DNA of 64,000 nucleotides, taken from the NCBI RefSeq assembly GCF_001723605.1, contig NZ_CP017111.1:2108001-2172000 (forward strand), in the 5' to 3' direction. The notes below the pieces were generated by a model. It did not search any database. It saw only the letters and a program-made list of their open reading frames with translations, and had not been told where the DNA came from. The position numbers and the translations under genes are program-made. Shown here piece after piece: positions 1 through 64,000 of this stretch (position 1 is the first letter of the stretch; the number at the start of each line of letters is the position of its first letter). Origin of the DNA: Sulfurospirillum halorespirans DSM 13726. Lineage in GTDB: Bacteria; Campylobacterota; Campylobacteria; Campylobacterales; Sulfurospirillaceae.

Positions 1-648
1 CGCTTTAGAGATAATATAGTCAGAACCCTCATGTATCGTGAGGTTTTCAAGGTCCACTAACCCTTCGCAAATCAGTCTGTAGCGATCTTTAAAGGTAAAA
101 AAGGAAGCGTCTTCCTTCACCACAAATAGATGCACCCAATGCGACCTTTCACAGGCTTGCTCGACTAAAAAACGGTGCCCTAACGTAAACGGGTTGCAGT
201 TCATCACGATGCTTCCAACCACGTCGCCCGTATGTTTATACTTTCGCAATCGTTTTTTATACAGATCAATATTGTAGCTATTCTCCATCAAAATGACCTG
301 ATGATGCGCCTGCTCAATATACTTAAACCCACACGACTCAAACACCTCCTGATAATCTGGTTTCGTAAACAAAAAAAGTTCATGCCGTCCTTCACGAAAC
401 GCCACTTTCAAAAGCTCGCTCATCAGACTCAGCGCCAAACCTTCGCCGCGCAAAGACTCATCGAGCGCGATGTTTTTAAGCACTTTCCCGCTCACTCCTC
501 CGCACGCTACGATGCGGTCATCCTCTTTGGCAACCACAAACACTTCGATATCCTCAGACATCTCAAGATCAACACTGTCTAAAAAATCCTTCACTTTTTG
601 CCATCGCACGATACTCGTGTGTGGCACTTCAGAGAAGACAAAACTCAT
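1..648 (-). CDS. citC: [citrate (pro-3S)-lyase] ligase, 3' end outside window
   Basis: CitC activates citrate lyase by acetylating the thiol of the prosthetic group on the acyl carrier subunit, using acetate and ATP. The frame is open from an ATG at 648 to the window edge (216 codons), so the C-terminus is missing. Residues about 1-130 look like a GNAT acetyltransferase-like domain. After them comes the nucleotidyltransferase motif NPFTLGHRFLVEQA, the signature of the CitC ligase domain, followed by a FVVKEDASFF segment typical of the family. The start overlaps the stop of the upstream AbrB-family gene by ATGA, so the two are probably translationally coupled. Citrate lyase subunits (citDEF) would be expected beyond the left edge. 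The tricarboxylate transport and sensing genes that follow support a citrate role. Confidence 0.85.
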   Translation of the reverse strand, partial: MSFVFSEVPHTSIVRWQKVKDFLDSVDLEMSEDIEVFVVAKEDDRIVACGGVSGKVLKNIALDESLRGEGLALSLMSELLKVAFREGRHELFLFTKPDYQEVFESCGFKYIEQAHHQVILMENSYNIDLYKKRLRKYKHTGDVVGSIVMNCNPFTLGHRFLVEQACERSHWVHLFVVKEDASFFTFKDRYRLICEGLVDLENLTIHEGSDYIISKA

Positions 649-1700
649 CGGTCCTCTTTGGGGCGAAGGTATTTGACAAATACGGGTGCAACACTCATCA
701 CCAAAAACATTCTCACAATGTGATGAAGCGCAACATACGGTAAATTCGCTGCGATAATGATCGCTATCAAATTCATCTCCGACTGACCGCCTGGTGAGAA
801 GGCTAACAAAATCGAGATCAGTGGAAAATCGGTCATCTTAGAGACAATAAAGACAAACACGGCTGAAATCATCGCTAAAATCACAAAATACCCCAGCGTT
901 TGCATGAAAATTTTTGTAATTTCTTTACATGTAACGCCAACAAAGACAAACCCAACGGTCGTTCCAAGTATCAGCTGAATGATCTTAATGATCTCATTGG
1001 GTGGGCGCGCATGCACGATGCCCGAACCATAAACAACCGCCCCTAAGATCATAGGCCCTAGCATGGTTCCACCCGGTATTTTAAGCTTCAAAGCACCCCA
1101 CCAGCCCACCAGCGCACACACGGTTAGGATGAACATATCGTGAGGATCACTCTGTAAAAATGGCTGAGTAATGCTGACTCTGCCATCCAGTGAGACATGC
1201 GAGAGGGCTTGAATGATGAAAGGAAGCGTAAAAACAATGCACAACAGCCGAACGGATTGGGTCATTGTCACTTTATACACATTCGCACCCGTCGCTTCTG
1301 CCAACGTTACCATTTCCAAAAGACCACCGGGCATCGAGCTAAAATAGGCGGTCATCTTATCAAACTTCAACCACTTCCAGTAGTAAATCATCCCGCAAAA
1401 CGTGATAATCAAGACAAACGGTAAGATCAGAACAATGCTGGAAACAAACTCTCCTAAGTAGTGCAAAATCGTAGGATTAAAGGCACTACCGATGGTAATA
1501 CCAAGCACCGCGCGTGCAGGGGCTGAAAACATTTTAGGCGTTCGAAGGGGGATTTTGGGAAAACGACTCGCAATGGCAATGGCAACAATCGAGCCCAAAA
1601 GCCATGGGAGGGGTACATTGATAAACGAGAAAAGTATGGCTCCTAGAATCCCTATCAAAAGTGATGCTACGACAGGTAAAAAGCCTTTAAGCCATTGCAT
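645..1700 (-). CDS. AbrB-family membrane protein (putative transporter)
   Basis: A 351-residue hydrophobic protein with about ten membrane segments in two similar halves. Each half carries the glycine/proline-rich pattern of the AbrB family (Pfam PF05145, historically mislabelled ammonia monooxygenase): PLPWLLGSIVAI near residue 31, MPGGLLEMV near 125 and SPGGQSEMNLIA near 303. The biochemical role of this family is not established. Members are often found beside tripartite tricarboxylate transporters, as here, so a part in organic-acid transport is plausible. It is first in a two-gene unit with citC. Its upstream region carries the 16-bp motif also found upstream of the porin. One TTACATGTAA palindrome lies inside the gene and encodes VTCK. 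Confidence 0.75.
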   Translation of the reverse strand: MQWLKGFLPVVASLLIGILGAILFSFINVPLPWLLGSIVAIAIASRFPKIPLRTPKMFSAPARAVLGITIGSAFNPTILHYLGEFVSSIVLILPFVLIITFCGMIYYWKWLKFDKMTAYFSSMPGGLLEMVTLAEATGANVYKVTMTQSVRLLCIVFTLPFIIQALSHVSLDGRVSITQPFLQSDPHDMFILTVCALVGWWGALKLKIPGGTMLGPMILGAVVYGSGIVHARPPNEIIKIIQLILGTTVGFVFVGVTCKEITKIFMQTLGYFVILAMISAVFVFIVSKMTDFPLISILLAFSPGGQSEMNLIAIIIAANLPYVALHHIVRMFLVMSVAPVFVKYLRPKEDR

Positions 1701-1802
1701 TGAATATCCATTAAATGATCTTTGTTTTTCAGATTTATAGTAGCCTTTTTTTCATTAAGAATAACTAAGATAGAAGAAGCTCCGAAATGGCTATTTATGG
1801 GC

Positions 1803-1818
1803 ATTTTGTGCATAAAGT
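1803..1818 (-). promoter_or_regulatory. 16-bp motif shared with the porin promoter
   Basis: ATTTTGTGCATAAAGT occurs exactly here and at 3225-3240. The near ends lie 118 and 119 bp from the start codons of the two minus-strand genes they precede. Flanking bases are also alike (CGAAA, GCTA and TTATG elements at similar spacing). It is probably a promoter or operator for the neighbouring CitB-type regulator; that assignment is inference. Confidence 0.5.
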
Positions 1819-1885
1819 TTGGTCAAAATTAAACCAAGCTTTTTTGCTCTAAACCCAACCCTTCTTTTAAGGAAAACACAATCAA

Positions 1886-1906
1886 GCGGTGGCATAACAC
1901 CACCGC
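1886..1906 (-). terminator. Hairpin downstream of the porin gene
   Basis: A perfect 7-bp inverted repeat, GCGGTGG / CCACCGC with a 7-nt loop, lies 25 bp beyond the porin stop codon. The T-run after it is broken, so termination would be weak or factor-assisted. Confidence 0.5.
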
Positions 1907-1930
1907 AATTACGCATTGTTCTACGTCTGT

Positions 1931-3121
1931 TTAGAACTTATAAGAGGTCTTAACTCTAAGCTCCTCATCGTTGCCATCTTTACCCTCTTTTTCATACTGG
2001 ACAAGAATGTTTAAGCCTTTAAGTGCCCCACTAAACGCATACGAGCCATACACCGCGCTGTAAGAGAGGTCACCTCTGGCAGGATCATCCGTTTGGGTAT
2101 AATCCACACCGATTTTAGCATCTGCGTTAAATTTGTACGCAACGTCGATCGCATACGCTTCCGTGCCAGGTTCATAGTTATCGGAGATAATGGGCGATTG
2201 GGTGTAAAGTGTATCGGCGCCATAGCCAAGACCGTATTTGACTTTGCCATCATCGGATATTTTAGAGTACGCCACATACGCATCAATACTACCGACACCC
2301 ACGCCTGCTTTAAGCGCGTAGCCATCGGCATCTTTCGTAACTCCGCTGTATTGCGTACTAAAATATTGTGCGCCAAGGTTATAAGTAAAATCCGTCGCTT
2401 TGCCATCATAACGCGCTTCAAAACGGTACAGATCCAAATCTTCGCCTGCCGAAAACTCTTCAATCCCTGCCCATGCGCCTGAGAGCATCAAGCCTGGAAT
2501 AGATTTGTTAATCGCAAAGAGAGTGTACGCACCATCTCCCACCTGTTTAAAATCTGCCATTCCTGTAGACTTAGGAGCCCATCCTTGATTGGTTCGTGCC
2601 TGCCATTTATCAACATAACCAAATCCAAGTGTGGTGTTTGGTAAGTCCGTATTGATAAGCGTTGCACCTTCAAACGAGTCTTTAATCACACGAGAACCAC
2701 TGCTTGCAACTAAAGGAGAGCTAATAAACTGTCGACCTATCTTTGCCGTCGTTTTAGCAAACGTGTATTCCAGATAAGCTTCGGAAAGTACTGCGCCTGA
2801 ACCGTACATATCCTTTGCAAAAACATCCTTCGCATCATCGCTTGCAAAAGGGGCACTGCTCGATTGTACGGTTGTGCCAAATTTGAATCCCATCAAAGAG
2901 TCTGTTACATAATTTAACATAACACCTGTTACAAAAATCGAAGCATCTCCTGCGCCAACAGAGGCAACATTATCACCCGTATCACGATCAAAATAAAAAG
3001 CCTTCAGCTCACCCGTGATCTTGCCATTTTTAAAAGCATCTGCCAAGGTATCTGCTGCAAATGAGCTGGATGTAAGCCCCACAACTGCGATAGCCGCCAA
3101 ACTAAGTCTCGCTAATTTCAT
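1931..3121 (-). CDS. OprD-like outer membrane porin
   Basis: A 396-residue precursor with a clear signal peptide: KLAR, a hydrophobic stretch, then a predicted cut after SFA before ADTLADAFKNGK. The mature protein has alternating hydrophobic residues, many aromatics and Gly, and ends in the beta-barrel signature KTSYKF with C-terminal Phe. The opening ADAFKNGKITGELKAFYFDRD matches Campylobacterota members of the OprD/major porin family. It lies between the citC unit and the CitA/CitB-like genes, divergent from the kinase. By analogy with OpdH beside tctCBA in Pseudomonas, it may let tricarboxylates through the outer membrane. Substrate specificity is inferred only from position. Confidence 0.8.
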   Translation of the reverse strand: MKLARLSLAAIAVVGLTSSSFAADTLADAFKNGKITGELKAFYFDRDTGDNVASVGAGDASIFVTGVMLNYVTDSLMGFKFGTTVQSSSAPFASDDAKDVFAKDMYGSGAVLSEAYLEYTFAKTTAKIGRQFISSPLVASSGSRVIKDSFEGATLINTDLPNTTLGFGYVDKWQARTNQGWAPKSTGMADFKQVGDGAYTLFAINKSIPGLMLSGAWAGIEEFSAGEDLDLYRFEARYDGKATDFTYNLGAQYFSTQYSGVTKDADGYALKAGVGVGSIDAYVAYSKISDDGKVKYGLGYGADTLYTQSPIISDNYEPGTEAYAIDVAYKFNADAKIGVDYTQTDDPARGDLSYSAVYGSYAFSGALKGLNILVQYEKEGKDGNDEELRVKTSYKF

Positions 3122-3224
3122 CTTCTCTCCTTCAAAATGTTTCTGAATACATGAAGATTTTACTTCATTAAAATTAAGAGAATGTAAGATAAAATGAGTT
3201 TCGAAAAATAGCTAAATTATGAGA

Positions 3225-3240
3225 ATTTTGTGCATAAAGT
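3225..3240 (-). promoter_or_regulatory. 16-bp motif shared with the AbrB-citC promoter
   Basis: Exact second copy of ATTTTGTGCATAAAGT, in the intergenic space between the divergent porin and sensor kinase genes. It sits at the same distance from the porin start as the first copy does from the AbrB-family start. A TTACATGTAA palindrome lies nearby at 3279-3288. Confidence 0.5.
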
Positions 3241-3315
3241 GCTCGCAATTTTGTTACGTTAAGTAACCATAAAACTCTTTACATGTAAAGTCAAAATCAA
3301 GGAAACACTCTTCAT

Positions 3316-4902
3316 ATGCAAAAATTCAAAAGATTATCCTTCCCAAATGAGGGATTATTGCTTAAATTACTCATTTTTTCGACGATGCTGGTTTTGGCGA
3401 CCTTGTTGACTTTTAGCCTCTTTTTGGGGCATATTTTAAAAGAGCTTATGGAAGAGCAAATCGGTCAACGCGCCCTTGCTATCTCAAAAACCATCTCGTT
3501 GATGCCAGAAGTCATTGAACTGGTTGAGGCAAAAGACCCAAACGGAGAGTTAGATGCGATGATGACGTTCCTTCAACGCTCCATTGATGCGAGGTTTATC
3601 GTCATTGGCGATCAAAACTCCATTCGTCTGACCCACCCAACCAAAGAACTTATTGGTGATCGGATGATGGGAGAAGACAATGACAAAGCCCTTATGGATG
3701 GACTCTATTACACCTCCAAAGCCACGGGGACACTCGGTCCCTCAATCCGAGGAAAGTCTCCTGTATTTGGGAAAAATGGTGACATTATTGGCGTTGTCTC
3801 TGTGGGCTATTTGGAAGAGAACGTGCGCAAGATTATCGCACAGCGTCATCAGCAGTTTCTCATTTACCTGTATGGTGCCATGCTTTTGACCATTATCATG
3901 GCGTTTATCCTCTCACGAAAGATCAAAAATTCTCTTTTAGGCTACGAACCCAAAGAGATTAGCCGTCTCTTTTTAGAAAAAGAGGCGATTTTAAATGCGG
4001 TTAAAGAGGCGATCATTGCAACCAATACAGAAGGTGAAATGACGCTGTGTAATGAGGTGGCACAACGCTATTTTCAATTAAGTGAAACAACGAAACATCC
4101 ACCTCTTGGATTAGAAAAATATCTTCTTACATGTAAAGAGATGAAAGATGTCAATATTGACATTGATGGCGAAGATTACATCTGCAATCTCGCACCCATT
4201 AGCCATGAAGGAAAAACCATTGGCATGGTTGCAAGTTGCCGAAAAAAAGAGGAGATGGATGCGCTGGTGTGGGAACTCACCCGTGTGAAGCAGTATTCGG
4301 AGAGGCTGAGAGAGAAAAAACATGAATTTTCCAACCTTTTGCACCTGATCTCTGGGCATATTCAAATCGGCGAATACGACAAAGCCATCGCACTGATCAG
4401 CGAAAACCATCTGCCCGATGAAAAAATTATCGAGCAGTTTCAAAATGTGATTCATGATCCCCTTGTCGCTTCGATTTTTATCGGGAAATACTACTTTGCC
4501 TTTGACAAAGGGGTGAAGATTATTCTGGATGAAAACAGTTTTCTCCAAGAGAGCATTGATCCTTCCATCTCCAAGCATCTTTTAACCATTTTGGGCAATA
4601 TCATCAACAATGCGATTGATGCAGCTGAACTCTCAGAGAAAAAAGAGGTCACGCTCTTTGTCACAGACATTGGCAACGATCTTATTTTTGACGTGGAAGA
4701 CACAGGACTGGGAATTGAAGAAACACTTCATGAAAAGATTTTTGAAAAAGGCTTTACCACAAAGGGCGAACTGCACAGTGGTTATGGGCTCTTTTTTGTG
4801 AAAAGTACCCTAGAGTGGCTGGGTGGATTTGTCTCCTTTGGCAAAGGAAATTATGGTACTATTGTGAGCATTCATATTCCAAAAGGGAACCGTAATGATT
4901 AA
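3316..4902 (+). CDS. CitA/DcuS-family sensor histidine kinase
   Basis: A 528-residue membrane kinase predicted to sense an extracellular di- or tricarboxylate. Transmembrane segments at about 15-37 and 180-200 enclose a periplasmic PAS-like domain. That domain has the family pattern RFIVIGDQNSIRLTHPTKEL, followed by GKSPVFGKNGDIIGVVSVGY. A cytoplasmic PAS domain spans about 215-320. The phosphoacceptor region is KKHEFSNLLH (His near 336), the CitA/DcuS type of H-box. The HATPase region has the N-box NIINNAIDA and the glycine motif DTGLGIEETLHEKIFEKGF. The next gene is its response regulator, overlapping by 8 bp. The citC, porin and tct neighbours make citrate or a similar acid the likely signal. 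Confidence 0.85.
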   Translation: MQKFKRLSFPNEGLLLKLLIFSTMLVLATLLTFSLFLGHILKELMEEQIGQRALAISKTISLMPEVIELVEAKDPNGELDAMMTFLQRSIDARFIVIGDQNSIRLTHPTKELIGDRMMGEDNDKALMDGLYYTSKATGTLGPSIRGKSPVFGKNGDIIGVVSVGYLEENVRKIIAQRHQQFLIYLYGAMLLTIIMAFILSRKIKNSLLGYEPKEISRLFLEKEAILNAVKEAIIATNTEGEMTLCNEVAQRYFQLSETTKHPPLGLEKYLLTCKEMKDVNIDIDGEDYICNLAPISHEGKTIGMVASCRKKEEMDALVWELTRVKQYSERLREKKHEFSNLLHLISGHIQIGEYDKAIALISENHLPDEKIIEQFQNVIHDPLVASIFIGKYYFAFDKGVKIILDENSFLQESIDPSISKHLLTILGNIINNAIDAAELSEKKEVTLFVTDIGNDLIFDVEDTGLGIEETLHEKIFEKGFTTKGELHSGYGLFFVKSTLEWLGGFVSFGKGNYGTIVSIHIPKGNRND

Positions 4903-5581
4903 AGTTTTGATTGCTGAGGATGATCCAAGAATTGCGCTGTTGCACCAAAATATGGTGGAAAAAATAGCCAATTTTGAAGTGATTGCCATCGCAAACACCA
5001 TCAGCGAACTCAAAGAGTACATCGAACTCATGCGCCCCGATCTGCTTCTTTTGGATGTCTATTTTCCCGATGGCAATGGGATTGAATTTCTAAGCTGGAT
5101 GCGAAGCAACGCCGTTCATACCGATGTGATCCTCATCACCGCTGCTAAAGAGATGGCATCACTTGAAAAGTCCTTAAGGTATGGCGTTTTTGACTATCTC
5201 ATCAAACCCATTATGTTTTACCGCTTCCAATCCTCTTTGCAAAAATTTCACGACTACAAAGAGAAAGTCATCTCCCAAGAAGAGCTCTCACAGAGCAAAG
5301 TCGATGCATTTTTTAACAAAACCATGCAGACGAACAAACCTTTACATGTAGGATTGCCCAAAGGGGTTGATAGCATTACGTTGGAGAAGATTTTAAGTGC
5401 GTTGCACCAAAGTCAAACGTTTTTCTCCGCGAGTGAAATTGCAGAAATATTGGGAATTAACCGTACAACATCACGAAGGTATTTGGAGTATTTGGCAGGA
5501 GAGCACAAAGTCGAAGTGGACTCATTGTATGGCTCGGTGGGTCGTCCTGAGCGTAAATACAAGCTCAAGACGACCGAATAA
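4895..5581 (+). CDS. CitB/DcuR-family response regulator
   Basis: A 228-residue regulator with an N-terminal receiver domain (acidic pair at D9/D10, phosphoacceptor D54 in LLLLDVYFPDG, Lys in YLIKPI) and a C-terminal helix-turn-helix. The C-terminal part, with SASEIAEILGINRTTSRRYL, matches the CitB/DcuR output domain. Its start overlaps the end of the kinase gene, so the pair is coupled. Likely targets are tctCBA, the porin gene and the AbrB-citC unit, whose upstream regions contain related motifs; this is inference. It converges on tctA with only 5 bp between the stops. Confidence 0.85.
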   Translation: MIKVLIAEDDPRIALLHQNMVEKIANFEVIAIANTISELKEYIELMRPDLLLLDVYFPDGNGIEFLSWMRSNAVHTDVILITAAKEMASLEKSLRYGVFDYLIKPIMFYRFQSSLQKFHDYKEKVISQEELSQSKVDAFFNKTMQTNKPLHVGLPKGVDSITLEKILSALHQSQTFFSASEIAEILGINRTTSRRYLEYLAGEHKVEVDSLYGSVGRPERKYKLKTTE

Positions 5582-5586
5582 AAAGT

Positions 5587-7095
5587 CTATTTTTTAGCTA
5601 AAGCATAACGTTTTGCTACCATTTTGGAAAGCATAGGAACAAACAGAATAAACAGTGTCAATCCCCAAAGAATGTAGTTAATCGTTCCTTGGAAAAAGAT
5701 TCCAATCTCACCACCGCTCATTGCAAAAGCGCGTCGTAAGTTGTCTTCCATGATTTTTCCCAAAACAAAGCCTAAAATAACAGGCGCCATTGGGTAGTGA
5801 AGTTTACGCAAGAAGTAGCCTAAAACACCCAATATAAGAGAAAGTAGCAGTGCAAAAGTACTCATATTGACCGAGTAAACCCCCACAAACGCTAAAACAA
5901 TTACAGAAGGTACCAAGAGCCAATAAGGCACTTGTAAAATCTTGGTAAAAATACGTACCATTGGGAAGTTAATGATAAGCAACATTACGTTACCAATGTA
6001 CATCGAAGCGATCAATCCCCAGACCAATTTAGGCTGTTCAACAAAAAGCATCGGTCCTGGATTAATGTTATAAAGCATCAAAGCGCCCAAAAGTACTGCC
6101 GTTGTTCCGCTACCTGGAACGCCAAGGGTCAGCATAGGCACCAAAGCACCGCCCGCACATGCGTTGTTTGCAGACTCAGGCGCTGCAAGTCCTCGCATAT
6201 CGCCTTTGCCAAACGTACCTTCTTTATCGGATATCTTTTGTGCAATGGTATACGAAACCGCACTGGCTATCGAAGCGCCAGTCCCTGGGAGTGTTCCAAC
6301 AACAAACCCAATCAACGAAGAGCGAACCATCGTCCATTTACAATAAAGCAGCTCTTTCATCGTAACATAGACACGGGTGATTTTTGGCATCTCAAAATCT
6401 TCACTGCTGTGGTGTTCAAGCATCAGCATAATCTCACTGACCGCAAAAAAGCCTACGATAACAATCAAGAACTCAAAACCATCGTAAAGTTCAGCTTCAC
6501 CAAGCGTAAAGCGAAGCACACCTGTCGTAGAATCCACACCGACTACGCCGATGATCAAACCAATGGTAACACCAATAAGGCTTTTAACAGGATTTGAACC
6601 CATCAAAGCACCGATGGTAGCAAAAGCAAAGACCATCAACACAAAATACTCCGCAGGGCCAAAGTAGATGGCGACACTGGCTAAAAGAGGTGCAAAAAAG
6701 GTTAATCCTACAATCGCAATGGAACCACCAATAAAGGAAGCCACACCTGAGAGTGCAAGGGCAGGTCCTGCTAAACCCTTTTGTGCCATCGGATAACCAT
6801 CTAAGCAGGTAAAGACCGCTCCTGCGTCGCCTGGAACATTGAGCAAGATACTCGAAATCCTTCCACCAAACTCAGCACCATAGTAGATACCCGCAAGCAT
6901 AATCAACGAAGACTCAACAGGAAGACCTAGGGTATAACAAATGGGAAGCAAAATGGCGACACCATTAATGGGTCCAAGTCCTGGAAGTGCCCCAAAAAGT
7001 GTACCCAACAAACATCCAAGGAAAATTAAAAAAAGATGGGTTGGTGTTAAGACAACGGCAAAGCCTGTTGCTAAAGACGATAAAACTTCCATCAT
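5587..7095 (-). CDS. tctA: Tripartite tricarboxylate transporter, large membrane subunit TctA
   Basis: A 502-residue protein of about 12 membrane helices, the ion-coupled permease subunit of the TTT transporter family. Family signatures include GCLLGTLFGALPGLGPINGVA near residue 28, GIYYGAEFGGRISSILLNVPGDAG near 68 and a repeat-like segment GTLPGTGASIASAVSYTIAQ in the middle. It works with TctB in the inner membrane and the periplasmic binding protein TctC. The order on the minus strand is tctC, tctB, tctA, with ATGA overlaps at both junctions, so the three are one translationally coupled operon. Confidence 0.9.
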   Translation of the reverse strand: MMEVLSSLATGFAVVLTPTHLFLIFLGCLLGTLFGALPGLGPINGVAILLPICYTLGLPVESSLIMLAGIYYGAEFGGRISSILLNVPGDAGAVFTCLDGYPMAQKGLAGPALALSGVASFIGGSIAIVGLTFFAPLLASVAIYFGPAEYFVLMVFAFATIGALMGSNPVKSLIGVTIGLIIGVVGVDSTTGVLRFTLGEAELYDGFEFLIVIVGFFAVSEIMLMLEHHSSEDFEMPKITRVYVTMKELLYCKWTMVRSSLIGFVVGTLPGTGASIASAVSYTIAQKISDKEGTFGKGDMRGLAAPESANNACAGGALVPMLTLGVPGSGTTAVLLGALMLYNINPGPMLFVEQPKLVWGLIASMYIGNVMLLIINFPMVRIFTKILQVPYWLLVPSVIVLAFVGVYSVNMSTFALLLSLILGVLGYFLRKLHYPMAPVILGFVLGKIMEDNLRRAFAMSGGEIGIFFQGTINYILWGLTLFILFVPMLSKMVAKRYALAKK

Positions 7096-7541
7096 GACGA
7101 GACTCCTAAGAGCTTCGCAAAAAGTGAACCCACAGGAAGTGGCACTTCTAGCAAAAAGCTAAAGATCAGATAAACAACACCGCTCACGCCTACCCCTGCA
7201 CTTAAAGCTTGAGGAGTTGTACCTTTAAAAATTTTAGCGATACAAAAGACAAGCAGTGCTGTTGAGAGTAAAAAGCCTAACACATTAAAACTGAGTTGAT
7301 AAACAAACAAAAGAAGCACGATTAGAAGCGTCTTTAGGTTGGTATTCAGCGCAGGAAAATGTACTTCTCTAGGCTTAACAATGATGACGACCGAAAGAAG
7401 TGCCAAAACCGTACCTAACGCAATAGGAAACGCTGTTGGACCTAGAGGGTCATAGGAAAAAGGGACCTCCAAAGAGAGTCCCCCATACAATACATAGAGT
7501 CCTAAACACAGGAGAAAGACTCCAAATAGCCTGTCGATCAT
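7092..7541 (-). CDS. tctB: Tripartite tricarboxylate transporter, small membrane subunit TctB
   Basis: A 149-residue protein with four predicted membrane helices. It matches the usual size and character of TctB: a short N-terminal helix, a DPLGPTAFPIALG segment near residue 30 typical of the family, and three further helices. It is the small membrane partner of TctA. Both junctions with its neighbours are ATGA overlaps. TctB sequences diverge strongly, so the call rests on size, topology, that motif and its place between tctC and tctA. Confidence 0.85.
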   Translation of the reverse strand: MIDRLFGVFLLCLGLYVLYGGLSLEVPFSYDPLGPTAFPIALGTVLALLSVVIIVKPREVHFPALNTNLKTLLIVLLLFVYQLSFNVLGFLLSTALLVFCIAKIFKGTTPQALSAGVGVSGVVYLIFSFLLEVPLPVGSLFAKLLGVSS

Positions 7542-8521
7542 TTGATGAGTCCTGCCTCTTTTGTAAGTTCTTTAAACTTTTTCTCTTCTTCTTGCATAAA
7601 GGTTTGGTACTCTTTGCCTATCTTCGTAAAAGGGTAAAGACCTCTAAGTTCTCTCTCTTTTTCAAATTCTGGTGTTTTGACCAATTTTTGAATTTTCTCT
7701 ACCCAGTAGTTGTACTGCTCTTCAGTGACATTTGGTCCAAGGTAAAAGCCTCTCCAAATAGTCCAAACAGCATCATACCCTTGCTCTTTGGCTGTAGGAA
7801 TGTTGGCCATTTGACCCGGAAGTCTCTCCTCTGAGAGGATTGCAAGGACTTTGTATTTTCCAGAAGAGAGTTGACCTGAGAACTCTGCGATGTCACCTGG
7901 GTAGATTTGAATGTGATTGCCTAAAAGTGCTGTCAAAGCTTCACCGCCGCCTTCAAAAGCAACGTATTTCATATCTTTAGGATTGATACCTGCAAGTTTG
8001 GCAATGATGGCGGCTTTAAACCAGTCTTGACTACCAATAGATCCACCAGAGCCCAGTGCAAAACCTTTTGGATTTGCTTTAAGATCCGCTACCATCTCTG
8101 CCAACGTATTCCATTTGGCATCTGCTTTAACGATAACCGCACCGTAATCAGCACCCAAAGCCGCCAACCATTTCACAGAATCAACCGTATAATTGGCGCC
8201 AAATTTGCCTTGCGCAATGTTAAGCGCTGAGCCTGTACTGGCAGCAACAATCATTTCAGGATCATTGGAGCGTTGACCGATCACATGGTTATATGCAACC
8301 GCACCCACACCACCGGGCATAAAGTTAACGATCATCGGTTTGTCAATGACTTTAGAAGCACTCATCGAGTTAGAGACAAGTCTACATGTAAGATCAAATC
8401 CACCACCTGGTTTTGCAGGGGCGAGACACACAGGTTTGCTGACCTCAAACGCATTTAAAGCACTGCTTAGTGCAACGATGGCCGCCAAACTTGTTACAAA
8501 ACGTAACGATTTACGCATCAT
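7538..8521 (-). CDS. tctC: Tripartite tricarboxylate transporter, periplasmic binding protein TctC
   Basis: A 327-residue secreted protein with a signal peptide (MRKSLRFVTSLAAIVALSSALNA region). The body is of the Bug/TctC family: PAKPGGGFDLTCRLV near residue 36, NFMPGGVGAVAYNHV near 66 and GGSIGSQDWFKAA in the middle. It captures a carboxylic acid in the periplasm and delivers it to TctAB; citrate is suggested by citC and the CitA-like kinase. It is first in the operon. The 275-bp region before it holds an inverted repeat that may be a regulator site, and a TTACATGTAA palindrome at 8685. Confidence 0.9.
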   Translation of the reverse strand: MMRKSLRFVTSLAAIVALSSALNAFEVSKPVCLAPAKPGGGFDLTCRLVSNSMSASKVIDKPMIVNFMPGGVGAVAYNHVIGQRSNDPEMIVAASTGSALNIAQGKFGANYTVDSVKWLAALGADYGAVIVKADAKWNTLAEMVADLKANPKGFALGSGGSIGSQDWFKAAIIAKLAGINPKDMKYVAFEGGGEALTALLGNHIQIYPGDIAEFSGQLSSGKYKVLAILSEERLPGQMANIPTAKEQGYDAVWTIWRGFYLGPNVTEEQYNYWVEKIQKLVKTPEFEKERELRGLYPFTKIGKEYQTFMQEEEKKFKELTKEAGLIK

Positions 8522-8616
8522 GACTCCTTATTTGATTAAATTTAGAGACATCGTAGCACGTTTTTTAGTCTCTAATCAAGAAAAAAATGATTAGCTGTTT
8601 TTTTAGCATTTTGGCT

Positions 8617-8637
8617 ATTGTGTGCACGAGACACAAT
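8617..8637. promoter_or_regulatory. Inverted repeat between tctC and the hybrid kinase
   Basis: ATTGTGT and ACACAAT form a perfect 7-bp inverted repeat around a 7-nt centre (GCACGAG), about 100 bp upstream of tctC. The TGTGCAC part resembles the TGTGCAT core of the motifs at 1803 and 3225, so the same regulator may bind all three. The rest of the 8522-8796 gap shows no gene. Confidence 0.4.
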
Positions 8638-8796
8638 GCTACATTTAGTTACATAAACGCATTAAAATTGCTTTTTTTGCGTGTTTACATGTAAAGAATA
8701 AAGAAGAGATCGCTTTAATCGAAATAGCCCCTTATTCAAAAAGGATTAAAGAAGATAGCGTTATACTAATTATAGAATCTCTTTAAGGTTTGATAC

Positions 8797-11700
8797 ATGA
8801 TAAAAAGATGGGCACTTTTTCTCACCCTCCTCTCGTTCTTTATGCTGCCATCCTTTGTGTATTGTGCCGCTGAAAAACAGACACTTCGTTATAGCCAAAG
8901 CACATTAGAGCCTTTTATGATGATTCACAACCAAACACCCAGTGGGTTAATGGTAGATTATCTGCACCTTTTAGAGACAAAAATCACTGTAAAATTTGAC
9001 TACCGCTACTATCCTGATCATTGGAGTGTGGTGCTTCAAAAATTTAATGCGGGGGAGTTTGATGTGCTTCCTGGCTACATCCGAGTTGACGCCCCTTTGC
9101 ATAATGTGATGAGCAAACCTCTTTTTCATTTTAACCTCGTTTTAGCCGGGCGCAAATCCGACATCTTGATTTCCGATCTTGAAGAAGTTTCCAAACAAAA
9201 TCTCTTTCTTGCCGTCGTTGCAGACTCATCGGTGCAAAAACACCTTGCCAAAAATTACCCTAAAATTAGAACCTATTTGGTGAAAAATATCCAAGAGGGA
9301 TTGATTGCCGTTGAGCATAAAAAAGTAGATCTGTTCGTTGACATGGCACCCACGTTAGGATACGCTCTGCAAAACAGTGGACTCGCTCATCTTAAAATTG
9401 TGGGTATTTTGAAAGATCAATTTAACCTCGTTTTGGCACTTAATGACGCCTCTTTGCTCCCTTTGATAAACCAAGGTATCGAGGCAATCAGTGAAGCGGA
9501 AAAAGATGCACTCTATAAAAAATACATCAAAATCGAGATTAAAGAGAAAGTCGATTACGCTTTGATTGTAAAGATTGTGAGCATTGCATTTTTTGCTTTT
9601 ATCTGTATTGGTGTGTGGCTAGCGATTCTGAAGCGCGAAATTCACAGACGTAAACTTGCAGAAGAAAAAGCCACACATGCAAACCTACGACTCCAACGCA
9701 CCGCAGAAGAGCTTAAAATCTCTATGGCAAAAACTGCTCATGCTCACCAAGCCAAAAGCCAGTTTTTAGCCAATATGAGCCATGAAATACGCACCCCCAT
9801 GAACACCATCATCGGTATGACCGAGCTTATTTTACGTAAAGATCTTCCTGAAAAAGAGCGCCATTACCTCACCAAAGTGGCGGAAGCAGGACACCATCTT
9901 TTAGATATTATCAACGATATTTTAGATTTTTCAAAAATTGAAGCCGACAAAATTCAACTCGAATCGATCCCTTTTCAACTCGAAGAGCTCATTGTCTCCG
10001 TGAGCGATCTTATCAGTATGAAAGCCCAACAAAAGGGGCTTGAATTACTTATAGATATGGGAAATATCACGCCCCATCACTACAAAGGTGATCCACTGCG
10101 GCTGAAGCAAATTCTGCTCAATCTGCTGAGTAATGCGGTGAAATTTACCACCAAAGGAGAGGTGATTATACGGCTTCGTGCTCGCGTGGAAAAAGATGGC
10201 ACGCATAAAATTCGCTTTGAGATTAAAGACAGTGGTATTGGTATCACACAAGAGCAAGCCGTAGGACTCTTTAGCGCTTTTTCTCAAGCCGATATGTCAA
10301 CCACGCGCCATTATGGCGGAACGGGACTGGGGCTTAGCATTGCACAAGGACTAGTGGCGATGATGGACGGTGTGATCTATTGTGAGAGTGTTTATGGGAT
10401 GGGAAGTACCTTTTGGTTTGAGATTCCCTTGCACGTTGATTCGACCTACGCACTGCCCTCTCCAACATTCATCACCAAAGCGCTTAAAATTTTAGTCGTG
10501 GATGACAATGAAACCGCACTGGAAATTTTTGCTGAGATTCTCCACCAATTTGGGGTTGAATGCGTTACATGTAAAAGTGCCAACGAGGCATTGGTGCTGC
10601 TCAATAATGGCTTTAAAGCCGATGTAGCGATTATTGACTGGAAGATGGAAGGGATGGATGGCATCACCCTTTTTCAGCTGATGCAAGAGCAATACGGTGA
10701 TCAAATCACCTCCATTATGATGGTCACCGCTTACGATAAAGAAGAGCTCATCGCCAAACTAGGCGCCAATCAACCCTACGCCGTGCTTGTCAAACCCATC
10801 ACCGCATCAATGCTTTTTGATACACTCACCGACATGTGTGGGCATCAACGTCTCATCGAACCACTCCATCATGCCCATGAAAAAGAGCTACGCCAATCCT
10901 TCTTAGAGGGCATCACGGTGCTTTTGGCCGAAGACAACGAGAGCAACCAACTGGTAGCCACTGAAATCCTAGGCGAAGTCGGCATTCGTGTTCATGTGAC
11001 CCAAAATGGTCAAGAAGCGTTGGATTGGCTAGCAGCACATCCTTTGCCTGATCTCATTTTGATGGATTGCCAAATGCCTGTTTTAGACGGCTTTAAAGCC
11101 ACGCGTCGCATTCGAAAAACGCTTGGATTGAGCGTGCCTATTGTTGCGATGACCGCCAATGCGATGAAAGGGGATGAGCAAAAATGCTATGACGCAGGCA
11201 TGGACGGCTATGTCGCAAAGCCCATCGATGCTCAAAAATTGATTCAGGAGATTGCACGTTTTTGCCATAAACCAGCTCCTGAAATAGCACATGAAACGGC
11301 TGAGGCATTGGCACTTGAGGGGATTAACACGCTTCAAGCGATCCAGCGTTTGGGTGGAAATGCAACACTTTACTACCAATTTCTAAAGCGCTTTGAAAAA
11401 GAACAGATTCATTTTCGCCAAACCTATCGCACCACGGTGTTAGACAATGATCTTCAAAGCGCAAAACGCGTCTGCCACACACTCAAAGGCATGGCAGGCA
11501 CGCTGGGAATGGATACGCTCAGTGCTTTAGCCCAACAAGCAGAACTCAGCGCTCACCCTCTTGCGCCCAATGATCCTCTTTTACGCTCGATCGAGCAAGA
11601 GATTCTCTCCTTATGCCAAAAAATTCAACCCCTTGTCCTACACAGCGAGATTCCCAAAATGGCTATTACCCCAGCGTCACTGACACGCTTGGTTGCAAAG

Positions 11701-11868
11701 CTTAAATGCGCGGATGCCACAGCCTTGGATGATGCCATGATGCTGATTCAATCTACCGATGCAACGCTTTTGGAAGCGTTTGAGCAGATTAAAGCGTTTG
11801 AATTTGAAAATGCTGTCGCACTGATTGAGACAACCTTACCCAAACCCATTTCTAAAGAGGCAGACTAA
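8797..11868 (+). CDS. Hybrid sensor histidine kinase with periplasmic binding-protein-like sensor
   Basis: A 1023-residue BarA/EvgS-like phosphorelay kinase. A signal sequence (1-24) precedes a type-3 solute-binding domain (about 29-250), then one membrane helix (254-276). Next come HisKA with LANMSHEIRTPMN (His near 329), a HATPase with LLNLLSNAVKF and GTGLGLSIAQGLV, two receivers (565-685 with AIIDWKMEG; 708-825 with LILMDCQMP) and a C-terminal HPt domain with CHTLKGMAG (His near 894). Both receivers keep the phosphoacceptor Asp. The ligand is unknown; the binding domain suggests an amino acid or similar small molecule. The next gene, 5 bp downstream, is an HD-GYP response regulator, so this kinase probably controls c-di-GMP breakdown. 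Confidence 0.9.
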   Translation: MIKRWALFLTLLSFFMLPSFVYCAAEKQTLRYSQSTLEPFMMIHNQTPSGLMVDYLHLLETKITVKFDYRYYPDHWSVVLQKFNAGEFDVLPGYIRVDAPLHNVMSKPLFHFNLVLAGRKSDILISDLEEVSKQNLFLAVVADSSVQKHLAKNYPKIRTYLVKNIQEGLIAVEHKKVDLFVDMAPTLGYALQNSGLAHLKIVGILKDQFNLVLALNDASLLPLINQGIEAISEAEKDALYKKYIKIEIKEKVDYALIVKIVSIAFFAFICIGVWLAILKREIHRRKLAEEKATHANLRLQRTAEELKISMAKTAHAHQAKSQFLANMSHEIRTPMNTIIGMTELILRKDLPEKERHYLTKVAEAGHHLLDIINDILDFSKIEADKIQLESIPFQLEELIVSVSDLISMKAQQKGLELLIDMGNITPHHYKGDPLRLKQILLNLLSNAVKFTTKGEVIIRLRARVEKDGTHKIRFEIKDSGIGITQEQAVGLFSAFSQADMSTTRHYGGTGLGLSIAQGLVAMMDGVIYCESVYGMGSTFWFEIPLHVDSTYALPSPTFITKALKILVVDDNETALEIFAEILHQFGVECVTCKSANEALVLLNNGFKADVAIIDWKMEGMDGITLFQLMQEQYGDQITSIMMVTAYDKEELIAKLGANQPYAVLVKPITASMLFDTLTDMCGHQRLIEPLHHAHEKELRQSFLEGITVLLAEDNESNQLVATEILGEVGIRVHVTQNGQEALDWLAAHPLPDLILMDCQMPVLDGFKATRRIRKTLGLSVPIVAMTANAMKGDEQKCYDAGMDGYVAKPIDAQKLIQEIARFCHKPAPEIAHETAEALALEGINTLQAIQRLGGNATLYYQFLKRFEKEQIHFRQTYRTTVLDNDLQSAKRVCHTLKGMAGTLGMDTLSALAQQAELSAHPLAPNDPLLRSIEQEILSLCQKIQPLVLHSEIPKMAITPASLTRLVAKLKCADATALDDAMMLIQSTDATLLEAFEQIKAFEFENAVALIETTLPKPISKEAD

Positions 11869-11873
11869 TCCGC

Positions 11874-12923
11874 ATGGAAACAATCCTTATCGTCGATGAC
11901 ACTCCTGAAAACCTTATGATTTTAAGTGAAATACTCAAGCCTTTCTACACGGTTAAAGTAGCCAATAATGGACTAAAAGCGCTCAATCTCATTGCCGCAG
12001 GGCATATCCCCGACATTATCCTCCTCGATGTGATGATGCCCGAAATCAGTGGCTATGAAGTCTGCAAAAAACTTAAAAATGATCCGCTCACACGCAACAT
12101 TCCTATCATTTTTGTCACAGCGCTGAGTGAATGTAAAGATGAAGCAGAGGGGCTGAGTCTTGGGGCCGTGGATTACATCACAAAACCGGTGAACGCGTCT
12201 ATTGTTTTAGCGCGTATCAAAACGCAAGTGAGCTTGATTCAGTATCAGCGCAATTTAGAGCAAAAACTAGCAGAGCGCACCGAAGAGATCGTGCTTACAC
12301 GTATGGAGGTCATTCGCCAACTTGGGCGTGCCGCGGAGTACAAAGACAATGAAACGGGCACGCACATTTTGCGTATGAGTGCTTTCACGAAAATTATTGC
12401 TCAAAAAATTGGGTTGGATAATGTCAGAGCCGAACTCATCTTTCTCTCCGCACCCATGCACGACATCGGAAAAATAGGTACTCCCGATTACATTTTGCGC
12501 AAAGAGGGAGCACTGAGCGCAGAAGAGTGGAAAATCGTGAAAGAGCACCCACTGCAAGGCGCAGAAATCATCGGAAATCACCAATCCGCCCTGCTTCAAA
12601 CCGCGCGTGTCGTTGCGCTCACCCACCATGAGAAGTTTGATGGCACGGGCTATCCGTATGGCATTAAAGGATTTAACATCCCTTTAGCAGGTCGAATTGT
12701 CGCTATTGCCGATGTGTTTGATGCCCTCACCTCCAAAAGACCTTACAAAGAGCCTTGGAGCGTGGAGCGCGCCGTTGCGTATCTGACTTCAGAGAGAGGG
12801 AAACATTTTGACCCTGAACTTGTTGATGCTTTTTTAGAGTGCATGGAGGAGATCACAACAATTATGGCGCAATTTAAAGATGCTCCTCAAAAAGCTTTTG
12901 ACGCTTTACATGTAAAGCGTTAA
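11874..12923 (+). CDS. Response regulator with HD-GYP c-di-GMP phosphodiesterase domain
   Basis: A 349-residue two-domain protein. The receiver (1-120) has LIVDDTPENL and LLDVMMPEISGYE, and keeps the Lys in YITKPV. The HD-GYP domain (about 150-330) has the metal-binding MHDIGK, the second HH in LTHHEKFDGTGYP and the RIVAIADVFDALTSKRPYK segment, so it looks catalytically competent. It should hydrolyse c-di-GMP when phosphorylated by the hybrid kinase just upstream. Its end contains the longest palindrome of the TTACATGTAA type, a perfect 20-bp repeat at 12901-12920. It converges on the MFS gene with a 4-bp overlap of the two ends. Confidence 0.9.
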   Translation: METILIVDDTPENLMILSEILKPFYTVKVANNGLKALNLIAAGHIPDIILLDVMMPEISGYEVCKKLKNDPLTRNIPIIFVTALSECKDEAEGLSLGAVDYITKPVNASIVLARIKTQVSLIQYQRNLEQKLAERTEEIVLTRMEVIRQLGRAAEYKDNETGTHILRMSAFTKIIAQKIGLDNVRAELIFLSAPMHDIGKIGTPDYILRKEGALSAEEWKIVKEHPLQGAEIIGNHQSALLQTARVVALTHHEKFDGTGYPYGIKGFNIPLAGRIVAIADVFDALTSKRPYKEPWSVERAVAYLTSERGKHFDPELVDAFLECMEEITTIMAQFKDAPQKAFDALHVKR

Positions 12924-14065
12924 GAGCGCAGTGTACGTTGCAGTCTAAACGCAAAAAAAAGCGTTGCAAAGGCGATCAACGCCAAAAGTACGAGGAAGAT
13001 ATGCCACCCCAAATAGTGATAAAAAACACCGGGTGCAAACGTACCAATGGTTCCTCCTGCGTAATAAAACGACAGATACAACCCATTGGAAATAGCGCGT
13101 TTTTCGTGCGCCAGTTTGCTAATCAGCCCCGAAGCAACGGAGTGAATAATAAAAAAGCCTGCACAAAAGACAAACATACCCCCAAACATCACCAGATAGT
13201 CGTTAATGTGAAAAATCTGCAACCCCACAACATAAGTTAAAATTCCAAAAATAATCGTCTTCGTTTCATTGCCAAAAAGGCGAATCATCCACAAAATACG
13301 AATGGAGATAATAAACCCGATGATGTAGCCTGCATACATCATGCCCACTTTGCCATACCCCATCGTCGAGCTTAAATTTTTAAGTTGAAAAGGGAGAAAA
13401 TTGAGCAGGGCTTGAAACACAAAGAAGATAAAAAACATCATCAGGTAGATGTTAAAAAAAGTTTTGTTTTTAAGAACACCCATCACTTGGGAAAGTTTGG
13501 GTTTGACAAAATCGACCTTCACCTCTTCGCTTAAAAAACTGAGTGCGCCAAACATCAGCACTAAAGCGACGCCCAAAAGCACAAAAAAGAGTCTCCAGCC
13601 AAACAGATCACTGAGGATGCCTGAGAGCAAACGCCCAATAAATCCACCCAAAATGGTCGCCCCAATGTAATAACCAATGGCTTGTTGCACTTTATCTTTG
13701 GGCGTAATAAAACTGATATAGCTCATCAAAGAGGTCAGCACTGCAGGAATCAAAAGCCCTTGCAATGCCCTGATAGTTAAAAGGATAGAGTAACTACTAC
13801 TCCACGCGAAGCAGAGCTCTAAAATGCCCAAAATTAAAACCGCATTTCTCAAAAAGAGTTTGGACGAAAAGGTCTCTAAGATATAACCGTAAAAGATCGG
13901 TGCAAAACTCAGCGGTAACATAATCACCGTGGTAAAAATGACCGCCTCAAAACGACTGAGGTCAAACTCTTTTTCAAAAAGGGGTTGGATGGGCTGAACC
14001 GCGTAAAGGGTGCAGAGGGTTAGAATCGTACAGGTATAGATGATGAGAAGTTGATGGTGAATCAA
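12920..14065 (-). CDS. MFS transporter (probable drug/metabolite exporter)
   Basis: A 12-helix major facilitator protein. The pattern resembles YnfM/AraJ-like exporters: TLYAVQPIQPLFEKEFDLS near the start, then GRLLSGILSDLFGWR as the loop motif after helix 4. The open frame runs up to 14248, but that would place the first 60 residues inside the phosphoribosyltransferase gene and they are not MFS-like. I chose a TTG at 14065, giving 381 residues, a normal length; the exact start is uncertain. It is the last gene of a minus-strand run with purine salvage genes, but a hairpin lies between. The substrate is unknown. Confidence 0.7.
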   Translation of the reverse strand: MIHHQLLIIYTCTILTLCTLYAVQPIQPLFEKEFDLSRFEAVIFTTVIMLPLSFAPIFYGYILETFSSKLFLRNAVLILGILELCFAWSSSYSILLTIRALQGLLIPAVLTSLMSYISFITPKDKVQQAIGYYIGATILGGFIGRLLSGILSDLFGWRLFFVLLGVALVLMFGALSFLSEEVKVDFVKPKLSQVMGVLKNKTFFNIYLMMFFIFFVFQALLNFLPFQLKNLSSTMGYGKVGMMYAGYIIGFIISIRILWMIRLFGNETKTIIFGILTYVVGLQIFHINDYLVMFGGMFVFCAGFFIIHSVASGLISKLAHEKRAISNGLYLSFYYAGGTIGTFAPGVFYHYLGWHIFLVLLALIAFATLFFAFRLQRTLRS

Positions 14066-14076
14066 AAAGTGAGCAA

Positions 14077-14092
14077 GGGAGTTTTCACTCCC
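14077..14092 (-). terminator. Hairpin after the phosphoribosyltransferase gene
   Basis: GGGAGT / ACTCCC forms a perfect 6-bp stem with a GAAA tetraloop on the minus strand, starting 5 bp after the phosphoribosyltransferase stop. A short T-rich stretch follows at some distance. It may attenuate transcription into the MFS gene. Confidence 0.5.
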
Positions 14093-14096
14093 GTGT

Positions 14097-14546
14097 CTAT
14101 TTGATGTTGTCAATCTGAAAATCCCAGAAAAATTCGATCCACTCGGTGGCTTCACGCGCAGCAAAATCGGGACGAAGCAGTGCTTTTTCTTTGTAAAAAA
14201 CTGCCGCGATTTTAAAATCCACGTCAGGATACTTCGCACCAAGCACACGCTCGATCTCGATCATCGTCTCACCGCTGTCGATGATGTCATCGACAATCAC
14301 GACTCGTTTGGCTTTACTTAAATCAGGGATATTAAAAATGTTGATGGTATCGAGCTTCCTCGTCTCTTCATAATGCACCGAATTGATGGAGTAAAGATTG
14401 CGCATCTCCAACGCTTCTGCTAAAAAATGACCTAGGGTCATACCACCACGCGCCACCGCTAAAATAACATCAGGGTTATAAGGCTTGATCTCTTTTGACA
14501 GGGTGTTTACATCTTCTTTAAACTCTTCATAACTGTAATAACGCAA
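14097..14546 (-). CDS. Purine-type phosphoribosyltransferase
   Basis: A 149-residue type I phosphoribosyltransferase. The PRPP-binding motif VVIVDDIIDSGETM lies near residue 83, and ILAVARGGMTLGHFLAE near 28 is the usual nucleotide-loop region. The size and the WIEFFW-type C-terminus resemble xanthine/hypoxanthine-guanine phosphoribosyltransferases (Gpt-like). It would turn a free purine base plus PRPP into the nucleotide. The gene follows an NCS2 purine permease by 17 bp on the same strand, which fits a salvage operon. Base specificity cannot be read from the sequence alone. Confidence 0.8.
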   Translation of the reverse strand: MRYYSYEEFKEDVNTLSKEIKPYNPDVILAVARGGMTLGHFLAEALEMRNLYSINSVHYEETRKLDTINIFNIPDLSKAKRVVIVDDIIDSGETMIEIERVLGAKYPDVDFKIAAVFYKEKALLRPDFAAREATEWIEFFWDFQIDNIK

Positions 14547-14563
14547 ATAATTTCCTTTTAGTT

Positions 14564-15844
14564 TTATTGGACAATAAATACGATTAAACTAACAAATGTT
14601 AAGAATACAATACCAAAATTAATATCTTGGAACTCTTTCTTAATTAACTTTACGATCAAATACGAAATCAACCCGAACGCAAGACCGTTGGTAATCGAGA
14701 ACGTTAGTGGCATCATAATGACAATTAAAAATGTTGAAACCGCAATGGCGGTGTCTTTAAAATTGACATGGGAAAGCTCACTAAACATCAAAACACCAAC
14801 CATCACTAAAACAGGGTAGATCGCATTTTCAGGAATCGCTTTAAACAGTGGCATCATAAAAAGCGTTAAAATGAAAAACAATCCTGTCGCTACCGCTGTT
14901 AAGCCCGTTCTACCGCCCTCTTCCACACCTGCGGCACTCTCAACAAAGGCAGTCGTGGTTGAAACACCAAATAGCGCTCCCGCAGCTGTAGCAACGGCGT
15001 CCACTTCAAGCGTTTTTTGAAGCTCTTTTCCATCGTCTTTAAAAAGCCCCGCACGATACCCAACACCTGCAAGGGTACCAATGGAATCAAACAAGTCTGT
15101 AATCAAAAAGGTAATCACTACAGGAAACAGCGCTAAAGTAAGTGCTGAAGTCACATCAAGCTCTAAAAAGATCGGGCTAATCGAAGCTGGCAAGGAGAAA
15201 AACTCTGTCGGATACGGTGCAATACCTGAAACCCACGCAACAACCGATGTCGCAAGAACTGCCAAGATAAAAGCACCTTTAAGCTTCCATGAATGAAACG
15301 CAAACACCAAAACAAGTCCGAGCACGCCCAAAAGAACATTGGGATTTTTAAAATTTCCAACCCCCACTAAAACGGCAGGATTGGCGATAATCATGCCCAT
15401 ACTTTTAAGACCAATAAACGCAATAAACGTCCCAATACCCGCACTAATCGCACGTCTTAGATCAATCGGCACACTTTTCATAATCCACACCCGAAGCTGT
15501 GTAAATGAGAGCACTACAAATAAAACACCTGAGATGAAAACAACGCCAAGCGCCGTTTGCCAAGGCACTTTCATCCCCAAAACCAACCCAAACGTAAAGT
15601 AAGCGTTCAGTCCCATTCCAACACTCATCGCGATTGGAGTATTTGCCCAAAGACCATTTAAAATGGTCGAAAAGATGGTAATCAAAGCAGTCGCTGTGAT
15701 CAACGCCTCCATTGGCATACCCGTTTTGCTCATAATGATGGCATTCACAGGCACAATGTACATCATGGTCAAAAACGTCGTAAAACCAGCTGTAAACTCG
15801 GTTTTAACCGTCGTACCATTTTTTTCAAGTTTGAAAAAGTCCAA
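14564..15844 (-). CDS. NCS2-family purine permease (AzgA/PbuG-like)
   Basis: A 426-residue membrane protein of about 12-14 helices. It shows the AzgA-type signatures TEFTAGFTTFLTMMYIVPVN near residue 16, SVGMGLNAYFTFGL near 74 and FLITDLFDSIGTLAGVG near 245, plus GVSTTTAFVESAAGVEEGGRTG. These mark adenine/guanine/hypoxanthine proton symporters. It lies 23 bp downstream of mqnE and upstream of the phosphoribosyltransferase. The operon therefore joins purine uptake and conversion to a menaquinone enzyme whose pathway releases adenine. Confidence 0.88.
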   Translation of the reverse strand: MDFFKLEKNGTTVKTEFTAGFTTFLTMMYIVPVNAIIMSKTGMPMEALITATALITIFSTILNGLWANTPIAMSVGMGLNAYFTFGLVLGMKVPWQTALGVVFISGVLFVVLSFTQLRVWIMKSVPIDLRRAISAGIGTFIAFIGLKSMGMIIANPAVLVGVGNFKNPNVLLGVLGLVLVFAFHSWKLKGAFILAVLATSVVAWVSGIAPYPTEFFSLPASISPIFLELDVTSALTLALFPVVITFLITDLFDSIGTLAGVGYRAGLFKDDGKELQKTLEVDAVATAAGALFGVSTTTAFVESAAGVEEGGRTGLTAVATGLFFILTLFMMPLFKAIPENAIYPVLVMVGVLMFSELSHVNFKDTAIAVSTFLIVIMMPLTFSITNGLAFGLISYLIVKLIKKEFQDINFGIVFLTFVSLIVFIVQ

Positions 15845-15867
15845 AGTCGATCCTTTGTTGAAGATAT

Positions 15868-16932
15868 TTAGTAAATTTTGAGTTCGTTATAGAGGCTATC
15901 GCGCTCCACTGCGGTAAAGCCACTCGTTTCGATGAGCTCTAAAATGCTCTGCAACCCAAGCCCTTTAGCACTGTTGGCACCAGCAGCCGATTGGATCGCT
16001 TCGGCTTCAATCGTTCCATCCAGATCATCCGCGCCATACTCTTGTGCAACCAGAGCAAGATTGATCGTGGAAGTTGCCCAGTACGCCTTAATGTGCTTGA
16101 TGTTATCGAGCATCAAACGGCTGATCGCAAAGGTTTTGAGAATTTCAGTAGAGCTTAAAAAATCGTCTACATGTAAATAGTTATTGTCACGTTGATAGAC
16201 AAGAGGAATGAACGCGTTAAAGCCATTTGTGCGGTCTTGCAGGTCACGAAGGCGAAGCATATGATCGATGCGATGTTCACGTTTTTCCACATGTCCAAAG
16301 AGCATCGTCGCATTGGACTCGTGTCCACGTTTGTGCCAGAGTTCATGAATCTGCAACCATTCGGCAGAGCTTACTTTACCTTTACAAACATTCTCACGCA
16401 CTTTTTCATCAAAGATCTCAGCGCCACCACCGGGCATCGAGTCTACGCCGTACTCGATCATCTTGTCGATGACCTCATCAAAACTGAGGTTGTATTCCGT
16501 GGCTAAAAAGTTGATCTCCGCCGCCGTCAACGCCTTTACATGTAAAGAGGGAAAACGCTCTTTGATTTTGGAAAAAATCTCCATATACCACTCAAACCCC
16601 GCATCAGGATTGTGCGCAGAGACCACATGCACTTCGGTAATGTGGTTGTTTTTAACCGAGTTGTCCAATATGCTCAAAATCTCTTCGTGGCTCATGGTAT
16701 AAGGATTTGGGTTTTTACGGTTGGCTGAAAAAGCGCAAAATTTGCAGATGTCTTTGCAGATATTCGTGGGGTTAATATGTCGGTTGACATTGAAAAAGAC
16801 TTTGTTGCCATGAAGCGTACGCCGTCGTTGATTGGCATATTTGCCTAGGGTAAAAAGGTCAAGATCGTAGAGCGCAACACCATCTTCTAACGTTAATCGT
16901 TGATTATTTTCTAGCTTCTCAATAAGAGTCAT
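15868..16932 (-). CDS. mqnE: Aminodeoxyfutalosine synthase MqnE (radical SAM)
   Basis: A 354-residue radical SAM enzyme of the futalosine pathway for menaquinone. The cluster motif CKDICKFC places the three cysteines at 59, 63 and 66, just after FFNVNRHINPTNI, a typical MqnE opening. The C-terminal AQEYGADDLDGTIEAEAIQSAAGA also matches MqnE. CofH and MqnC are related, but the N-terminal sequence and this segment favour MqnE. It would join SAM to the chorismate-derived enolpyruvyl benzoate to give aminodeoxyfutalosine. It heads a minus-strand run with purine permease and phosphoribosyltransferase genes. Two TTACATGTAA-type palindromes lie within it. Confidence 0.85.
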   Translation of the reverse strand: MTLIEKLENNQRLTLEDGVALYDLDLFTLGKYANQRRRTLHGNKVFFNVNRHINPTNICKDICKFCAFSANRKNPNPYTMSHEEILSILDNSVKNNHITEVHVVSAHNPDAGFEWYMEIFSKIKERFPSLHVKALTAAEINFLATEYNLSFDEVIDKMIEYGVDSMPGGGAEIFDEKVRENVCKGKVSSAEWLQIHELWHKRGHESNATMLFGHVEKREHRIDHMLRLRDLQDRTNGFNAFIPLVYQRDNNYLHVDDFLSSTEILKTFAISRLMLDNIKHIKAYWATSTINLALVAQEYGADDLDGTIEAEAIQSAAGANSAKGLGLQSILELIETSGFTAVERDSLYNELKIY

Positions 16933-17016
16933 AGGATACTTTCATGATTTGAAATAAAGATGGATTTTAGCAACATTTTTTATAAACGTAGGTTAAAGTA
17001 TTTTTGTATCTTTAGG

Positions 17017-17022
17017 TATAAT
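17017..17022 (+). promoter_or_regulatory. Candidate -10 box for the DUF350 gene
   Basis: A perfect TATAAT lies 18 bp before the ATG at 17041, preceded by T-rich sequence, as is usual for Campylobacterota promoters that lack a clear -35 box. The leader would be very short. Confidence 0.45.
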
Positions 17023-17040
17023 TAAAAGAAAGGTCGTACT

Positions 17041-17445
17041 ATGATTTTTCACTATTTGCTCTCCTTTGGGTTTTTCCTCGTAACCTCACTTGCCGTGCTC
17101 GCACTCTTCTTCTTTCTCTACGCAAAAGTCACACCGTATGATGACTACAAAATGATTTTTGAAGAGAACAACACCGCCTCTGCACTTGGATTTGGCGGCG
17201 CCATACTGGGGCTCTGCATTCCTCTTTACAGCGCACTTGTTAACTCCATCTCTTACCTTGATTTTGCCACATGGGCGATCATTGCGATGGTGGTTCAGCT
17301 TCTGTTTGCCTTTGGCATGACGCGTTTAGGTGGTAAATTCTCCGTTGAAAAGCACATCAGCAATGGCGATGTTGCCGTAGGCGTTTTAATGGCATTTATG
17401 TCAATCGCGATTGGTTTACTTAACGCTGGGTCAATGAGTTATTAA
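17041..17445 (+). CDS. DUF350 family membrane protein
   Basis: A 134-residue protein with four predicted membrane helices and the DUF350 layout: a first helix, a polar YAKVTPYDDYKMIFEENNTASALGFGGAILGLCIPLYSAL region, and three further helices ending in a glycine-rich tail. The family has no firmly established function; members occur as two- or four-helix inner membrane proteins. The gene sits 5 bp before a pentapeptide-repeat gene on the same strand, so the two are probably co-transcribed. Confidence 0.75.
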   Translation: MIFHYLLSFGFFLVTSLAVLALFFFLYAKVTPYDDYKMIFEENNTASALGFGGAILGLCIPLYSALVNSISYLDFATWAIIAMVVQLLFAFGMTRLGGKFSVEKHISNGDVAVGVLMAFMSIAIGLLNAGSMSY

Positions 17446-17450
17446 ACGCT

Positions 17451-18062
17451 ATGGGTGCGCCTTTAGAGACTATTAGCGATCGTATGGATGTCTTTGCAGA
17501 AACCTTTAAAGGGGTAAATCTGCATGGTGTCAAGATCACCAAAGCGGAATTTGATGACTGCACGTTTGTTTCGTGTGATTTCAGTGAAACCGTTTTTTCT
17601 TTTTGCAAATTTACCGAATGCCGTTTTGAAAACTGCAACCTAAGTCTCATGAAACCAACCAATACTAAAATGAGCGATGTGACGTTTACCTCGTGCAAAA
17701 TGATCGGCATTGATTGGACAAAGGGTGATTGGAAAAGCCTGCTCAATCCAGGTCCCCTTCGTTTTCACGAGTGCATTTTGGATGATAGCAATTTTTTTGG
17801 TTTAGCGTTAGATGGCATCGTGATGAAAGAGTGTCGCATCAAAGAGGTCGATTTTAGGGACGCAACACTCAGAAGAGCTGATCTGAGCGGCAGTGATTTG
17901 AAGGGGTCGTTATTTAACAACACCCATCTGGAAGGGGCTAATTTTATTGACGCACAAAACACGATGATCGACATCCGAACCAATCACCTCAAAGGAGCCA
18001 TTTTCAGACGCTTTGAAGCTCTTTTTCTTCTCGAATCGATGGGAATTGTACTGGTAGATTGA
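17451..18062 (+). CDS. Pentapeptide repeat protein, Qnr-like
   Basis: A 203-residue protein built of pentapeptide repeats with F, L or C at the centre of each unit, for example FDDCTFVSCDFSETVF and LRRADLSGSDLKGSLF. This predicts a right-handed square beta-helix. The plan resembles Qnr/MfpA proteins: two blocks of repeats split by a short non-repeat segment (IDWTKGDWKSLLNPG, about residues 86-100) and a C-terminal helix FRRFEALFLLESMGIVLV like the Qnr dimer region. Qnr proteins mimic DNA and protect gyrase from quinolones; whether this one does is unknown. It converges with trpB across a strong hairpin. Confidence 0.75.
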   Translation: MGAPLETISDRMDVFAETFKGVNLHGVKITKAEFDDCTFVSCDFSETVFSFCKFTECRFENCNLSLMKPTNTKMSDVTFTSCKMIGIDWTKGDWKSLLNPGPLRFHECILDDSNFFGLALDGIVMKECRIKEVDFRDATLRRADLSGSDLKGSLFNNTHLEGANFIDAQNTMIDIRTNHLKGAIFRRFEALFLLESMGIVLVD

Positions 18063-18079
18063 CCTTTACATGTAAAAAG

Positions 18080-18106
18080 ACGAAGAGGCTATCAAAACCT
18101 CTTCGT
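18080..18106. terminator. Bidirectional terminator between the pentapeptide gene and trpB
   Basis: ACGAAGAGG and CCTCTTCGT form a perfect 9-bp stem with a 9-nt loop between two convergent genes. A TTACATGTAA palindrome flanks it on each side (18066 and 18114); the latter overlaps the trpB stop codon. Confidence 0.75.
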
Positions 18107-18113
18107 AACGCTT

Positions 18114-19325
18114 TTACATGTAATCTTCTGGCTTATAATTCGCCACCACAAAATCAATATCTTTATCGCCGCGACCGCTCAGATTCACCAAGATCGACTC
18201 GTACGGTTTTTCTTTCGCAAGTTTCATTGCAAAGGCGACTGCATGCGCACTCTCAAGGGCTGGGATGATGCCTTCATAATGGCTTAGATCGTAAAAGGCT
18301 TGAATCGTCTCCGCATCATTGGCGATGCCCACTTTCGTGCGCGCGATGGAGTTTAGATACGCGTGTTCTGGGCCAACGGAGGGGTAGTCGAGCCCACTCG
18401 CAACCGAATGAACGGCGGCGGGCTCACCTGCTTCGTTTTTAAGCATAATGGAGTTAAATCCATGCAAAATGCCCTCGCTTCCATAGGTCAAACTTGCGGC
18501 ATGTTCACCGAGTTTTGTCCCTTTGCCTCCTGGTTCAACGCCGTACATTTCGCACGGATCGTCAATAAACGCGGAGAAAAGTCCCATCGCGTTACTGCCG
18601 CCACCAACGCAGGCGACCAAGTTATCAGGTAAATTTCCTGTCATCTCAAAAAATTGCTCTCTGGCTTCGATGCCGACCACACTTTGAAAGTCTCGCACCA
18701 TCATCGGAAACGGATGAGGACCTACGACAGAGCCGATGCAGTAAATGCTGTTTTCGGGATCGTGTAAATACGCCACAAAGGCTGAGTCCACCGCTTCTTT
18801 GAGTGTTTTAGCCCCAAAGGTTACGGGCACCACTTTGGCTCCAAGAACGCGCATACGAACCACATTAGGATGCTCTTTGGCGATGTCGACTTCACCCATG
18901 TGAATCTCACACTCAAGCCCAAAATAAGCCGCCGCAGTAGCGAGTGCCACGCCGTGTTGCCCTGCTCCTGTTTCTGCGATCAACTTTTTCTTGCCCAGAT
19001 ATTTAGCGAGTAGCGCTTCGCCCATGCAGTGGTTGAGTTTGTGCGCACCCGTGTGGTTGAGATCTTCTCGTTTGAGGTAAATTCGTGCCCCTCCAACAAA
19101 CTCGCTTAGACGTCTGGCATAATACACTGGTGTCGGGCGACCTTGGTAATGCTTGCGAATGTCACGCAATTCGCGAATAAAATTGTGTGAATTACCGATG
19201 GTCAGGTACGCCTCTTCGATCTTTTTAAACTGCTCTTCGAGTTCAGGTGGTAAAAACGCGCCACCAAATTTTCCAAAATAGCCTTTTGCATCAGGAAACG
19301 CCTTCAAATAGGGCTTTTGTATCAT
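18114..19325 (-). CDS. trpB: Tryptophan synthase beta chain, solitary copy
   Basis: A 403-residue PLP enzyme of fold type II that condenses indole with serine to give tryptophan. The Schiff-base lysine lies in [12 protein letters not shown], the catalytic Glu in [11 protein letters not shown], and the PLP phosphate loop is GGGSNAMG. The length and N-terminus fit TrpB1 rather than the longer TrpB2. The motif after the lysine reads LNH where the common form is INN. No trpA or other trp gene is adjacent: neighbours are a pentapeptide protein and a tRNA. It may be the main beta subunit moved from the operon, or an extra copy. The C-terminal codons TAC ATG TAA form half of the recurrent palindrome. 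Confidence 0.88.
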
Positions 19326-19397
19326 TTTTGTCCTTTACATGTAAAGATTTGATGAGGTATTATAGCTTAGAATGGTTGAGGGTGAAAGCGTAGAAAA

Positions 19398-19473
19398 TGG
19401 TGGTCCGTGTAGGCTTCGAACCTACGACCCCATCATTAAGAGTGATATGCTCTACCAACTGAGCTAACGGACC
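19398..19473 (-). tRNA. tRNA-Lys (anticodon CTT)
   Basis: A complete cloverleaf on the minus strand: acceptor GGTCCGT/ACGGACC, D stem GCTC/GAGC, anticodon stem TATCA/TGATG around the loop CTCTTAA, and T arm GTAGG-TTCGAAG-CCTAC. The anticodon is CTT (Lys, AAG codons). The CCA tail is encoded at 19398-19400. Confidence 0.92.
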
Positions 19474-19495
19474 AAGTATTATCAATTAAGAAATA

Positions 19496-19600
19496 AAAGC
19501 ACCCAAGGTGCGTGGGCTTTCTGCCAAAGAAAACTCAGTGTTAACGTAGTTTTTAAAGCTTTGCTTTCAAAACGTGTTAAGAGTTCTATGCAAGAACTCT
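19496..19600 (+). repeat. Intergenic repeat element, copy 1
   Basis: About 105 bp that match the reverse complement of 57202-57330. Both begin with a GCACC...AAGGTGCGTGGGC segment, continue through CAGTGTTAA, GTAG..TTTTT and AGCTTTGCTTT, and end in a hairpin of AGAGTTCT and AGAACTCT. This copy lacks about 20 bp found in the middle of the other. It lies upstream of tRNA-Lys and occupies much of the 280-bp gap before glnD. It may be a small mobile repeat or encode a structured RNA. Confidence 0.7.
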
Positions 19601-19753
19601 GATGAAATCGTACTCCCTTCTTCTTAAAACGAATGTTAAGGCATCGAGTTCATTTGCTAGCAAATTTTTGTCACAATTTTATTACACATTGTGTTAGAAA
19701 CAAGCTTTTTTTTAGTATGATAACTAAGAGCAATATGAAACTAGGAATGTAGA

Positions 19754-22279
19754 ATGGATATTGAAGAGATTATTGAAGATTTAATCGACCAAAATGCAAA
19801 CGATTTTGAAATTTCCAAGTTGATTAAAGAGCATATCAAGAGCTATCTTGGCTCGCTCAATGAGATATTTGTTGAAAATCAAGGCAAAGACTTCCTCGTT
19901 AAACATGCCAAAAAAATCGACCAATTTATCATCCTCATTTACAAATACACCCTGCGCAAATACTTCGGAAACTACATGCCGTTTGTCAACTCCATTCCCG
20001 TTATTTTAGTCGGCATGGGAAGCTATGGAAGGGAAGAGCTGTGCGTCTATTCCGATGTGGATTTGATGGTGGTTTACAAAGCCCTTCCCGGTTATAACAT
20101 CGAGCCGATGGTGCAATCCATGCTCTACCTCGCGTGGGACGCAGGGATCAAACTCGGGCACCGCACCCACAAACTTGAAGAGCTCGTTCCTGCAAGCAAT
20201 CAAGACCTGACCATCAAAACCGCGATGCTGGAATCTCGCTTTTTATGCGGTTCAAAACTCTTGTGGATGGAAACCGAGCGGGAACTTTTAAAAATTCAAC
20301 GCTGGCAGAAAAAAGAGGTTATCGCGCAGATCGTGAATGCTTATGAAGAGCGAAGGTCGAAGCATCCGATGAGTATGGAGCCCAACATCAAAGAGGGTGT
20401 GGGCGGCTTTCGTGATGCCAACACGCTCTCGTGGATCTGTAAAATTCTCTTTGGCAGTATTCGCATTCGTGACCGTGTGCCTGAGATCATCGATGAAGAG
20501 GAGTATCGGGAGTTTCGAAGCTCTTTGGAGTTTTTATTTCGCGTTCGCTCAGCCCTTCATCTCAGTGCCAAGAAAAAACAAGATGTGCTTAACCTCGAAT
20601 TCATTCCCGATGTAGCGGAAAAGCTGGGGTTTGAGAACAAAATATTGAAAAATGCCCAGATGCAACTCGCCTCAAAAACAATGTCAGCGATGCACACCAT
20701 TGATGTTACATGTAAGATTTTTATGCGCAAACTCACCGCCTCTATTTTGAGTCAACCGACACGCTTGAGTGCCCTCAAAAAGGGACGCGTAGAAAAAGGG
20801 CTTTACGTGGTTGAGAACTGCGTGTATGCCTCACTCAAAAAGCCAAGCCCCAGTTTGAGTATGGTATTAGCGGAACTGCAACAGTTTGATGACCCAAAAC
20901 TGAACTTTGACATCAGCTACGTCCATTACATCAAAAGTGCTCATTTTACGTCGCACAATTCAAAGAAAATTTACAAGCAATTTCGCGCCCTCCTCTTTCA
21001 ACACAATCTTTACACGCTTTTCAGCCTCTTGTACGAAGCTTCCCTTTTACAACAAGTGATTAAGCCTGTACGCCAAATCCTCAATCTTGCGCAGTTTGAT
21101 GGTTATCACAAACTCCCTGTGGACATTCACTCCTTGCACACGCTCTATCATTTGGAGAACATCAAAGAGCCGTTCATCAAATCGCTTTTTGATGACCTCT
21201 GTCCAGAAGGTCGAGCTTTGATGAAACTGGTCGCGTTTTTGCATGACATCGGCAAAGGAAGAAAAGGCGATCACAGTGAACTGGGCGCTAAAATTTTCAG
21301 AGCGTATGCGATGAAGTTAGAGTTTTCAGAACAAGCGATTGAGACGGGAATAACGCTTATTAAGTACCATACCCTGATGAGTAATACGGCGAATCGTGAA
21401 GATATTTACGATGAAAGAGTCGTGCTTGCATTTATCTCAAAACTGCAAAGTCCTCAAATCTTGAAGATGCTTTATATCCTTACCTATGCCGATACCAACG
21501 CGGTCAACGACAACATTTACACAGGATTTGTCGCCAAATTACTGCGTGAGTTTTACAACTACAGCCTGGATATGTTTGACAAAGAAGAGCTCATCGATGA
21601 GACGACAAAACGTCTGCGTAAAGAGAACAGTCTCAAAAAGAGTCCTGAGTTTTTAGCCCTCTCCAAAGCGCTTCAGAAAAAAACGCTCAGCGTGCAGTCG
21701 AACTTCTTCTTTCTCAAACAAAAAACCAGTGCGATTGTGCAAATCGTCAAAGAGGCGGAAGAGACACCGATTGACTCGTATCGTTACAAAATCAGCAATG
21801 AAGATCACCTCAGCATCAATGTGATTCGCGGTCAAGCCTTTAACATCGGGTATCTTTTGGGAAAACTCACCTATTTGGACCTTGTGCAGATGGACATCTA
21901 TAAACTTTTCGATGGCAAGAAATACTTCCAAATCGACTTTAACGAGAAGGTCGAGGCGTGTGATATTGAACTGATTTGTGAACTCGTCGACAACTCATTT
22001 GATATGAATAAAAAAGTGTCGCTGAAAAAGCCCATCATCCTCAAAGGGGAGATCGAGATCAACTGCGAACACTCCAAATCGTATGCACTGATGCACGTCA
22101 ACACCAAGAACCAACACGGGCTTATGGCGTACTTTATGAGTGTCTTTGATGAGCATGGTATCGACATTGCAATGGCGAAGATTCAGACCATCAAGAATCG
22201 GACGCGAAACCTGCTTTTAATCGAAAAAACAGGGCTTTTATGCGACAATGGAAAAGATATTTTAGACTATTTTTATTAA
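19754..22279 (+). CDS. glnD: Protein-PII uridylyltransferase / uridylyl-removing enzyme GlnD
   Basis: An 841-residue nitrogen-sensing enzyme that uridylylates and deuridylylates PII. The nucleotidyltransferase motif GSYGREELCVYSDVDLMVV (about 89-107) holds the G-S and D-x-D metal ligands. The GlnD helical region has EGVGGFRDANTLSW. An HD hydrolase domain has LVAFLHDIGKGRKGDHSE (about 491-508). The C-terminus carries one clear ACT domain (HVNTKNQHGLMAYFMSVF). Family members have two ACT domains at about 890 residues, so this form is slightly shorter. glmS follows on the same strand after 15 bp. Confidence 0.85.
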   Translation: MDIEEIIEDLIDQNANDFEISKLIKEHIKSYLGSLNEIFVENQGKDFLVKHAKKIDQFIILIYKYTLRKYFGNYMPFVNSIPVILVGMGSYGREELCVYSDVDLMVVYKALPGYNIEPMVQSMLYLAWDAGIKLGHRTHKLEELVPASNQDLTIKTAMLESRFLCGSKLLWMETERELLKIQRWQKKEVIAQIVNAYEERRSKHPMSMEPNIKEGVGGFRDANTLSWICKILFGSIRIRDRVPEIIDEEEYREFRSSLEFLFRVRSALHLSAKKKQDVLNLEFIPDVAEKLGFENKILKNAQMQLASKTMSAMHTIDVTCKIFMRKLTASILSQPTRLSALKKGRVEKGLYVVENCVYASLKKPSPSLSMVLAELQQFDDPKLNFDISYVHYIKSAHFTSHNSKKIYKQFRALLFQHNLYTLFSLLYEASLLQQVIKPVRQILNLAQFDGYHKLPVDIHSLHTLYHLENIKEPFIKSLFDDLCPEGRALMKLVAFLHDIGKGRKGDHSELGAKIFRAYAMKLEFSEQAIETGITLIKYHTLMSNTANREDIYDERVVLAFISKLQSPQILKMLYILTYADTNAVNDNIYTGFVAKLLREFYNYSLDMFDKEELIDETTKRLRKENSLKKSPEFLALSKALQKKTLSVQSNFFFLKQKTSAIVQIVKEAEETPIDSYRYKISNEDHLSINVIRGQAFNIGYLLGKLTYLDLVQMDIYKLFDGKKYFQIDFNEKVEACDIELICELVDNSFDMNKKVSLKKPIILKGEIEINCEHSKSYALMHVNTKNQHGLMAYFMSVFDEHGIDIAMAKIQTIKNRTRNLLLIEKTGLLCDNGKDILDYFY

Positions 22280-22294
22280 AAAAAGGTGACGTTT

Positions 22295-24106
22295 ATGTGT
22301 GGAATTGTTGGCTATATTGGAACAAAAGAGAAGCGAAATTTTTTAATCAATGGACTCAAAGAGCTCGAATACCGAGGCTATGATTCAGCGGGAATTGCGG
22401 TGCTTAAAGAGGGTGAAATCACTGCATTTAAAGCGACCGGAAAACTCTCTAACCTCAGCCATAAAGTGGAGCATTTTAGCTCTTCAGGCTTTGGCGTGGG
22501 CATTGGGCACACAAGATGGGCAACGCATGGAAAACCCACCGAAGCGAATGCACACCCACATTGGGGGCAATACTCCTACATCATTCATAACGGCATCATC
22601 GAAAACTACAAAGAGATCAAAGACGAACTCTTAAAAGATGGCGTCAAATTTTTAAGCCAAACCGACACCGAAGTTGCCGTGCACCTGTTTGAAAAAAATG
22701 TCAAAGAGGTAGGTGATTGCTTTAAAGCATTTGAGAAGACGATTGCTTCGTTGCAGGGTGCGTATGCGATTTTATTGATTACCAAAAAAGAGCCCGATGT
22801 GATCTTTTTTGCTAAAAATGCTGTGCCGTTGCTCCTTGGTACCAACGCCGAAGGCGAAGTCTACTTTAGCTCTTCCGATGCGCCGCTTGTCGGACTTGTC
22901 AATGAAGTTGTCTACTTGGAAGATGGCGAATACGGTTGGGCAAAAGACAAAGAGATTACCCTTCTGAAAGAGTTTAAGTCCCAACACCTTGATTTTAAAA
23001 CCTTAACCCACGACAAAATTTCTGCACAAAAAGATGGCTTTCGTTACTTTATGGAAAAAGAGATTTATGAGCAATCATTAGTAGTAGCCGAAACATTGAT
23101 GGGTCGCATTAAAGACAATTCGGTTGTTTTGGATGAACTCTCCCATCTTGATTTAAGTAGCATTGATGCGATCAAAATCTGTGCCTGTGGGACGAGTTAC
23201 CATGCTGCACTCAGTGCCTCTTATATGTTTGAAAGGCTTGCGAAAATTCGCTGTAACGTTGAAATTGCCAGTGAATTTCGCTACAAAGAGCCTTTGCTTG
23301 ATCCAAAAACGCTCTTTATTGTCATCTCCCAAAGCGGCGAAACGGCGGATACGTTGGAAGCACTAAAGATGGCAAAGCAGAGCGGTATGAGCACGCTTGC
23401 TATCTGCAATGTCGATAACTCTTCCATCGTACGCACTGCCGATATGACGATTCTTACGCGTGCTGGCATCGAAAAAGGGGTTGCAAGTACCAAAGCCTTT
23501 GCAACCCAAGTCGTTACCCTTTGGCTGTTAAGCCTTTTTGTGGGTGAAGCAAAAGGAACCATTGAAGAATCAATCTTGCAACGTGAGATTGCAGCCCTAT
23601 TGCATATTCCCCTTGTTTTAAAAGTCAATGAGAGTGTGCATGAGAAGATTCGTCGTCTCTCCAAACGCTATTTGCATGGGCATGGCTTTTTCTTTATCGG
23701 ACGCGATCTTTTCTACCCGCTTGCGCTTGAAGGAGCGCTTAAACTGAAAGAGATCAGCTATTTACATGCGGAAGGTTACCCAGCAGGTGAAATGAAACAC
23801 GGCCCCATCGCACTGGCGGACAGTGAACTTTTTACGATTGCCTTAATGCCTAAAAATCTTTTGTACGACAAAATGAAAAGTAACGTTGAAGAGCTAGGTG
23901 CGCGTGATTCGACACTGCTCATTATCAGTCCAGAGCCTTTTGAATTAGCCGATGATTTTATTAAAACAACTCCTCAAACACATATGATGAGTGAGTTTTT
24001 TGAGATGATGATTATCACCCAGTTGCTGGCGTTAGAGATTTCGATCCGTTTAGGAAACGATGTGGATATGCCACGAAATCTTGCCAAAAGTGTGACCGTA
24101 GAATAA
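22295..24106 (+). CDS. glmS: Glutamine-fructose-6-phosphate aminotransferase (isomerizing)
   Basis: A 603-residue enzyme that makes glucosamine-6-phosphate for cell wall precursors. The start is fixed at the ATG at 22295 because the next codon is Cys, which becomes the N-terminal nucleophile (MCGIVGYIG); the upstream in-frame GTG at 22286 would bury it. The glutaminase domain has the GIGHTRWATHGKPTEANAHPH motif. Two SIS domains follow (CGTSYHAALSASYMFE and LEGALKLKEISYLHAEGY), and the end LAKSVTVE is the conserved tail. No glmS ribozyme is visible upstream; the gap to glnD is too short. Confidence 0.95.
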   Translation: MCGIVGYIGTKEKRNFLINGLKELEYRGYDSAGIAVLKEGEITAFKATGKLSNLSHKVEHFSSSGFGVGIGHTRWATHGKPTEANAHPHWGQYSYIIHNGIIENYKEIKDELLKDGVKFLSQTDTEVAVHLFEKNVKEVGDCFKAFEKTIASLQGAYAILLITKKEPDVIFFAKNAVPLLLGTNAEGEVYFSSSDAPLVGLVNEVVYLEDGEYGWAKDKEITLLKEFKSQHLDFKTLTHDKISAQKDGFRYFMEKEIYEQSLVVAETLMGRIKDNSVVLDELSHLDLSSIDAIKICACGTSYHAALSASYMFERLAKIRCNVEIASEFRYKEPLLDPKTLFIVISQSGETADTLEALKMAKQSGMSTLAICNVDNSSIVRTADMTILTRAGIEKGVASTKAFATQVVTLWLLSLFVGEAKGTIEESILQREIAALLHIPLVLKVNESVHEKIRRLSKRYLHGHGFFFIGRDLFYPLALEGALKLKEISYLHAEGYPAGEMKHGPIALADSELFTIALMPKNLLYDKMKSNVEELGARDSTLLIISPEPFELADDFIKTTPQTHMMSEFFEMMIITQLLALEISIRLGNDVDMPRNLAKSVTVE

Positions 24107-24125
24107 TTACATGTAAGGAAGTGTG

Positions 24126-24187
24126 ATGCAAAAAAAGCTCTCTTTGGTTATTGTTGGAACGATTTTTATCTCTTTTATGCTTTTAAT
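24126..24187 (+). pseudogene. N-terminal fragment of an IS-interrupted diguanylate cyclase
   Basis: Twenty codons beginning ATG CAA AAA AAG, with AAGGA upstream, encode a signal-anchor start, KLSLVIVGTIFISFMLL. The IS begins at 24188. Joining codon 20 directly to 25096 (that is, removing the IS plus one AAT) gives the uninterrupted frame LLMVILAFSI and a 609-residue protein. This fragment supplies the first membrane helix of the protein described at 25072-26865. Confidence 0.85.
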
Positions 24188-25094
24188 AGACTTCTTTCAT
24201 AACCCCCAAAAGGTCTAAAAATTGCTTTAAAGGGTGATGAAAACATATGAACGATTAAAACAGATAAGACCAGCGGAATTTAAACGGTTGGTAGGTGTAA
24301 AAAAAGAGACTTTTGAGGTGTGCTAGAAGTCTATAGTGAGTATCATGAGAAGAAGAAACAACAAGGTGGAAGACCAAATCGTCTTTTGCCAGAAACGCAA
24401 CTTTTGTTGATGTTGGAATACTATAGAGAATATCGTAGTTTGGCACATATGGCATTTGATTATGAGATTAGTGAACCAACAGCATCAAGGATTATAAAAG
24501 AGGTAGAAACGGTACTGATACATTCAGGGAAGTTTTCATTACCTGGTAAAAAAGCATTGCATCAAGAGGGAGGAATTGAACTTGAATATATTGTCATTGA
24601 TGCGACTGAATGCCCAGTGCAACGCCCAAAAAAAGACAATGGCGTTGCTACAGTGGGAAGAAAAAGCGTCATACTGCCAAAGGACAAATTGTGATTGATG
24701 TGAATTGTCGTATCATTTGTACCGCAATCAGTACACGCACAATGCATGATTTCAAACTCTTTAAAACATCTCGGTTACCTATCAAAAAAGAGACAAAAGT
24801 ATCTGTAGACACGGGTTATCTTGGTATAACATCTTTGCATCCTAATACGGATATTCCAAAGAAAAAAAGCAAGCTACATCCACTTAGTATGGAGGATAAA
24901 ATTATCAATAAAGCAAAAGCATCCCTACGCATTGTCGTTGAACATATTAATGCAAAAATAAAGACTTTTAAAATGCTTGGAGAAAAGTATCGTAACCAGC
25001 AGAAAACGATTTGGATTACGCTTTAATTTGATCTGTGCTTTGATTAATTTTGATCGTGGTTTTAGGATTATTTGATGGGTTATGAAAGAAGTCT
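24188..25094 (+). mobile_element. IS5-superfamily insertion sequence, copy 1 (907 bp, decayed)
   Basis: Bounded by an 18-bp perfect inverted repeat (AGACTTCTTTCATAACCC and its complement) and flanked by the direct repeat AAT (24185-24187 and 25095-25097). It is nearly identical to the copy at 39928-40834 and has the same 907-bp length, but lies in the other orientation. A 3-bp ANT-type target duplication fits the ISL2-like part of the IS5 family; the group assignment is tentative. The transposase is frameshifted twice, so this copy is probably immobile on its own. Confidence 0.9.
24234..25026 (+). pseudogene. Transposase of IS copy 1, frameshifted
   Basis: Compared with the second copy, one base is missing after codon 29 (GAGGTGTGCTAG for GAGGTGATGCTAG), which gives an immediate TAG. 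One extra base near the end (AACCAGCAG for AACCGCAG) replaces the conserved tail RNRRKRFGL with RNQQKTIWITL. The usual orfA-orfB junction with a run of seven A is still present at about 24628-24634. Several amino-acid changes relative to copy 2 (for example D to E and L to F) suggest that this copy is older. Confidence 0.85.
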
Positions 25095-26865
25095 AATGGT
25101 CATTTTAGCGTTTTCCATTCGCGATCTTGGTATCAAAAATGCGGAAGAGAAAGCACAAATCATTGCGGATTTGGTTCAAGATGGACTCTCCGCGCATATG
25201 CTCAGTGGCACGATGGATCAAAGAGAGTTTTTTCTCAATAAAATCAGCACTGCCAAAGGAGTCGAAGCACTTTGGGTGGTTCGTAGTGAATCGGTCATCA
25301 AACAGTTTGGAAAAGGCTTCAATAACGAAGTGGTTCGCGATGGAATCGATGAAAAAACACTCCAAACAGGACTCGTTCACAAACAAAACGAAGAGAGTTC
25401 ACACAGTGCAAAACTGCGCATCAGCACCCCTTACATTGCCAAAGAGAATGGCTCACCTAACTGTATGCAGTGCCACCAAGCCAAAGAGGGTGAAGTTTTA
25501 GGCGCGATCAGCATTGTGTTTAATATCAATGAAGTGCGCACCAACGGTGTTATCACCTCCTTAGGCATTTTGTTGCTTTCCATTTTCATTATGCTCTTCA
25601 TTTTTTTCGTCATCAATCGTTCCATGAAGCCACTGATGGAGCTTTTCGATTCGATTACCTTTGTGATGAATAAGGCGCAAGAGGGTGACTACAGCAGACG
25701 CGTTCGCTTTAGCGGTAGCGACAAAGAGTGCCACAATGTGATGTTTTGGATCAATTCACTCCTTGAAAAACTTGAAAATACACTCAATGACATTGAAGTC
25801 ACCGTTAAAAAGTTTTTAGCCCTTTCACCCAACCATCAACCTGACCTTCTTTTGGATGCACAAGCAATTGTGCACGAGCTCTCCGACATTTATCAGTTTA
25901 AACGCACCATCGAATTTGATGAAGACAAAGAGCAGGTGTATCGACGTATTGGTTCTATTTTACAGCACGATTTGGGGCTTGAAGATTTTGTCTTAATCGA
26001 ATCAGGCAAAGATGCGATCAACCCAACCATTGTCTTTGATGCTTCCAGTCAAAAGCGTACCATTGACCCGACGTGTAGGGCACTTCGCACCAAACAAGCC
26101 GTTTATTCCGATCAGTTTAGAAATATCTGCGAATCGTGTGACTCCTGTGCGCATCATTTGTGCATTCCGTATCTGATCAGCAGTGATTTTGAACTTTTGC
26201 TTAGCATTTGGACCACGACACCTGAAGCGTTAGCGCACACCAAAGAGCAACTGCCTAAAATTCAAAACTACATCGACGCCGCACGCCCAGAGTTGGTGAG
26301 TAAAAACCTGACGGAAATTTTAAAAATCTCCTCTACCACTGACGCGTTAACAGGACTTTACAACCGAAAATACCTGGATGAGTACATCGAAAAAGCGCTC
26401 TCTCAAGCCAAACGCAATGGCATTGTGTATGGTATTTTGATGATCGACATTGACTTTTTCAAAATGGTCAACGACACCTACGGACACGATGTTGGGGATC
26501 GCGCTATCAAGGCTTTATCACACATCCTCAAAGAGAATATCCGAGAAGCCGATACCGCCTTTCGCTTTGGTGGCGAAGAGTTTTTGATCTTGCTGTATGA
26601 ATGTGAAGAGACCATGGTCGAAAATATCGCCAATAAAATACGCATGGCCTTTGAAAAAACACCGATTCAATCCAATAATGGAGCGACCTTTAACAAAACA
26701 CTCAGTGTGGGTGTATCGATTTTTCCGAAAGATTCAGACTCTATTTGGAAGTGCATTAAGTTTGCAGATATTGCGCTTTATAAAGCAAAAGACAGTGGTC
26801 GTAACTGTATTAAACGTTTTGAACTCAATATGCTTGATGAGCAAGAGCTCAAAAACGCCTTCTAA
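25072..26865 (+). pseudogene. IS-truncated haem-binding diguanylate cyclase (main part)
   Basis: This frame carries almost the whole protein but has lost its native start and first membrane helix. In order: a periplasmic Tll0287-like (DUF3365) domain with the c-type haem motif CMQCH (143-147 in the rebuilt protein), a membrane helix (IMLFIFFVI), a HAMP-like region, a GAF-like segment with several Cys, and a GGDEF domain. The catalytic site is FRFGGEEF, with the inhibitory site READ five residues before it. A TTG/ATG start within the IS end could give a protein without export signal; it could not receive haem in the periplasm. The cyclase domain itself looks intact. The radical SAM gene follows after 9 bp. 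Confidence 0.85.
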
Positions 26866-26874
26866 CACGCCTGT

Positions 26875-27750
26875 ATGAAATTTTACCGCGTCTATGTTGA
26901 GCTCACCAATATTTGTGGGCTCAAATGCAGCTTTTGCCCGCCTCAAGTCATCCCATCGCAGTCGATGTCGCCTGCTTTTTTTGAGCATATCTTAGACGAA
27001 CTTGCTCCCTACACGAAGGAGATTGCGTATCACATGGGGGGCGATCCACTTACGCTTTCGCAGTTAAAAGCCTATTTGGATCTTACATGTAAAAAGAATT
27101 TTAAAGGCGTGCTCACGACCAGTGGCTACTATTTGGGCAAACATGACCTTCACACGCTGATGCACCCAGCGCTCAAGCAGATCAATATTTCACTCAACAG
27201 CTACAATAAAAACAGTATGCCGCTCTCGTTTGAAGCGTACATGGAGCCTATTATTGCATTGTGCAGGCTTAAGAGGGAGCAAAATCCAGACCTGTTTATC
27301 AACCTTCGTGTCTGGAATATGGACGCCTCTCAAAGTGAAAAAACCTTCAATGAAAGGCTCTTTGCTTACCTTGAAACCGCCTTTGACATCCCTTTACATG
27401 TAAAGCGTCTTTATGAAGAGAAACCTCGCTCCATCAGGCTTGAGAGCAAGATTCTGCTTCATTTTGATCATTACTTTGAATGGCCCTCCTTAGACTCTTC
27501 GCATCACTCGGAAGGAAAATGCTTAGGACTGAGCTCACATTTTGGTATACTCTCTAACGGAGCCGTCGTGCCGTGTTGTTTAGACAAAGATGGGGTGATG
27601 GAGCTGGGGAATTTACATATAAACTCACTGAAAAGCATTTTAGAAACCCCAAGGGTTCATGCCATCATTGACGGATTTAAACACCACAAAGCTGTGGAGC
27701 CTTTATGCCAAAAATGCCACTATAAACACCGATTTGAGGAGAACGAATGA
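26875..27750 (+). CDS. Radical SAM protein with SPASM-like C-terminus
   Basis: A 291-residue enzyme. It opens RVYVELTNICGLKCSFCPPQ, with the CxxxCxxC cluster motif, and has GGDPLTLSQL in place of the usual GGEP. The C-terminal region has two sets of cysteines (ILSNGAVVPCCLDKDG and CQKCHYKH), as in SPASM or Twitch domains that bind extra Fe-S clusters and act on peptides or nucleotides. The substrate is unknown. It overlaps the following HIT gene by ATGA, so the two are coupled. Two TTACATGTAA palindromes fall in the gene, encoding LTCK and LHVK. Confidence 0.8.
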   Translation: MKFYRVYVELTNICGLKCSFCPPQVIPSQSMSPAFFEHILDELAPYTKEIAYHMGGDPLTLSQLKAYLDLTCKKNFKGVLTTSGYYLGKHDLHTLMHPALKQINISLNSYNKNSMPLSFEAYMEPIIALCRLKREQNPDLFINLRVWNMDASQSEKTFNERLFAYLETAFDIPLHVKRLYEEKPRSIRLESKILLHFDHYFEWPSLDSSHHSEGKCLGLSSHFGILSNGAVVPCCLDKDGVMELGNLHINSLKSILETPRVHAIIDGFKHHKAVEPLCQKCHYKHRFEENE

Positions 27751-28118
27751 GCGAAAAACTTTACGAAAATAGCTATTTTTATATTTTACGTGAAAATGCC
27801 ACGATTCCGTGGGTGAAAATTTTTACACAACATCCTTACAAAGAGCTCAGCGATTGCGATCCTGAAACCCAAGCAGCCCTGCTAAAAGCGATGCTCGTTG
27901 TTGAAGAGACGATGCGTTTTTACTACAATCCTAAAAAAATCAACATTGCGATGTTTGGCAATTATGTCCCACACCTGCACATTCACATCATGGCACGGTT
28001 TGAAGAAGATTCACACTTCCCTGAGTCGATGTGGGGCGTTAAGCAGCGTGAATCAACCCTGTTTCTACCGAGTTTTGAGAACTTTGTGACCATTTTACAC
28101 AGCAAGTTAGCCTCCTAG
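27747..28118 (+). CDS. HIT-family nucleotide hydrolase/transferase
   Basis: A 123-residue protein with the histidine triad HLHIHIMAR, the H-x-H-x-H active site of HIT enzymes. These cleave nucleoside phosphoramidates or dinucleoside polyphosphates. The length is typical. The start ATG overlaps the stop of the radical SAM gene (ATGA). No partner that would define its substrate is evident. Confidence 0.85.
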   Translation: MSEKLYENSYFYILRENATIPWVKIFTQHPYKELSDCDPETQAALLKAMLVVEETMRFYYNPKKINIAMFGNYVPHLHIHIMARFEEDSHFPESMWGVKQRESTLFLPSFENFVTILHSKLAS

Positions 28119-28196
28119 GCGTACTTTTGGGTAGAATTTAATCTCCCTTTTGCTAAGCTTTTTGGAAAAAATTTAAACTAATTATAAAGATACTGA

Positions 28197-29513
28197 ATGA
28201 AAAAAATCTCTCTGGGCCTTTGTCTGTTACTTTCAACGTACGCATTTAGCGCAAATTTACACTACTCACTGATCAAAAAAGAGAGTGGCAAAGAGGGCAG
28301 CACGCTCCTCATTATTGGAGGTATTCATGGCGATGAACCTGGTGGCTATTTTGCACCTATGCTTCTTGCTAAGCATTATAAAATTGAGAGTGGCAATCTT
28401 TGGGTCGTGCCAAACCTCAACTTCGACAGCATCGTCAAAAACGCGCGTGGTATTAACGGCGATATGAACCGTAAATTTGCCAAAATGGAACCCAAAGATA
28501 AAGATTTTGAGATCGTGACAGAGATCAAAAAACTGATCCTTCATCCCAAAGTCGACTTAACACTCAACCTCCATGATGGTCAAGGGTTCTACCGTACTCG
28601 CCAAATCAACAAAGATTTTAACCCAAAAGCGTGGGGACAAGCAACCATCATCGATCAGCAAAACATGCCCAATGCCAAATACGGAAACCTTGCAGAAATC
28701 GCTAAAAAAGTCAATCAAGAGACCAACGTGGATCTCATTGAAGACGTGCATGAATTTAATGTGAAAAACACCAACACCAAAGAGCAAGATAAGGCGATGC
28801 AACAAAGCCTAACCTACTTTGCGATTACCAATAACAAACCCGCTTTTGCGATTGAAACCAGTAAAAACATCACCGATCTTTCGCACAAAGTTTTTTACCA
28901 ACTCAAAACCATCGAAAAATTTATGAACGAAATGAATATCAAATATACACGCTCGTTTGAGTTATCGCAAGAGACCATCAAGAAACTTTTGAGTGATGAT
29001 GGCATACTGGAGATTCCACCGACCAAAATTACACTTGATCTTGCAACGCTGAAGCCTTATATTAAATTCTTCCCCATGAGTAAAGGCACATTGGTCTATA
29101 ATAGTACCAATCCTCTTGTTGCTGTGCTTAAAGAGAAAGATGAATACAAAATCATGAATGGCAACATCTTGGTTTCAAAACTCAAGCCTGACTTTTTTGA
29201 GTTTGATGAATCGTTAAACAGCGTTGGATTGATCATTGATGGTAAAAAAATCAGTGCTAAAATTGGCTCACTCATCCGTGCGAAAAACAGCTTTCAAGTT
29301 GAGTCCATTAACGGATACCGTGTGAATATCATTGGGTATTCTAAAAACGGTGTCACCAATGAAGTGGGAATTAAAGTAGAACCGAAAGATTTCATCCAAA
29401 GCTACGCAATTGATAAAGATGAAACCACCTATATGGTACAATTTTACAAAGATAAAAAGTTTTGCGGTATGATCAATATTAAATTTGAAGATGAGAAAAA
29501 AAGCAAAAAATAG
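28197..29513 (+). CDS. Csd4/Pgp1-like peptidoglycan carboxypeptidase (M14/M99)
   Basis: A 438-residue secreted zinc peptidase with a signal peptide (KKISLGLCLLLSTYAFSA). The zinc motif is GGIHGDEPGG (His44, Glu47) and the third ligand probably lies in TLNLHDGQGF (about 125). The N-terminal domain and the long C-terminal beta-rich domains match Campylobacterota cell-shape proteins (Csd4 of Helicobacter, Pgp1 of Campylobacter). These trim muropeptide tripeptides to dipeptides and are needed for helical form, which suits a spiral cell. Csd4 is reported to use Gln where this protein has His44, so this one has the classical M14 ligand set. Confidence 0.85.
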   Translation: MKKISLGLCLLLSTYAFSANLHYSLIKKESGKEGSTLLIIGGIHGDEPGGYFAPMLLAKHYKIESGNLWVVPNLNFDSIVKNARGINGDMNRKFAKMEPKDKDFEIVTEIKKLILHPKVDLTLNLHDGQGFYRTRQINKDFNPKAWGQATIIDQQNMPNAKYGNLAEIAKKVNQETNVDLIEDVHEFNVKNTNTKEQDKAMQQSLTYFAITNNKPAFAIETSKNITDLSHKVFYQLKTIEKFMNEMNIKYTRSFELSQETIKKLLSDDGILEIPPTKITLDLATLKPYIKFFPMSKGTLVYNSTNPLVAVLKEKDEYKIMNGNILVSKLKPDFFEFDESLNSVGLIIDGKKISAKIGSLIRAKNSFQVESINGYRVNIIGYSKNGVTNEVGIKVEPKDFIQSYAIDKDETTYMVQFYKDKKFCGMINIKFEDEKKSKK

Positions 29514-29543
29514 CCTTCCGTAGTATTAAAAAAGGAGCGCCAT

Positions 29544-30785
29544 GTGAGTACCTATGTCGGTAGGCAACCGATTTTTGACAAAGAGGGTGTATGCTTTGGG
29601 TATGAGCTCCTCTACCGCTCATGCGATGCCAACAATGCAGCAACCTTTCAAGACAATGCCAAAGCCACGGCACGCGTCATTGTAAACCTCATTCACAATA
29701 TTGGATTGGCTCCTATTATTGGTACTAAGAAAGGATTTATCAATGTTGATGAGACGATGCTCTTTAGCGATGCGATTTTGCTGCTTCCTAAAGAGTACTT
29801 TGGTTTTGAGATCTTAGAGCATACCAAAGTCTCTCTCGCCCTTTATGAGCGCGTCAAACACCTTCATTCGCTTGGGTATCATTTTTCACTGGACGATTTT
29901 GACTGCAGTGATACGATGATCAAAAACTATGAGCCCCTTTTCCCGTACATTGAGATCATTAAAGTTGACATTCAAGCCATCACACTTCCCAATCTTTCAG
30001 AGTCCGTTGAGAAGATTCAAAAGTACAACATCCCTCTTTTAGCCGAGAAAATTGAGACGCATGAAGAGCATGAAGCCTGCTTACAACTACCTTTTCAGTT
30101 TTTCCAAGGTTACTTTTTTGAGCGACCTATCATCTTAAGCGGTCGTAAAATCGAACCCTATACGGAAAATGCGTTAAGGCTGATCACCTGTATTCAAGAA
30201 AACAGCGATGTTGTCTTCATCTCTCATAAATTTGCAACCTGCCCTGATCTTGTTTACAACTTGTTGCGCCATGTCAACTCTGGTGCGTACCATTTTAAAC
30301 AAAAGATTACCTCCATTAAGCAAATGGTAACCCTTTTAGGCCCTCAAAAAATCACCTCATGGTTGGGACTTTTCCTCTATGGAACCCCACACAACCGCCC
30401 TTTTGGCACAGAGATCTTTAACAACGCCAAATTTCGTGCCAAAGTGATGGAGGAACTCACCCTTACATGTAAAAAACCCGAACTTGCCAACAAAGCCTTT
30501 TTAACCGGCAGTCTCTCGTTGATTGACGCGTATCTGAGCATCCCGATGTATGAGTTCTTAAACCATGTTCAGCTGGATGACGAGATCAAAACGGCGCTAC
30601 TTTTTCGAGAAGGCTATTTAGGAGAGTTACTCAACATTAGCATTGAGATGAACCATGCGAATGATGCAGAAGAGATTCTTAAAACACTCAAAGACAACCC
30701 TTGCTTTAGTGCGAAAGAGCTTTATGAAGCCTGCATGAAAGCCACGATCTTTGTCGAAGAGAGTGAGCAAGAACATGAAAATTAA
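29544..30785 (+). CDS. EAL-HDOD protein with degenerate EAL domain
   Basis: A 413-residue protein of the YuxH/CdgJ class, starting at a GTG with GGAG upstream. The N-terminal EAL-like domain has YVGRQPIFDKEGVCFGYELLYR in place of the active-site EAL motif and lacks most catalytic acids, so phosphodiesterase activity is unlikely. The second half is an HDOD domain (ATCPDLVYNLLRHVNSGAYHF). Such proteins usually act in signalling to motility or c-di-GMP networks through protein contacts. The SelW-like gene follows after 9 bp. Confidence 0.85.
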   Translation: MSTYVGRQPIFDKEGVCFGYELLYRSCDANNAATFQDNAKATARVIVNLIHNIGLAPIIGTKKGFINVDETMLFSDAILLLPKEYFGFEILEHTKVSLALYERVKHLHSLGYHFSLDDFDCSDTMIKNYEPLFPYIEIIKVDIQAITLPNLSESVEKIQKYNIPLLAEKIETHEEHEACLQLPFQFFQGYFFERPIILSGRKIEPYTENALRLITCIQENSDVVFISHKFATCPDLVYNLLRHVNSGAYHFKQKITSIKQMVTLLGPQKITSWLGLFLYGTPHNRPFGTEIFNNAKFRAKVMEELTLTCKKPELANKAFLTGSLSLIDAYLSIPMYEFLNHVQLDDEIKTALLFREGYLGELLNISIEMNHANDAEEILKTLKDNPCFSAKELYEACMKATIFVEESEQEHEN

Positions 30786-30794
30786 GGAGATAAG

Positions 30795-31040
30795 ATGGAG
30801 ATAGTCATTTTTTATTGTACCCGTTGAGGCTATATGCCACGAGCTTTCCGTGTGAAAGATGAAATTTTAAGTGCGTACCCCAAGGCCAATGTATCGTTAA
30901 GTCCCAAAACAGGCGGTTTTTTTGATGTTGTCGTCAATGAAAAAACGCTTTTTTCAAAAACAGAGAAAATCGGCACCACCATGGAGCGTTTTCCTGAAAG
31001 TGGCGAGATCGTTTTATTGCTTCAAAAAGCAGGTTTTTAA
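30795..31040 (+). CDS. SelW-like selenoprotein (UGA at codon 11 read as Sec)
   Basis: The frame from ATG 30795 to TAA 31038-31040 has 82 codons and a single internal UGA at 30825-30827. Reading it as selenocysteine gives EIVIFYCTRUGYMPRAFRVK, the C-x-x-U redox site of the Rdx/SelW family, placed near residue 10 after the first beta strand as the family requires. The rest (KTGGFFDVVVNEKTLFSKTE, then FPESGEIV) also fits the family. A good ribosome site (AAGGAGATAAG) precedes the ATG. Ordinary gene calling would report only 68 residues from an internal ATG at 30834. SelW-like proteins are thioredoxin-fold oxidoreductases of unsettled partner. Confidence 0.88.
30838..30852 (+). promoter_or_regulatory. 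Candidate bacterial SECIS hairpin
   Basis: Ten bases after the UGA, CACG pairs with CGTG. Inside it there is a bulged A, one G-C pair and a CTTT loop. Position and size agree with bacterial SECIS elements, which recruit SelB just downstream of the UGA. The bulge differs from the E. coli fdhF form. Confidence 0.55.
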
Positions 31041-31064
31041 CCTTTACATGTAAAGGCTTCTATT
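31041..31064 (+). terminator. Palindrome plus T-run after the SelW-like gene
   Basis: The 16-bp palindrome CCTTTACATGTAAAGG lies immediately after the stop codon and is followed by a T-rich run (CTTCTATTATTTTTTT). The recurrent palindrome may here serve as a terminator stem. Confidence 0.45.
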
Positions 31065-31084
31065 ATTTTTTTAAAAGGTTTATC

Positions 31085-32644
31085 GTGGGTTATTTGACAA
31101 GCTATTGTGTACGATTTGCCTATTTTTTAGAGGCGTCAGCTCGTTACCATCGCGCCAAAGAGTTTTGCAGGATGGTTTTAGAACACCAACATTCCAAGCT
31201 CAAATTTTATTTCGATATTTTTATGGTTGTTTTGGTAGTCATCAGTGTTTTGTTTCTTCTGTATGAAGTCAAACATCCAGATGGTCACCCTTTTTTAGAT
31301 GCGTTTGTGCAGTTCTCTTTGGTGATATTTATCATTGAATACCTGCTACGTTTTTGGATTTACTCCGATAGTCACAAACTCTTTTTGGAACGTTATGAGT
31401 ATGCGATTAACAACAACCTTCCGTTTTCGCTCCGCCAAACCCTGTTTACGATTGTAAAGAAAAAAGTGGAATACATCCTCTCACCTATGGCGATTATTGA
31501 TCTTTTAGCGATTCTGCCAAGTTACCGTCCACTGCGTTTTTTGCGTATTTTTCTTCTTTTTAGAATTTTTAAACTCTTCCGTTATGCCAGAAGTATGAAA
31601 ACATTCACAGCGATCATTACGGAGAAAAAGTTTGAACTTTTTACCTTAGCGATCTTTGCCAGCTTCGTTATTTTTACAGGAAGCTCCGCCATTTACATCT
31701 TTGAAACACACCAAAATCCGAAGATCAACACCCTATTTGATGCGCTCTACTGGGCGATTGTCACGATGGGAACGGTAGGATATGGCGACATTGTTCCTGT
31801 GACGACCGAGGGAATGGTTGTTGCGATGATTCTCATCATTTTAGGCATTGCCACCATCGCTTTTTTAACATCCATCATCGTCTCTTCGTTTCAAAACAAA
31901 CTGATCGAACTGAAAGAGAGTCGCCTTTTCTCTGAGATTGAAAAACTGGAAAACTATATTGTTATTTGTGGCTATGGACGTGTTGGAGAAGTGGTTGCGA
32001 AGATGTTGCATGAAGATGGCTATAAACTGGTCATTATCGATAATGATGATGAGAAGATAAAGCTGGCACAGCAACGTGGACTCATCGGTATTGTTGCTGA
32101 TGCTTCCAAGAGTCGCATTTTAGGAGAGCTAGGTGTTGGTCAGCGTGCATCACAGATTATTTGTGCAACCAACAGCGATGAGCTCAATGTCTTTATCACC
32201 CTGACCGCTAGAAGCCTGAGTAAACAGATTATTATCATTGCACGTGTGATCAAAAATACCCATAAAAAGAAGTACTTTTTAGCAGGGGCTAACTACGCGT
32301 TTAGCGCTGATGAGACGATAGGACTTATGGGAGCACTTTACATTACGCAACCGATTTCCTATGTAGCCCTTGATGAGATGGTGACTGAAAACACGGGTGT
32401 TGTTTTTGATATGCTGCCTATTCACGAACATGCTTATTTTGTCGACAAAGCCCTTGAAACACTGGAACTTCAAGAAAAGCATCTGATCCTTTTTGGGATT
32501 TTGCGCAAAGAGTCTGAGCCTTCTTTTCAGTTCAATCCAAGTCCTAGTTTTGTGCTTCAAACCCATGATATTCTGATTGTTATGGGTCGTAAACACCATA
32601 TTAATGTACTGCGAAAGATGAATGAAAAAGGAAGCATGCGATGA
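31085..32644 (+). CDS. Six-helix potassium channel with RCK (TrkA) domains
   Basis: A 519-residue channel starting at a GTG. The first 250 residues hold six membrane segments in the voltage-gated K+ channel layout; the fourth helix region (RPLRFLRIFLLFRIFKLFRYAR) is rich in regularly spaced Arg. The selectivity filter is TMGTVGYGD near residue 228. After a helix come a TrkA-N domain with the Rossmann motif VICGYGRVGEVVAKML and a TrkA-C domain. It would pass K+ across the inner membrane under control of a nucleotide or ion bound at the RCK ring. A second RCK gene overlaps its end by ATGA. Confidence 0.88.
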   Translation: MGYLTSYCVRFAYFLEASARYHRAKEFCRMVLEHQHSKLKFYFDIFMVVLVVISVLFLLYEVKHPDGHPFLDAFVQFSLVIFIIEYLLRFWIYSDSHKLFLERYEYAINNNLPFSLRQTLFTIVKKKVEYILSPMAIIDLLAILPSYRPLRFLRIFLLFRIFKLFRYARSMKTFTAIITEKKFELFTLAIFASFVIFTGSSAIYIFETHQNPKINTLFDALYWAIVTMGTVGYGDIVPVTTEGMVVAMILIILGIATIAFLTSIIVSSFQNKLIELKESRLFSEIEKLENYIVICGYGRVGEVVAKMLHEDGYKLVIIDNDDEKIKLAQQRGLIGIVADASKSRILGELGVGQRASQIICATNSDELNVFITLTARSLSKQIIIIARVIKNTHKKKYFLAGANYAFSADETIGLMGALYITQPISYVALDEMVTENTGVVFDMLPIHEHAYFVDKALETLELQEKHLILFGILRKESEPSFQFNPSPSFVLQTHDILIVMGRKHHINVLRKMNEKGSMR

Positions 32645-33336
32645 GAGAAAGTAAAATTCTCCTTTTTGGTTTTAGCCGATCTGCCATTGAAATTGGAGCC
32701 AGACTTAAAGCGCAAGGGTTAGCATTTATCTGTATTGACAATGACGCAAGCTTTCTGCCTAAAGCTAAAAAACTAGGGTTTGAACTGCTGATTGCAGACT
32801 ACAGTGATGACGAAACGCTTTTGAGTCTGGGCATTGGAGAGGATGTCAGCTTTGTTTTCACCCTTTTTGATGAAGATGTTCACAATGTCTTTTTAACCCT
32901 CTCTATTCGATCTTTAGATCCAAAAGTGCAAATTATCTCTACGACACACACCAAAGATGCCATTCATAAGCTCGAAATTGCAGGTGTGAGTACCATTTTA
33001 GACCCGTATCAGATTTGTGGAAAACGCATCTATAAACTTATCACACAGCCTGAGATTATGCAGGTGATTGATGCAACCATTTTTGGTGAAGAAGATATTA
33101 ATATGGAGCAGATCACCATCACAGCCCATTCACCGCTTAATGGGTTACTGCTCAATGAGTGTTACCCCATCGAGCGTTACAATATGCTACTCATTGGCTT
33201 GCACGATAAAGAGCTCAAAAAAGAATTTCTCTTCATTACAGAAGGACACAACCATAAATTAGATCATGGCGATATTTTAGTTGTGATTGGTCAAAGTGCT
33301 GAGATTGAGCGCTTTAGAATGGATTTTAGTCTATAA
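32641..33336 (+). CDS. Stand-alone RCK (TrkA-N/TrkA-C) regulatory protein
   Basis: A 231-residue soluble protein with a TrkA-N domain (ILLFGFSRSAIEIGARL in place of the usual GxGxxG, and CIDND at the end of strand 2) and a TrkA-C domain (GLLLNECYPIERYNMLLIGL and HGDILVVIGQ). It is translationally coupled to the channel gene through an ATGA overlap. It probably forms mixed RCK rings with the channel tails. Its dinucleotide-binding loop lacks the last two glycines, so NAD binding may be weak. Confidence 0.82.
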   Translation: MRESKILLFGFSRSAIEIGARLKAQGLAFICIDNDASFLPKAKKLGFELLIADYSDDETLLSLGIGEDVSFVFTLFDEDVHNVFLTLSIRSLDPKVQIISTTHTKDAIHKLEIAGVSTILDPYQICGKRIYKLITQPEIMQVIDATIFGEEDINMEQITITAHSPLNGLLLNECYPIERYNMLLIGLHDKELKKEFLFITEGHNHKLDHGDILVVIGQSAEIERFRMDFSL

Positions 33337-34242
33337 AAGCGGCACGATCAAAAAAAGTGTCCCCACACAGGCTAAGGTCTCAAGCGTCGTAATGGAAGCC
33401 ATCAAAGAGACATCGCCACCCAGTTCGCGCGCTAAAATATGCGAAGAAGTCGCCGTTGGCATCGAAGCAAACAAAATGGCAATGCTCAAACTCATACCAG
33501 AGAGTCCAAACAAAAGCGATAACCCATAAGCAATCATAGGAAAGAGAACAAGTTTTGCCACGGTTGAGACAACGAGCTCTTTTTTAGCCTCTTTCAGATA
33601 CTTAAGCTCCAACCCCACACCCACAGACAAAAGTCCCATAGGAAGGGCTGCATGACTGAGGATGGAGACACTTTTTAGAATGAAAAGAGGCACTTCCACA
33701 CCCGTCATATTGATCAAGCCACCTATCGCACATGCACCAATCAAAGGATTTTTAATGATCGTTTTGAAAAACACCATCAGTGAAAATTTTCCCTCACGCA
33801 GGTAAATGGCAAAAATAGAGATGCACAAAACATTGATAAACGGAATGGCAAAAGCGATCACAATGGCGGCTAAAACCAACCCCTCAGCTCCGTAAACTGC
33901 ATTGACAAGGGCTAAAAAAACATAGGTATTAAAACGAATGCCTCCTTGCACGATCGAGGTAAACGCCCTATTTTCAAAATGGAGGATGAGATTTAGAAGG
34001 ATCAAAATCACCAAGATGGCAAAAATGCCTCCCAGTGAAGTTGCAACCAGAGAGATGGTGTACGTCAGATCGATTTTGGCAACGGCTAACTCATACACCA
34101 AAAGAGAAGGCATCAGAACATAATAGGTGAACTTATCCATCTTAGGCCAAAAATCCGTTGAAGGAAATTTGGCATGCTTAAATGCATACCCCGCAAAGAT
34201 GATCAAACAGATCGGTAAAAGAGCACCCAGTACATAATTCAT
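33331..34242 (-). CDS. AEC-family transporter (auxin efflux carrier type)
   Basis: A 303-residue protein with about ten membrane helices in two halves. It has the AEC features LPICLIIFAGYAFKHAKF near the N-terminus, GGIRFNTYVFLALVNAVYG in the middle and ASMPTATSSHILARELGGD near the end. Bacterial members carry malonate, malate or other organic acids, but the substrate cannot be read here. It converges with the RCK gene (6-bp overlap) and follows the SUI1 gene on the same strand. Confidence 0.82.
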   Translation of the reverse strand: MNYVLGALLPICLIIFAGYAFKHAKFPSTDFWPKMDKFTYYVLMPSLLVYELAVAKIDLTYTISLVATSLGGIFAILVILILLNLILHFENRAFTSIVQGGIRFNTYVFLALVNAVYGAEGLVLAAIVIAFAIPFINVLCISIFAIYLREGKFSLMVFFKTIIKNPLIGACAIGGLINMTGVEVPLFILKSVSILSHAALPMGLLSVGVGLELKYLKEAKKELVVSTVAKLVLFPMIAYGLSLLFGLSGMSLSIAILFASMPTATSSHILARELGGDVSLMASITTLETLACVGTLFLIVPLL

Positions 34243-34244
34243 GC

Positions 34245-34580
34245 TTATCCCTTAAATCGAAATTCCTCAGCCATTAAAATCGTTTTGAGTTTTTCGCGAC
34301 ACTCGCCTTGAAACTCCATCCACGCTTCTTTACATGTACCGCCACTACCAAGCTTCTTTTTGACCAAAGAGCAGAGCTTTGTTAGCGCTTCTTTCTCCAG
34401 AAAAAAAGGACCCACGATCGAGACAGGTTTACCTTGACGTTTTTCCATTTTTAACACTAAAAAATGCTTTGGTGGCAGTTTGATCTCGTGAGCAGTTGAG
34501 GAAGCTTTTTCTTCCTCAAACTGCCATGCGGTATCATGATCTAACGCAGAGCCGATGGAAAAGAGAGATTTATTTGCCAT
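34245..34580 (-). CDS. SUI1/YciH-family translation initiation factor
   Basis: A 111-residue protein related to eIF1 and YciH. The C-terminal half has the family pattern LGSGGTCKEAWMEFQGECREKL followed by LMAEEFRFKG. I chose the ATG at 34580 (MANKSLFSIG), with GAGAGA upstream, over the longer frame from 34619. The start lies 11 bp inside the end of the ABC-F gene, so translation of the two is linked. YciH-type factors discriminate start codons and unusual initiation complexes; pairing with a ribosome-acting ABC-F protein is functionally sensible. Confidence 0.85.
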   Translation of the reverse strand: MANKSLFSIGSALDHDTAWQFEEEKASSTAHEIKLPPKHFLVLKMEKRQGKPVSIVGPFFLEKEALTKLCSLVKKKLGSGGTCKEAWMEFQGECREKLKTILMAEEFRFKG

Positions 34581-36165
34581 ACGTCTCTCTAAAGGCTTCG
34601 TAATCACCTTTAAAATCAATCATCGTTCCATCAGGATGAAGCTCAATGATGCGGTTTGCAAACGCGTCAATAAGCTCCCTATCGTGCGTAACGCAGATAA
34701 CATTACCTGGGAATTTAAAAAGCCCCTCGCCCAGAGCGATAATCGCTTCAAGATCAAGGTGGTTATCGGGCTCATCAAGGACTAAAAAGTTACCTCGTTG
34801 CAGCATCATTTTAGAGAGCATCATACGGTGTTTTTCACCACCACTGAGCTGACTCACACTCTTTTTTTGCTCCTCACCCGAGAAGAGCATACGCCCTAAA
34901 CACTTTCTAATTTCGTCCAAATCTTTTTTATCATCGTACTGTTGCAACCACTCAAAGAGTTGAAAATCTCCAGTGATCATATCGGTAGCATTTTGAGGAA
35001 AATAGCTCGACGTGATCGTAGCACCCCATTTTACACTGCCCGTATCGGAGTCGAGTTGTTCCATTAGGATGTTGCACAGTGTCGTTTTACCAACACCATT
35101 GTGTCCAATGAGAGCAATTTTTTCACCTTTTTCCACTTTGAAGCTGATGGTGTGAAGTACTTTTTGATCTCCATAACTCTTCTCGATGCCTTCGACGTCT
35201 AAAACTTCATTGCCGATGTCACGTCCCATGCGAAACACAATGCTTGGATCTCTGCGTGAAGAGGTTTGGATGTCTGCAATGTCGAGTTTTTCAAGTCTTT
35301 TTTGACGTGAAGTGGCTTGTTTGGCTTTAGACGCATTGGCAGAGAAGCGTCTTACAAACGCTTCAAGATCTTCTTTCTCTTTCAATTTCTTATCGCGATC
35401 GGTCTCTTGCTGTTTCGCAATCAAGTTAGCCGCTAAATACCACTCATCATAATTCCCTGAAAATTCACGAATTTTCTTAAAATCGACATCTAAGATGTTG
35501 GTCACAACCGAGTTAAGGAAGTGTCTATCGTGCGAGATAACAACCATCGTGCCTTCATGGCGAATGAGTTGCTCTTCTAACCACGAGATCGCTTCAAGGT
35601 CTAAGTTGTTGGTAGGCTCATCGAGAAAAAGGACGTCAGGTTTTGGGTAGAGCACTTGGGCAAGCAAAATCTTAAATTTATCGCCTCCGGTGAGTTCACT
35701 CATTAACGTCTCTTGGGCATCCACAGGAAAACCTAAAGAGGCCAAAATCTTCTCGATATTCACTTCCACTTCATACGTCGGATCTTCTTCCGCACAGATG
35801 ATCTCAAGCTCGGCTAAACGGTCATTGACCTTTTCATCGGAAAAATCACCTGTAACATACAAATGCTCTTTCTCTTTAATCGCATCGTACAGTCTTTTGT
35901 TACCGTACATAACGGCATCTTTGAGTGTAAACTCTTCAAAAGCGTACTGATTTTGATTTAAAACGCCGACACGAAGACCATTTTCAATCGAAATATTGCC
36001 GCTCGTTGCATCAATTTGCTTCGACAAAATTTTCAAAAAGGTTGTCTTACCTGCACCATTAGCACCGATAAGTCCGTAACGTTTGCCTTTGTCAAGCTTT
36101 AAACTAATATTTTCAAATAAAAGCTGATGCGCAAAACGCATCGTTAGATTGTTCACTTCGACCAT
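34570..36165 (-). CDS. ABC-F family ribosome-associated ATPase (YbiT-like)
   Basis: A 531-residue protein with two ABC ATPase domains and no membrane part. Walker A motifs are GANGAGKTTF (about 35) and GHNGVGKTT (about 350). The signature motifs are LTGGDKFK and LSGGEKHR, and the Walker B segments are LFLDEPTNNLDLEA and LVLDEPDNHLDLEA. The linker between domains is the charged, helical P-site tRNA interaction region. Length and the QNQYAFEEFTL opening favour the YbiT subgroup. ABC-F proteins relieve stalled ribosomes or confer antibiotic tolerance. It is followed by the overlapping SUI1 gene. Confidence 0.88.
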   Translation of the reverse strand: MVEVNNLTMRFAHQLLFENISLKLDKGKRYGLIGANGAGKTTFLKILSKQIDATSGNISIENGLRVGVLNQNQYAFEEFTLKDAVMYGNKRLYDAIKEKEHLYVTGDFSDEKVNDRLAELEIICAEEDPTYEVEVNIEKILASLGFPVDAQETLMSELTGGDKFKILLAQVLYPKPDVLFLDEPTNNLDLEAISWLEEQLIRHEGTMVVISHDRHFLNSVVTNILDVDFKKIREFSGNYDEWYLAANLIAKQQETDRDKKLKEKEDLEAFVRRFSANASKAKQATSRQKRLEKLDIADIQTSSRRDPSIVFRMGRDIGNEVLDVEGIEKSYGDQKVLHTISFKVEKGEKIALIGHNGVGKTTLCNILMEQLDSDTGSVKWGATITSSYFPQNATDMITGDFQLFEWLQQYDDKKDLDEIRKCLGRMLFSGEEQKKSVSQLSGGEKHRMMLSKMMLQRGNFLVLDEPDNHLDLEAIIALGEGLFKFPGNVICVTHDRELIDAFANRIIELHPDGTMIDFKGDYEAFRETYGK

Positions 36166-36323
36166 AGATTCTCTCTTTGTTTTTCGCGGATTATAGCACT
36201 ATGTTGCTTGTTTCAAAATTTAGCATACCCAAAGTCTCCTACTCTCTTAAAAGAAACCCTTGGTCTTTTGGTTCAAAAGATGTTACAATTAAAAATGCTT
36301 GAACCTTTTTTAAAGGATATTTC

Positions 36324-38615
36324 GTGGCAATTTTCAAAAAAAACATTTGGCTTATTTTTTATGTTTTAGCACTAACCGCTACCCTGTTCTTTTTCATCAT
36401 CTCCTATTTCAAATGGCAAAATACCTACCTCAAATACCAGACATCACAAGAAAATATCGTTGAACTTATGGCAAATGCGACATACTCTTTGTTTGACACG
36501 CAAGAGCGGTTGATGGATATATTAGGCGTTACCCTTCGTGAAGACGAGCACTATCTTTATAATTTCCAAGGCATCGAAAAACATGTCAACTCTTTATTGC
36601 AAAACCCAGATGTTCTTGCCTTTGGTGTGACAACGCCTGAGGGTGATTTTATTTACGGCAGTTCGCATAAAGATCCAACTAAAATCCCCAATATTGCCAA
36701 CCAGCCAGATAGCCGTGACTCTTTTTCAGAAGCACTTTCGTACGAAACCATGGTTTTTGGACGAACCTATTTTTCACCAGCGGTTCAAAAATGGGCGATG
36801 CCGATTCGTAAAACGGTTCGTGACGAACAAGGACGTCCTCTTTTTGTGATGACAACACTGTTTAAACTAACCAGCACCTTTGATCGGTTGATCAACAGTG
36901 TACGTCATCGCCAAAACCTGATTGTCTCAATCATTAGAGACAGTGATCTTTTTCAACAATACAACTCTCTAGGACAAAATGAATACAACCTCACCTACCA
37001 AACACCTTTTCCCAAAGCGTCGATGGAGCGTATGTTTGAGACCATCTTTGACATCTACCACCTCACGCCCCACGATCTCAAAAAAGATGAACCCCTTGTC
37101 TCTTTTCGGTATCAAGACGGCCAAGGGGTGGAGTATCTCACCTCCATCAAATACAATAAAACCTATAAACTCTGGATCGTTGTTCACACCTATGTAGATA
37201 CCATTATCGAAGATTTTCTCCAAACACTCGCACTCTATTTTGCTGTGTTTATCACCTCTGGTGGACTTTTTTTCTTCCTCTTTCACTTAATCGCAAATGC
37301 AGAGGAGAAGCGTCGTAATGACCTTTTGTATCAAGCCACCTACGATCAGCTTACCACCCTTCCTAATCGTAGCTACCTGCATCAAAACATTTTTAACTGG
37401 GCCTATAAAAATGCACCTGCCTTTAGCCTTTTTTACATCGATATGGACCATTTCAAAAATATCAATGACAGTTTTGGGCATCAATTTGGAGACTATGTTT
37501 TAGTGGAAATCGCCAAACGCTTAAAAGGGATGCTGCCAGTAGATGCAGACGTCATTCGCTACGGTGGCGATGAATTTGTGATGATGACGCATCTTTGTGA
37601 GCGCCAAGAGTTGCTCTTTTTTGCGACACAGCTTATTGAGGCACTCTCCCGTCCGTATGATGTGCAAGAGCTTCACTTTAATATCGGTGCTAGCATTGGT
37701 ATTGCCATTTACCCAGATCATGGGCAAAGCCTTGATATGCTGCTGCGCGCTTCGGATATTGCGCTGTATGAATCCAAGAAAATCAAAAACAGCGCGCATA
37801 TTTTTGCCAATGCCATGCAAGAGGGATTTTTAAAAAATGTCCACATTGAGCAAGAACTTCGCAAAGCGATGGCGCATCATGAGCTCTTTATGGTGTATCA
37901 ACCCCAGATGGATATCAAAGGCTCGGTTTATGGGGTTGAAGCACTGATACGGTGGAACAGTCCTAATTTGGGTCTTGTTCCACCCAATGACTTCATTCCT
38001 TTAGCCGAAGCTTCGGGACTTATGCCTAAAATTGGGCGTTTTATTGTTGAAACGGTCTGTTTGGAGATACAAACGTTACACAAAATTTTGCAACACCTGT
38101 TCCAAGTCTCTATTAATATTTCGGTACGTCAGTTCATGGACGCTGGATTTTTGGAGCATCTTCTTCAAACCATTGAACAAACACAGCTGCGTTCTCTTTC
38201 CATCACACTGGAAGTGACTGAAAATCTTTTCATTGAAGATGTTCACGCGCTTTTACCACTTTTAGAGCAGATTAAAGCGATGGGCATTCACATCTCCATG
38301 GATGACTTTGGCACAGGATATTCCTCTTTAAGCATGTTACGCAAACTCCCCATAGATGAGCTCAAAATCGATAAAAGCTTTGTCGATGAGATGTTTGAAG
38401 ATGATGCAGCGCAAAAGATGGTGCAAAATATCATCGCCATTGGAAAAAACTTTGGCATGCACATTGTCGCAGAGGGCGTTGAGACAAAGGAGCAAAAAGA
38501 GCTTTTAAGCGCATTTGGGTGTGATCGTTTTCAAGGATACTACTTTGCAAAGCCCCTTCCCAAAGAGGATCTTCTGAAATTTCTTCAAGAAAACAGCTTT
38601 ACATGTAACGTATAA
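36324..38615 (+). CDS. Membrane GGDEF-EAL protein
   Basis: A 763-residue c-di-GMP enzyme starting at GTG 36324. Membrane helices at about 8-28 and 295-318 enclose a periplasmic sensor of the Cache type. The GGDEF domain (about 330-495) keeps the active site RYGGDEF, without an RxxD inhibitory site before it. The EAL domain (about 510-755) keeps VEALIRWN, NISVRQFM, EVTENLFIED, DDFGTGYSSL, KIDKSF and AEGVET, so the phosphodiesterase looks active. Both activities may exist, with one dominating. The gene ends within a TTACATGTAA palindrome that encodes FTCNV, and a second copy follows 29 bp later. Confidence 0.9.
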   Translation: MAIFKKNIWLIFYVLALTATLFFFIISYFKWQNTYLKYQTSQENIVELMANATYSLFDTQERLMDILGVTLREDEHYLYNFQGIEKHVNSLLQNPDVLAFGVTTPEGDFIYGSSHKDPTKIPNIANQPDSRDSFSEALSYETMVFGRTYFSPAVQKWAMPIRKTVRDEQGRPLFVMTTLFKLTSTFDRLINSVRHRQNLIVSIIRDSDLFQQYNSLGQNEYNLTYQTPFPKASMERMFETIFDIYHLTPHDLKKDEPLVSFRYQDGQGVEYLTSIKYNKTYKLWIVVHTYVDTIIEDFLQTLALYFAVFITSGGLFFFLFHLIANAEEKRRNDLLYQATYDQLTTLPNRSYLHQNIFNWAYKNAPAFSLFYIDMDHFKNINDSFGHQFGDYVLVEIAKRLKGMLPVDADVIRYGGDEFVMMTHLCERQELLFFATQLIEALSRPYDVQELHFNIGASIGIAIYPDHGQSLDMLLRASDIALYESKKIKNSAHIFANAMQEGFLKNVHIEQELRKAMAHHELFMVYQPQMDIKGSVYGVEALIRWNSPNLGLVPPNDFIPLAEASGLMPKIGRFIVETVCLEIQTLHKILQHLFQVSINISVRQFMDAGFLEHLLQTIEQTQLRSLSITLEVTENLFIEDVHALLPLLEQIKAMGIHISMDDFGTGYSSLSMLRKLPIDELKIDKSFVDEMFEDDAAQKMVQNIIAIGKNFGMHIVAEGVETKEQKELLSAFGCDRFQGYYFAKPLPKEDLLKFLQENSFTCNV

Positions 38616-38689
38616 TACTTCACTGTTTTACATGTAAAGAAATAAGGAGTAAAAGCATTCTTGAAGTAAACTATAAATTTTTAAACTAC

Positions 38690-38706
38690 GCTATTTTCAT
38701 GCTATA
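38690..38706 (+). promoter_or_regulatory. 17-bp sequence shared with the AOR upstream region
   Basis: GCTATTTTCATGCTATA occurs exactly here, 125 bp upstream of hyfA, and at 52134-52150, 47 bp upstream of the AOR gene. The end (TGCTATA) could be an extended -10 box. Sharing by two ferredoxin-linked metal enzyme units suggests a common regulator. Confidence 0.5.
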
Positions 38707-38764
38707 TATTTAAGGTAGTATTCTCCATGAGAAGGGTGAATATCATAGCTAAGTCATTTGGCAA

Positions 38765-38773
38765 TGATATAAT
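38765..38773 (+). promoter_or_regulatory. Candidate extended -10 promoter of the hyf operon
   Basis: TGATATAAT matches the extended -10 form (TGnTATAAT) and lies 57 bp upstream of the hyfA start codon. No clear -35 is seen, as is usual in Campylobacterota. Confidence 0.45.
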
Positions 38774-38830
38774 TCTTAAATTGCTATTCTAGTTTATTTA
38801 TTAAGATAAATATCCCTTAGAGGAACGTCT

Positions 38831-39487
38831 ATGTCCAAAGTTCATAAATTCGTTATTACCAATCCCGATATGTGTATTGCCTGTAATGCCTGTATGAAAA
38901 CATGTATTAAACATGCCTATATGCGTGGAAAACTCTCTAAAAAAAGACTCGATGTGCTTACACTAGAGAGCGGGAAAATGCCCAACCAGTGTCGTCAATG
39001 TGACGATGCCCCGTGTGCGAATGTCTGTCCAACCGGTGCGCTTCGTATCGCCAATGCGTGCGTTGAGCTGTGCGAAGAAATTTGCATCGGCTGTAAACTC
39101 TGTACGATTGCGTGTCCTTATGGCGCGATCAACATCGATGCAGAATTCCCTCCTTCCATTATAGAAGAAGTGGAGCGCCACTTGGAAGCAGGTTGCATCA
39201 GTGGGCTCAAAAGCATTGCCATCAAATGCGATATGTGCGATGGTATCGAAAGTGGACCTGCCTGTGTAAGTGTCTGTCCAACGGGTGCACTGGTGATGAT
39301 TGACCCAGTGCTAGGTGAATGCAAATTTGGCAAAAAAATCAAAGGCGATCTGGCACCTTTTTTAAAAGCGGTTGTACCAGATGTTACATTTGAAAACATC
39401 CCTGCACCTGAGGTCAAAAAACCAAAAGAGCCTAAACCCGCACCAACCCCTACGGAAACGTCAGAAACCAATCAAGAGGAAGCATAA
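38831..39487 (+). CDS. hyfA: Hydrogenase-4 Fe-S electron transfer subunit HyfA
   Basis: A 218-residue ferredoxin-like protein with four [4Fe-4S] sites of the HycB/HyfA/CooF type: CIACNACMKTC, CRQCDDAPCANVCP, CIGCKLCTIACP, and CDMCDGIESGPACVSVCP. It would carry electrons between a donor (ferredoxin, or a formate dehydrogenase encoded elsewhere) and the hydrogenase core. The C-terminus is a Pro-rich charged tail (EVKKPKEPKPAPTPTE). It begins the hyf operon and its last base overlaps the hyfB start (TAATG). No formate dehydrogenase gene is adjacent. Confidence 0.85.
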   Translation: MSKVHKFVITNPDMCIACNACMKTCIKHAYMRGKLSKKRLDVLTLESGKMPNQCRQCDDAPCANVCPTGALRIANACVELCEEICIGCKLCTIACPYGAINIDAEFPPSIIEEVERHLEAGCISGLKSIAIKCDMCDGIESGPACVSVCPTGALVMIDPVLGECKFGKKIKGDLAPFLKAVVPDVTFENIPAPEVKKPKEPKPAPTPTETSETNQEEA

Positions 39488-39927
39488 TGCAAACAATATA
39501 CACTCTCTTTTTGTTAACCTCCCTTCTTTCCCTAGCTCTTTACAAAAAACCGCTCCTTGCCCAAAAGATAGGATTTGGTTTGGCCAGTCTCATTTCGCTT
39601 TATGCAGCGATTTTTTTCTTCTCTCATCTTGGTGAAACGATGACATGGAAATTACCAGGGAATTTTATCAGCTCACCTCTTTTTAGACTGGATTCAATTG
39701 GAATGTTCTTTAGCTTTTTGGTAAGTTTAATTGCATTTGCGGTTTCACTTTTTAGCTTTGATTATGCAAAGTTCTATGAAAAGAAAGCCAATTTAGCCGT
39801 TTTTGCGTCGCTCTTTAATGCGTTTATTCTCTCCATGCTCTTAGTCATTGCAAGCGATAATGTCTTCTCTTTTATGCTTTTATGGGAAATGATGACATTA
39901 ATATCCGCACTCCTGATTTTAATTAAT
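39487..39927 (+). pseudogene. hyfB: hyfB, N-terminal fragment (interrupted by IS)
   Basis: The first 147 codons of the large antiporter-like hydrogenase subunit. Hydrophobic helices end in FSFMLLWEMMTLISALLILIN, the conserved NuoL/HyfB region, and the reading then runs into the IS as RLLS-stop (39942). Removing the IS and one AAT joins Asn147 to DGEGAGKK at 40838 with no frame change. The rebuilt protein would have 646 residues, the right size for HyfB. Only four or five of the expected helices remain in this fragment. Confidence 0.88.
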
Positions 39928-40834
39928 AGACTTCTTTCATAACCCATCAAATAATCCTAAAACCACGATCAAAATTAATCAAAGCACAGATCAAATTAAA
40001 GCGTAATCCAAATCGTTTTCTGCGGTTACGATACTTTTCTCCAAGCATTTTAAAAGTCTTTATTTTTGCATTAATATGTTCAACGACAATGCGTAGGGAT
40101 GCTTTTGCTTTATTGATAATTTTATCCTCCATACTAAGTGGATGTAGCTTGCTTTTTTTCTTTGGAATATCCGTATTAGGATGCAAAGATGTTATACCAA
40201 GATAACCCGTGTCTACAGATACTTTTGTCTCTTTTTTGATAGGTAACCGAGATGTTTTAAAGAGTTTGAAATCATGCATTGTGCGTGTACTGATTGCGGT
40301 ACAAATGATACGACAATTCACATCAATCACAATTTGTCCTTTGGCAGTATGACGCTTTTTCTTCCCACTGTAGCAACGCCATTGTCTTTTTTTGGGCGTT
40401 GCACTGGGCATTCAGTCGCATCAATGACAATATATTCAAGTTCAATTCCTCCCTCTTGATGCAATGCTTTTTTACCAGGTAATGAAGACTTCCCTGAATG
40501 TATCAGTACCGTTTCTACCTCTTTTATAATCCTTGATGCTGTTGGTTCACTAATCTCATAATCTAATGCCATATGTGCCACACTACGATATTCTCTATAG
40601 TATTCCAACATCAACAAAAGTTGCGTTTCTGGCAAAAGAAGATTTGGTCTTCCACCTTGTTGTTTCTTCTTCTCATGATACTCACTATAGACATCTAGCA
40701 TCACCTCAGACGTCTCTTTTTTTACACCTACCAACCGTTTAAATTCCGCTGGTCTTATCTGTTTTAATCGTTCATATGTTTTCATCACCCTTTAAAGCAA
40801 TTTTTAGACCTTTTGGGGGTTATGAAAGAAGTCT
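39928..40834 (-). mobile_element. IS5-superfamily insertion sequence, copy 2 (907 bp, intact)
   Basis: Same element as at 24188-25094, reversed. The terminal inverted repeat is AGACTTCTTTCATAACCC, and the host direct repeat is AAT at 39925-39927 and 40835-40837. Its transposase frames are not broken, so it is a candidate source copy. It sits within hyfB with the transposase antisense to the operon, which should reduce expression of hyfC and later genes unless an outward promoter exists. Confidence 0.92.
39947..40788 (-). CDS. IS5-superfamily transposase, made by -1 frameshift
   Basis: Two overlapping frames encode one DDE transposase. orfA (40788-40327, 153 aa) has the N-terminal helix-turn-helix (YEISEPTASRIIKEVE) and the first catalytic Asp in IDATECP. 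orfB (ending at 39947) carries YSGKKKRHTAKGQIVIDVN, the second Asp in VDTGYLG and the Glu in VVEHINAK. orfB lies in the -1 frame. A slippery run of seven A (CCA AAA AAA G, about 40388-40394) stands at the natural junction, giving a fused protein of about 280 residues. The orfB tail RNRRKRFGLRFNLI is typical of IS5 relatives. Confidence 0.85.
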
Positions 40835-40837
40835 AAT

Positions 40838-42337
40838 GATGGTGAGGGTGCTGGGAAAAAAGTTATGATTTACCTAGGAATTGCCCAAATTGGAGCCTCT
40901 TGTTTAATGGTTGCGCTTTTAATTATGGCAAGTTTTGCAGGCAGTTTTGAGTTTAGTAAGTTTGCAGATCTCAACATTGGTTTTGGCATGAGCATCACAC
41001 TGTTCACCTTGCTTCTTGTCGGTCTTGGTTCTAAAGCAGGTATGTTTCCTTTCCATGTATGGTTGCCTTTAGCGTACTGCCAATCTCCTTCAAATGCCTC
41101 AGCACTGATGAGTGGTGTTATGATCAAAGTAGCACTCTTTGCGTTTATCAAATTTTCGCTCCTTTTACCACAGTTTGCTCAGTTTGGTTATATCTTACTC
41201 TTCATGGGAGCACTCAGCTGTATCTTTGGAATTATCTATGCACTCGCTTCCAACGACTACAAAGCGTCTATCGCGTACAGTTCATGTGAAAACGTCGGCA
41301 TCATCTTTTTAGGATTGGGTGGCGCTTTTTACGGACTGGGTATCCATTCACCGCTTATTGCACTGATGGGCTTTATCGCAGCCTTTTTTCATATTTTGAA
41401 CCATGCCGTTTTCAAGTCACTCCTGTTCATGTTAAGCGGTAATGTCTTCACAGCAACCAAAACACGCGATATGGACGCGCTTGGTGGACTTCATAAAAAG
41501 ATGCCTATCACCTCTATCATCTTTTTTGTTGCCGCTATCTCCATCTGTGCACTGCCTCCACTCAATGGATTTGCAAGCGAATGGGTCATCTATAAAACAA
41601 TGGTCATGGGCGGTATTGATGAAGGAGTTGCATCGCGCTTCTTCTTTACACTCGCCATCATCGCTCTTTCCATCACGGGAGCTATGGCTATTATGGCATT
41701 TTCAAAAATGTACGGCTCCGTTTTTTTAGGCATAGCTCGTAATACCAAATGCGTCGAAGAAGCCAAAGAAGTCTCCTTCATAAGACTTTTACCACTGGGT
41801 TTACTGGCAAGTCTTTGTGTGGGAATAGGCATTTTTATGAGTGATGTCGTGGGTATGCTCTCAAAGATTGTTCTAACATTGATACCCCAAACAAGTCAGA
41901 GTGTTTTTGGATTGATCTCCATGCCTATCATTATTTTGATTATGCTTCTATGCGCCATCATTCCATTTGTGTTCCTTTACCTCTTAAAGGCAAATCATAC
42001 AGAAGTGAGAGTGACTGAGCCATGGGCATGTGGTTTTCTTTACAACAAAAATATGCAAATTGGTTCAAACTCTTTTACGGGTGATATCAAAAAAGCGCTC
42101 AGCTTTATTTTGAGGCACGAGCAAGAGATTAAGATTGATGGGTACTTTTCAAAAGCTGTCTATACGCAAAAAGTCCATGACCTCTTTTGGGATAAGCTTT
42201 ATGCACCCGTGATTCATTCTGTCATGGTTATTGCTGATAAAATAGGTATCTTTCAAAATGGCAGAACCAATCTTTATGCGGGCTATATCTTGATTTATCT
42301 TTGTTTCGTACTCATCTTTGGGTATTACTATCTATAA
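40838..42337 (+). pseudogene. hyfB: hyfB, C-terminal fragment (interrupted by IS)
   Basis: The rest of the antiporter-like subunit, 499 residues in frame from 40838. It has the proton-channel region LVGLGSKAGMFPFHVWLPLAYCQSPS, with its Lys and His, and HILNHAVFKSLLFMLSG. An ATG at 40865 could start a truncated protein, but the first helices would be missing. It ends 12 bp before hyfC. The subunit belongs to the Mrp/NuoL family, which couples electron flow to ion pumping, so its break should impair the whole complex. Confidence 0.88.
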
Positions 42338-42349
42338 AAGGGAGAATAA

Positions 42350-43270
42350 ATGGACTTTTTTTATCTATTATTACAACTTATTTCAGCAATACTAGTCGCT
42401 CCTCTCTTTGATGGAATTTCAAGGAAACTAAGAGCCAAATTTCAATCAAGAGTAGGACCAAGCATCTTTCAAACCTACCGTGATCTTTTGAAACTGTTAA
42501 AACGTGGTCGTACAAAGTCGCACAGTACAAGCTATATCTATCAAATCGCACCTTATGTACTCTTTGTGAGTGCTGCAGCAATGTTTTGTGCTTTACCGAT
42601 TGCGTATGACACCCATTCGGGTGCCTTATCACAGTTTTCTGATATCTTTGTCTTGCTCTATTTGGGTGCCCTTTTCCGATTTATGTTTATCGTTGCGGGT
42701 ATCGATACTGCCAACCCTTTCGCAGGAGTAAGTGCGAGCAGAGAAGGAACGCTTGGTTTTTACACCGAAGAAATTGCCGTCATTTGTCTTGTCGTTGTCA
42801 TGATGGGTACGGGAAGCACGAATCTAGCGTATATTACTACCTTGGTGCAAGAGGGTGATTATGGTTATGCTTTTCCTTCATTTTCAATTGCAGCAACCGC
42901 GTTTTTATGGGTCATGTATGTTGAAACGGGTCGAAAACCTTATGACTTGGCTGAAGCGGAACAAGAGCTTCAAGAGGGTGTTTTGGGTGAATATTGCGGT
43001 AAAGACCTTGCCATCATTGATGTAGCAATACTCCTTAAACAATTTACGATGCTGGGATTTTTCCTCGTCATTTTTATACCTTGGAGTTTTGAGAATCCGA
43101 TTTTATCCTTGATTGCTTTCTTAGCTGAAGTAGGATTTCTTTATGTTATGGGCGTTTTTATTGATAACTTTGGACCAAGATTTACGGTCAACAATGGAAT
43201 AAAAAGAACCATGCTCTTTGCTCTGGCTATTTCATGTACTTCATTATTACTCTATATTATGGGAATATAA
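42350..43270 (+). CDS. hyfC: Hydrogenase-4 membrane subunit HyfC (NuoH-like)
   Basis: A 306-residue membrane protein of the NuoH/HycD family, with eight predicted helices. Family signatures are GISRKLRAKFQSRVGPSIFQTYRDLLKL near residue 22, ASREGTLGFYTEE near 125 and ETGRKPYDLAEAEQELQEG near 196; the last matches the quinone-site loop of complex I in position. It anchors the soluble hydrogenase arm to the membrane. The length agrees with HycD/HyfC. hyfE follows after 2 bp. Confidence 0.9.
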   Translation: MDFFYLLLQLISAILVAPLFDGISRKLRAKFQSRVGPSIFQTYRDLLKLLKRGRTKSHSTSYIYQIAPYVLFVSAAAMFCALPIAYDTHSGALSQFSDIFVLLYLGALFRFMFIVAGIDTANPFAGVSASREGTLGFYTEEIAVICLVVVMMGTGSTNLAYITTLVQEGDYGYAFPSFSIAATAFLWVMYVETGRKPYDLAEAEQELQEGVLGEYCGKDLAIIDVAILLKQFTMLGFFLVIFIPWSFENPILSLIAFLAEVGFLYVMGVFIDNFGPRFTVNNGIKRTMLFALAISCTSLLLYIMGI

Positions 43271-43272
43271 CT

Positions 43273-43926
43273 ATGGCAAATATTAATATTATTGATATCG
43301 TTGCAGTGTTAATGATGGTCACGAGTTTTGCGGTATTTAGTTTAAGACAATACCGTCATAGCATTCAAGCGTATGCCGTGCAAACGCTTTTGTTGGTCAT
43401 TATCTTTTTGGCTTTATATTTTAAATACGGCACGCATGAACTTCTTATCTGGGCAGTCACCGCTTTTGTGATCAAAGTGCTCTTTGTTCCTTTATATTTA
43501 ATGAGCCTCGTCAAAAAACTGGGTCTTGTTGTTGAAGATGAACCTGTGGGTGGGTTTTTTATATCGCCTGTTGTAGCGCTTAGTTTTTCACTCGCAGTTG
43601 CCATGATGCTGTACAAAGTATTTATCCATTTTTCACTTTTTCAAGATGTCTTGCCACTTTATGCGGCTTCATTTATCTTTATGATGGGTATTTTTGGATT
43701 TATTTTGAGAAACTCATTTCTCAAACAAATTCTCTCGTACTGCCTCTTTGAAAATGGTATACACCTAAGCCTAGCGCTTATGGCATACAGTTCTCATGAG
43801 CTTGTTGAGATTGGTATTTTAACCGATGCTATCTTTGCGGTTTTGATTATGAGTGTTTTGGCGAAGCGATTTTATGCTGCTTATGGAAGTCTTGATACCT
43901 CCAAAGCCGTAAATTTAAGGGGATAA
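43273..43926 (+). CDS. hyfE: Hydrogenase-4 membrane subunit HyfE (NuoK-like)
   Basis: A 217-residue membrane protein. I chose the ATG at 43273 (MANINII), 2 bp after the hyfC stop, over an in-frame start inside hyfC. The length equals that of E. coli HyfE (216). It has MMGIFGFILRNSFLKQILSYCLFENGIHLSLALMAY, the NuoK-like core with its membrane Glu. It is part of the ion-translocating module. The next gene, hyfF, starts 1 bp downstream. There is no hyfD between hyfC and hyfE, unlike in E. coli. Confidence 0.85.
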   Translation: MANINIIDIVAVLMMVTSFAVFSLRQYRHSIQAYAVQTLLLVIIFLALYFKYGTHELLIWAVTAFVIKVLFVPLYLMSLVKKLGLVVEDEPVGGFFISPVVALSFSLAVAMMLYKVFIHFSLFQDVLPLYAASFIFMMGIFGFILRNSFLKQILSYCLFENGIHLSLALMAYSSHELVEIGILTDAIFAVLIMSVLAKRFYAAYGSLDTSKAVNLRG

Positions 43927-43927
43927 A

Positions 43928-45397
43928 ATGGATATTTTAGTATTAATACTCACCGTACCTTTTGTTTTTGGTGTGATCATGTTTTTCATGCCACTTCATT
44001 TTAAGCTCTTACAAAGTCTCCATATTTTTTTAAGTGTGGTAGTTTCTACCATTTTGCTGAGTGCAGTGGGAAAAGTGGTCAATGGAGAAGAACTTTCTAT
44101 TTTTCATAACTATATTTTCTTAGATTCCCTAGGCGCTATCTTTTTATCATTGATTGCAATTACTGGCTTACTGGTCAATGTCTATGCCACAACGTATATG
44201 AAGTGGGAGTTAGAAGATGGGCATATCGATATTAAAGAGGTCAAAAACTACTTTGCACTGAGTTTCATCTTTACATGGACAATGAGTTTAAGTGTCGTTT
44301 GTAATAACATTGCCTTTATGTGGGCAGCCATTGAAGCAACCACACTCGCTTCAGTATTTCTTGTAGCGGTTAAAAAAGATAAAAAATCCACAGAGAGTGG
44401 ATACAAATACATCGTTTTATGTAGCATTGGTCTAGCGTTTGCCCTGTATGCAACGATATTACTCTTCTCAGCAGCCAATGGCAAAATTGATGGGGAAGCC
44501 ATGCTTTATACCAATCTTCTTGCGAATGCTGCCAACTTAGACAGTGTGGCATTAAAACTTGTCTTTATCTTTGCACTCATTGGTTTTGGAACAAAAGCGG
44601 GACTTGCACCTACGCATACATGGTTACCCGATGTTCACGCAGAGGGTCCTGCACCAACGTCCGCCCTACTTTCAGGAATACTCTTAAAATGCGCCATGTT
44701 AGGTCTTATTCGTTACTATGCCATCGTCGCTAATGGGGTTGGTTTTGACTTTGTTCAAACCGTGATGATTGTCAGTGGCACACTTACTCTTTTTATATCT
44801 GCCTTCTTTCTTATTCGTCAACACAACGTCAAACGAATGTTTGCGTATCACTCCGTAGCCCACATGGGTGTTATCGCTTTTGGACTTGGTGTTGGTGGCG
44901 CTATCGGACTTTTTGCAGCTCTTTTTCACTGTGCGGCACACTCATTTACCAAAGCATTAGCTTTTTGTTCAACAGGCAATATTGCTCGAATTTACGGTAC
45001 CAAAGATATGACAAAGATGGGTGGCATGATACGCATAGCACCGCTTACAGCAGTTTTGTTTGGTATTGCCATCTGTTCATTGGTTGGCGTTCCTGGATTT
45101 GCAATTTTTGTGAGTGAATTTTTGATTTTTAAAGCCGCCGCTATCGATGGATCATACATTTTAATGGGTATATTTGCTGTTGCCTTAGCTATTATTTTTA
45201 TAGCTGACTTTTCACACTTCTTTTTAGCTTCGTTTGGTAAAGTAGAAGGAGAAGTGGTTCATAATAGTGAGATGAAATTCAGTGAAAATTTTCCATTGAT
45301 TGCCTTAGCCATTTTGATTGTAGCATTTGGTATATGGCAATTTGATTCCTTTACGTTTCTTTTAGATGAGAGCGTTAAAACTATAATAAAACACTAA
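43928..45397 (+). CDS. hyfF: Hydrogenase-4 antiporter-like subunit HyfF
   Basis: A 489-residue membrane protein of the NuoN/MrpD family with about 14 helices. The channel residues lie in FALIGFGTKAGLAPTHTWLPDVHAEGPAPTSALLSG and in the FHCAAHSFTKALAF segment. The N-terminal helix pair has the charged MWAAIEATTLASVF Glu. Together with HyfB it would move protons or sodium ions. Size and features match HyfF. With hyfB broken, this is the only intact large antiporter-like subunit in the operon. Confidence 0.88.
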   Translation: MDILVLILTVPFVFGVIMFFMPLHFKLLQSLHIFLSVVVSTILLSAVGKVVNGEELSIFHNYIFLDSLGAIFLSLIAITGLLVNVYATTYMKWELEDGHIDIKEVKNYFALSFIFTWTMSLSVVCNNIAFMWAAIEATTLASVFLVAVKKDKKSTESGYKYIVLCSIGLAFALYATILLFSAANGKIDGEAMLYTNLLANAANLDSVALKLVFIFALIGFGTKAGLAPTHTWLPDVHAEGPAPTSALLSGILLKCAMLGLIRYYAIVANGVGFDFVQTVMIVSGTLTLFISAFFLIRQHNVKRMFAYHSVAHMGVIAFGLGVGGAIGLFAALFHCAAHSFTKALAFCSTGNIARIYGTKDMTKMGGMIRIAPLTAVLFGIAICSLVGVPGFAIFVSEFLIFKAAAIDGSYILMGIFAVALAIIFIADFSHFFLASFGKVEGEVVHNSEMKFSENFPLIALAILIVAFGIWQFDSFTFLLDESVKTIIKH

Positions 45398-45409
45398 CTA
45401 GGAATTCCA

Positions 45410-47149
45410 ATGAAATGCGATAAATTTATAGAAGCTCTAGGCACTAGAGTAAAAATTTTAGAAGTCACCAGGCAATGCGACGATCAAGTCACCGCCTTGG
45501 TTGAACTAAATGACCTTCCTGAAGCAGTTCGTTTCTTATATTACGATATGGGTGGCTATCTCACAACCATGGTTCCAAATGATGAGCGAAGCATCAATAA
45601 ACACTATGCACTCTATTATGCTCTCTCTATGGAGGGTGGGAAAATGTTTGAGGGTGATGAGATAGCGCAAGATGAAAAATGTTTTGTCACCATCAAAACG
45701 CTCATCTCGCCTGATAGCCTTGTTTACCCCTCTGTTACGCCATTGGTTCCTGCTTGTGTTTGGTATGAAAGAGAAGCCTACGATATGTTTGGACTCGTAG
45801 CAGAAGGGTTGCCTGATAAAAGGCGTTTGGTACTCAGTGATGATTGGCCAGATGATCTTTTCCCACTACGAAAAGATGCAATGGACTACCGATACCGCCC
45901 TGATATGAAAGATCATTATATGGAACCTGAATATGAGTTCCTAAGACCTGAAGGCTCAGGAATCATTGACGTGCCTCTAGGACCTTTGCATATCACGGCT
46001 GATGAGCCTGGACATTTTAGACTTTTTTGCGATGGCGATACGATTATTGATGCCGATTATAGACTCTTTTACCAACACAGAGGCATGGAAAAACTCGCTG
46101 AAAACCGTATGAACTATGACCAGATGGGCTATTTGGCTGAGCGTGTGTGTGGCATCTGTGGTTATGCCCATGCCATTGCGTGTATTGAAGCGGCTGAAAA
46201 AGCGATCAACTTAGAGATCCCAGCTCGAGCGCAAGCCATTCGTGTGATCTGTTCAGAAATTGAACGTCTCCACAGCCATTTGCTCAATATCGGACTGGCG
46301 TGTGAAGTAACAGGTAACTACAACGCGTTCATGCACATTTTTAGAATCCGTGAATACTCTATGAAACTAGCAGAACTGGTTACGGGTGGACGAAAAACCT
46401 ATGGTAACGTGGTTATGGGTGGACTTAGACGCGATATCACCGGCGTTGAGATCAAAGAGAGCTTACGCATCTTACAAATCATCGAAACACAAGTTGATGA
46501 AGTCTGGGATGCTGTTATGGATGACAAACGCCAAATGAGCCGTTGGAAGGGTGTGGGTATCCTTGATAAACAAGTAGCGCGTGATTTCTCACCTGTGGGG
46601 CCTAATATCAGAGGAAGTGGAATCAAGCGCGATACCAGATATGACCATCCGTACGACTTTTTCAAACAGATTCAATTTGATGTAGCCGTTGTCGAAGGTG
46701 GTGATGTGTTTGCTAGGGAGATGGTTCGTTATATGGAGCTTAAAAGCTCTGTTTCTATCATTCGCCAATGTTTTGAACTTATGCCACAAACACAAATCAT
46801 CGTCGATCCAAAATTCCATGTCAAACCTGAAAACTACGCTTTAGCGTATGTGGAAGCACCAAGGGGAGAGAATGTTCACTGGATTATGCAAGGTAGTGCG
46901 CAAAAGGTCTTTCGTTGGAGATGTAGGGCTGCTACGTATAATAACTGGCCAAGCCTTCGCTTTCAGTTCCGTGGAAACAATCTTGCCGATGCCGCCCTCA
47001 TCGTGTGCAGCCTAGATCCGTGTTATTCGTGTACAGAGCGTGTAACGGTTGTCGATATAAAAAGTAAAAAAAGTAAAATTTTGACCAATGACGATTTGAA
47101 AAATTTCGCTAGGACACAAAAAGACAGTCCGCTAAAGGATTTAAGATGA
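45410..47149 (+). CDS. hyfG: Hydrogenase-4 [NiFe] large subunit HyfG
   Basis: A 579-residue protein. Residues about 1-180 form a NuoC-like domain (YEREAYDMFGLVAEGLPDKRRLVLSDDWP); the rest is the NuoD-like catalytic subunit. The Ni-Fe site cysteines lie in ERVCGICGYAHA and DPCYSCTER. After CTER there are 35 residues, a tail of the kind removed by the maturation protease (encoded at 48879). This fusion is typical of HycE/HyfG, group 4a hydrogenases. It overlaps hyfH by 4 bp. Confidence 0.92.
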   Translation: MKCDKFIEALGTRVKILEVTRQCDDQVTALVELNDLPEAVRFLYYDMGGYLTTMVPNDERSINKHYALYYALSMEGGKMFEGDEIAQDEKCFVTIKTLISPDSLVYPSVTPLVPACVWYEREAYDMFGLVAEGLPDKRRLVLSDDWPDDLFPLRKDAMDYRYRPDMKDHYMEPEYEFLRPEGSGIIDVPLGPLHITADEPGHFRLFCDGDTIIDADYRLFYQHRGMEKLAENRMNYDQMGYLAERVCGICGYAHAIACIEAAEKAINLEIPARAQAIRVICSEIERLHSHLLNIGLACEVTGNYNAFMHIFRIREYSMKLAELVTGGRKTYGNVVMGGLRRDITGVEIKESLRILQIIETQVDEVWDAVMDDKRQMSRWKGVGILDKQVARDFSPVGPNIRGSGIKRDTRYDHPYDFFKQIQFDVAVVEGGDVFAREMVRYMELKSSVSIIRQCFELMPQTQIIVDPKFHVKPENYALAYVEAPRGENVHWIMQGSAQKVFRWRCRAATYNNWPSLRFQFRGNNLADAALIVCSLDPCYSCTERVTVVDIKSKKSKILTNDDLKNFARTQKDSPLKDLR

Positions 47150-47685
47150 TGAAACTTCTTGATATCAGCAAAAAATACGGTGAAATTACCCATAAATATC
47201 CGTTTGAACCTTATAAAGTTTCGGATAATTTCAGGGGGAAACCCGCCTATATCTTTGATTTGTGTATTGGCTGTGCGGCGTGTGGTATAGCGTGTCCCTC
47301 CAATGCCATAACGGTTCAATTTAACGACGATAAAAGTAAGCTTGTTTGGGAGTTTGACTGTGGACGTTGTATCTTTTGTGGTAGATGCGATGAAGTTTGC
47401 CCAACAGGTGCGATTAAGCTCAGTGAAGAGTTTGAACTTGCCGTCAAATTTGATAAATCAGCCCTGATTCAAAGAGGCGAACTTGATACCCAATATTGCA
47501 CGACATGTCACAAGCCCTTTAGTGCTAAGAGACTGGTGAAGTATAGCTTTGAGTGTTTAAGCAAAGCCAATGTCAGTGAAAAAAGGCTTGAAGAGGCTAA
47601 AAATTATCTGTGTATGTGTCCTACATGTAAAAAAACTGCTACGGTTGCAACCTTTACCAGTGGCAAAGAGATGGTGATAGAATGA
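47146..47685 (+). CDS. hyfH: Hydrogenase-4 Fe-S subunit HyfH (NuoI-like)
   Basis: A 179-residue protein with two [4Fe-4S] motifs, CIGCAACGIACP and CGRCIFCGRCDEVCP. It continues in a C-terminal part with two further cysteine pairs (YCTTCHKPF and CMCPTCKK), as seen in HycF/HyfH. It passes electrons from the HyfA side to the small subunit. Junctions on both sides are ATGA-type 4-bp overlaps. Confidence 0.88.
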   Translation: MMKLLDISKKYGEITHKYPFEPYKVSDNFRGKPAYIFDLCIGCAACGIACPSNAITVQFNDDKSKLVWEFDCGRCIFCGRCDEVCPTGAIKLSEEFELAVKFDKSALIQRGELDTQYCTTCHKPFSAKRLVKYSFECLSKANVSEKRLEEAKNYLCMCPTCKKTATVATFTSGKEMVIE

Positions 47686-48506
47686 AAACGTATGAAATAC
47701 CAAACGAAATCGAACTTGCCAATACGTTAGAGCAAAAACTTGAGCTTTTAAAGCAGATAGGCAGAAGTTTTAGTGTTTTCCGTATCGACTGTGGCAGTTG
47801 CAATGGCTGTGAAATCGAGATTTTTGCTGCCATTACACCGCTTTGGGATCCTGAGCGCTTTGGTTTTAAACTGGTTGCTAACCCAAGACATGCCGATATT
47901 TTACTCTGTACGGGGCCTGTAACACGTCAAATGTATTACCCACTCCTTCGTGCTTATGAAGCAACGCCTGATCCAAAAATTGTTGTAGCACTGGGTGCGT
48001 GTGGTGTAACAGGCGGTATTTTTTATGATGCATACAGTGTTCTCAGTGGCATAGACAAAATCATCCCTGTTGATGCGTACATTCCAGGCTGCCCTCCTCA
48101 TCCTGCGAGTATCATCTATGGACTCACAACAGCACTGGGCGTTTTGGAGCAAAAACTTCAAAAAGTAAGTTTTGAACATGATGGAGATATGCCTCCGCTC
48201 GTAGAGGACTCCGTACTTGGCAACACGCTATTTGAGAGAGATCTACTGGTTCAGGCTAAAAGGCTGATGAGCTATGTATTTGGACGAAAACTGTTTGATA
48301 AATACATCCATGCGCTTGTTCAAAGTGGCAATACCAAAGATGCAAAAGCTACCAAAATTTCTGTCACTGAAGCGATGCAAATAGAAGATGATCCACGCTA
48401 TGCAGAGTGTATGGGTATCTTACACAATGAGATTTACACCCAATATGTCCTGTGCGAAGAGGAAGATAAAATTGACCTCCATCGCGTTATATGGGGAGCA
48501 AAATAA
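47682..48506 (+). CDS. hyfI: Hydrogenase-4 [NiFe] small subunit HyfI (NuoB-like)
   Basis: A 274-residue NuoB-like protein that holds the cluster next to the Ni-Fe site. It has DCGSCNGCEIEIF, CTGPVTRQM, ALGACGVTGGIF and IPGCPPHPASI, the four conserved segments carrying the cluster cysteines. A C-terminal extension after residue 165 is of the kind found in HyfI. It is coupled to hyfH upstream and followed directly by the HycH-like gene, whose GTG start is the base after its stop. Confidence 0.9.
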   Translation: MKTYEIPNEIELANTLEQKLELLKQIGRSFSVFRIDCGSCNGCEIEIFAAITPLWDPERFGFKLVANPRHADILLCTGPVTRQMYYPLLRAYEATPDPKIVVALGACGVTGGIFYDAYSVLSGIDKIIPVDAYIPGCPPHPASIIYGLTTALGVLEQKLQKVSFEHDGDMPPLVEDSVLGNTLFERDLLVQAKRLMSYVFGRKLFDKYIHALVQSGNTKDAKATKISVTEAMQIEDDPRYAECMGILHNEIYTQYVLCEEEDKIDLHRVIWGAK

Positions 48507-48860
48507 GTGGTAGAAGTTTACAAACTCATCAAAAGACATCTTGATGGTGCAAAATCAGGTGATGCGAAGGCTGATCAGATCAAAATCTTCTCAACCTGCA
48601 TCGGGCATGGTGTTGGAACGATTGATTTTAGTGAGAAAGTCTTAGAGATTGATGAAGTTGAATACGAACAGATTTTGCAAAATGGTGGCGAATATCTGAA
48701 GTTTAAAATTGGACATTTGAGTAAATATTTTGAAATAGAAATCTTTCCCGAACACGCGATGAAGCTTTTACCCGAAATGATGGAATGCCCGCTTAAAGAG
48801 ATACTCAAGGGCTTAAATGAAGGCTACTTGGTTCTTAGAAAAGATTTTAAAAACACATAA
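48507..48860 (+). CDS. HycH/HyfJ-like hydrogenase assembly protein
   Basis: A 117-residue protein, slightly shorter than E. coli HycH and HyfJ (about 136). It begins with a GTG immediately after hyfI. The central CIGHGVGTIDFSEKVLEI and FEIEIFPEHAMKLLPEM segments resemble the HycH family, which is required for processing of the large subunit. The call depends much on position between the small subunit and the protease gene. Confidence 0.7.
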   Translation: MVEVYKLIKRHLDGAKSGDAKADQIKIFSTCIGHGVGTIDFSEKVLEIDEVEYEQILQNGGEYLKFKIGHLSKYFEIEIFPEHAMKLLPEMMECPLKEILKGLNEGYLVLRKDFKNT

Positions 48861-48878
48861 AGTTTAAGGAAAAGCATC

Positions 48879-49325
48879 GTGAAAAAAGCACTGTTATGTG
48901 TTGGCAATGAACTCAGAGGGGATGATGGCGTTGCTATCGCTGTGGGGCGACTGGTTGAAGAACAGTTGCCCCAGTGGAAAGTCTTTTATGGCTACGATAC
49001 GCCCGAAGATGAGTTTGCACATTTGCGTGACTTCGAACCCGATGTCATCGTTGTCGTCGATGCCATGAGTGGTTTTAAAGAGGATAAAATCGAGTTTTTA
49101 GACCTCAGCGATGAACGCACGTATATCTACTCCACACACAACCTCCCAACGCCCATTCTTCTGAGTTACCTCAGAGACATTTGCACCAAAACGATCTTTT
49201 TAGGTATTTGCGTTTTACTTGAAAATGTCTTGCATTTTACCGAAGGATTGAGCGATAATGCAAAAACTTCCGCCATTACAGCCCTTGCTAAACTCAAAGC
49301 GTTTGATGCACTCCTCGACGCGTAA
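48879..49325 (+). CDS. hycI: Hydrogenase maturation protease, HycI-like
   Basis: A 148-residue endopeptidase that cuts the C-terminal tail of the large subunit after nickel insertion. It has the family opening CVGNELRGDDGVAIAVG and VVVDAMSG, with the two Asp/Glu nickel ligands, and a His in YSTHNLPTPIL. It starts with GTG and closes the hyf operon. Its substrate would be HyfG, which still has the removable tail. Confidence 0.88.
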   Translation: MKKALLCVGNELRGDDGVAIAVGRLVEEQLPQWKVFYGYDTPEDEFAHLRDFEPDVIVVVDAMSGFKEDKIEFLDLSDERTYIYSTHNLPTPILLSYLRDICTKTIFLGICVLLENVLHFTEGLSDNAKTSAITALAKLKAFDALLDA

Positions 49326-49348
49326 CCGTATTTACTAAATAACAGCCA

Positions 49349-49371
49349 AAAGAGGTGTTCTTTGCCTCTTT
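49349..49371 (+). terminator. Hairpin downstream of hycI
   Basis: AAAGAGG and CCTCTTT form a 7-bp stem with a 9-nt loop, 24 bp after the hycI stop. Only a short A/T run follows, so termination is likely but not strong. The 49326-49508 gap also holds a TTACATGTAA palindrome at 49386. Confidence 0.45.
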
Positions 49372-49508
49372 AAAAGTACAAATCTTTACATGTAAACATC
49401 TCTCTTCATTTTTTTAAACAAAGTTGTTGTAAAATCGTGCAACTTTTTAGTCTCTTACGCAATGGCACGGCTTAAAAGAACTCTATCACTTTTTTTCGGA
49501 GCATACGG

Positions 49509-52043
49509 TTGAAATATTTCAAATACATTCTACTTTCCCTCGTTATTACATCCCTGATTCAAATTTTATTGTGGACAAGAGCTGGTGATAAGATCGTCAC
49601 GTCACCGCAAATTGGTGAAAAATTAGAGTCTCTCTCCTACACGCCCTACCGTGGATTTGAAAAAGCGCCTAAGAGCGATCGTGAGATTGCCGAGGATATG
49701 AAGACCATTGAGCACATTGCACGCAAAGTAAGAACTTATGCGATTGACGATGCCAAGCGTGTTTTAGAAAATGTGAAAGATACCAAACTCAAAGTCGATG
49801 TCGGTCTTTGGCTCTCAGGAGATAAAGGCGCAAACGAATCTGAAATCGAAACACTTTTTGAACTGACCAAATATTACAGCCCTAAAATTGCTTCCATCAT
49901 CGTCGGAAACGAGGTTTTGCTGCGAGCTGACCTCACACCTGAAGAACTTATGGAGTACATTGATCGTGTCTCAAAACGCACACGAATCCCTGTCACCACG
50001 GCAGAGGTTCAACATGTTTGGCTCACCAACAAAGAGCTTGCACGTCATGTTGATTTTATTAACGTTCACATTTTGCCGTATTGGGAAAAAATTCCTATTG
50101 AGCGAACCCTTGCGTTTGCCAAAGAGAAGTACGACTCCATTGCGGCGATGTACCCTAAAAAACCGATTACCATCGGGGAGTTTGGCTGGCCAAGCAGTGG
50201 TTATAACAACGAAAAAGCGGAAGCCACGCTTACCAACCAGATCGCTGCAATTACTGGCTTTTTGGAGATGGCAAATGCTGAGAAATGGAGCTACAACATC
50301 GTTGAAGCGTTCGACCAGCCGTGGAAAGGCGTTCATGAAGGAAGTGTGGGACCGTATTGGGGACTTTTCGACATCAATAAACAACCTAAATTTCACTTTA
50401 TCAAGCAGACCATTATCAACCCACTGTGGCGTTACCAAATGGCAGGCTCGGTCTTTTTTGGACTGCTTCTGACGTACTTTGGGCTTAGAAATCAGCGCGT
50501 TAACTTTGCCCATGCCATTACCTATGCTTTTGCAGCGCAAGCGATGGGCTTTGGTATAGCGATGGCTGCAACGTATCCCTTTATCTACTACATGAACTTT
50601 GGTATGTGGGTCATGTGGACAATGGGAATTTTCTTGATGATTCCTTTGGTCATCATTACCTTAGCTAAGATTAATGAGCTCTTTAAATGCACCCTTGGCA
50701 TTGCACCCAAACGTCTTGCACCTCTTAATCTCAAGTCGGATCATATACCCTTTGTCTCCATTCATGTGCCAGCTTATAAAGAGCAGCCGCATGTTTTGAT
50801 CGATACCCTCAATTCACTCGCGCAGATGAAGTACACCAACTATGAAGTTTTAGTGGTGATTAACAACACGCCTGAAGAGTTTTACTGGAAACCTATCGAA
50901 GAGCATTGTCAAAAACTCGGCGAAAAATTTGTCTTTTTGAACATTACATGTAAAGGGTTTAAAGCAGGAGCACTCAATGAAGCACTCAAATTTACACATG
51001 AAAAAGCAGAAATTTTAGCCGTAATTGATGCCGATTATGTGGTCGATGAAAACTGGCTCATTGACCTTGTTCCACTCTTTGATGATCCAAAAGTTGCACT
51101 CGTTCAAGCACCACAAGATCACCGTGATGGACAAGAATCGCTCATTAAACAGGCGATGAACGCTGAATATGCAGGTTTTTTTGACATCGGTATGGTTGAG
51201 CGAAATGAAGAAAATGCCATCGTAGCACACGGAACGATGCTGATGGCTCGCTTGTCTGCGATGCACGAAGTGGGTGATTGGACAACGTACACGATCGTCG
51301 AAGACTCTGAGCTAGGACTTCGCCTTTTTGAAGCGGGTTATACAGCACATTACACTAACCGACGTTACGGTTGGGGACTCTTACCCGACACCGTGGAAGC
51401 GTTTCGTACACAACGTCACCGCTGGGCGTATGGTGCCATTCAAATTTTAAAACGTCACTGGCGTCACTTTATGCCTTCATCCAAAACGTTAACGCCGTAC
51501 CAAAAGTACCATTTCGTCGCAGGTTGGTTCTTCTGGCTCTCCGATGCCTTTGGCGCGTTGACCGCTTTTTTAAATATTTTCTGGGTACCATTTATCATTT
51601 TTGTCGGTGTGACGATTCCAACACTGCCACTCACCCTGCCTATCTTGGTGGCATTTTTAGTCAATATCTTGCACGCATTTATCTTGTACCATACCCGCGT
51701 TAAAATGAGTGTGAGAGAGACGATGCTGAGTGCCATTGCTTCGATGAGTCTACAGCTGGTCATTTTTAAAGCGGTGTACGATGGTTTTGTTAAAGATGGA
51801 CTTCCGTTTAAACGCACGGAAAAAGGTGGAAACACCAAAAAAGTCAATAAAAGCCCGATTCAGCATGAAATGATTTTAGCCACCTTGCTTACCATCTCTT
51901 TCTTCGCGCTTTACTTTACCAACTACACACGCATTACCGAAATTTATGTCTTTGCCTTCACCCTTTTGATTCAGAGTATCCCTTATTACTCCGCTATTAT
52001 CCTTCGTATCATCGAACTTCAATCGTTCAAACCTCAGAAGTAG
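49509..52043 (+). CDS. GH17-GT2 fusion, beta-glucan synthase-like (NdvB type)
   Basis: An 844-residue membrane protein starting at a TTG with GGAG upstream. After one helix, a glycoside hydrolase family 17 domain (about 45-305) has the acid/base Glu in VGNEVLLR and the nucleophile in ITIGEFGWPSSG. Several helices follow (310-395), then a family 2 glycosyltransferase (about 410-640) with VIDADYVVD and the TQRHRWAYG acceptor motif. Further helices end the protein. The same GH17 plus GT2 plan occurs in Pseudomonas NdvB, which makes cyclic beta-1,3-glucans. A glucan product in the periplasm is the best guess. Confidence 0.82.
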   Translation: MKYFKYILLSLVITSLIQILLWTRAGDKIVTSPQIGEKLESLSYTPYRGFEKAPKSDREIAEDMKTIEHIARKVRTYAIDDAKRVLENVKDTKLKVDVGLWLSGDKGANESEIETLFELTKYYSPKIASIIVGNEVLLRADLTPEELMEYIDRVSKRTRIPVTTAEVQHVWLTNKELARHVDFINVHILPYWEKIPIERTLAFAKEKYDSIAAMYPKKPITIGEFGWPSSGYNNEKAEATLTNQIAAITGFLEMANAEKWSYNIVEAFDQPWKGVHEGSVGPYWGLFDINKQPKFHFIKQTIINPLWRYQMAGSVFFGLLLTYFGLRNQRVNFAHAITYAFAAQAMGFGIAMAATYPFIYYMNFGMWVMWTMGIFLMIPLVIITLAKINELFKCTLGIAPKRLAPLNLKSDHIPFVSIHVPAYKEQPHVLIDTLNSLAQMKYTNYEVLVVINNTPEEFYWKPIEEHCQKLGEKFVFLNITCKGFKAGALNEALKFTHEKAEILAVIDADYVVDENWLIDLVPLFDDPKVALVQAPQDHRDGQESLIKQAMNAEYAGFFDIGMVERNEENAIVAHGTMLMARLSAMHEVGDWTTYTIVEDSELGLRLFEAGYTAHYTNRRYGWGLLPDTVEAFRTQRHRWAYGAIQILKRHWRHFMPSSKTLTPYQKYHFVAGWFFWLSDAFGALTAFLNIFWVPFIIFVGVTIPTLPLTLPILVAFLVNILHAFILYHTRVKMSVRETMLSAIASMSLQLVIFKAVYDGFVKDGLPFKRTEKGGNTKKVNKSPIQHEMILATLLTISFFALYFTNYTRITEIYVFAFTLLIQSIPYYSAIILRIIELQSFKPQK

Positions 52044-52062
52044 TGGCATTCGCTACTACTTC
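52037..52062 (+). terminator. Strong hairpin at the end of the glucan synthase gene
   Basis: An 11-bp stem (one G-T pair) with an ATTC tetraloop spans the TAG stop codon: GAAGTAGT pairs with ACTACTTC, and GGC with GCT inside. It probably stabilises or terminates the transcript. Confidence 0.6.
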
Positions 52063-52086
52063 CTTAAAGTAAATGTGTAAAAAAAG

Positions 52087-52114
52087 ATATGCTAAAAAAG
52101 CATATTTTTGTTTT
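52087..52114 (+). terminator. Rho-independent terminator before the AOR gene
   Basis: ATATGCT and AGCATAT form a 7-bp stem with an AAAAA loop, followed by TTTTGTTTT. It separates the glucan synthase gene from the AOR promoter. Confidence 0.7.
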
Positions 52115-52133
52115 AAGGTCTTTCATTGACTTT

Positions 52134-52150
52134 GCTATTTTCATGCTATA
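52134..52150 (+). promoter_or_regulatory. 17-bp sequence shared with the hyf upstream region
   Basis: Exact copy of the sequence at 38690-38706. Here TGCTATAAA at its end fits an extended -10 box, 47 bp upstream of the AOR start codon. Confidence 0.5.
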
Positions 52151-52196
52151 AACTTTGAATATTATGGTTGAAACAACCGTATTTAAAGGAGTTATT

Positions 52197-53933
52197 ATGG
52201 CTGATCTAATTTATCGCGTTAACATGTCAAACCTAAGTTTTAAAATTGAAGAGGTTCCTTCCAAATGGATGGGGCTGGGAGGTCGTGGACTTACTTCTAC
52301 GATCGTGGCTGAAGAAGTTGATCCTGAGTGTCATCCCTTAGGACCCAATAATAAAATGGTTTTTGCCCCTGGGCTTCTCTCAGGAACATCTGCTTCCAAC
52401 TCAGGTCGTAACTCATTGGGTGCGAAAAGTCCGTTGACAGGAGGCATTAAAGAGTCAAACGTTGGTGGAACGAGTGCGGGTATTTTTTCAAAATTGGGTG
52501 TGAAAGCACTGATTATCGAAGGGCTACCAAAAGATGAGAATACCTTCTATCAATTACATGTAACCAAAAATAACGTTGAATTTATCCCTGTACCAGAACT
52601 GGTTGGCAAAGATAATTACGCCGTATTAGATGCAATGATGGCAAAATATGACAAAAAAGTCGCCGTTATGAGTATTGGTCGTATCGGTGAAATGCGCATG
52701 AACATCGCCAACGTCTCGGTGAAAGATCCTAGTGGAAAACTCAGAAGTCATGGTCGTGGCGGTTTGGGTGCCGTTATGGGTTCTAAAAAGATCAAATGTA
52801 TCACTGTCGATGCGGCTGATTATAAAGAAGTGACGATTGCTGATCCTGAAAAATTCAAAGAAGCAAGTAAAATCTTCACCAAAGCGCTTCAAGAAAATCC
52901 TATCAGCGGACAAGGTTTACCAGCATTTGGAACGAATGTTTTGGTTAACATCCTCAACGAAGCAGGTGGCCTTCCAACCCGTAACTTTAGAGAAGGTACT
53001 TGGGAACATGCTGAAAACATCTGTGGTGAGACGATGGCTGAAAACATTAAAGCTAGAGGTGGAAAAACAACGCATGGCTGTCATGCAGGCTGTGTCATCC
53101 AATGTTCCCAAGTCTATAACGACAAAGAGGGTAAATACCTCACATCTGGCTTTGAATATGAGACCATTTGGGCACTTGGAGCGCATTTAGGTATTCAAGA
53201 TTTAGATCTGATCGCAAAAATGGATGGTCTTATGGATGACTTGGGTGTCGATTCGATTGAAACTTCTGTTGTGCTTGGACTTGCAGTAGATGCTGGCATT
53301 CTTGCTTACGGTGATGGTAAAAAAGCGTATGAATTACTCTCTCATGATATTCCAATGGGAACACCTATGGGACGAATTCTAGGAGCAGGAACGCATATTT
53401 TAGGAAAATCGTTTGGACTCGTACGTGTTCCTACCGTTAAAGGTCAAGGTATTCCAGCGTATGAGCCAAGAGCGGTTAAAGGTCAAGGCATTACTTATGC
53501 AACCACACCTATGGGCGCAGATCACACTGCAGGGTACGCTGTTGCTACAAACATCCTTAACAGTGGTGGACACGTTGATCCACTCAAAAAAGAGGGACAA
53601 GTGGAACTCGCACGTAACCTCCAGATAGCCACTGCTGCTGTGGATAGTACAGGTATGTGTCTCTTTGTTGCCTTTGCAGCACTGGATGATGCAAAATGTT
53701 TGCCTGCTCTAGTGGATATGATTAATGCGCGCTTTGGCTGTGCTCTCACGATTGATGACGTTGTCAATTTGGGTAAAACCATTCTGAAACGTGAACATGA
53801 ATTTAACATCAAAGCAGGACTTGGCAAAGCAGATGACAGGTTGCCAGAGTTTATGAAGTACGAAACACTTCCTCCTCACAATGTCACTTGGGACTTCTCA
53901 GGTGAAGAGATCGATGCGTTCTGGAATTTCTAA
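52197..53933 (+). CDS. aor: Tungsten-dependent aldehyde:ferredoxin oxidoreductase
   Basis: A 578-residue enzyme oxidising aldehydes to acids and reducing ferredoxin, or the reverse. The start at ATG 52197 (MADLIYRVNM) has AAAGGAG upstream and the normal AOR opening; the frame extends 14 codons further without support. Features: GGRGLTSTIVAEEV, GRNSLGAKSPLTGGIKESN (pterin contacts), the Cys set CHAGCVIQCSQVY for the [4Fe-4S] cluster, DLGVDSIETSVVLGLAVDAG and GMCLFVAFAAL with the last cluster Cys. MoaD-like and ThiF-like genes follow, consistent with making its pyranopterin cofactor. The pterin metal (W or Mo) is inferred from the family. Confidence 0.88.
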   Translation: MADLIYRVNMSNLSFKIEEVPSKWMGLGGRGLTSTIVAEEVDPECHPLGPNNKMVFAPGLLSGTSASNSGRNSLGAKSPLTGGIKESNVGGTSAGIFSKLGVKALIIEGLPKDENTFYQLHVTKNNVEFIPVPELVGKDNYAVLDAMMAKYDKKVAVMSIGRIGEMRMNIANVSVKDPSGKLRSHGRGGLGAVMGSKKIKCITVDAADYKEVTIADPEKFKEASKIFTKALQENPISGQGLPAFGTNVLVNILNEAGGLPTRNFREGTWEHAENICGETMAENIKARGGKTTHGCHAGCVIQCSQVYNDKEGKYLTSGFEYETIWALGAHLGIQDLDLIAKMDGLMDDLGVDSIETSVVLGLAVDAGILAYGDGKKAYELLSHDIPMGTPMGRILGAGTHILGKSFGLVRVPTVKGQGIPAYEPRAVKGQGITYATTPMGADHTAGYAVATNILNSGGHVDPLKKEGQVELARNLQIATAAVDSTGMCLFVAFAALDDAKCLPALVDMINARFGCALTIDDVVNLGKTILKREHEFNIKAGLGKADDRLPEFMKYETLPPHNVTWDFSGEEIDAFWNF

Positions 53934-54160
53934 TGCACGTTGTCGTTAAACTCTTTGCTCAGTACCGAGAAGGTCGCTTTAAGGCTGAGCAGAGAGAGTA
54001 TGCAAATGGCACTACGGCTCAAATGATTATAGAGGCATTGGAGCTTGAGAGCGTATCGCCTTTAGGAGTTCTCATGGTCAATGGAAGGCATGTTGATACG
54101 TCGTATTGCATACAAGAGGGTGATGAAATTGCCCTCTTCCCCAAAGTGGGTGGCGGTTAA
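53933..54160 (+). CDS. MoaD/ThiS-family sulfur carrier protein
   Basis: A 75-residue ubiquitin-like protein (HVVVKLFAQYREGRFKAEQ opening, VLMVNGRHVDTSY, then GDEIALFPKVGGG). The C-terminal Gly-Gly is the site that is adenylylated and thiocarboxylated. The start overlaps the AOR stop by one base (TAATG), so it is made with the oxidoreductase. It probably supplies the dithiolene sulfurs for the tungsten cofactor, with the ThiF-like protein at 54536 as its activating enzyme. Confidence 0.85.
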   Translation: MHVVVKLFAQYREGRFKAEQREYANGTTAQMIIEALELESVSPLGVLMVNGRHVDTSYCIQEGDEIALFPKVGGG

Positions 54161-54432
54161 TCCCCTTTAAGCCCAGAGAGAAGACGAAATGAGCCAGGTG
54201 TTCCAGGCGGCAGAAGTGCTACGCGGTCATTTTCATGGAGCTCTGTCTCTTTGGGCACAACAGTGTTATTGAGAAAAACTGCTTCCACCTCTTTTGGCTC
54301 AAGCCCTAAAGAATCGATCAAATCAACAATGCGTGTTTTATCCTCAACAACCCATGAAGCATCCAAATAAGGAATGCCTTTTTGTTTGAGTTTTTCGCGC
54401 AAAAATGAAAAAGCATTGAGTATAATGTGCAT
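54157..54432 (-). CDS. Second MoaD/ThiS-like protein, without terminal Gly-Gly
   Basis: A 91-residue ubiquitin-like protein on the opposite strand. I chose the ATG at 54432 (MHIILNAFSFLREKLK) over a frame extending to 54522, because the extra 30 residues are not family-like. It has VEAVFLNNTVVPKETELHEND and VALLPPGTPGS, but ends SGLKGD without the activated Gly-Gly. It may be a non-conjugating regulator or scaffold, or need processing. It converges with the first MoaD-like gene by 4 bp. Confidence 0.7.
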   Translation of the reverse strand: MHIILNAFSFLREKLKQKGIPYLDASWVVEDKTRIVDLIDSLGLEPKEVEAVFLNNTVVPKETELHENDRVALLPPGTPGSFRLLSGLKGD

Positions 54433-54535
54433 AAAACATCCTTTTAGTGCATCTAAAAACTCTAAATAGCTTATAATAAGTTTGTAGCATGAGAATAGCT
54501 TATTATGTAGAAAATTATACACTAGGATACAGAAA

Positions 54536-63070: not shown

Positions 63071-63142
63071 TTCCTATTCGCTTCGCGCTGAATTCTGATA
63101 TAATAAGTGCGTCTTCAATCAAAACACTGATGGATCTCAATC

Positions 63143-64000
63143 ATGAAAACCAATGCTTTTTTGAACAACGACACTCAAAAGTTAGAAGACGGGTTAGCGC
63201 TTTTTTTAAAAGAGTTTGAGCCTCTCTTTGAAAATTTTTTCACCTCCTTATGCACCAAATTCGATCCAACCATCGAAGCTTATAGCGCAAAAGAGATGGC
63301 GACTGCTCTAACACAAAGCCTCCTAAACACGCAAGATGCACCTCTTTTGTATGAAAAACTTTTCCTAGCACTGCGTCAAGACCACCCTTCTATAGACTTT
63401 GTGATACAAAAATCGATGGTTTATGTGCTTGAACACTCTGTTATCTTTGCACAAACATATTCGCTACCTTTGAACGTTGAGCTTCTATGTGAGCGTCTTT
63501 ACCAGCTGATTGACACACTTGCCTTGCATGCCAATGCTCTTTCATTGCAGAGCGATGCCGTGATTGATTATACGGATGTGATGGGGAAAATGCCCTCAAA
63601 AGCGTTTCAAAGTGATCTCAGCGATGATGTTCTCTTATCGCCACGTTATGAAATGATGAATATCTTTCAGCAAATGCTCGTCGAAAATCAAAAAAACATC
63701 TACTGCCTTAGCCTCTATGAGGGCATTCCTATCAGCTTAGAAGCAACGGTTGTAGAGATTTTGGATGCGAATGTAACGTTTCAAATGAGCCCACTGCAAG
63801 AAATAGCCATGCTTTTAGAAAATCAAGCGTTTCTTGTGAAAAATAGCTATTTCCCCAACCATCTCAAAGCCGATATTGTTCACATCGATTTTAAAACCAA
63901 TCACGTCACATTGACTAATTTTAGATACGTCCAAAGCATGCCCGCACTGCAACGAGAAGGGGTGCGTGTCTATCCTTCTAAAACATCCACTATCGCGTTG
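63143..64000 (+). CDS. Uncharacterised protein with possible PilZ domain, C-terminus outside window
   Basis: The frame is open from ATG 63143 to the window end (286 codons). The first 150 residues are helical and rich in Leu, without clear family motifs. Residues about 170-285 alternate hydrophobic residues in short strands (SLYEGIPISLEATVVEIL, VHIDFKTNHVTLTNFRYV) and then reach LQREGVRVYPSKTS, which has the RxxxR spacing of PilZ c-di-GMP-binding domains. The D/NxSxxG motif that should follow lies beyond the window edge. A c-di-GMP receptor is therefore a reasonable guess, not certain. Confidence 0.6.
   Translation, partial: MKTNAFLNNDTQKLEDGLALFLKEFEPLFENFFTSLCTKFDPTIEAYSAKEMATALTQSLLNTQDAPLLYEKLFLALRQDHPSIDFVIQKSMVYVLEHSVIFAQTYSLPLNVELLCERLYQLIDTLALHANALSLQSDAVIDYTDVMGKMPSKAFQSDLSDDVLLSPRYEMMNIFQQMLVENQKNIYCLSLYEGIPISLEATVVEILDANVTFQMSPLQEIAMLLENQAFLVKNSYFPNHLKADIVHIDFKTNHVTLTNFRYVQSMPALQREGVRVYPSKTSTIAL

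Follow-up and report, generated by a model that had tools for sequence, protein, structure and literature searches.

A SelW-type selenoprotein gene of Sulfurospirillum halorespirans, cut short or overlooked by standard annotation

Between a gene for an EAL-HDOD protein and a gene for a K+-channel/TrkA-N protein, the forward strand of the Sulfurospirillum halorespirans DSM 13726 chromosome carries a short reading frame with an in-frame UGA at codon 11. The window analyzed here is a stretch of 64,000 nucleotides (contig NZ_CP017111.1, positions 2,108,001 to 2,172,000) from a genome of 3,029,840 bases assembled as a single contig, and the features of the locus, in window coordinates, are as follows.

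29544-30785, forward strand: EAL-HDOD protein, ending 9 nt before selW, given as context (ORF list, profile match, synteny).
30784-30794, forward strand: ribosome binding site region, AAGGAG and then ATAAG ahead of the ATG at 30795 (sequence).
30795-31040, forward strand: selW, encoding an 81-residue SelT/SelW/SelH-family (Rdx) selenoprotein, TAA stop included (translation and profile matches).
30825-30827, forward strand: in-frame UGA, codon 11, the selenocysteine (Sec11) of C8-x-x-U11 (sequence; same codon in relatives).
30834-31040, forward strand: alternative 68-aa ORF from standard gene calling, without CxxU (ORF list).
30844-30858, forward strand: SECIS-type apical hairpin, stem CUUUC/GAAAG (30844-30848/30854-30858), loop CGUGU (covariation in homologues).
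31085-32644, forward strand: K+-channel/TrkA-N protein, downstream of selW, given as context (ORF list, profile match, synteny).

Read through with UGA as U, the frame yields MEIVIFYCTRUGYMPRAFRVKDEILSAYPKANVSLSPKTGGFFDVVVNEKTLFSKTEKIGTTMERFPESGEIVLLLQKAGF, in which the N-terminal CxxC/CxxU redox motif of SelW/Rdx proteins is present as C8-T-R-U11; under the standard code only the 68-aa ORF is obtained, and the redox motif is absent from it. A preliminary description of the locus had already claimed the SelW-like frame with its UGA as the U of CxxU, a ribosome site before the true ATG, and a wrong 68-residue protein lacking the redox centre as the outcome of standard calling, and each of these claims was borne out.

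Membership of the family is demonstrated by profile searches. The product matches Pfam Rdx (PF10262) with 68.5 bits (cut-off 22.6, E=5.8e-19), an expectation value that excludes a chance product, and NCBIfam TIGR02174 (CXXU_selWTH) with 48.8 bits, above the cut-off of 34.2. A model of the Campylobacterota-specific SelT/SelW/SelH family (seleno)protein, NF041051 (SelTWH_Campy), exists already at NCBI and matches selW over its full length (E=1.8e-23); the score of 82.6 bits falls short of the curated equivalog cut-off of 88, so that the protein is close to the model and not a filed member of it, and all members in the genus score below this cut-off, with most members of the f3 family above it. 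The relatives of solved structure recovered by sequence belong to the SelW type; among them is selenoprotein W (2npb), which together with the bacterial Rdx structures 2fa8, 2obk, and 3dex shares with selW the Rdx domain and its CxxC/CxxU motif; the aligned bacterial Rdx structures differ in carrying Cys where selW has Sec and in being longer (103-107 aa).

The UGA demonstrably occupies the active-site position, as it stands at the identical codon in relatives from the genus and the phylum and aligns with the UGA or Cys of homologues; relatives thus carry the same frame at this place rather than an unrelated one. A SelW match was found in 115 of the 397 genomes that made up the phylum sample, nearly always with exactly one in-frame TGA, and selW is present in 18 of 24 genomes of the genus. 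Three genus members without selW (G123, G264, and G400) retain selB and tRNA-Sec, and one of them (G264) has a formate dehydrogenase alpha (FdhA) gene with UGA; genomes that maintain the Sec trait can therefore dispense with selW.

The preliminary description had also placed a hairpin 10 nt after the UGA; the hairpin is there, but its 5-bp stem begins 16 nt after that codon. Taken in the selW sequence alone it proves nothing, because the local RNA fold energy is unremarkable (z=-0.62, single sequence) and the stem arises in 9% of synonymous recodings of the gene's own peptide. When 30700-31100 was scanned against Rfam with permissive thresholds, chance matches alone were returned, and a repeat search did not pick up the 5-bp stem. 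The same energy score and the same 9% speak for a hairpin that has no part in recoding and merely follows from coding constraint on the conserved AFRVKDE peptide, but the comparative evidence makes such an origin extremely improbable. In 44 distinct homologous segments, selected on UGA and reading frame and not on structure (one L071 segment, whose UGA and hairpin are separated by an additional codon, was left out), all five stem pairs are formed in every case, whereas after synonymous recoding of the 44 peptides (1000 draws) the full stem was present in 3.9 segments on average and in 11 at most; in slid registers only 50-68% of cells pair. Pairs 3 to 5 each vary on both sides through compensatory changes (pair 3 as U-A, G-C, C-G, and U-G; pair 4 as C-G, U-A, and U-G; pair 5 as C-G, U-A, A-U, and G-C), and the 44 segments display no fewer than seven stem sequences; as the segments are related, these counts do not represent independent events. 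Pairing is retained even where the amino acids encoded by both arms differ (F to L together with K to R), and two Cys paralogues that lie beside UGA copies, a natural control, lack the stem. The second base of the loop is an invariant G (44/44). Covariation across homologues thereby establishes the hairpin as a putative recoding element under selection, and it agrees with the epsilonproteobacterial minimal SECIS described in an earlier study, a 5/6-bp hairpin with an invariant loop guanosine (PMC4607533). A group within the f3 family with CNLU/CNFU motifs (e.g., L019) uses a different stem, CUGCA/UGCAG, unlike the CUUUC/GAAAG of selW.

The machinery for selenocysteine insertion is complete in the genome of S. 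halorespirans, where all four of the components for which a search had been proposed were found: selA (519 bits), selB (292), and selD (364, with no in-frame stop), all above cut-off and the first two adjoining, as well as tRNA-Sec (selC) with anticodon TCA (UCA in RNA). Because two FdhA genes also carry an in-frame TGA, UGA is in general use as a Sec codon in this genome. These findings weigh heavily against a non-Sec decoding of the UGA in the lineage, such as near-cognate suppression with insertion of Trp or Cys, as does the co-occurrence of selA with SelW in 113 of 115 genomes. What could be cited for suppression is one of the two exceptions, G240, where selW (L062/L088, C13, about 227944-228177) has an intact UGA frame and a compensated stem, CUCUG/CAGAG, and where no selA, no selB or tRNA-Sec above cut-off, and no UGA-FdhA were found. 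A reading of 2.42 Mb of this assembly, minus contig ends of 38 bases (contig 11) and 554 bases (contig 12), showed that the counterpart of the 2.605-2.71 Mb region of the S. halorespirans genome, where selAB, selD, and the UGA-FdhA genes are located, is largely missing from G240, and only 17 tRNAs were detected in all, none of them for Ala, Ile, Asn, Cys, Gln, His, or Tyr. To our knowledge, no living cell can do without tRNA genes for these amino acids; the assembly must therefore be incomplete despite its stated completeness of 99%, and its lack of Sec genes is accordingly not to be trusted. Suppression thus has next to nothing to commend it as an explanation for selW. In the same lineage, G401 (L063) has an intact UGA-selW with the same stem variant as G240 and no selA in an assembly that is 86% complete, and no selA was found in G405.

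That selW is a pseudogene of a Cys-type SelW, created by a nonsense mutation and leaving the downstream 68-aa ORF or nothing to be made, is refuted by the comparative data: the 68-aa ORF does exist and broken selW copies are known in two relatives (G084 and G379), but the UGA lies at the same codon across genus and phylum, the frame is intact on both sides of it, and it is accompanied by a compensatory hairpin and the full Sec machinery.

The other exception to the co-occurrence with selA is G084, in which selW is frame-broken (L070, C1 252900-253500), selA is absent, and selB is not above cut-off, as is expected when the Sec trait decays. In G379 (L066/L089, C1, about 2109622-2109863), which retains selA and selB, the frame of selW is shifted after about residue 55, either because the gene broke recently or because the sequence contains an error.

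We therefore regard the locus, with a probability of roughly 97%, as a genuine selW whose UGA is decoded by hairpin-recruited SelB. In the proposed mechanism, SelB-GTP with Sec-tRNA(Sec) would be recruited by the hairpin, UGA would be decoded as selenocysteine 11, and translation would continue to give the complete Rdx protein, which is predicted to be thioredoxin-like. Cys8-Thr-Arg-Sec11 could then form a reversible selenenylsulfide, and the product would act as a small thiol/selenol redox protein, presumably with a partner; from the comparative evidence we infer that Sec is inserted in S. halorespirans itself. The interpretation given in the preliminary description is thus supported in substance, with corrections to the spacing of the hairpin and to the rarity of the upstream neighbour.

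The finding adds one more case to an established selenoprotein family, in bacteria where such a gene was to be expected, and is not novel in kind. In the earlier literature, SelW of C. jejuni was predicted as a selenoprotein in 2005 (PMC1242214), SelW was included in a list of bacterial selenoprotein families in 2006 (PMC1794560), and SelW selenoproteins were later catalogued across the Epsilonproteobacteria, where their genes had been completely missed in annotation (PMC4607533); for C. jejuni, translation past the UGA has been shown by ribosome profiling and mass spectrometry/proteomics (PMC11955535). As described there, SelW of C. jejuni (CJnc60) and of other Epsilonproteobacteria resembles selW in its length of about 80 aa, its N-terminal CxxU with UGA as the Sec codon (PMC4607533; PMC11955535), and its short downstream apical hairpin with invariant loop G, and it too is often unannotated. 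The status of SelW as a selenoprotein, its UGA, and its hairpin are thus already published for the phylum, and our literature search turned up no publication about the Sulfurospirillum SelW. To this record, the present analysis adds a confirmed selenoprotein of a kind that routine gene prediction shortens or passes over, and clean comparative support for the Campylobacterota SECIS hairpin.

The EAL-HDOD gene directly upstream had been called an unusual neighbour; it is indeed present, but it is standard in the genus, being found upstream of selW in 18 of 18 loci examined, and the K+-channel/TrkA gene lies downstream in 16 of 18. The f3 family differs in its genomic neighbours: in 30 of its loci, tested with 1.5 kb flanks, neither gene accompanies selW. 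Judged by these gene orders, the EAL-HDOD/selW pairing is a case of genus-level synteny, apparently old enough to have outlasted a divergence of the EAL protein to about 60% identity. Pfam aligns the EAL-HDOD protein to positions 114-236 of the 236-position EAL profile, its C-terminal half alone, and the EAL domain may be degenerate. Scans for promoters and terminators around selW remained at chance level and supported no internal promoter or terminator. It is conceivable, though unlikely, that SelW in the genus acts with the EAL-HDOD protein (perhaps also with the K+ channel) in a genus-specific operon that would link selenium or redox state to signalling; the conserved pair offers a modest lead on the function of bacterial SelW.

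Tandem paralogues of selW were observed at three loci of the sample: at L068 and L069 (G269 and G160), a Cys copy stands next to a UGA copy, and at L071 (G108), there are two UGA copies, one of which has an additional codon between UGA and hairpin. These tandem arrangements constitute a natural series for Sec/Cys exchange.
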